Part shown: positions 1 through 28,014 of the stretch, piece by piece
How positions within the stretch are numbered: the stretch's first letter is position 1
How the letters are laid out: each line of letters starts with the position of its first letter
Source: Gemmatimonadota bacterium
GTDB lineage: Bacteria; JBHIER01; G020348925
Direction of reading: 5' to 3'
DNA length: 28,014 nucleotides
Assembly (NCBI GenBank): GCA_020348925.1
Contig: CP070758.1
Span: forward strand, 707,904-735,917
The notes under the pieces: model-generated
The model's database searches: none
The model's input: the letters and a program-made list of their open reading frames with translations, nothing else
Told to the model about the DNA's origin: nothing
Made by a program: the position numbers and the translations under genes

Positions 1-2475
1 GATGGAAGTGTCCCCATCTTCGGTGTATATGAGCTTATAATCGGAGGGAACAGGGGTAAAGGGTGAAGCGAAAAAATCCATATTGGTCGTAACCGTATTG
101 TCCCCGAGAACCATGTAACTGGAATCGGCCCAGAAATCGACGCGGACCCAGTTGGTGATGTTGATCTGCAGACCATCGAAGATCGGGTCCTCAGGGGGAA
201 AAATAGCGCCTTCTAAGCTGATCTCACTCCTGCCCGCGAGAACTTTCTGCGATGTGTTTTCATCGAAGACGTCGAACAGAAGCGAATCGACCTCCGTCGT
301 GTCATCGTCATCCGAGACGACGATAAACGTACTGTCAAAAAATGAGACCATGTACCTATGTCCTGTGACAACAAAGGGATCGATGACTGATAAGGTGATG
401 ATGGCATTGCCCTGAGTCGTATCGGAGTCGTCTGAGAAAGGTTCGGGCGTTAAAGCCTCCGGTGCATTCCATCCGCCAGGTTTTGACCCGGGAACGACCA
501 AGACCAAGTTCGGGGATCCCGTCAATGTATCCGCACCTTCGGGGCCGAATCGAAACCCCGGACTCGATCCCTTGGGAGATTCCAGCGAATTGAGTGAGGC
601 CCATCCGTCGGGGTTTCTCAGGGTGTCCTCTTCCTGGACGCCATGGTCGTACGCCGTCACGCTGTACCAGTATGTGACACCGTTCATCACATTTTCGTCG
701 GTCCAATAATGGAGGATGCCGCTGTCGGAACCGAGATTCAAATGAGGGTATTCAGGATCGAGGCCTTTAATTCCGTCCTCCAGGTCAAACTGGGCCAGCG
801 GCACGAATCCGACCTCCTGACCGTAGCCATCGTAAATGCTTTGGCCCCATTCATCGTTGCTGGGATCTGAGGTGGTGCGATAGATCTTGTATCCTTCGAA
901 ATCCGAATATCCGGTCATAATGTCCGTGGACCTTTCGGAGGAGTTATCCCAGTACAGGGTCACAAAGCCGTCTCCAGGGACTGCCCTGACGACCGGTGGG
1001 GCCGGCGGGTCGGCTCCCAGATAGTTGAGGTCGTACATAAGCTGGGCTGTTCGGGCGTTGCTCTTGAGATCGTTCAATCCCTCCCCGAAGATGAGGCAGA
1101 AGGAGAAGGTGGTGGTTTCGTGAGGAGCCCACTCGAAGGGGCCTGAGCTCATGATGAAGACGCAGTCCGTTCCCTGGGGATAGAGCTCTTGAATGCGCTC
1201 CGGGGAATCGAAGTGAGGATTGGTGTTGCCCTGCGCGTCTTTGTGGAAGTAGGCACTCTCTTCCTCGGGCATGAGATCCGTATTGTCCCCGCTGATGACC
1301 TTGTACTGGATCAGCTCCTGACGGTCCTCAATGACCACACCTGGCCTGTTCTCCCATTCAAACCAATGCCAGTCGGTTAAACCCAGCTGGTTGCCGCTTG
1401 GGTCTGAGGGTGTCTCCAACAACTTCACACCGACGTAGGGTCTCCAGTTGGGTTCGGGTCTGTAATCGTAGATATAGGCCATGTTGTAATTGACCGTGTC
1501 CTCCAAGTCCTCTTCATATTCCTTGGTGATAAAATCCATCCAGTCCATGCGGTCGTTGATGATTTCGTCCAGGTCGTATTCCTCCACATCGACATCGAGA
1601 TAGAAGGCCACATATACGCCGGTGTAATGCCAGTCACTGTTATTGATAATGGTACAGGGTAAAAAGAGGAAATCCTCAGCGTAGGAACGGCCGTACGAGA
1701 TAACCCAGGCATCCACCTGAGCTCCAATGGGATATCCCTGATTATTGAAGTCGTCTCGACTGGCGAAGGGATCGTCCGTAAAGCTGAAGAAGACCTCCTT
1801 GTCGCCGGTGAATTGGCCCACCAAAACGCTGTCATCGTCGGTTCTGGCTTCGCCGTCGGGCCCCGGATCCACGGCCCAGGGACCGGGCCAGAACCGCTCG
1901 CTGTTTTCGTTCTCGGGCCAGGAATCGGGAATAATACTCGTGGCCATGATGGGCATATCGGCGTACAGGGCTCCGGGAATAATATCACCGATAGTGACAT
2001 CGCCGGAATGGTAGCGTCCCATCGAACCCGGGGTGGGGTCCCAATCGGATTGGATGGTGCCCCCGAGAATCTGAGGTTCGGAGACGGTCGGGCCCATACT
2101 GACGGAATCCTGGAGAATACCATCCCAGTACTTCGGTGTCCACGGCCCCTCCGGGATCCCGATCCAAATATTGAAATCCGGAACGTATCCGTAGCCTTTG
2201 AACCATCCGGCAGGCAGTTCGGGGATGACGTATGCGGCCCATCCCCACGTCCCTAAGAGCCCGTTGTTGTAAACCGTATGCTGCACTTTGCCGGCATCCA
2301 GAACCCCTGCCGCAAGATCAGTAGCCTGTTCGACAGCAGCGCCTTTTGGGGCGGCTTGCTTCTTCTCCTGGAGTAAATCAGCCGCCCAGGTTGTAAGGCA
2401 CCCCGAAAGCAGGATACCGCACAAAATCACTATTGAAGCGAGAACGGTTCTTTGTAATCCATCCTCTCGCATCAT
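1..2475 (-). CDS. secreted/surface lipoprotein with fibronectin type III domain (partial, C-terminus off the window)
   Basis: The minus-strand frame is open from the ATG at 2475 to base 1 (825 codons, no stop), so the C-terminus is missing. The start is fixed by an AAAGGAGG site 6 bases upstream; a second ATG follows directly. Residues 11-25 are hydrophobic and lead into LSGC, a good lipobox (Cys26), so I read it as a lipoprotein. The body is rich in Trp, Tyr, Asp and Gly. A fibronectin-III-like domain spans about residues 488-606, with PPAPPVV at its start, FEGYKIYR in the middle and TYWYSVTAYD at its end. The gene begins 75 bases after the TonB receptor stops, on the same strand, so the two are probably co-transcribed. 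The protein could be a surface partner of the receptor or a cell-surface binding protein; this is inference from position. I do not recognise a named family for the first 480 residues. Any sorting signal or dockerin would lie beyond the window. Confidence 0.8.
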   Translation of the reverse strand, partial: MMREDGLQRTVLASIVILCGILLSGCLTTWAADLLQEKKQAAPKGAAVEQATDLAAGVLDAGKVQHTVYNNGLLGTWGWAAYVIPELPAGWFKGYGYVPDFNIWIGIPEGPWTPKYWDGILQDSVSMGPTVSEPQILGGTIQSDWDPTPGSMGRYHSGDVTIGDIIPGALYADMPIMATSIIPDSWPENENSERFWPGPWAVDPGPDGEARTDDDSVLVGQFTGDKEVFFSFTDDPFASRDDFNNQGYPIGAQVDAWVISYGRSYAEDFLFLPCTIINNSDWHYTGVYVAFYLDVDVEEYDLDEIINDRMDWMDFITKEYEEDLEDTVNYNMAYIYDYRPEPNWRPYVGVKLLETPSDPSGNQLGLTDWHWFEWENRPGVVIEDRQELIQYKVISGDNTDLMPEEESAYFHKDAQGNTNPHFDSPERIQELYPQGTDCVFIMSSGPFEWAPHETTTFSFCLIFGEGLNDLKSNARTAQLMYDLNYLGADPPAPPVVRAVPGDGFVTLYWDNSSERSTDIMTGYSDFEGYKIYRTTSDPSNDEWGQSIYDGYGQEVGFVPLAQFDLEDGIKGLDPEYPHLNLGSDSGILHYWTDENVMNGVTYWYSVTAYDHGVQEEDTLRNPDGWASLNSLESPKGSSPGFRFGPEGADTLTGSPNLVLVVPGSKPGGWNAPEALTPEPFSDDSDTTQGNAIITLSVIDPFVVTGHRYMVSFFDSTFIVVSDDDDTTEVDSLLFDVFDENTSQKVLAGRSEISLEGAIFPPEDPIFDGLQINITNWVRVDFWADSSYMVLGDNTVTTNMDFFASPFTPVPSDYKLIYTEDGDTSI

Positions 2476-2550
2476 GAGCACCCTCCTTTGTAATAGTTTT
2501 TGACTCGTTGAGGGATCGATTCCAGGAATCGATCCCCGTCCGCATTTTAT

Positions 2551-5500
2551 CTAAAAGTACAATCGAAAACCCAAATCTATGGAACGGCGCGGTCCGAAGT
2601 GGAAGGGGCGGTCGAAATAGGTGCTCGGCCGCGTCGTATCCTGAGTCGGATCGGGATCAGTGGGACTGCCTGTCTCCTCATACACACCGATGGGGTTCTG
2701 TCGATCCAACAGATTGAAAATTCGAGCAAAGACGCCGTAGCGGATCCCGACAGTTTCGAATTCCTTCCGGGCCACCAAATCGATGGTAAAATACATAGGA
2801 ATCCGCTCCGAGTTTGGATCCCCCTCCCGTGAGCCAACGTAGGGTGTGTAGGGTTGGCCGCTTTGAAGCTGCATGAGGATGTTGAAATAGAGATTCTCCA
2901 AAGGCTTCACACCTCCAACGGATGGTCCGAAGTCTTTCGGAAAGCGAATATCTGAGTTGATATCGAGCATGTGTGTCCGGTCGTAGTCCATGAGGATATC
3001 CTTCTTCGGCTCATCCTCTTCTGTCTGGCTGTCCCAATATCCGGTCCAGGAGTAGTAGCGGTTCGCCTTGGCCACAGAGTATGTGTAGTTGAGGGTTCCG
3101 GAATAGTAGTTGCTGAATCTCTTCTCGATGCTCAGATCAATACCCCGACTTGTACCGTGGTCATAGTTGGCAAAGGTATAATAGTTGTATGGCCCCAGGC
3201 TGTCGACATCGAAGCCGACAACATTGATGGTGCCGGCGAGGCCGGTAATTTCCTTTGACCAGAGTGTCACGTCAACGGCCCACACATCGCCCAACTGTTG
3301 ACGAACTCCAACCTCCAATGAAACAGTTTTTTGGGCTTCCAGGTTGGCGTTTCCCAACAAGTTTTGGGTGACGACATCCAGGGCCTGGTTCAGATAAATA
3401 TTCCTGTATTCGGGGTTTTGAAAGAAGTGGCCGTAAGCAAAATGGAAGGTTGATTTGTCGGTAATGGGATAACCGACGCCCAATCTGGGGCTGACCTGCC
3501 ACTTCTTCTTGCCAGTGTTGATTCCCGATGTCGGATCATCAAAATTGCGAAATGCCCTCCCTTTGGAATTGGCGTAGTCAACTCGAAACCCGGCGTTTAT
3601 CACGAGGTTGGGGTATTCCATCTTGTCCTGGATATAGAAGGCACCCTCCTGAGGTTTGATGGAGTATTCCTCTCTGTACGGTTCAGGAGTACGGTACAGG
3701 ATCTGTAACTCCGAGAAGTAGACGGGATTATACCGTGTGTATTCAAGACCCGTCTTTATCTGGTGGTATTTATTCACCTGGGAGGTGAGATCGAGATCGA
3801 AATTCCAGCGCTGCCCCCCGTTCCTGGTCAGGTACCGGTCCGAAGAACCCTTGTATCTGTGAAAAACGAGCAGAGAATCGCCATCGTTGATTTCTGGACG
3901 AACACCGATGGAGTCCAACCTGGTAAACTCCTGATCGCGATAGAATCCGTCGTACAAGTCCCAGGCACCATATTCGTTGACCGGGATGAAAACGACCGAA
4001 GTGTCACCCCCATCCGAGACTTCATAATCGTAGTATCCTAATCGACCACCACTCTCGTCGTCAATGTTGAGTTCGTGGCTATCGACCCCATGAGCCCTCA
4101 TCGTACGCTCGATCCAGAAACCTGAGAGAACAATGTTGTAAAATGTGCTGGGCGTCAATGTATGGGTCCAGTTGATGCCCTGTTGATTGGTTTTGATGAC
4201 ACCGACGTTCTTTCCCTGCTCAGCGTACTGCCAGGCCCTGTCATACGACCGAAATTCTCTCCGTGTGAACCTATCGGTCAAGGTGAGCTTCATCGATTGG
4301 TCGAGGCGGTATGTCAATTTTCCGCTGAAGTCGTAATTTTGGTCATATCCATACCCATGCCAGCCTGACCATTTATCCCAATCATAGAGCTTATTGGAAT
4401 TGTTTGGATCGGGAGCGCGCCAGGCTCTCCGCCAGTGGCCGTACGAATACGTCCGGAGCTCGTCACCGACGCGATAGGCTCCTCCCCAGAGCGCATGGTT
4501 CGTATCGGCAGCCATGTCCGCTACTGTCTCCCAGCGTGGGTTGGAGATAATGCCCTCATCAATCTGGTCCTGCAATTCAATGTAGCGCGGGTCATCGGGG
4601 CTCAACTGGTGCACATAGGTGGGATCGTATGTAATATCGTCAAATTCGTAGACAACGTACTTTTTGTACGCATGCTCACTTGAGAGAAAGAAGTTCATCC
4701 CCGATATAAAAGGAACGGGGCCGCCGAAGGAAGAAAGGTCGTCGTGGGAGTTGCGGATATCATCTCGCTCGGATCCGAGCCATCCGGCCACCTCGCCGGA
4801 GCTGTGCTCCACCATACCGGTGTAATCCGTACCGCCTTCCTTCGTAACGATATTGACGACCTGAGACATGGCCTCACCGTATTCGGCATTAAAATTTCCA
4901 GTGATGACGACCATCTCGTTGATGGCTTCACGATTGATGTTGGTGCCTCGGCCACCGTAGATGGGATCCTCGACGTACATCCCATCGATCATGTAGGCCA
5001 CCTCAGCATTCCGTCCCCCACGGACGTGGATCTGATCGATGCCCCTGGCCTCGAAACCCGCGACCTTGTTCTGATACCCCTGAACGGCCACCACTCCCGC
5101 CTGTGTTTCAAGGATCTGCTGGACGTTGGTCACCGGCATGTTCTCGATCTGCTGGGCATTCAATGTGGTCGTCTTCGTCGTCACATCCTTTTGAATGAGG
5201 GGGCGATCTCCGACTACGACGATTTCCTTTCCGATTTCAATGACCGTCTCTTTTAGTCGAAAGTTGACCTCCGTGGTGACATCGACGCTCACCTGAAGGT
5301 TTTGTTTTTCCTGTGTCTGAAATCCCAACATCTGTGCTCGGACCGTGTGCTGGCCGACCGGAACATTAATGATAAAGTAATCTCCGTCCAGATCGGTCAT
5401 GGCCCCCAGCGTTGTTCCCACAATGATAATATTTACTCCAGGTAGAGGATCACCCGTATTGGCATCGGTTACTACTCCGGCAATCTTGCCTGTCGTTCCT

Positions 5501-5574
5501 GCGCTTACCAGAGTGGGAAGCAACAGACCGAAAACAAAGAGAAAGATCAAGTGACGGTAAATTGGCTTGACCAT
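2551..5574 (-). CDS. TonB-dependent outer-membrane receptor with N-terminal carboxypeptidase-regulatory-like domain
   Basis: This 1007-residue protein has the full layout of a TonB-dependent transporter. Residues 1-25 are a signal peptide ending LVSA. A carboxypeptidase-regulatory-like beta-sandwich follows (about 28-110, with GKIAGVVTDANTGDPLPGVN and the GDYFIINVPVG turn). The plug domain covers about 130-245 (ENMPVTNVQQILETQAGV, IHVRGGR, MIDGMYV, NAEYGEAMSQVVNIVTKEGG). The rest is a beta-barrel rich in aromatic and charged residues that ends in LGFRLYF, a typical C-terminal beta signal with Phe last. The start is supported by AAAGGAGG 8 bases upstream. The layout resembles SusC/RagA-type and related FCB-group receptors, but the neighbouring gene is not an obvious SusD. 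Substrate cannot be read from the sequence; oligosaccharide, peptide or a metal complex are all possible. The protein would use the TonB-ExbBD system, which is not in this window. Confidence 0.93.
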   Translation of the reverse strand: MVKPIYRHLIFLFVFGLLLPTLVSAGTTGKIAGVVTDANTGDPLPGVNIIIVGTTLGAMTDLDGDYFIINVPVGQHTVRAQMLGFQTQEKQNLQVSVDVTTEVNFRLKETVIEIGKEIVVVGDRPLIQKDVTTKTTTLNAQQIENMPVTNVQQILETQAGVVAVQGYQNKVAGFEARGIDQIHVRGGRNAEVAYMIDGMYVEDPIYGGRGTNINREAINEMVVITGNFNAEYGEAMSQVVNIVTKEGGTDYTGMVEHSSGEVAGWLGSERDDIRNSHDDLSSFGGPVPFISGMNFFLSSEHAYKKYVVYEFDDITYDPTYVHQLSPDDPRYIELQDQIDEGIISNPRWETVADMAADTNHALWGGAYRVGDELRTYSYGHWRRAWRAPDPNNSNKLYDWDKWSGWHGYGYDQNYDFSGKLTYRLDQSMKLTLTDRFTRREFRSYDRAWQYAEQGKNVGVIKTNQQGINWTHTLTPSTFYNIVLSGFWIERTMRAHGVDSHELNIDDESGGRLGYYDYEVSDGGDTSVVFIPVNEYGAWDLYDGFYRDQEFTRLDSIGVRPEINDGDSLLVFHRYKGSSDRYLTRNGGQRWNFDLDLTSQVNKYHQIKTGLEYTRYNPVYFSELQILYRTPEPYREEYSIKPQEGAFYIQDKMEYPNLVINAGFRVDYANSKGRAFRNFDDPTSGINTGKKKWQVSPRLGVGYPITDKSTFHFAYGHFFQNPEYRNIYLNQALDVVTQNLLGNANLEAQKTVSLEVGVRQQLGDVWAVDVTLWSKEITGLAGTINVVGFDVDSLGPYNYYTFANYDHGTSRGIDLSIEKRFSNYYSGTLNYTYSVAKANRYYSWTGYWDSQTEEDEPKKDILMDYDRTHMLDINSDIRFPKDFGPSVGGVKPLENLYFNILMQLQSGQPYTPYVGSREGDPNSERIPMYFTIDLVARKEFETVGIRYGVFARIFNLLDRQNPIGVYEETGSPTDPDPTQDTTRPSTYFDRPFHFGPRRSIDLGFRLYF

Positions 5575-6005
5575 CTCCTGTCCCTCCTTTCAGGAAAAAA
5601 GTGAAAAGTGAAATTAATTTTAAACAATTTGAAACCAAAATGGATGCGAGACCGTCTAATAAACACTATAGAAATGGAAAGGGGGCGTTCACGGAACCCA
5701 AGGAACCCTCAAGTCCTCTCCAAAAAAGATGAACTTTAGATAGCACTATCACCCCCTATCACTCTTGAGGTTCGAATTCCGGGACTCTGTTACGCCTCCT
5801 TTCTTTTTTGCATTGCTCTCTTGACACCAACTGTCTTCCGAACATCAGACATCATAACCACGCGAGAAAATTTTCATGCAAGAAATATGCCACAGGAAAA
5901 AGTATTTTTTCACGCGAGCATTTGGCCTTCATGGGTGACAACACTTGTGAGATCGTAACACATACTCAAACGTCTCGCAGCTCTTTCTTTCTTCACCTTA
6001 AGTGG

Positions 6006-6038
6006 ACTATAATTTAGCGTTTTTGGGAAAATTGTCAA
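6006..6038 (-). promoter_or_regulatory. candidate sigma70-like promoter for the TonB receptor operon
   Basis: On the minus strand a perfect TTGACA (6038-6033) is followed after 16 bases by TAAATT (6016-6011), which overlaps TATAGT (6011-6006, spacing 21). The first pairing has acceptable spacing but only a 4/6 match at -10. It points toward the receptor gene, about 430 bases away, with no other gene between. It is offered as a candidate only. Confidence 0.35.
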
Positions 6039-6144
6039 CTCCTTTTTAGAAAAAAGTTCGGATGAGGACGGGGATCTTGAGAGGGAGAAATCATACCCCG
6101 ATTTCCAGAAAGATTCAGAGGGTTCAGAATTTTGGGGCATGAGG

Positions 6145-6162
6145 GGTGCAAATGTTTGCACC
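6145..6162. promoter_or_regulatory. perfect 18-bp palindrome, operator-like
   Basis: GGTGCAAA (6145-6152), TG, then TTTGCACC (6155-6162) form a perfect inverted repeat with 8-bp arms. A 2-base centre is too short for an RNA hairpin loop and there is no T-run, so a dimeric DNA-binding protein is a better explanation than a terminator. It lies 66 bases past the VWA gene stop and about 107 bases upstream of the candidate -35 of the receptor promoter. A regulator of the receptor operon would fit; the regulator is not in the window. Confidence 0.4.
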
Positions 6163-6228
6163 TTCATTCTGGGAATTCCATTGCATGCTCGCCAGTGAGC
6201 ATCGTGACGAAGATCGTCGGAGAAACGC

Positions 6229-8463
6229 TTAGACCATTCCTTTCCTTTTTCGAAGGGTCCATTCGATGAAGACCGAAAAAAGAAAGATCCCCAACAGAAT
6301 GGGATTGTCCCATAGAAGAAAAGGGCGATGTTCTGAGCGAACGCTCCTCTCCCCCTCAGGCTGATCGATCAAACGATAAATATCTTTGAAATGATGATAC
6401 GTCCCCCCACTCGTTTGGGCCAATCGCCGCAAAAGATCGACATTCATCCGCGTGTTTTCAAATTCCATGCTGTACTCTTCAACTGAGAATTTTCCCGAGG
6501 ACTGACCGAGGGACCGGCCTCTGTACAGCGCGCTTCCTGTAAATTGGTAATCCCCGGGAGGAAGCGCTTTCAGGCTTCCCTCGTATCTGCCCCAACCTTC
6601 GCCCCGTTGGAGCAACGTAAATCCGAACTCTTGGCCCTCTTCTGTGGTGCCGGATGTATCCGCGGGTGTCACGGTGATGACGACCTCGGCACCATCGAGG
6701 GTACGATACTGCTCATCGTACACTTGGGCTAAGAGATCGATGGGTTCACCACCATGATACATTCTCTTACTTGTAGTAATGGTCAGAAGGTCACTCTCCT
6801 CCTGTGTTGTCAACCAGCGTACCGCATTGATTATGAGTTGGACATACTCTTCATCACTTTTTCCTATTCCCCACATCATGAAGTTCCACCGCCACAGGGG
6901 AAGTCCGTTGATGATCATTGTCTTGCCCTTCTGAAAACGTTGCAGGGCTATGAAGGGTATGGGATTCTCCCCAATTTTCAATTGAGGATGAACGGACAGG
7001 ACCATTGCCTGGAGTTTCGGTTGGCAATTTCTTACAGCCCCCAAGAGAGGAGGCATGTCCGCCCATTTCCGTTCATTAAGGGTTGGGTCTTCATCGAAGC
7101 GAGTCACGGGATGCGACAGCCCCTCCGCGGTGAGATGCGGTGTGAGTGTTGCGGACTGCAACGGCTCTCTGGTGGATGCGATCTGGACAGGGAGAATCTC
7201 AGCAAGGGGCGAATCACCGTAGGCTGTCCATGTGGATTGGCCCTTACCGGGCAAGACGAGAAGCGATTTGCCCTCTGAGACGACGAAATCGTATACGAGT
7301 TCTTCAAAGGTCTGCCCCAAACTGGATCGGGGTAAGGCCAGGAAAAGAATGGTGTCGAATTGAACCAGGTCATTTTTCATCCTTGGAAATGGGTCCTGGT
7401 AATATCCTCCCCCTTTTTTCGCGACAGCTACTGTTACGTCAATATCCTTGTCCTTTTCCAAAGCCCGTTTGAGGAAGCTGACTTCAAAACCGGGGGAGCC
7501 AGAGGCGACAAACACTTTTATTTTGCTTTTCAACACGCGCACCACAAACTCCCGGCGATTATTCTGGGTCACGGTCTCACCCTCTTGAACCGGGACAGTA
7601 ACAGCATACTTATGCGTACCCTCAGTGCGAGGCGTGTAGTGCAGGGTAACCGTTTGCTCGCCTCCCGTGCTTGAGAGAAGGAGGTGTTGGCTGTCCACAA
7701 GCGTATTACGATCTTTCAACTGAATGGGAATCCTCGTTCCACCCAATCCATTACTTCTGATAGATATCTCGACGGATGTTTCATTCTCAGTATAGGTGAT
7801 ATCATTGGTGATCAGTTTGATGAGACCGATGTCTTTTTGTTCCGTTGTATCCCCTATTCCCACAGCATATACTGGATGTTTGAGTGATTGGGCCACACGG
7901 CTTGGGTCCTGACCCACGTTATTTCCACCGTCGGTGAGAAGAAGAAAGGCTTGAAGATTTTCATCCCGCAGGCTGTCTCGGGCGGCCTGAAGCGCCCCAC
8001 CAATGTTCGTTACTTTTCCATCGACGAGGGAGGATCCCACGCGGTCGGGATGAAACCGAATCACATCGTCCGCGAAGTGATAAAATGCGAGATCGTAATT
8101 CTCGGAAAGATCCTGTATGGCTCCGCTCCTGAGGAGACTGTCGAGAACGACCTTCCGATTCCCCTCACGATCGGTTATGGTCATGCTGGCTGAATCATCC
8201 ACCAATACTGCCACAACCGGACGTTCGTGCCGAATGATCAGAAGCGTTATGACCGGCTCCAGAAGAAGGGAAAGAAGAACAAAGAGAGCGATACACCGAA
8301 ATACGAAGAGGATTCTTCGCAATCCGCGTGATACAGGAGGATTCGTGTAACGGTAGAGCAAATACGCCAGAAAAACCGAGATGGCGAATGCCACCATTCC
8401 AAGAAGAAGGTATTCACTTTGGAGCTCAAGATGTATGTGCGGCAAGGCAAAGAGTCGATTCAT
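6229..8463 (-). CDS. membrane-anchored von Willebrand factor A domain protein
   Basis: A 744-residue inner-membrane protein with two N-terminal membrane segments (about 19-37 and 51-77), a VWA domain, a long middle part and a C-terminal membrane segment (about 718-736) followed by a basic tail, RKRKGMV. The VWA metal site is intact: D89-x-S91-x-S93 (VDDSASM), a Thr in VTNIGGAL and the LLTDGGNN strand. The layout of two helices, VWA, beta-sandwich-like region and a glutamine-amidotransferase-like fold without obvious catalytic residues, then a C-terminal helix, is common in uncharacterised proteins related to the BatA/BatB group. The amidotransferase-like assignment is from memory of the layout and is weak. 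The start is 11 bases after the tsaD stop, with no clear Shine-Dalgarno site, which suggests translational coupling. It is last in the 11493-6229 gene string. A role in metal-dependent protein contacts in the periplasm or at the membrane is inference. Confidence 0.8.
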   Translation of the reverse strand: MNRLFALPHIHLELQSEYLLLGMVAFAISVFLAYLLYRYTNPPVSRGLRRILFVFRCIALFVLLSLLLEPVITLLIIRHERPVVAVLVDDSASMTITDREGNRKVVLDSLLRSGAIQDLSENYDLAFYHFADDVIRFHPDRVGSSLVDGKVTNIGGALQAARDSLRDENLQAFLLLTDGGNNVGQDPSRVAQSLKHPVYAVGIGDTTEQKDIGLIKLITNDITYTENETSVEISIRSNGLGGTRIPIQLKDRNTLVDSQHLLLSSTGGEQTVTLHYTPRTEGTHKYAVTVPVQEGETVTQNNRREFVVRVLKSKIKVFVASGSPGFEVSFLKRALEKDKDIDVTVAVAKKGGGYYQDPFPRMKNDLVQFDTILFLALPRSSLGQTFEELVYDFVVSEGKSLLVLPGKGQSTWTAYGDSPLAEILPVQIASTREPLQSATLTPHLTAEGLSHPVTRFDEDPTLNERKWADMPPLLGAVRNCQPKLQAMVLSVHPQLKIGENPIPFIALQRFQKGKTMIINGLPLWRWNFMMWGIGKSDEEYVQLIINAVRWLTTQEESDLLTITTSKRMYHGGEPIDLLAQVYDEQYRTLDGAEVVITVTPADTSGTTEEGQEFGFTLLQRGEGWGRYEGSLKALPPGDYQFTGSALYRGRSLGQSSGKFSVEEYSMEFENTRMNVDLLRRLAQTSGGTYHHFKDIYRLIDQPEGERSVRSEHRPFLLWDNPILLGIFLFSVFIEWTLRKRKGMV

Positions 8464-8474
8464 AACAGTCCGCG

Positions 8475-9491
8475 TTACTTTTGTGATTCTGCGATTAATC
8501 TCATGCCGGGAGCGGCGTTTACGTCGAGTGAACTTCTCTCCCCTCTCTTCAGACGAAAACTCCCGGCGGCAGCAATCATGGCAGCATTATCCGTACATAA
8601 TATCGGAGAGGGGTAGAACACCTCAATATCCTTGTTCGAGGTTTTTTCTTTGAACTTTTTTCGCAGGGCTTTGTTCCCTGCAACGCCTCCGGCCAGGAGT
8701 ATTCGCCGAACACCGAGGTGTTCGACAGCTCGGAGGCTCTTTTCGACCAAGACGTCCACCACGGCCGCCTGAAAACTCGAAACGATATGAGCCAGGTTCT
8801 CCCGTATCTCTCCCTCGTGAAGCGCCTCCACATACGTCAATACGGCGGTCTTCAAACCGCTAAAGCTGAAATCAAGACTGTCGTGGGTCAGAAGAGCTCT
8901 AGGAAAGTGAACGTAGGTAGGATCACCATCCTGGGCTAAAGCATCGATAATTGGTCCGCCAGGATAACCGAGCCCCAACATTTTGGCCACTTTATCAAAA
9001 GCCTCTCCAGCCGCATCATCCCGCGTTCTGCCCAAAAAAGTATACTCGCCCTTGTCACGAATGGAATAGAGCTCAGTGTGTCCTCCAGAGATGATTAAAC
9101 AGACAGCCGGATCATTGAACGTCGGATGCTCAAGATAGTTCGAAAAAATGTGCCCTTCAAGATGATTCACACCAATGAATGGTATCTCAAGACTTACCGC
9201 TAAGGCCTTCGTCGTACTCAGGCCGACCAGGAGCGACCCGACCAAACCCGGACCGCGTGTCACGGCGATACCATCGAGTTCCGACAAGGTGACGTCGGCC
9301 CTCTTGAGAGCCTCCTCGATCACGGGGAGTAAGAGCTGCATGTGAGCTCTCGAGGCAAGTTCCGGAACAACACCACCGTAAGGGCTGTGCACTGCCTGTG
9401 AGGATACAATGTTGGACAACAGATCCGTTTCATCCTTAAGAATGGCAGCAGCGGTCTCATCACATGATGTTTCAATACCGAGGACGATCAT
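8475..9491 (-). CDS. tsaD: tRNA N6-adenosine threonylcarbamoyltransferase TsaD
   Basis: TsaD transfers the threonylcarbamoyl group from threonylcarbamoyl-AMP to A37 of tRNAs that read ANN codons, working in the cytoplasm with TsaB and TsaE. The 338-residue length is normal. The N-terminus has the family start IVLGIETSCDETAAA, metal ligands are His110 and His114 (NHLEGH) and Asp301 (CTDNAAMIAA), and the nucleotide-binding segments ISGGHTELY and LAGGVAGNKALR are present. The reading frame extends 16 codons further upstream, but those residues are unlike the family and overlap ybbR, so I chose the ATG at 9491, 5 bases after the ybbR stop. No strong ribosome site precedes it, so coupling to the upstream gene is likely. 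TsaB and TsaE are not in this window. Confidence 0.96.
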   Translation of the reverse strand: MIVLGIETSCDETAAAILKDETDLLSNIVSSQAVHSPYGGVVPELASRAHMQLLLPVIEEALKRADVTLSELDGIAVTRGPGLVGSLLVGLSTTKALAVSLEIPFIGVNHLEGHIFSNYLEHPTFNDPAVCLIISGGHTELYSIRDKGEYTFLGRTRDDAAGEAFDKVAKMLGLGYPGGPIIDALAQDGDPTYVHFPRALLTHDSLDFSFSGLKTAVLTYVEALHEGEIRENLAHIVSSFQAAVVDVLVEKSLRAVEHLGVRRILLAGGVAGNKALRKKFKEKTSNKDIEVFYPSPILCTDNAAMIAAAGSFRLKRGERSSLDVNAAPGMRLIAESQK

Positions 9492-9496
9492 GAATT

Positions 9497-10405
9497 TCAA
9501 TTGATGATGTTGAAGGTCTGAGGTTGTGCCTCGACCCATGAGACGTTGGGAGGCGTAAGAATAATCGGGGTCAAAACGTCCGTACTTCCGCGGAGCGTCT
9601 GACGGTAATCAACGGAGACGTGGAGATCCTCCGGCTTGAGGGAGGCCAACAAATCCGCACCGCCCTCAATCGTGAGGGTGATCGTGGATGAATCAAGAGT
9701 GACCTTCTTGTTCGTAGGAACGTGTACCAGGACGACTGGAACATCGTTTATGACGCGTCTTTGCATCTTCTGAACGTCAACCTCAGCAATGACGCTCGAA
9801 GGTGCAATCGTCACGTTTATTCCTTCGGGTTCAATGAGAGGGAGCTCGCGATGCACACGGCGTTTGGCCCTTCGAACTGTTTCGGATTGCGTGTACAAAG
9901 TATCCGTTCGCTCGACAAAGCGCCTCGGACCTTTCATCGTGACTGAGTCTGGATTGACGAGCACTGGACCAACAATGACATATCCGTTGGCCGGATTCGT
10001 GCTCAGTCTGGGGAAAACGGGAACCTGTTTCTCCACGAGCCGATCAATATCGACATCGACAAAATCGGGCGCGCCTATTTCCGTAATGGTTACGTCAATA
10101 TCACGGGGAATGACGACATCCGTTACTTCAAATCGATAACGAGATTTACTTTGAATTGCATTTTGAAGATCTAAAACGATCTCAAGCTCAGAAAACATCA
10201 ACCAGAAGAGGCGTTTCCCATTTCCTTTTATGGTGACATGCAAATGTTTCGGTAGCTCATTGGCGACGATGAGATCCTCAGCAAGATGTGTCGGCTTGAG
10301 CGCAGCACGAAAGGTGTAAGTGTATGTTTTTTCGGTTACGACGTGGAGCCACACCAAGAGCGCCACGCACAGCGCACCTATTTTTACACCAAGATTGTTG
10401 AGCAT
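9497..10405 (-). CDS. YbbR/CdaR-like domain protein
   Basis: A 302-residue protein with one N-terminal membrane segment (GVKIGALCVALLVWLHV, about residues 5-21), followed by beta-rich repeats of YbbR type. Recurrent features are strings such as VPVFPRLSTNPANGYVIVGP, then VNPDSVTMKGPRRFVERTDTL, about 80 residues apart, matching the tandem YbbR-domain pattern. In Firmicutes the YbbR protein CdaR regulates the diadenylate cyclase CdaA and the two genes are adjacent. Here no cyclase gene is next to it; the upstream neighbour is a small zinc-ribbon protein. Its c-di-AMP role is therefore not supported by context. It stops 5 bases before tsaD. The protein is likely anchored in the inner membrane with its domains outside the cytoplasm. 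The ribosome site, GGGAAC about 5 bases upstream, is weak. Confidence 0.8.
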   Translation of the reverse strand: MLNNLGVKIGALCVALLVWLHVVTEKTYTYTFRAALKPTHLAEDLIVANELPKHLHVTIKGNGKRLFWLMFSELEIVLDLQNAIQSKSRYRFEVTDVVIPRDIDVTITEIGAPDFVDVDIDRLVEKQVPVFPRLSTNPANGYVIVGPVLVNPDSVTMKGPRRFVERTDTLYTQSETVRRAKRRVHRELPLIEPEGINVTIAPSSVIAEVDVQKMQRRVINDVPVVLVHVPTNKKVTLDSSTITLTIEGGADLLASLKPEDLHVSVDYRQTLRGSTDVLTPIILTPPNVSWVEAQPQTFNIIN

Positions 10406-10524
10406 CGATAGTTCCCGGCTTTTCCTTCAAATACCAGATATGCGTGAAATCAGCAGGAAGGCCTTGACGCGGATGAAGCCTTGTTTTTTAACAATCGTTT
10501 TCCTGACGTCTTACAGCTCACGAA

Positions 10525-10716
10525 CTACTTTTCAGACAAGGATACATTGCGACCCAAGCTGACTTCACCGTTATCGATCCGTAAATTGAATCCACACTCT
10601 GGATTGGTACATACCCACGCCTTGTACATGATCGGTGCACCATCACGCCCGTAGTCGGACAGCGGGATCAGAACTCCAGTGGAACATTTTTTACATTCAG
10701 GGTAACTGCTTTCCAT
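10525..10716 (-). CDS. small zinc-ribbon-like protein
   Basis: A 63-residue protein with two cysteine pairs, C8-x2-C11 (PECKKC) and C36-x4-C41 (VCTNPEC), about 25 residues apart, which is the layout of a zinc ribbon. The start has a strong ribosome site (GGGAGGGGAGG, 7 bases upstream of ATG), so it is a real gene despite its size. It lies 60 bases downstream of endonuclease V and 119 bases upstream of the YbbR gene on the same strand. I do not recognise a named family. It may bind nucleic acid or a protein partner; no function is claimed. Confidence 0.72.
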   Translation of the reverse strand: MESSYPECKKCSTGVLIPLSDYGRDGAPIMYKAWVCTNPECGFNLRIDNGEVSLGRNVSLSEK

Positions 10717-10776
10717 GGCCTAACCTCCCCTCCCTGTGTTTTTGGTGATGGGCCGTAGGTGAATAAACACGTCCTA

Positions 10777-11493
10777 TTACCCAAGACCACGAACCGCCTG
10801 TTTTGGCTTCATCCGCGAAAAGCCTCCTTTTTCATCCTTGCGAAAATGGCTCACGCACTGCCTTGCCCGATGGTGAGCCCAGCGTATCGGTTCGGGTAAC
10901 CTGTAACGGGTGCAGCAGTTCATTATGATCTCAATTGCGCTGGTGATGTTCATGAAATGTCCAGGGGAAACGAAGATCGGTTTCACACCATAGCGTGTCC
11001 TTACTACTGCTCCGACTGTCGTACTCTTGAGAGTGAGGGCCGCCAAAGATCCTTTCTCTCTCTGTGGCTCCCTATATTCACCAACCAGACGGGCTTTGGC
11101 GCATCCGATAGTGGCTCTCTCGAGAAGTACGCCGAGATGGGTGGCGATCCCTATTCCTCGAGGATGAGCGATCCCCTGACCATCGAAGATGATCACGTCC
11201 GGTTGGTGTGTCAACTTTTCGAAGGCCTGAATAAGAACGGGACCTTCCAGAAACGTCAGCAGACCGGGAATATAAGGGAAAGTGCAGGAAGATGTGACGA
11301 CCGTCTCGTCCACCAACTCCAACGTCTCATAATCAAACACCGCCACCACAGCCGCTACCTCATCTTCAAAGAAGGAAACATCCGCCCCCGCCACTGTCCC
11401 GATTTTCTTGAAACGGTTCTGCAAAAGAACCCTTTCTCTCAATTCTTCTTGAATTCGAAGGGCTTCCCGTGGCGTGACATCCCATCTGTGCAT
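10777..11493 (-). CDS. nfi: endonuclease V (deoxyinosine 3' endonuclease)
   Basis: Endonuclease V cuts DNA one phosphodiester 3' of deoxyinosine and related deaminated bases. The three acidic residues of the active site are in the expected places: Asp38 (AGADVSF), Glu83 (PYIPGLLTFLEGP) and Asp104 (DGQGIAHPRGIGIATHLG), with spacings of 45 and 21 that match the Thermotoga enzyme (D43, E89, D110). I chose the ATG at 11493 (238 residues). The frame extends to an ATG at 11568, but that stretch overlaps a good promoter and its 25 residues look unlike the family. The C-terminal 40 residues after the HHRAR motif are basic and probably disordered. It heads the minus-strand gene string that continues through the zinc ribbon, YbbR, TsaD and VWA genes. 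Confidence 0.93.
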   Translation of the reverse strand: MHRWDVTPREALRIQEELRERVLLQNRFKKIGTVAGADVSFFEDEVAAVVAVFDYETLELVDETVVTSSCTFPYIPGLLTFLEGPVLIQAFEKLTHQPDVIIFDGQGIAHPRGIGIATHLGVLLERATIGCAKARLVGEYREPQREKGSLAALTLKSTTVGAVVRTRYGVKPIFVSPGHFMNITSAIEIIMNCCTRYRLPEPIRWAHHRARQCVSHFRKDEKGGFSRMKPKQAVRGLG

Positions 11494-11552
11494 ATTCTTC
11501 TCTTCTTTGGAACGCACATCACCCCCGATTTTCACACACTCATCACACGGTA

Positions 11553-11581
11553 AAGCTATGAAAGGCAAGCAGAATTGTCAA
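11553..11581 (-). promoter_or_regulatory. sigma70-like promoter for the endonuclease V gene string
   Basis: On the minus strand a perfect TTGACA (11581-11576) is followed after 17 bases by TAGCTT (11558-11553). The -35 is perfect, the -10 weak. The start point would fall near 11546, about 50 bases before the ATG at 11493. It overlaps the alternative upstream ATG at 11568, which argues against that start. Confidence 0.5.
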
Positions 11582-11655
11582 GTCCCATCTTCATCTTTTT
11601 AAAAGACATCTCATCGAGGGTACGAGAAAGTAAAAATTGTGCTTGCGATATTTTT

Positions 11656-11684
11656 TTAAGAATGTTATTTTTATTTATGATAAT
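11656..11684 (+). promoter_or_regulatory. sigma70-like promoter for rsmI
   Basis: TTAAGA (11656-11661), 17 bases, GATAAT (11679-11684) preceded by TAT. The surrounding 60 bases are very AT-rich, including seven consecutive T. TTGCGA-17-TATTTT, beginning at 11643, is an overlapping alternative. It is divergent from the endonuclease V promoter, with the two -35 elements about 75 bases apart. Confidence 0.45.
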
Positions 11685-11763
11685 CAAGAACCTTGCCGAT
11701 GAGAATGAGCCCGGTGAAAGCAGCCCTTCAGGGTGAAAATTGAAAACCGAAGGGAAGGTATAT

Positions 11764-12513
11764 TTGCAATTGGGTGCTGATCCAAAGATTGACGGTGAGG
11801 AGCAGGGGTGCCTCTTCGTGGTCAGCACACCCATAGGAAACCTTGAGGACATCACTCTGCGAGCTCTTCGTGTTTTGCAGGAAGTGGATCTTATTGCAGC
11901 GGAGGATACGAGGCGAACGGCCAAACTCCTATCGCATTACAACATTCAAAAACAGACGGTCAGCTACCACGATTACAACAAAGCTCGGCGAACACCGGAT
12001 CTTCTGAGAAAACTGAGGAGTGGTGTGCAAATTGCAGTTGTCTCCGATGCGGGAACGCCGGGAATATCGGATCCGTGTTACTATTTGGTCAGACGGGCCA
12101 TAGATGCGGGGATATCGGTAATTCCTATTCCCGGACCAACAGCTGCTATTTCTGCGGTGGTGGTCTCCGGCTTGCCAACAGACAGGTTTGTCTTTGAAGG
12201 TTTTCTTCCGAAGGCAGAGGGGCGATGCAGAACGAGGCTTTTCGAGTTGTCTACTGAAAGAAGAACAGTTATCCTCTATGAGTCTCCCCACCGGTTGGTG
12301 AAACATCTGAGGATGATGTTGGAGGTGTGGGGGGACCGGAAAATGGTCCTTGCGCGAGAATTGACAAAACGTTTTGAAGACGTCCAAAGGAGTACGATCT
12401 CGAGATTCGTTGAACAGTACCAAGACGTTCGCCCCAAGGGGGAATTCGTACTCATTATCGAGGGAGCTTCCGAAGAAAGGGAAAAGAAGCGTCGATGCTG
12501 CCCCAAAAGCTGA
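11764..12513 (+). CDS. rsmI: 16S rRNA (cytidine-1402-2'-O)-methyltransferase RsmI
   Basis: RsmI methylates the 2'-O of C1402 in 16S rRNA using S-adenosylmethionine. The family motifs are in order: VVSTPIGNLEDITLRAL, LIAAEDTRRTAKLL, VVSDAGTPGISDP, and PIPGPTAAISAVVVSGLPTDRFVFEGFLP split over the methyltransferase core, then LYESPHRLVKHL and the late LARELTKRFEDV. No ATG precedes the domain. A TTG at 11764 sits 5 bases after AGGGAAGG and is my choice (249 residues); a TTG at 11740 is the alternative, with a poorer ribosome site. The protein lacks the extra C-terminal domain seen in some longer family members and ends in basic residues. Its last 19 bases overlap the next gene, so it is probably co-transcribed with the inositol-lipid genes although functionally unrelated. 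Confidence 0.94.
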   Translation: MQLGADPKIDGEEQGCLFVVSTPIGNLEDITLRALRVLQEVDLIAAEDTRRTAKLLSHYNIQKQTVSYHDYNKARRTPDLLRKLRSGVQIAVVSDAGTPGISDPCYYLVRRAIDAGISVIPIPGPTAAISAVVVSGLPTDRFVFEGFLPKAEGRCRTRLFELSTERRTVILYESPHRLVKHLRMMLEVWGDRKMVLARELTKRFEDVQRSTISRFVEQYQDVRPKGEFVLIIEGASEEREKKRRCCPKS

Positions 12514-13139
12514 AAGAGTGGTTCCGTAATCTGTTAAAGCCCATCGGAACACTTTGTACACGACTCGGCATTCACCCGCACGTCCTGACAATCACAGGAT
12601 TGGTAATAAGTTGCAGTGCCGGTTTCACCTTCGGATTGGGATTCTTTCGGTGGGCCGGTCTGTTCGTCATCATCTCTGGAATCTTTGATATGCTGGACGG
12701 GCATACGGCTCGCATCTCCGGTAAGAAATCCAGTTTCGGAGCACTGTTCGATTCAACCATTGATCGCTATGCCGAATTGGTCGTCTTCATCGGTCTGGCC
12801 ATCTACTACATGAATCATCCGCACCCGGCCCTAATTATTATCATCCTTCTGGCTATAAGTGGTTCGATGATGGTAAGTTATGTCAAGGCTCGAGCCGAGG
12901 GATTGAACATGGAATGTACCATCGGACTCATGCAAAGACCTGAACGAATTGTCTACCTCGGGTTTGGGGCGATGATCTTCGGAAACACAATACTTTTCCA
13001 AATCATACTGGGCGTTATTGCTGTATTTACTAATGTCACGGCCGTTCAACGCGTCTACTACATTTATGTGAGAAACAGAAAACAATGCAAAGCTACGGAA
13101 AAAGAAAATTGCGAAACAAAGGAGGAAGAATGCCTGTGA
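12495..13139 (+). CDS. CDP-alcohol phosphatidyltransferase, probable phosphatidylinositol-phosphate synthase
   Basis: A 214-residue integral membrane enzyme. The full family motif is present: D65-x2-D68-G-x2-A-R-x8-G-x3-D86-x3-D90 ([12 protein letters not shown]... [11 protein letters not shown]). These aspartates bind the metal ions used to join a CDP-alcohol to a hydroxyl acceptor. About five or six membrane helices are visible. The family motif alone does not give the acceptor: glycerol-phosphate, serine, inositol-phosphate and others share it. The next gene is inositol-1-phosphate synthase and overlaps this one by 10 bases, so inositol-1-phosphate as acceptor, as in actinobacterial and archaeal enzymes, is the best inference. 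A C-terminal tail rich in Lys and Glu is unremarkable. The ATG lies inside the end of rsmI. Confidence 0.85.
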
Positions 13140-14233
13140 GAAAAATTCGAGTGGCCATTATTGGTGTCGGCAATTGTGCCTCTTCCCTGGTTCAGGGGAT
13201 CGAGTTTTACAAAAACGCAAAGGAAGAGGACTTCATCCCGGGTCTGATGCACACAAATCTGGGCGGATACCATATCCGGGATGTCGAGTTCGCTGCTGCT
13301 TTTGATATCGACAAGAATAAAGTCGGGAAAGATCTGTCGCAAGCGATTTTCACGTCCCCCAACAATACCACCAAGTTCAGCTCCGTACCCCATCTTGGAG
13401 TTCCGGTTCACCGGGGAATGACCCACGACGGACTGGGACAGTATCTTTCGCAGATTATCGAAAAAGCGCCTGGACCCACCGACGATATCGTCGGCATCCT
13501 CAAGGAGACCAAGACCGATGTGGTCATCAGTTACTTGCCCGTGGGAAGCGAAGAGGCCACGAAATGGTACGTGGAGCAGATACTCGATGCCGGCTGTGCC
13601 TTCATCAACTGCGTTCCGGTCTTCATAGCGAGAGAGCGATACTGGCAAAACCGGTTTGAGGAGAAAGGATTGCCCGTTATCGGTGATGATATCAAATCCC
13701 AGGTCGGGGCCACCATTCTTCACCGCACGCTGGTCAATCTCTTCCTCGATAGAGGTATGATTGTCGAGCGCACGTACCAGCTCAACACCGGTGGGAACAC
13801 TGATTTTCTCAACATGCTGGAACGGTCACGGTTGACGTCGAAGAAGATCTCGAAGACCAATGCTGTCACCTCGCAGATCGAAAAACGTGGGCTGAGCATT
13901 GACCCGGACAACGTCCACGTCGGACCCTCCGATTACGTGCCCTGGCAGAAAGACAACAAACTCTGCTTTCTGCGGATTGAAGGGCGCCATTTCGGTGATG
14001 TGCCCATGAATCTGGAATGCCGGCTCTCCGTCGAGGATTCGCCCAATTCCGCCGGCGTCGTGATCGATGCGATCCGATGCTGCAAGCTCGCTCTGGATAA
14101 CAAACTGGCCGGAGCCATCAAGGGACCCAGCTCTTATTTCATGAAATCCCCCCCGATCCAGTACACCGACACCGAAGCCCGGGACAAGGTCGAGCAGTAC
14201 ATCAAGAAGTACGGCAAAAAACAGAAGAAGTAA
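13130..14233 (+). CDS. ino1: myo-inositol-1-phosphate synthase, short bacterial/archaeal type
   Basis: This enzyme turns glucose-6-phosphate into 1D-myo-inositol-3-phosphate (also named L-myo-inositol-1-phosphate) with NAD as bound redox cofactor. The NAD fold begins [16 protein letters not shown] (residues 8-23). The catalytic-domain signature [15 protein letters not shown] and the later [11 protein letters not shown] and KTNAVTSQI stretches are typical. With the ATG at 13130 (AAAGGAGG 4 bases upstream) it is 367 residues, the size of the mycobacterial enzyme rather than the 500-plus of eukaryotes. The frame continues upstream to an ATG at 13085, but those 15 residues lie in the previous gene and precede the ribosome site. 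It overlaps the CDP-alcohol transferase by 10 bases, giving a compact pathway: glucose-6-phosphate to inositol-phosphate to phosphatidylinositol-phosphate. Confidence 0.95.
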
Positions 14234-14343
14234 AAACAGTTGCTCTAATTTGTACCTAAAATAAGCCGGTTCTGCATTGTCTTGATGTTTCATCGGAATG
14301 TACGAGCCGGTTATAACGTTGATACAGAGGATATCTCTCCCTC

Positions 14344-14736
14344 ATGGAAAGAAGCGCTGATTGGCTCAATGAAGCTTTGGGCGACCTCGAACATGCCCGC
14401 AGTGACGTCGAAGGCGGATTTTACAATTGGGCCTGTTTCTCCGCCCAGCAGTCGGCAGAGAAGGCAGTGAGGGCCGTTTTTCAGAAGATGGGAGCCGAGG
14501 CCTGGGGTCATTCTGTCGCAGATTTATTCCAGGAGCTGTCCGAGTCACATGTGATCCCTTCGGAATTGATGGATGCAGCCCTGGAGATAGACAAGGCCTA
14601 TATCCCCACTCGATATCCAAATGCTCACCCGTCGGGTTCCCCGAGAGACCGGTATACAAAGCCAGAAGCTGAAAGGTGTATCAAACATGCCGAGAACATT
14701 ATCGAGTTCTGTGAAAGTCTTCTACCCAAAACATAA
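14344..14736 (+). CDS. HEPN domain protein (MNT partner)
   Basis: A 130-residue helical HEPN protein of the PF05168 type. It shows DWLNEALGDLEHA at the N-terminus, the FYNWACFSAQQSAEKAV helix, Gly-His after AEAW, and a TRYPNAHP segment. An Arg-x4-His arrangement occurs (R90, H95); HEPN RNases use an Arg-x4-6-His pair, but here the residue after Arg is Tyr rather than the usual polar one, so nuclease activity is uncertain. The next gene, an MNT nucleotidyltransferase, overlaps its end by 50 bases. Such pairs can be toxin-antitoxin modules in which the MNT protein adds AMP to HEPN; others have no known toxicity. No clear Shine-Dalgarno site precedes the ATG. The 110 bases before it contain GCCGGTT twice (14265 and 14306). 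Confidence 0.85.
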   Translation: MERSADWLNEALGDLEHARSDVEGGFYNWACFSAQQSAEKAVRAVFQKMGAEAWGHSVADLFQELSESHVIPSELMDAALEIDKAYIPTRYPNAHPSGSPRDRYTKPEAERCIKHAENIIEFCESLLPKT

Positions 14737-15043
14737 TCGAGAGGAGATCATCCAATTCATTAAGGATGCTCTCCCAAAACTTCAGGAACAACTTTCCCTG
14801 AAACTGGTTGTTCTTTTCGGCTCCTACGCCAAGGGGAACTACACAGTTGCCAGTGATATTGACCTGCTCATTGTATACAGCGGTAGTAACAGGGATGATG
14901 CCTTCGCCCTGTGCAAGAGAACGCTGGGGATCCCCCGCCTCGAACCTCATGTCTATTCGGTTAAGGAGTATCAGGAATCAAAACGAACAGTAGGTCACAT
15001 GATCAAAGATAGTATAATATTGATAGGCAGCTCATCCGTATAA
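14687..15043 (+). CDS. MNT-type nucleotidyltransferase (HEPN partner)
   Basis: A 118-residue minimal nucleotidyltransferase. The catalytic signature is intact: Gly-Ser, ten residues, then Asp-Ile-Asp (FGSYAKGNYTVASDIDLLIV). This is the GS-x10-DxD form found in MntA antitoxins, which adenylylate a HEPN partner. AGGTG lies 8 bases upstream of the ATG at 14687, inside the HEPN gene, and gives a 50-base overlap. A GTG at 14711 is an alternative start that would shorten the overlap to 26. The gene pair is small, isolated and flanked by housekeeping genes, so it could be a toxin-antitoxin module or an untested housekeeping pair. Confidence 0.85.
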   Translation: MPRTLSSSVKVFYPKHNREEIIQFIKDALPKLQEQLSLKLVVLFGSYAKGNYTVASDIDLLIVYSGSNRDDAFALCKRTLGIPRLEPHVYSVKEYQESKRTVGHMIKDSIILIGSSSV

Positions 15044-15093
15044 CTATTGCATTCGTATCCCTCTAAAGAATTGCCGAAGGAAAGGAATCTGAT

Positions 15094-17277
15094 ATGAAAC
15101 ACCTAAAGTTTCTTCCTGTAACACTCTCACTGCTCTTCGCAATAGCTGTTGTATGCTTCTCTTTGTTACATGCCGAGGAGGGCATGTGGCCCATCGACCA
15201 TCTCTCGAAAGAACTCATTCGAGAAATGCAGGCCAAGGGGCTGAGTCTGTCCGATGAAGAATTGTACACAACGGATGGTAAAGGCGTCATTAACGCCGTG
15301 GTCGACCTCGGTGGCGGAACCGGCTCCTTCGTCTCTCCTGAAGGTCTCATCATCACCAACCACCACGTCGCCTTCGGCGCCATACAGCAGATGAGCACTG
15401 CCGAGAACAATTACATTGAGAAAGGCTTTCTCGCCAAAACCCGTGAGGACGAACCCCAGGCCTTGGGTTTCAACGCGTATGTCCTGCTCTCATCCAAGGA
15501 CGTCACGGAGGAGGTTCTCTCCTATGTCAATGATTCGATGTCGCCTCTGGAGCGGTTCAATGCCGTCGAGCAGGCGCAAAAGGAGATCGTCAAAGAGGCC
15601 GAGGAAGGCAGGGATGTCTTTTGCGAAGTCGCAGCCATGTACGGTGGTCTTTCCTATACACTCTACACGTATCTTAAGATAAAAGACCTCCGCGTCGTTT
15701 ACGTACCACCGGCATCTATCGGTAACTACGGTGGAGATATCGACAACTGGATGTGGCCGCGCCATACCGGCGATTTCTCCTTTCTCCGGGCCTACGTGGC
15801 ACCGAATGGAAAAACGGCCGAGTATTCCGAGGAGAATGTTCCCTACCGTCCTAAGAGTTATCTAAAAATTGCTTCCGAACCGACGAGAGAGGGAGATTTT
15901 GCGCTTGTGGCGGGTTATCCCGGTCATACCTACAGGCATGTAACGTCCTACACCATAGAGAACGATATCAATTTCTACTACCCCACAAAGATCGACATCT
16001 TCAACGAATGGACGAACATCATCGCCGACCATGCGGCCAGAGATCCTGAGGCGGGGGTCAAAATGGCCGGTCTGAAAGAAGGGCTGGAAAACAGCAAGAA
16101 AAATGCGCACGGCATGCTGGAGGGTTTTCAGCGGTATCGTCTTCTCGATCGAAAGCTTCACCTTGAAGAAGAGTTCAAGGCATTTCTGGCCGGCGATGCC
16201 CAAATGGAGAAAGAATACGGTCATATCCTCCCCGAAATCAAATCACAATACGATCATGTCAAATCCTATCAGTTACAGAGAATGCTGTTCAGCTATATCA
16301 AATTACGAGGATTGTTCCAAGCTGCCTACACCATTTACAAATGGAATGTCGAACAGGAGAAGACGGACCTGGAGCGAGATCCTGATTACATGGAGCGGGA
16401 GTTACCGGATATCAGGCGGAAACTTCAGAATCTCGATCGGAAATACCATCCGGCCGTCGATCGCGATATGCTGGTCATGTTTCTCCGCCGGATGGCGGCC
16501 TTGCCCGCCGGTCGAAGGATTCAGGCCGTCGATGAAATTCTCGCCGGAGTTCCTGAAGATGAGCGTGACGTGGCTATCAATGAATTTGTGGATGCACTCT
16601 ATTCCGGCACGAGACTCACTGATGTCGAGGCGCGATTGGCCATGCTGGATTCCGGAACGAAGCACCTTGTGGAAGAGGGGGATCCCTTTATCCTCTTCGC
16701 CGCACAACTCTATCCTGAAGTGGAGGAATTGCAGGAGAGACGGGATGCTTTCGATGGAGCCCTGAGCGTGCTCAGACCGCAGTGGGTCAAGGCCTTGATG
16801 GAATGGCAGAAGCAGGCGTTATATCCGGACGCGAACAACACCCTCAGGATCAACTACGGTGTGGTGAGAGGCTATGCCCCCCGGGACGCTGTCTCTTATG
16901 AATCCTTCACTACACTGGACGGTGTTTTGGAAAAATACAGGGGTGAAGATCCTTTTGATTTGCCGCCACAAATTTTTGAACTTGTGGAGAAGCAGGATTT
17001 CGGACCTTACCGCGATCCGGTTCTCAACGATGTGCCGGTCGATTTCCTGACGACGAACGATAGCACCGGCGGTAATTCCGGAAGTCCGCTCCTCAATCAT
17101 AAGGGGGAACTCATCGGCCTTCTCTTTGACGGTAACTACGAGTCCATCTCGGCCGACTTCATGTTCATCGAGGAGATGACCCGGACGATCAATGTGGATA
17201 TCCGGTACGTCCTATTCATCGCCGACAAGCTGAACAACGCCCGAAATGTGCTTCAGGAGATGGGTGTGTTGGAGTAA
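15094..17277 (+). CDS. S46 family dipeptidyl-peptidase, DPP7-like
   Basis: A 727-residue secreted serine exopeptidase of family S46, which removes dipeptides from the N-terminus of peptides in the periplasm or at the surface. Residues 1-27 are a signal peptide ending SLLHA before EEGMWP, the usual mature start. The triad lies in the family motifs: TNHHV (His90/91), WMWPRHTGDFSF (Asp227) and TGGNSGSPLLN (Ser662). The residue 18 after the Ser, which separates the Asp/Glu-specific DPP11 (Arg673 in P. gingivalis) from DPP7 (Gly), is Gly680 here, so hydrophobic or broad specificity is expected. That is inference from the family. A ribosome site, GGAAAGGA, lies upstream. The gene stands 50 bases after the MNT gene; no related gene is adjacent. 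Confidence 0.94.
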   Translation: MKHLKFLPVTLSLLFAIAVVCFSLLHAEEGMWPIDHLSKELIREMQAKGLSLSDEELYTTDGKGVINAVVDLGGGTGSFVSPEGLIITNHHVAFGAIQQMSTAENNYIEKGFLAKTREDEPQALGFNAYVLLSSKDVTEEVLSYVNDSMSPLERFNAVEQAQKEIVKEAEEGRDVFCEVAAMYGGLSYTLYTYLKIKDLRVVYVPPASIGNYGGDIDNWMWPRHTGDFSFLRAYVAPNGKTAEYSEENVPYRPKSYLKIASEPTREGDFALVAGYPGHTYRHVTSYTIENDINFYYPTKIDIFNEWTNIIADHAARDPEAGVKMAGLKEGLENSKKNAHGMLEGFQRYRLLDRKLHLEEEFKAFLAGDAQMEKEYGHILPEIKSQYDHVKSYQLQRMLFSYIKLRGLFQAAYTIYKWNVEQEKTDLERDPDYMERELPDIRRKLQNLDRKYHPAVDRDMLVMFLRRMAALPAGRRIQAVDEILAGVPEDERDVAINEFVDALYSGTRLTDVEARLAMLDSGTKHLVEEGDPFILFAAQLYPEVEELQERRDAFDGALSVLRPQWVKALMEWQKQALYPDANNTLRINYGVVRGYAPRDAVSYESFTTLDGVLEKYRGEDPFDLPPQIFELVEKQDFGPYRDPVLNDVPVDFLTTNDSTGGNSGSPLLNHKGELIGLLFDGNYESISADFMFIEEMTRTINVDIRYVLFIADKLNNARNVLQEMGVLE

Positions 17278-17444
17278 AATTATCCGAAGGAAACGTAGAC
17301 CGTCTGTGAACCAAGGGAACACAGTTCGCGCTTACGTCTTGAGCGCAGGCGTGTGCATCTTGTGGCCGTCTTTTCCCGAAGAAGCCAATAACACCAGAGT
17401 GACGCGCACGACATAAGATATCCAAGATCGCTGCGGCTTTTCTC

Positions 17445-17473
17445 TTGCACATACACAGCCTTCGCTTTATATT
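17445..17473 (+). promoter_or_regulatory. sigma70-like promoter for tmk and the protease gene
   Basis: TTGCAC (17445-17450), 17 bases, TATATT (17468-17473), 56 bases before the tmk ATG. Both boxes match 5 of 6 or better in the important positions and the spacing is ideal. It is the best promoter by inspection in the window. The 250 bases before it hold no gene I can support. Confidence 0.6.
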
Positions 17474-17528
17474 CGAAACCTCACAGGCGAACGGACGTTC
17501 AAGCTATTGGTAGAGTAAAATTGAGAGT

Positions 17529-18152
17529 ATGAGAGGTCTTTTCATTACATTTGAAGGTGTCGATGGATGCGGTAAGACGACCCAAGCAGAGCGGTTGGCC
17601 GAGTATCTGTCCTCTCATGGTCGTCAGGTTGTGCTGACGCGGGAACCAGGCGGGACGGAAATTTCCGAAAAAATCAGGGCCGTTCTCTTGGACAGAAGCA
17701 ATCACACCATGAGCTGGTTGACGGAAATGTTTCTGTATATGGCCAGTCGCGCTCAGCTTACAGAAGAGATCATTCGTCCTTCTTTGGACAAAGGGTCCGT
17801 GGTCATTTCCGATCGCTTCATGGATGCCACCCTTGCCTATCAAGGATACGGACGGGGCTTGGACAGGGAGATGATCAGGCAACTCAACATTGTAGCCACT
17901 TCGAAGCTTATTCCGGATCTTACAATACTCATGGATCTCGTGCCTGAAATCTGTAGCCGGAGAATGGCAGCGATGGGAAAGTCTATCGACCGCTTGGAAG
18001 GGGCGGGGAGCGAATTCCAGAAGAAAGTGAGAGAGGGATACTTGGAAATGGCCGGAATGGAATCCCAGCGGTTTCGTGTCATTGATGCAGGGAAGTCCAT
18101 AGATGAAAATGAACGGGAGATCCGAGAAATTATCGGATCTTTATTACAATAA
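17529..18152 (+). CDS. tmk: thymidylate kinase
   Basis: Converts dTMP to dTDP with ATP in the cytoplasm. The P-loop FEGVDGCGKTT (residues 8-18), the REPGGTEISEKIR segment that binds the nucleotide, the DRFMDATLAYQGYGRGL motif and the helix after it are all in order. Length, 207 residues, is normal. The lid region (about 140-160) lacks the string of arginines seen in some type II enzymes; the Arg is in the P-loop-side REPGG instead. A weak ribosome site (GAGAG) lies just before the ATG. It stops 19 bases before the C-terminal processing protease gene and shares its promoter with it. Confidence 0.95.
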   Translation: MRGLFITFEGVDGCGKTTQAERLAEYLSSHGRQVVLTREPGGTEISEKIRAVLLDRSNHTMSWLTEMFLYMASRAQLTEEIIRPSLDKGSVVISDRFMDATLAYQGYGRGLDREMIRQLNIVATSKLIPDLTILMDLVPEICSRRMAAMGKSIDRLEGAGSEFQKKVREGYLEMAGMESQRFRVIDAGKSIDENEREIREIIGSLLQ

Positions 18153-18171
18153 TTTTGTGCGGAGGATGCCG

Positions 18172-19818
18172 ATGATACGATACAATCAATGGAAGCGATT
18201 CATCGCTCTGTCCTTTGTCGTCCTTCTCATTGGGGCAACCTTTGGTTCTCTGTTGGCCGACAAAGAGGAGATCTATCGCAGTATTCGTAAAAACTTTACC
18301 CTCTTCAATCGAATCTACGAGGCAGTCAGTACCAGGTATGTGGAAGAGGTGAACGTCGACGAGCTCATGCAGGCCAGCATCAAGGGGATGTTGGATACCC
18401 TCGATCCCTACACTCAGTATATGGAGAAAAGTCATTATCAGGAGCTCAAAATCGGTACCAAAGGGAAATTCGAAGGACTGGGTATTAATATCGGTATTCG
18501 TGGAAACATATTGACGGTCATCTCTCCCATCGAAGGAACGCCCGCCCATCGTATCGGCATACAGGCGGGAGATAAGATCATGAAGATTGAAGGAGAATCG
18601 ACCGCAGGTTTCACGACTGCGAAGGCCGCTTCCCTTCTCCGTGGTCCCAAAGGGACCCAGGTCACCGTAACGATTGAACGGGAAGGAGTACCGGAACCTA
18701 TCGATTACACCGTCACCAGAGATGTTATCGAAGTCAAGAGTGTCTCTTATGCTGGTGTCATCGACGATGGCATTGGATACATCCGGCTGAGGAAATTCTC
18801 CCAGCACTCGGGGGAAGAGGTTAAAGAGGCTCTTGAAGAAGTTCTTCGGCATGATATCCAAGGTTTAATCTTCGACCTGAGAATGAACTCCGGCGGACTG
18901 CTCAGCGAAGCCGTTGATGTCACTGATAAATTTTTGCCAAAGGACAAACTGATCGTTTCCACCAAAGGGAGGAATGGTGAAAAGGAGGTGACATTCGTCG
19001 CTCAAGACGAACCTGTTTACGGTGATAAGCCTCTCGTCGTTCTCGTTGATAAAGGAAGCGCCAGTGCTTCCGAGATCTTTGCCGGCGCCATTCAGGATTG
19101 GGATCGTGGTCTCCTCGTTGGAACATTAACCTTCGGCAAGGGATTGGTGCAATCGGTTCTTCCTATCGGATCTGACGAGGCTCTCAAGATTACGACTGCA
19201 AAATATTATACGCCCAGCGGCCGCTGTATTCAAAAGGAGGATGCCGAAGAAGAACATGTTACGCAAGAGAGGTTTTATACGGAAAGCGGTCGTATCGTCT
19301 ATGCCGGTGGTGGGATTACCCCTGATATCGAAAGTGAAGCTCCGAAGTTGAGCCAACTCGAATCGGAACTGCTGCGAAAAGGTCTGTTCTTGGCCTTCGC
19401 CGCTCACTATTCTGCCGAGCATCCTGATCTGAATCAGGATTTCGATATAACCGAAGAGATACTCGATCAATTTCAACGGTTCACGCAGGAAAAGGAACTG
19501 AGCTATAAAGCTGCGGGATTTTCAGAAATTGAGGACCTGCGGGAGATTGCTCAGAGGGAACAATCCAGTTCTGCAGTCAATGACCTTCTCGATGAATTTG
19601 AGGGTCTCATTGCGTCGGAAAAGGAGATGAGTTTCGAACGGAGTGCTGAATTCATAAAAAGGCGTTTGAAGGCTCAGATTGCCTTGGATGTGTGGGGTAC
19701 AGAGAGGGAAACAGAGATAAGGCTCCGCGATGATCCCCAGGTTGCAACGGCCATCGATCTTCTGAAACATCCGGAATTGTATTACAACAATCTGGCTGTT
19801 GCCGATGAAGGGGAATAG
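18172..19818 (+). CDS. ctpA: C-terminal processing peptidase, S41 family
   Basis: A 548-residue periplasmic or membrane-anchored serine protease of the CtpA/Prc type. Residues 7-27 are a hydrophobic anchor or signal sequence. A PDZ domain (about 95-175, FEGLGINI and PAHRIGIQAGDKI) is followed by the S41 catalytic domain. The catalytic Ser298 lies in KGSASASEIF and Lys323 in TLTFGKGLVQ, 25 residues apart as in E. coli Prc. The last 180 residues are a charged helical extension typical of longer members. The start chosen, ATG at 18172, is 6 bases after GGAGG; the ATG at 18166 abuts GGAGG, and longer starts run into tmk. Substrates are unknown. It probably trims or degrades exported proteins. Confidence 0.93.
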   Translation: MIRYNQWKRFIALSFVVLLIGATFGSLLADKEEIYRSIRKNFTLFNRIYEAVSTRYVEEVNVDELMQASIKGMLDTLDPYTQYMEKSHYQELKIGTKGKFEGLGINIGIRGNILTVISPIEGTPAHRIGIQAGDKIMKIEGESTAGFTTAKAASLLRGPKGTQVTVTIEREGVPEPIDYTVTRDVIEVKSVSYAGVIDDGIGYIRLRKFSQHSGEEVKEALEEVLRHDIQGLIFDLRMNSGGLLSEAVDVTDKFLPKDKLIVSTKGRNGEKEVTFVAQDEPVYGDKPLVVLVDKGSASASEIFAGAIQDWDRGLLVGTLTFGKGLVQSVLPIGSDEALKITTAKYYTPSGRCIQKEDAEEEHVTQERFYTESGRIVYAGGGITPDIESEAPKLSQLESELLRKGLFLAFAAHYSAEHPDLNQDFDITEEILDQFQRFTQEKELSYKAAGFSEIEDLREIAQREQSSSAVNDLLDEFEGLIASEKEMSFERSAEFIKRRLKAQIALDVWGTERETEIRLRDDPQVATAIDLLKHPELYYNNLAVADEGE

Positions 19819-19886
19819 ATGCAACATCCCGACATGAATGAACAAAAAGGATTTCAAAAAAATATATAACCCTGAATTCAAAAAGT

Positions 19887-19914
19887 ATGCGCACTCAAAA
19901 GGTGCGCATTTCGT
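19887..19914 (+). terminator. hairpin between the protease gene and alanine racemase gene, weak terminator
   Basis: ATGCGCAC (19887-19894), a 7-base loop, GTGCGCAT (19902-19909), then TTCGTT. The 8-bp stem is perfect. The T-run is poor on the plus strand, while the A-run before it gives ACTTTTTG after the stem on the minus strand. It lies 68 bases after the protease stop and 53 bases before the racemase ATG, so it could end the upstream transcript. An operator for alr is the other reading. Confidence 0.45.
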
Positions 19915-19961
19915 TATATGCAGACACAGTTCTGATTTTTTTATACGACACGTTGCCTCAT

Positions 19962-21095
19962 ATGACAGAATATCCTAAGACACCTGCACGACCTGCCTGG
20001 GTGGAAGTTGATCTCCACGCCATCGCTCAGAATCTTACTGCTCTTCGGCAAAAGGTTGGCCCGAGAAAGATCATGGGCACCGTGAAGGCGAATGCTTACG
20101 GTCACGGTTTGGTTGAGGTGGCAAAGTTCCTCGAAAATGAAAAGATCGACATGCTGGGCGTATCGATCCTGGATGAAGCCGAGGATCTGCGCCGGGCCGG
20201 AATTACAACCCCGATTCTTATCATGGGCACCATTCTGCCGGAGGAGGCGGACAGGGCTCTTGAATTGGATGTGACCCCGACGCTCAACTCCTTCAACGTT
20301 GCGAAATCGTTAGCCGGGGCTGCAAGGGAGCGCGGTCGGAGGGTCAGGGCACATGTTAAAATCGATACCGGCATGGGTCGCTTCGGGGAATTGCCCCCCG
20401 CGGCCATCGATTATGTGAGCCGTTTGCAGGCTCATGAATACTTAGAGATTGAAGGGATATACACTCATTTTCCCGGAGCCGATGTGCAGAACGATCCTTT
20501 CACCCGGCGACAGATTGAAACGTTCAAAAGAATCATCGATCAACTTACGGAAAGAGGCTTTTACATCCCCATCCAACACGCCGCCAACAGCTCCGCCATT
20601 CTCAACTATCCAGAGTCGTATTTCACCATGGTCAGGCCCGGTGATACCCTATATGGCCTTTACCCCTCGGAAAGAGTCGAAAAAAACCTATTGCTGAGAC
20701 CGGCTTTAAGCTGGAAATCGAAAATACTCACCTTGAAGCGGGTTCCCCAGGGTTGGAGCATCAGTTACGGGCGCACGTATATCACCCCGACGGAGAAAAA
20801 GATCGCCATCATACCTGTAGGATATGCTGACGGGTATAACCGCCATCTCTCCAATAAAGGTCAGGTTCTCATTCATGGTCGGAGAGCCCCAATCATAGGC
20901 CTTGTCTGCATGGACCAGTTCATGGTCGATGTGACCGATATCCCCGATGTAACCGCAGGTGATGAGGTTGTTCTCATTGGGAAACAGGCTGGTGAAAAGA
21001 TCACGGTAGATGATCTTGCCCGTCAGCTTGGTACGATCAATTACGAGATCATCTGCGGCATCTCTCACCGCGTCCCCCGGATGTATACAAAATAG
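19962..21095 (+). CDS. alr: alanine racemase
   Basis: A PLP enzyme that interconverts L- and D-alanine for peptidoglycan synthesis. Lys42 in VKANAYGHG carries PLP, and Tyr269 in ISYGRTY is the second catalytic base. The family strings KIDTGMGRFG, THFPGADV, HAANSSAIL, MVRPGDTLYGLYP and GLVCMDQFMVDV occur in order, and the C-terminus has ICGISHRVPRMY. With the ATG at 19962 it is 377 residues, normal for Alr. The frame extends 25 codons further, beginning inside the 19887 hairpin; those residues are unlike the family. No Shine-Dalgarno site is visible before 19962, so initiation may be weak or near-leaderless. Confidence 0.95.
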   Translation: MTEYPKTPARPAWVEVDLHAIAQNLTALRQKVGPRKIMGTVKANAYGHGLVEVAKFLENEKIDMLGVSILDEAEDLRRAGITTPILIMGTILPEEADRALELDVTPTLNSFNVAKSLAGAARERGRRVRAHVKIDTGMGRFGELPPAAIDYVSRLQAHEYLEIEGIYTHFPGADVQNDPFTRRQIETFKRIIDQLTERGFYIPIQHAANSSAILNYPESYFTMVRPGDTLYGLYPSERVEKNLLLRPALSWKSKILTLKRVPQGWSISYGRTYITPTEKKIAIIPVGYADGYNRHLSNKGQVLIHGRRAPIIGLVCMDQFMVDVTDIPDVTAGDEVVLIGKQAGEKITVDDLARQLGTINYEIICGISHRVPRMYTK

Positions 21096-21141
21096 CCAAC
21101 CAGAGTAAATTCTTACAGTTCCTCTTTTCGAAATAAAAATC

Positions 21142-21168
21142 TTGTGCATCAATTCCGGATTATATAAT
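21142..21168 (+). promoter_or_regulatory. candidate promoter for the dockerin protein gene
   Basis: A perfect TATAAT (21163-21168) within TATATAAT, with TTGTGC at 21142-21147. Spacing is 15, shorter than ideal; taking CTTGTG gives 16. It is about 90 bases upstream of the ATG at 21257. Confidence 0.4.
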
Positions 21169-21256
21169 TTACAATCTGAATTTCATCTCTGAACTGAATC
21201 GTCATGGCCATTTTTGATTGGTGTGTACTTTTCCTATTTCAAAGGAGGTGAGACGT

Positions 21257-22609
21257 ATGAAGTCACGATGCGGTTATAGCGTCCTCCTCTTGACACTCGT
21301 CTCAATATCTGCTTCGTCGGGACTGGAATGGAAAGTTGCGGTGGTAGATGGTGGTGGTGCGGTGATCAATGCGGGTACTTCTGTTGCGATCGCATCTGGT
21401 GACTACCCTCACATGAGTTATCTTTCATATTTTTCACCGGATGACTCTGTGGGTCTGTTTTATGTCTATTGGGATGGTGATCAATGGCACAAACAGAACA
21501 TATTCCAGCTTTGGATCTATTTTGAAACCCAGACATCGCTTTCTCTTGATAAAGAGGACAATCCGCACATTGCTCATGGCTGGCATGGTGGTACGGGAGC
21601 ACTCATGATGTATTCTTTCTGGGATGGTGCAGACTGGCAACACATGCATATCCCGTATCTCGGGGAAGCCGTACACAATGACATTACTGTCGATGATTTC
21701 GGGTGTTCGCATATAGCACACATATGGATCAGCGACGTGCCGTGTCCCATCAGTCCGATTTATTCCGCCTTCGGCTGCCCCCAAAAATGTGGAAGCGATG
21801 TGGATACAGTTGATTACATGTGGTGGGGCAATGGACATGTCTCTCTTGCCTTGAGTTCAACCAGTTCGCCATGTCTGTGCTATAACTTGAACAATCGGAC
21901 TGATCCTGGTCTGAAATATGCTTTCTGTGTTGAAAATTATATTGGTGAAAAATGGAATATTGAAAAAGTTGATACCGTGCCGGAGGCTCCTCATACTTCT
22001 GGAACAGCGATATCGTTGAATTTAGATGTTTCTGATCATCCCCACGTTTCTTATTACGACGACCTTCATCATGATCTCAAGTGGGCGAGAAAAATTGGTG
22101 GAAACTGGGAGATTGGTGCAGTTGACAGTTTCGCAGATGTCGGTTCATGCAATTCTCTGGTACTTGACGACTACGGTTTTGAGCACATCTCTTACTACGA
22201 TGCCACTCATAAAGACCTGAAATGCGCCCATTGGAATGGAAGGAGCTGGGAGATTGAAAGGGTCGATACTCTGGGACAGGTCGGTGACGTCAATTCCATA
22301 GCCATCGATGATGATGGCTGCCTTCACATCAGTTATTACGACGCCATGAACAAATTCTTAAAATACGCCAAATCGACCTCAACTCATATATGCTCAGGTG
22401 TTAAAGGTGACGTTGATGGAAACAGTACGATCGATGTAATAGATGTTGTCCAGACAGTTCGTCATATCCTCGGTATTGAGATTCTCGAATTCTGCAGCCG
22501 GGTGAGGGCTGACTGCAATGCAGACGGCCAGATTGATATAACGGACGTTCTCGGCATTGTGAACGTCATATTAAATGTGAGCACGTGTCAGCCTACGAAG
22601 GGAAATTGA
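21257..22609 (+). CDS. secreted repeat protein with C-terminal type I dockerin
   Basis: A 450-residue secreted protein. The ATG follows AAAGGAGGTGAG by the usual distance, and residues 1-20 are a signal peptide ending SASSG. The middle is built of repeats about 45-50 residues long, each with a core like HISYYDATHKDLK followed by W-x-IE-x-VD and a Val-Gly-x-x-Asn-Ser segment. Three are clear between about 255 and 375, with looser ones before, which suggests a beta-propeller-like fold. Residues 381-445 are a dockerin: two calcium loops, D-x-D-x-N-x6-D (GDVDGNSTIDVIDVV) and D-x-N-x-D-x6-D (ADCNADGQIDITDVL), each leading into a helix. Dockerins dock to cohesins; no cohesin is visible in this window. 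The repeat unit does not name a ligand. The protein might be anchored to, or assembled on, the cell surface. Confidence 0.85.
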   Translation: MKSRCGYSVLLLTLVSISASSGLEWKVAVVDGGGAVINAGTSVAIASGDYPHMSYLSYFSPDDSVGLFYVYWDGDQWHKQNIFQLWIYFETQTSLSLDKEDNPHIAHGWHGGTGALMMYSFWDGADWQHMHIPYLGEAVHNDITVDDFGCSHIAHIWISDVPCPISPIYSAFGCPQKCGSDVDTVDYMWWGNGHVSLALSSTSSPCLCYNLNNRTDPGLKYAFCVENYIGEKWNIEKVDTVPEAPHTSGTAISLNLDVSDHPHVSYYDDLHHDLKWARKIGGNWEIGAVDSFADVGSCNSLVLDDYGFEHISYYDATHKDLKCAHWNGRSWEIERVDTLGQVGDVNSIAIDDDGCLHISYYDAMNKFLKYAKSTSTHICSGVKGDVDGNSTIDVIDVVQTVRHILGIEILEFCSRVRADCNADGQIDITDVLGIVNVILNVSTCQPTKGN

Positions 22610-22611
22610 AA

Positions 22612-22670
22612 TGTCACACCTATCACAGACGAAAGTCTGGGCCACAATGTGACACCTTTGGAATGTGACA
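22612..22670. repeat. nested inverted repeat after the dockerin gene
   Basis: TGTCACA (22612-22618) is the inverse of TGTGACA (22648-22654), and that word occurs again at 22664-22670. Inside the pair is a hairpin, CAGAC GAAA GTCTG (22626-22639), closed by a GAAA tetraloop. It begins 3 bases after the dockerin stop and covers the first possible start of the next gene (GTG at 22649). It could be a terminator without a T-run, an mRNA structure affecting the next gene, or a remnant mobile-element end. I cannot tell which. Confidence 0.4.
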
Positions 22671-24976
22671 ACCATGCACAGCGGTTTTACGAATTCAAGA
22701 CGATCTATCATCTCAAAAGCGTAATAGAGAAAATGGACTTCGGCGGTTCCCCCACAATACACCTGCTTATAAAAGCGAGAGAAGGGATCAGAACATCCCC
22801 TGCGAAATTAGGGGTTTTTCCCTCTTCCTTCAATCCTCTTACAGTATCCCACGTCGAGCTCATCGAGAGGGCCATCTCCGATTTCGCCATGGATGAGGTG
22901 CTCCTTGTGCTGGACAAGAAAACGCTGGATAAGGAAGTCTTCGGAGCGACACTGGAGGATCGACTCTTGATGCTCTTCAGTTTTTGTCAGGACAAACCTT
23001 ACATCTCCCTCGGGTTGTCCAATCGCGGCCTCTTTGTGGATAAAGTGACAGCCCTCAGAGAACTTTATCCACCCAAGACGGACATACACTTCATCGTCGG
23101 CTACGATACCATCATCCGGGTGCTGGATCCAAAATATTATGATGACAGAGAAGCGTCTCTCGAAAAGCTCTTCAGCGAGTGTTCTTTCCTGGCCGCCAAT
23201 CGTGGAGGGGAAAGCGTTGAAGATATTTCTGATTTATTCGAGAAAGACGAAAACAGAAAATACGCCGATAGAGTGAAAACATTTGTCATCTCTGATTTTC
23301 TCGCCTCGGTTTCTTCGACACAGATACGAGACTTGGTCACCAAGGGAAAAAGTATCACCGACTTCGTGCCAATTGAGATCGAGGAATTCATCTCCGAGAC
23401 CGGACTCTATGGTCCTGATATTTCAGTGGGGAGTGAACGAATCAACATATATAATATTCGATGCCAGGCTATTGAACACCTCTGGGCACTCAATCCTATA
23501 GAGCCTCCCCAGACTGACTTGAAAAAGATCATCACGGCGGCCAGGGGAGATACACCTTTGGGAAAAGAAGTCCGACGCGTTCTTTTATTATCTCCAAGGC
23601 AGATTCCGCCAAGACCTGCTCCACGTATCCCATCTCAACCCACGGGTAATTTCGATCTCGTCACACCGCTTTTCCCTCTTCAAAAAGCCCAGCAGGAAGC
23701 GCGACGCTGTTTACAATGTCAGAATCCACCCTGCGAGCGCCATTGCCTCCCGGGCCTTCCAATTCTTGAGCTTCTCAAATTGATAGCTCGCGGTGCGTTT
23801 GAGGGCGCTTATGTAAGAATGAGAGAAGCTGAACCTCTGTGCGGGATGACAGAGTATCTCTGTCAGACGAAGGAGAACTATTGCGAGCGTCATTGCCTCT
23901 CAAGACAGCTTTTTGGAACAGGCAATGAAATCGCCATTCAAACCGTTTTTCGTTCCCTGTGGGAGTACGGACACAGGGAATGTGAAGATACGAACGATTT
24001 GTCTTTGAAATACAAAATAAATTTAGGAACGAGAAATAAGAAGGTTGCCATCGTAGGATCAGGACCGGCAGGTCTGAAAGCAGCTATGGATCTGGCCAAA
24101 CATGGCTACAACGTTACTATCTTTGAGAGGAAGGAAAAAATCGGGGGCGTTCCTCGCTTCGAGACGCCCATATTTCGATTCCCGGCCGAAGAGGTCTTCA
24201 ATCACATCGAGAAGGATATTCGAGCACTATCTATTCACATAGAGGCAGGTGTCACTATCGGGCAAAACGCGACTATCGAGAAATTGAAGCAACAGGGCTT
24301 CACCGCCATATTTGTGGCTACAGGACTTACGCTGCCGAAAAGGCTCGATATCCCCGGAGAAGATCTCAAAGGTGTTTCAACCTCGATCGATATTTTCAAC
24401 GAGTTTCACAGGAATGGCTTGAATGATCTCATGAAGAGGTTTAAAGATAAAAAGTGTTACGTCATCGACAGCGGAAACACGGCCATGGATACCTCTCGGT
24501 TGCTCAGACGGCTCGGTGCCGAGGTGACCAGTATCTTTTGGGAAGACGCACCGAGAGCTTACCCAAAAGAGATCGCTGCGGCAGAAAAAGAGGGCATATC
24601 CTTTCTATGTACTTCGCTTCCTGTCGGACTGGTTGGAGATAATCAGGGAGTACTGACTCATATAAAGAGTGCCGAAACAACCTTTGATGAAAAAACAGAA
24701 CGCTGGAAACCAATTCCAGGGACAGACAGGGATCTCCCGACGGACTTTTGTATCTATGCCATAGGCGCTCATCCTGACGTCAATCTTGAGAACCTCAACA
24801 TAACTAAAGAGGGTCATATTCAAGTCGATCCAGTGACATTGCAGACATCGATTCCTGCTCTCTATGCGGGGGGTGACGTGGTCGAGCGGGGTAATATTTC
24901 AACCGCAATCCGTGATGGGAGAAGAGCTGCTGAAAGTATTTACGATTTTTGTAATGCTGAAGCCGGAAAGTTGTAA
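22649..24976 (+). CDS. fusion: nicotinate-nucleotide-adenylyltransferase-like domain plus GltD-like iron-sulfur flavoprotein
   Basis: One uninterrupted frame joins two enzyme types (775 residues from GTG 22649; ATG 22733 gives 747). Residues about 53-250 are a nucleotidyltransferase of NadD/NMNAT type, with the start motif GVFPSSFNPLTVSH (55-68) and SSTQIR (222-227), the ISSTxxR box. The usual H-x-G-H reads T-V-S-H. From about 335 the protein resembles the small subunit of glutamate synthase and its NAD(P)H oxidoreductase relatives: four cysteines at 354, 357, 362, 366, four more at 398, 405, 412, 416, an FAD motif GSGPAG (470-475) and a final AGGDVVERGN FAD segment. The second dinucleotide motif (603-614) reads VIDSGNTAMD. 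The start is uncertain; homologous-looking sequence begins near residue 23, favouring a non-ATG start. The partner enzyme and electron acceptor are not in the window. Confidence 0.88.
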   Translation: MTPLECDNHAQRFYEFKTIYHLKSVIEKMDFGGSPTIHLLIKAREGIRTSPAKLGVFPSSFNPLTVSHVELIERAISDFAMDEVLLVLDKKTLDKEVFGATLEDRLLMLFSFCQDKPYISLGLSNRGLFVDKVTALRELYPPKTDIHFIVGYDTIIRVLDPKYYDDREASLEKLFSECSFLAANRGGESVEDISDLFEKDENRKYADRVKTFVISDFLASVSSTQIRDLVTKGKSITDFVPIEIEEFISETGLYGPDISVGSERINIYNIRCQAIEHLWALNPIEPPQTDLKKIITAARGDTPLGKEVRRVLLLSPRQIPPRPAPRIPSQPTGNFDLVTPLFPLQKAQQEARRCLQCQNPPCERHCLPGLPILELLKLIARGAFEGAYVRMREAEPLCGMTEYLCQTKENYCERHCLSRQLFGTGNEIAIQTVFRSLWEYGHRECEDTNDLSLKYKINLGTRNKKVAIVGSGPAGLKAAMDLAKHGYNVTIFERKEKIGGVPRFETPIFRFPAEEVFNHIEKDIRALSIHIEAGVTIGQNATIEKLKQQGFTAIFVATGLTLPKRLDIPGEDLKGVSTSIDIFNEFHRNGLNDLMKRFKDKKCYVIDSGNTAMDTSRLLRRLGAEVTSIFWEDAPRAYPKEIAAAEKEGISFLCTSLPVGLVGDNQGVLTHIKSAETTFDEKTERWKPIPGTDRDLPTDFCIYAIGAHPDVNLENLNITKEGHIQVDPVTLQTSIPALYAGGDVVERGNISTAIRDGRRAAESIYDFCNAEAGKL

Positions 24977-24994
24977 TATGCGTTGAGTTTTCAG

Positions 24995-25023
24995 TTGACG
25001 GCTGGGCACTGGAGTGTTAGATT
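24995..25023 (+). promoter_or_regulatory. candidate promoter for the first small lipoprotein gene
   Basis: TTGACG (24995-25000), 17 bases, TAGATT (25018-25023). The -35 differs from consensus by one base; the -10 matches in four. It falls 60 bases upstream of the ATG at 25083 and overlaps a possible TTG start at 25014, favouring the later start. Confidence 0.4.
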
Positions 25024-25082
25024 GTAACTTGTATGTGCCCGGTATCAACTATTATTTTCAGAAACTCATCCGGATAATTCAT

Positions 25083-25508
25083 ATGATACAGCAGAAAGCA
25101 TTTTATCTGAAAATTCGCGACAGTATCCTGATACTCCTCGTATCATTTTTATCCATCAGTACTCTCAATTGCATCCAAAAGAGCTCAGCGAACCTTGAAG
25201 AGGAAGCGCTTCTTCAGCTCCGTGATTTCTTTGATAAGCAAAACAAATTGTTCGAGCGTCAGAAGAGATACGAGTTTCAACAAGTTTTGCATTTTAAGAA
25301 ATTGAATAGAAAGAGAGCCGAGGTCACCTTGGAATACAAATTCATCGACAACTATATGACTGTAGACCGAACGGAGGAGATCAAACGCAGCACATTTCTT
25401 CTCCAGTGGCAGGATAAAGGGAAGCTCGTCGTAACGCCTGATGGCGAAACCCAAAGGGTTCGCTGGGTACTCTCTCGAACATGGGACTATGATCGAGAGA
25501 AACAGTAG
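25083..25508 (+). CDS. small exported, possibly lipoprotein of unknown function
   Basis: A 141-residue protein from ATG 25083. Residues 13-30 are hydrophobic and end ISTLNC, a lipobox-like site whose Asn before Cys is unusual, so lipidation is uncertain. The rest is charged and probably mixed helix and strand (FDKQNKLFERQKRYEFQQ, then LQWQDKGKLVVTPDGETQ). I do not recognise a family. The ribosome site is weak. It is first of a run of five small exported proteins on this strand. Confidence 0.65.
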   Translation: MIQQKAFYLKIRDSILILLVSFLSISTLNCIQKSSANLEEEALLQLRDFFDKQNKLFERQKRYEFQQVLHFKKLNRKRAEVTLEYKFIDNYMTVDRTEEIKRSTFLLQWQDKGKLVVTPDGETQRVRWVLSRTWDYDREKQ

Positions 25509-25563
25509 GATTTATTTATAAGGGGAGTCACTAATTTTTCGCTTATCTCAAGAGGAGGTTCCT

Positions 25564-26037
25564 ATGTCCTTCATAAAGAGCATGGTTGTTCTATCAATCA
25601 TGCTTGCGTTTCTGATATTCTTTCTGAGCTGCACTGCCGGACCGGAGTCGAGGTTCGTCGAGAGGCCGGCTGGCTTCTGGGCCGGTCTGTGGCACGGGCT
25701 CATCTGCGTCATCGCCTTCATCATCAGTCTCTTCTCGGACAGTGTCAGAATGTACGAAGTGAGCAATACCGGAGGCTGGTACGACTTCGGATTCATCCTC
25801 GGTGCCTGCATCGCCCTGGGAGGAAGCGGAGGGGCCAGCTGGAAGAAGAAAAAACGGCGCAAGAAATTTAAAGATGAGGAGTGGGAGGAGATTGCCAAGA
25901 AGGTTGAAGAGAAAGTCCGCAAGGGTATCAAAGAGTGGCTCGATGAATCCGAAAAGAAGGAGGATGAGTGGGAGGAGATCGGCCGTAAGATCGAAGAGAA
26001 AATCAAACGAAAGCTCCGCGACTGGGCGGAGGAATAG
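25564..26037 (+). CDS. small membrane lipoprotein with duplicated charged C-terminal helix
   Basis: A 157-residue protein with a good ribosome site (GAGGAGG) before ATG 25564. Residues 7-23 are hydrophobic with FLSC at 20-23, a lipobox-like end, so Cys23 may be lipidated. Residues 37-88 hold two further hydrophobic stretches (GFWAGLWHGLICVIAFIISL and DFGFILGACIALGGSGG), joined by a short loop with MYEVSNTGGWY. That part resembles a widespread small uncharacterised family with the pattern GLWHG ... ISLF ... YEV-N-GGWY-FGF. A basic KKKKRRKK linker follows, then two tandem 25-residue helical units (104-128 and 133-157, W107 and W136 aligned, W125 and W154 aligned). The tail is strongly charged and probably amphipathic. 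Function is unknown. Confidence 0.8.
   Translation: MSFIKSMVVLSIMLAFLIFFLSCTAGPESRFVERPAGFWAGLWHGLICVIAFIISLFSDSVRMYEVSNTGGWYDFGFILGACIALGGSGGASWKKKKRRKKFKDEEWEEIAKKVEEKVRKGIKEWLDESEKKEDEWEEIGRKIEEKIKRKLRDWAEE
25873..26034 (+). repeat. tandem in-gene duplication encoding two 25-residue helices
   Basis: Copies at 25873-25947 and 25960-26034 encode units that match in 11 of 25 residues, with most of the rest conservative (Glu/Asp, Lys/Arg, Val/Ile). A 4-residue linker, SEKK, separates them. The exact GAGTGGGAGGAGAT core is shared at the DNA level. Confidence 0.75.
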
Positions 26038-26113
26038 GAACACTGTGAAGGTACATTGTGCCCGACGTCAATCGTAACGGTTCATATTTCTTAATGCGAA
26101 AGGAGGGGTGTTG

Positions 26114-26512
26114 ATGCGACAGGTTCATTCTGCAGTACCTGTTCTTCTCGTGGTCGCAGTTTTGATCTTCGCCAGCAGCTGTGCGGTGCGCTACGTTGCC
26201 AATCTTCACGAGCACCAGGACATCCTGATCATGACGGGTGACTATCCCGGCAACTTCGAGTCGAAGGGAAAAATCGTCTATGTGACGAAGTCTTATTTTC
26301 TCTTCCACTTCTTCGGTATCGGACTCGAGACCCAATTGGGACCGAAGCTGACCCAGACCATGAAGGAGGAACTGGCAGCTATGGCCAAGGAGCAGGGCGG
26401 TGATGCCGTTGTCAACCTGCAATACAGTGTCTCCGTCTATCCCATCTTGCCTATCATTTGGGGAGGGGCTACAGCAACGGTGACGGGAGAGGTGATCAAA
26501 CGCCTCGATTGA
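26114..26512 (+). CDS. small lipoprotein of unknown function
   Basis: A 132-residue protein. Of the nearby starts, ATG 26114 is chosen because AAAGGAGG ends about 8 bases before it; GTG 26108 lies inside that site. Residues 7-22 are hydrophobic and end FASSC, a plausible lipobox. The mature part has the segments HEHQDILIMTGDYPGNFESKG, YFLFHFFGIG and EQGGDAVVNLQY, the last resembling small proteins that end in a GANAVV-like strand, a weak likeness only. A C-terminal stretch, PILPIIWGGATATVTGEV, is beta-like. It is third in the small-lipoprotein run. Confidence 0.75.
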   Translation: MRQVHSAVPVLLVVAVLIFASSCAVRYVANLHEHQDILIMTGDYPGNFESKGKIVYVTKSYFLFHFFGIGLETQLGPKLTQTMKEELAAMAKEQGGDAVVNLQYSVSVYPILPIIWGGATATVTGEVIKRLD

Positions 26513-26736
26513 GATTGTTGAAAGATTTCTTTTTCGCTTGGATCCACCTCTGGTTCAAGCCAAAAGCCCATGACAGCCCTGTTGTTTCCGGATTGCCCGC
26601 GCAAGTCTTGTGTGAGAATTGTGGGAGTGATAGGTATCTCTTGAGGAAAGGTCGGGAAAGCGATATTTAGTCCTTCGGCTCCACGTAGAAGGAATAAGGT
26701 TATAGAAGTTGGGATGTCCACCTGGGTGTTGAGACT

Positions 26737-27348
26737 ATGTCAATCAAGCGAACCTGCCTGCATATTGTTTTCTCTTTGTTTATGCTTATATACTGTGGCG
26801 GAGAACATGAGGGCTCTCCGAAGATTGAGCAGCTATCCTTCGCAGTCTGCGACTCCTTGTTGGGATCAGTCTACGTTGACTCAATATCGCGATTCTCTTT
26901 TCATCCGCCGTTGGGGTGGGAGCAAGTGCCAGATACTACGTTGTATGAAGCAAAGAGAAAACTCACGGAGGCAATGGATCCGAACGAAAGTATTCGGATA
27001 GAACCACTCCAGTTTTTTATTGATGTTCGAAGCAGGAGCTCCTGTTGCCTGTCACGATTGACAGGGTTCCATGTAACGAATCAGACTCTCGATTCATTGG
27101 GTGAATATAGATCGCTGCTCAAAGCCAAGTTCCCCGAGACGAAAATCGAGGAGGGCGCGTTTCGGGTTGATGATGTGAACGTCTATCAATTTCTCATCAC
27201 CGATAACGAACGAGTCACTTTTAAATTGGTCTGTTGTGGGTCTTCCCGGCAGGTCGTTCAAGTCGATTACGTCGTTCCTTTTTCGCTCTATCGTGAAAGT
27301 ATAAAGGCCATTGAGTCTTCCATCGGCTCCTTCAAAATGCTCCCCTGA
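26737..27348 (+). CDS. PsbP-like lipoprotein
   Basis: A 203-residue protein. Residues 6-20 are hydrophobic and end LIYC, a weak lipobox. The mature part has the pattern of PsbP/DUF1795-like proteins: FSFHPPLGWEQVP near residue 52, a variable middle, and strands toward the C-terminus ending in a helix with YRESIKAIESSIGSFK. Those proteins are beta-rich and found on the outer face of the inner or outer membrane in many bacteria; their functions are mostly unknown. No strong ribosome site precedes ATG 26737. The next gene begins 16 bases after its stop, so the two are probably co-transcribed. A gap of 224 bases without a gene separates it from the previous one. Confidence 0.68.
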   Translation: MSIKRTCLHIVFSLFMLIYCGGEHEGSPKIEQLSFAVCDSLLGSVYVDSISRFSFHPPLGWEQVPDTTLYEAKRKLTEAMDPNESIRIEPLQFFIDVRSRSSCCLSRLTGFHVTNQTLDSLGEYRSLLKAKFPETKIEEGAFRVDDVNVYQFLITDNERVTFKLVCCGSSRQVVQVDYVVPFSLYRESIKAIESSIGSFKMLP

Positions 27349-27363
27349 CGAAAGGAGGTGACC

Positions 27364-27660
27364 ATGTACCGTAAAGTGACAGCGCTTCTTCTCTTGTGTC
27401 TTTTCATTGTGTCCCTGGTAGGGTGTGCGGCTCACATTCACAAAGTGGGCAAGGGTCCCCAAGGATACACAAAAATTCAAGAGCGCCAGTGGTATGTTCT
27501 GTGGGGTTTGGTCCCCATAAACAATGTTGATAGCGCCCAATTGGCTGGAGATGCTGCAGACTACGAAGTGAAAACCGAGCAGGCAGCACTGGATGTCATC
27601 ATCAATATCTTCACTTCATATGTAAGTGTTGTCTCACGTACCGTAACAGTTACCAAGTGA
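27364..27660 (+). CDS. small lipoprotein, Bor-like
   Basis: A 98-residue protein. The ATG at 27364 follows AAAGGAGGTGACC, a near-perfect ribosome site; a GTG 6 bases earlier lies inside it. Residues 5-19 are hydrophobic and lead into LVGC (residues 18-21), a textbook lipobox, so Cys21 is almost certainly lipidated. The remainder (QWYVLWGLVP, VDSAQLAG, VKTEQAALDVIINIFTSYVS, ending TVTVTK) recalls small lipoproteins of the phage lambda Bor type by length and shape; the likeness is weak. It closes the run of small exported proteins. Confidence 0.8.
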   Translation: MYRKVTALLLLCLFIVSLVGCAAHIHKVGKGPQGYTKIQERQWYVLWGLVPINNVDSAQLAGDAADYEVKTEQAALDVIINIFTSYVSVVSRTVTVTK

Positions 27661-28014
27661 TAATGGTGTTTCCCAGCAGCGAGATACCGGTGGAAGACCA
27701 ATGGCTTTCTTTGAAACGAATTTGCCGATCGAGATTCTTCGGTTTTCCTTCATGCTACCAGTTGAGCTTTGACTACCACACCGGCAAACAAAGTACTCAA
27801 CAGCGAACCTGAATTGTTCGTAAAGAATACGGAGTGTGTTCTTCCGGCAATCTGCGAGCTGTTGCCAGACAGCTTTTTCAACTCCTCTTCGTGCCGTTTT
27901 GAAAGACACTGTGTGCCATTTCGATTCCCGGAACAGGCTTCCGTGAGAAATCTGTTTGAAGCACCGCTTTCACAGTAGCGATGCTTTCTCAGAAGAGCGT
28001 TTCATGAATGAATC
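27661..28014. other. terminal 354 bases without a supported gene
   Basis: A minus-strand frame is open from about 27955 to 27634 and would encode about 90-100 residues, rich in Arg, Cys and Ser, without a ribosome site, membrane segment or recognisable motif. It overlaps the end of the previous gene. I treat it as unsupported. No terminator hairpin with a T-run follows the Bor-like gene. Confidence 0.4.

Follow-up and report, generated by a model that had tools for sequence, protein, structure and literature searches.

A single open frame joins an NMNAT-like domain to an iron–sulfur flavoprotein

The window, which is the whole stretch of 28,014 nucleotides analysed here, contains a fusion gene of 775 codons on the + strand (22649–24976), and all features of the gene given below lie on that strand. 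The frame is open across its entire length and measures 788 aa from stop to stop (22610–24976). A GTG was chosen as the start codon, and the alignment with full-length fused homologs begins at residue 1; the exact start position is uncertain, and no clear ribosome-binding site was seen.

The N-terminal part of the protein is an NMNAT-like nucleotidyltransferase domain (residues ~50–256; 22796–23416), which was matched by Pfam CTP_transf_like, TIGR00482 and NadD structures in the PDB. It contains the start motif GVFPSSFNPLTVSH with T/HxxH (residues 55–68; 22811–22852), which is kept in both fused and standalone relatives, and the SSTQIR motif (residues 222–227; 23312–23329), for which relatives keep (S/T)STxxR. 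The interdomain linker that follows (residues ~257–325; 23417–23623) has no stop, no N and no in-frame ATG, and its alignment with the fused protein of another genome, G086, revealed the common patches ALN, DLKK, DTPLG and PPRP. The C-terminal part, an NfnB/GltD-like FAD/[4Fe-4S] module (residues ~325–770), is composed of a Fer4_20 domain (23648–23962; Pfam and alignments), in which C354, C357, C362, C366, C405, C412 and C416 are conserved and Phe434 sits at the position of the NfnB Glu ligand, and a Pyr_redox_2 flavoprotein domain (24038–24910) with the FAD motif GSGPAG at residues 470–475, which is matched by NfnB and GltD. Alignment with 26 NfnB/GltD-type sequences revealed an altered NAD(P) site (24467–24547), where D607-S-G-N-T-A-M-D614 stands for GGGNxAMD and W631-E-D633 for YRR.

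In Pfam, CTP_transf_like (57–227), Fer4_20 (334–438) and Pyr_redox_2 (464–754) each scored above the gathering score. NadD models of NCBIfam matched the N-terminal part and NfnB/GltD models the C-terminal part, all of them below the curated cut-offs among the matches listed. A PDB search matched NfnB (4ylf), Nfn and GltD to residues ~327–771 and NadD to ~53–254. The motifs noted in the first-pass annotation were all found where it had placed them: T/HxxH within G55–H68, SSTQIR at S222–R227 and GxGxxG at G470–G475. It had also counted eight Fe–S-type cysteines; the eight are present, including C398, but C398 varies in the fused relatives and the other seven are conserved.

The fused protein is encoded in genomes of three phyla

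Two further genomes were found to carry the fusion. G086, from another phylum, encodes a 797-aa fused protein with 45% identity over residues 9–767, and G389, from a third phylum, encodes one of 757 aa with 36% identity; both keep the two domains and the junction. The idea of a single-chain fusion, first proposed from the open frame in the window, is thus borne out by one stop-free frame together with the full-length fused proteins of G086 and G389.

It was proposed that the joined form might instead arise from a frameshift or misassembly that joins two separate genes, and the assembly of the window's genome is indeed a scaffold with at least one gap of 100 N elsewhere. However, the frame has neither a stop nor an N across the junction, and the full-length protein recurs in two independent genomes. 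Such a join is exceedingly improbable and is effectively ruled out, because G086 and G389, from two other phyla, have the same architecture.

The three carriers were found among ~470 genomes. In a set of 386 genomes spread over the domain, in which the window's phylum is represented by one genome, the fused form was detected in two, the window's genome and G086; in the phylum of G039 it was detected in one of 84 genomes, G389. When 385 genomes were searched with the fused alignment, G086 scored 1378 bits, the next best match scored 320 bits and covered the C-terminal part only, and no further carrier was found. The fusion was absent from the four genomes of the phylum of G097, viral contigs and plasmids gave no match, and a contig scan gave one short unrelated match. 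A 598-aa open frame in G348 was rejected as a candidate, as this is the stop-to-stop length only and the gene encodes a 208-aa NadD-like protein. The fusion is rare, within the scope of ~470 genomes.

As an observation on the assembly itself, a run of 100 N interrupts a 16S rRNA gene in the window's genome (L022:1804-1903; G000:C1 ~1988465-1988564), and the sequence after this run has no match to 16S rRNA. The "single contig" genome is therefore a scaffold with gaps.

In the tree, the N-domains of the window protein and G086 pair, and the G389 N-domain groups with standalone members from the phylum of G389. The fused N-domains are not one clade in the free tree, yet a single clade was not rejected (p-AU 0.113). 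These trees fit one fusion event followed by transfer or loss; two separate fusion events may instead have occurred.

The N-terminal domain is a separate NMNAT-like subfamily

The N-terminal domain had been described as NMNAT/NadD-like. It has the NMNAT-type motifs, T/HxxH (T65–H68) and SSTxIR (S222–R227), in all three fused proteins, but it is not NadD itself. Against TIGR00482 (NadD, nicotinate-nucleotide adenylyltransferase) it scored 68 bits (E 1.4e-17), below the curated cut-off of 112.45 bits, and the tree split its subfamily from true NadD with 100/100 support. The PPHK of NadD is replaced by (N/T)xDK in the subfamily (TLDK in the window protein), and the GxDxxxxxxxW of NadD, the Trp of which stacks on the pyridine ring, is replaced by GYDTxxRxxDPKYY (GYDTIIRVLDPKYY in the window protein). 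By profile, tree and alignment, the domain is a separate NMNAT-like subfamily distinct from NadD.

Subfamily members also occur as standalone proteins of ~250 aa, in 74 of the 84 genomes of G039's phylum and a few others. The subfamily is present in 53 of the 55 good-quality genomes of that phylum, and two that were checked there also have real NadD. At all 13 loci of family f40 examined, the standalone NMNAT-like gene has a gene for a MazG nucleotide pyrophosphohydrolase immediately upstream (e.g., L019:4081-5588).

Because the catalytic T/HxxH and SSTxIR are kept, adenylyl transfer by the N-domain is likely; because PPHK and the NadD Trp position are absent, the acceptor may differ from NMN or NaMN. 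It had been suggested to look for a separate NadD, and the window's genome has its own (192.7 bits). The same was seen in G086, G389 and G039: each of the four genomes has a true NadD above the cut-off and a subfamily member below it. This finding, together with the base pocket that differs from that of NadD, would fit a sensor-like role, in which the N-domain would gate the flavoprotein by binding ATP or a pyridine nucleotide, with no net synthesis, since synthesis by this domain would be redundant with real NadD encoded elsewhere in the genome. The catalytic motifs are kept, though, which a pure sensor could lose, and we consider such gating unlikely.

The C-terminal module has lost the NADP-phosphate motif

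In NfnB, the two clusters are bound by Cys39, 42, 47 and 100, and by Cys51, 90, 96 and Glu117; Tyr310-Arg311-Arg312 (YRR) holds the NADP phosphate (PMC7596348), and Arg187 contacts the flavin N5 (PMC6405883). The fused proteins keep the seven cluster cysteines as well as Fer4_20 and Pyr_redox_2, and all three keep the FAD GxGxxG and R510, which aligns to Arg187. Where NfnB has Glu117, the fourth ligand of its proximal cluster, the three proteins carry Phe, Leu and Phe. YRR, kept in 24 of the 26 comparison sequences, is WED, WRA and WEK, and the second Rossmann motif GGGN is DSGN, DSGN and EGGN; its first Gly, which is kept in 26/26 comparison sequences, is thus Asp, Asp and Glu. In the tree, the three fused C-modules form their own clade (100/100), apart from ordinary NfnB/GltD and longer relatives. 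The earlier description of a complete GltD-like oxidoreductase agrees with the domains, the seven cysteines and the FAD motif; it is too strong, however, because GltD/NfnB-defining sites are changed, YRR and the Glu ligand being lost in a module that lies outside the NfnB/GltD clade.

In DsrL enzymes, absence of YRR is accompanied by a preference for NAD(H) (PMC7596348). We infer from the loss of YRR that the C-module would likewise use NAD(H) rather than NADP(H). Alternatively, with Asp, Asp or Glu replacing the first Gly of the second Rossmann motif, the module may no longer bind a dinucleotide at all, NAD(H) included.

A role as a glutamate synthase subunit was rejected, as no GltB adjoins the fusion and GltB matches across the genome are partial and weak. 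The window's genome encodes six further GltD-type modules (G000:C1:583098-584432 and five other places) in proteins of ~570 to 1490 aa, and one of these, a protein of 799 aa, is an NfnA–NfnB type fusion by its length and match.

Gene neighbourhoods

The window neighbours of the fusion gene encode S46 and S41 peptidases, thymidylate kinase, alanine racemase and a dockerin protein; the last, encoded directly upstream (21218–22609), looks secreted and carries a BNR-type repeat and a type I dockerin domain. None of the window's neighbour genes recurs beside the fusion in the other two carriers, neither NfnA nor GltB lies beside it in the window, L061 or L062, and no conserved neighbour at the three fusion loci names an electron partner.

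In G390, nfnA, nfnB and then directly a standalone NMNAT-like gene lie on the same strand (L079:7359-10652; G390:C9), an unfused version of the pairing. This linkage is suggestive only, because it is one case in ~30 loci. In G086, LarE (TIGR00268, 352.7 bits) is encoded downstream of the fused gene (L062:7187-8002; G086:C295), and LarB was found above the cut-off in 3/3 carriers. LarB uses NaAD. A link of the fusion to LarB/LarE and an NaAD-derived cofactor is a lead only, because LarB was also found in 6 of 14 control genomes.

A possible bifunctional protein

We tentatively favor, with a probability of roughly 0.38, a bifunctional protein in which dinucleotide synthesis and an NAD(H)-type electron-transfer module are joined for supply or regulation. 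The N-domain would form a dinucleotide by moving AMP from ATP onto a pyridine mononucleotide, with NMN or NaMN as the likeliest acceptor; the C-module, with FAD and two clusters, would pass electrons between NAD(H), not NADP(H), and a one-electron partner; and the joining would couple dinucleotide supply to the redox module via local loading or regulation. Consistent with this proposal, full-length fused homologs exist in two other phyla, the adenylyltransferase and FAD motifs and the flavin-N5 Arg are kept in all three proteins, the replacement of YRR has a precedent in NAD(H)-preferring DsrL (PMC7596348), and the standalone gene of G390 directly follows nfnA and nfnB. Several observations argue against it: PPHK and the NadD Trp position are absent from the N-domain, every carrier already has real NadD, the second Rossmann motif has lost its first Gly in all three proteins, and no conserved neighbour indicates the electron partner, with the G390 linkage seen in one of ~30 loci.

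The main rivals of this bifunctional reading are the nucleotide-gated flavoprotein considered above and an enzyme that makes and then modifies its product. In the latter, the dinucleotide built by the N-domain would be the substrate that the C-domain oxidizes or reduces, and the protein would help to make or repair some cofactor distinct from ordinary NAD(P)(H). In line with such an enzyme, each of the three fused proteins has both of its nucleotide sites re-shaped, and their C-modules form a clade of their own; every carrier also has real NadD, and the fusion is therefore unneeded for ordinary NAD synthesis. The presence of LarB in all three carriers and of LarE downstream of the G086 fusion also points in this direction, but LarB occurs in controls, the LarE neighbour was seen once, and no candidate product is known. 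We regard this possibility as unlikely; if correct, the protein would belong to an undescribed bifunctional class that builds and then oxidizes or reduces a pyridine dinucleotide on one chain, with both nucleotide sites adapted to a molecule other than ordinary NADP(H), possibly yielding a new or repaired cofactor.

The two domains might also work independently, tethered with no functional coupling. Alignment-free structure prediction was too poor (mean pLDDT 38.5 and 35.5) to yield domain contacts, and the N-domain stands alone in many genomes. The joined form is nevertheless kept across three phyla at 36–45% identity, and the nearer homolog, that of G086, shares linker residues, so that we consider mere tethering quite unlikely.

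Comparison with known systems

The first-pass annotation knew of no described enzyme that joins NAD making to an NAD(P)H-using flavoprotein, and likewise no published description of an NMNAT-like/Fe–S flavoprotein fusion was found in the open-access literature. The fusion is apparently undescribed; both of its domain types are known, but each has been altered. Functional links that are otherwise hidden often come to light through domain fusions, and here an NAD-synthesis-type domain is tied to an iron–sulfur flavoprotein. The fusion also draws attention to a distinct NMNAT-like subfamily that is widespread in one phylum.

By sequence profile the N-domain has the nucleotidyltransferase fold of NadD, and it shares the T/HxxH and SSTxIR motifs, but it differs in its separate clade (100/100), a score below the cut-off, replaced PPHK and GxDxxxxxxxW, and an N-terminal extension. 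Yeast Pof1 is a low-activity third NMNAT besides Nma1 and Nma2, with a special role and T/HxxH and SxxxxR motifs (PMC13191266). By this description and its motifs it is similar to the N-domain in being an NMNAT additional to the main enzymes (PMC13191266), although Pof1 is not joined to a flavoprotein. PRK07152 (NCBIfam; profile of 361 positions) also has a NadD-type domain with a C-terminal extension, but this extension is no flavoprotein and the window protein matches only the NadD part.

The C-module shares Fer4_20, Pyr_redox_2, the seven cluster cysteines, the FAD motif and the flavin-N5 Arg with NfnB/GltD, which are NADPH-binding FAD/[4Fe-4S] subunits, whereas it lacks the Glu ligand, the first NAD(P) Gly and YRR, lies outside their clade and has no NfnA or GltB beside it. 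DsrL-1 is likewise of the GltD/NfnB type without YRR and prefers NAD(H) (PMC7596348). DsrL, which works together with DsrAB, ends in a ferredoxin domain, whereas the extra domain of the fusion is N-terminal and NMNAT-like.
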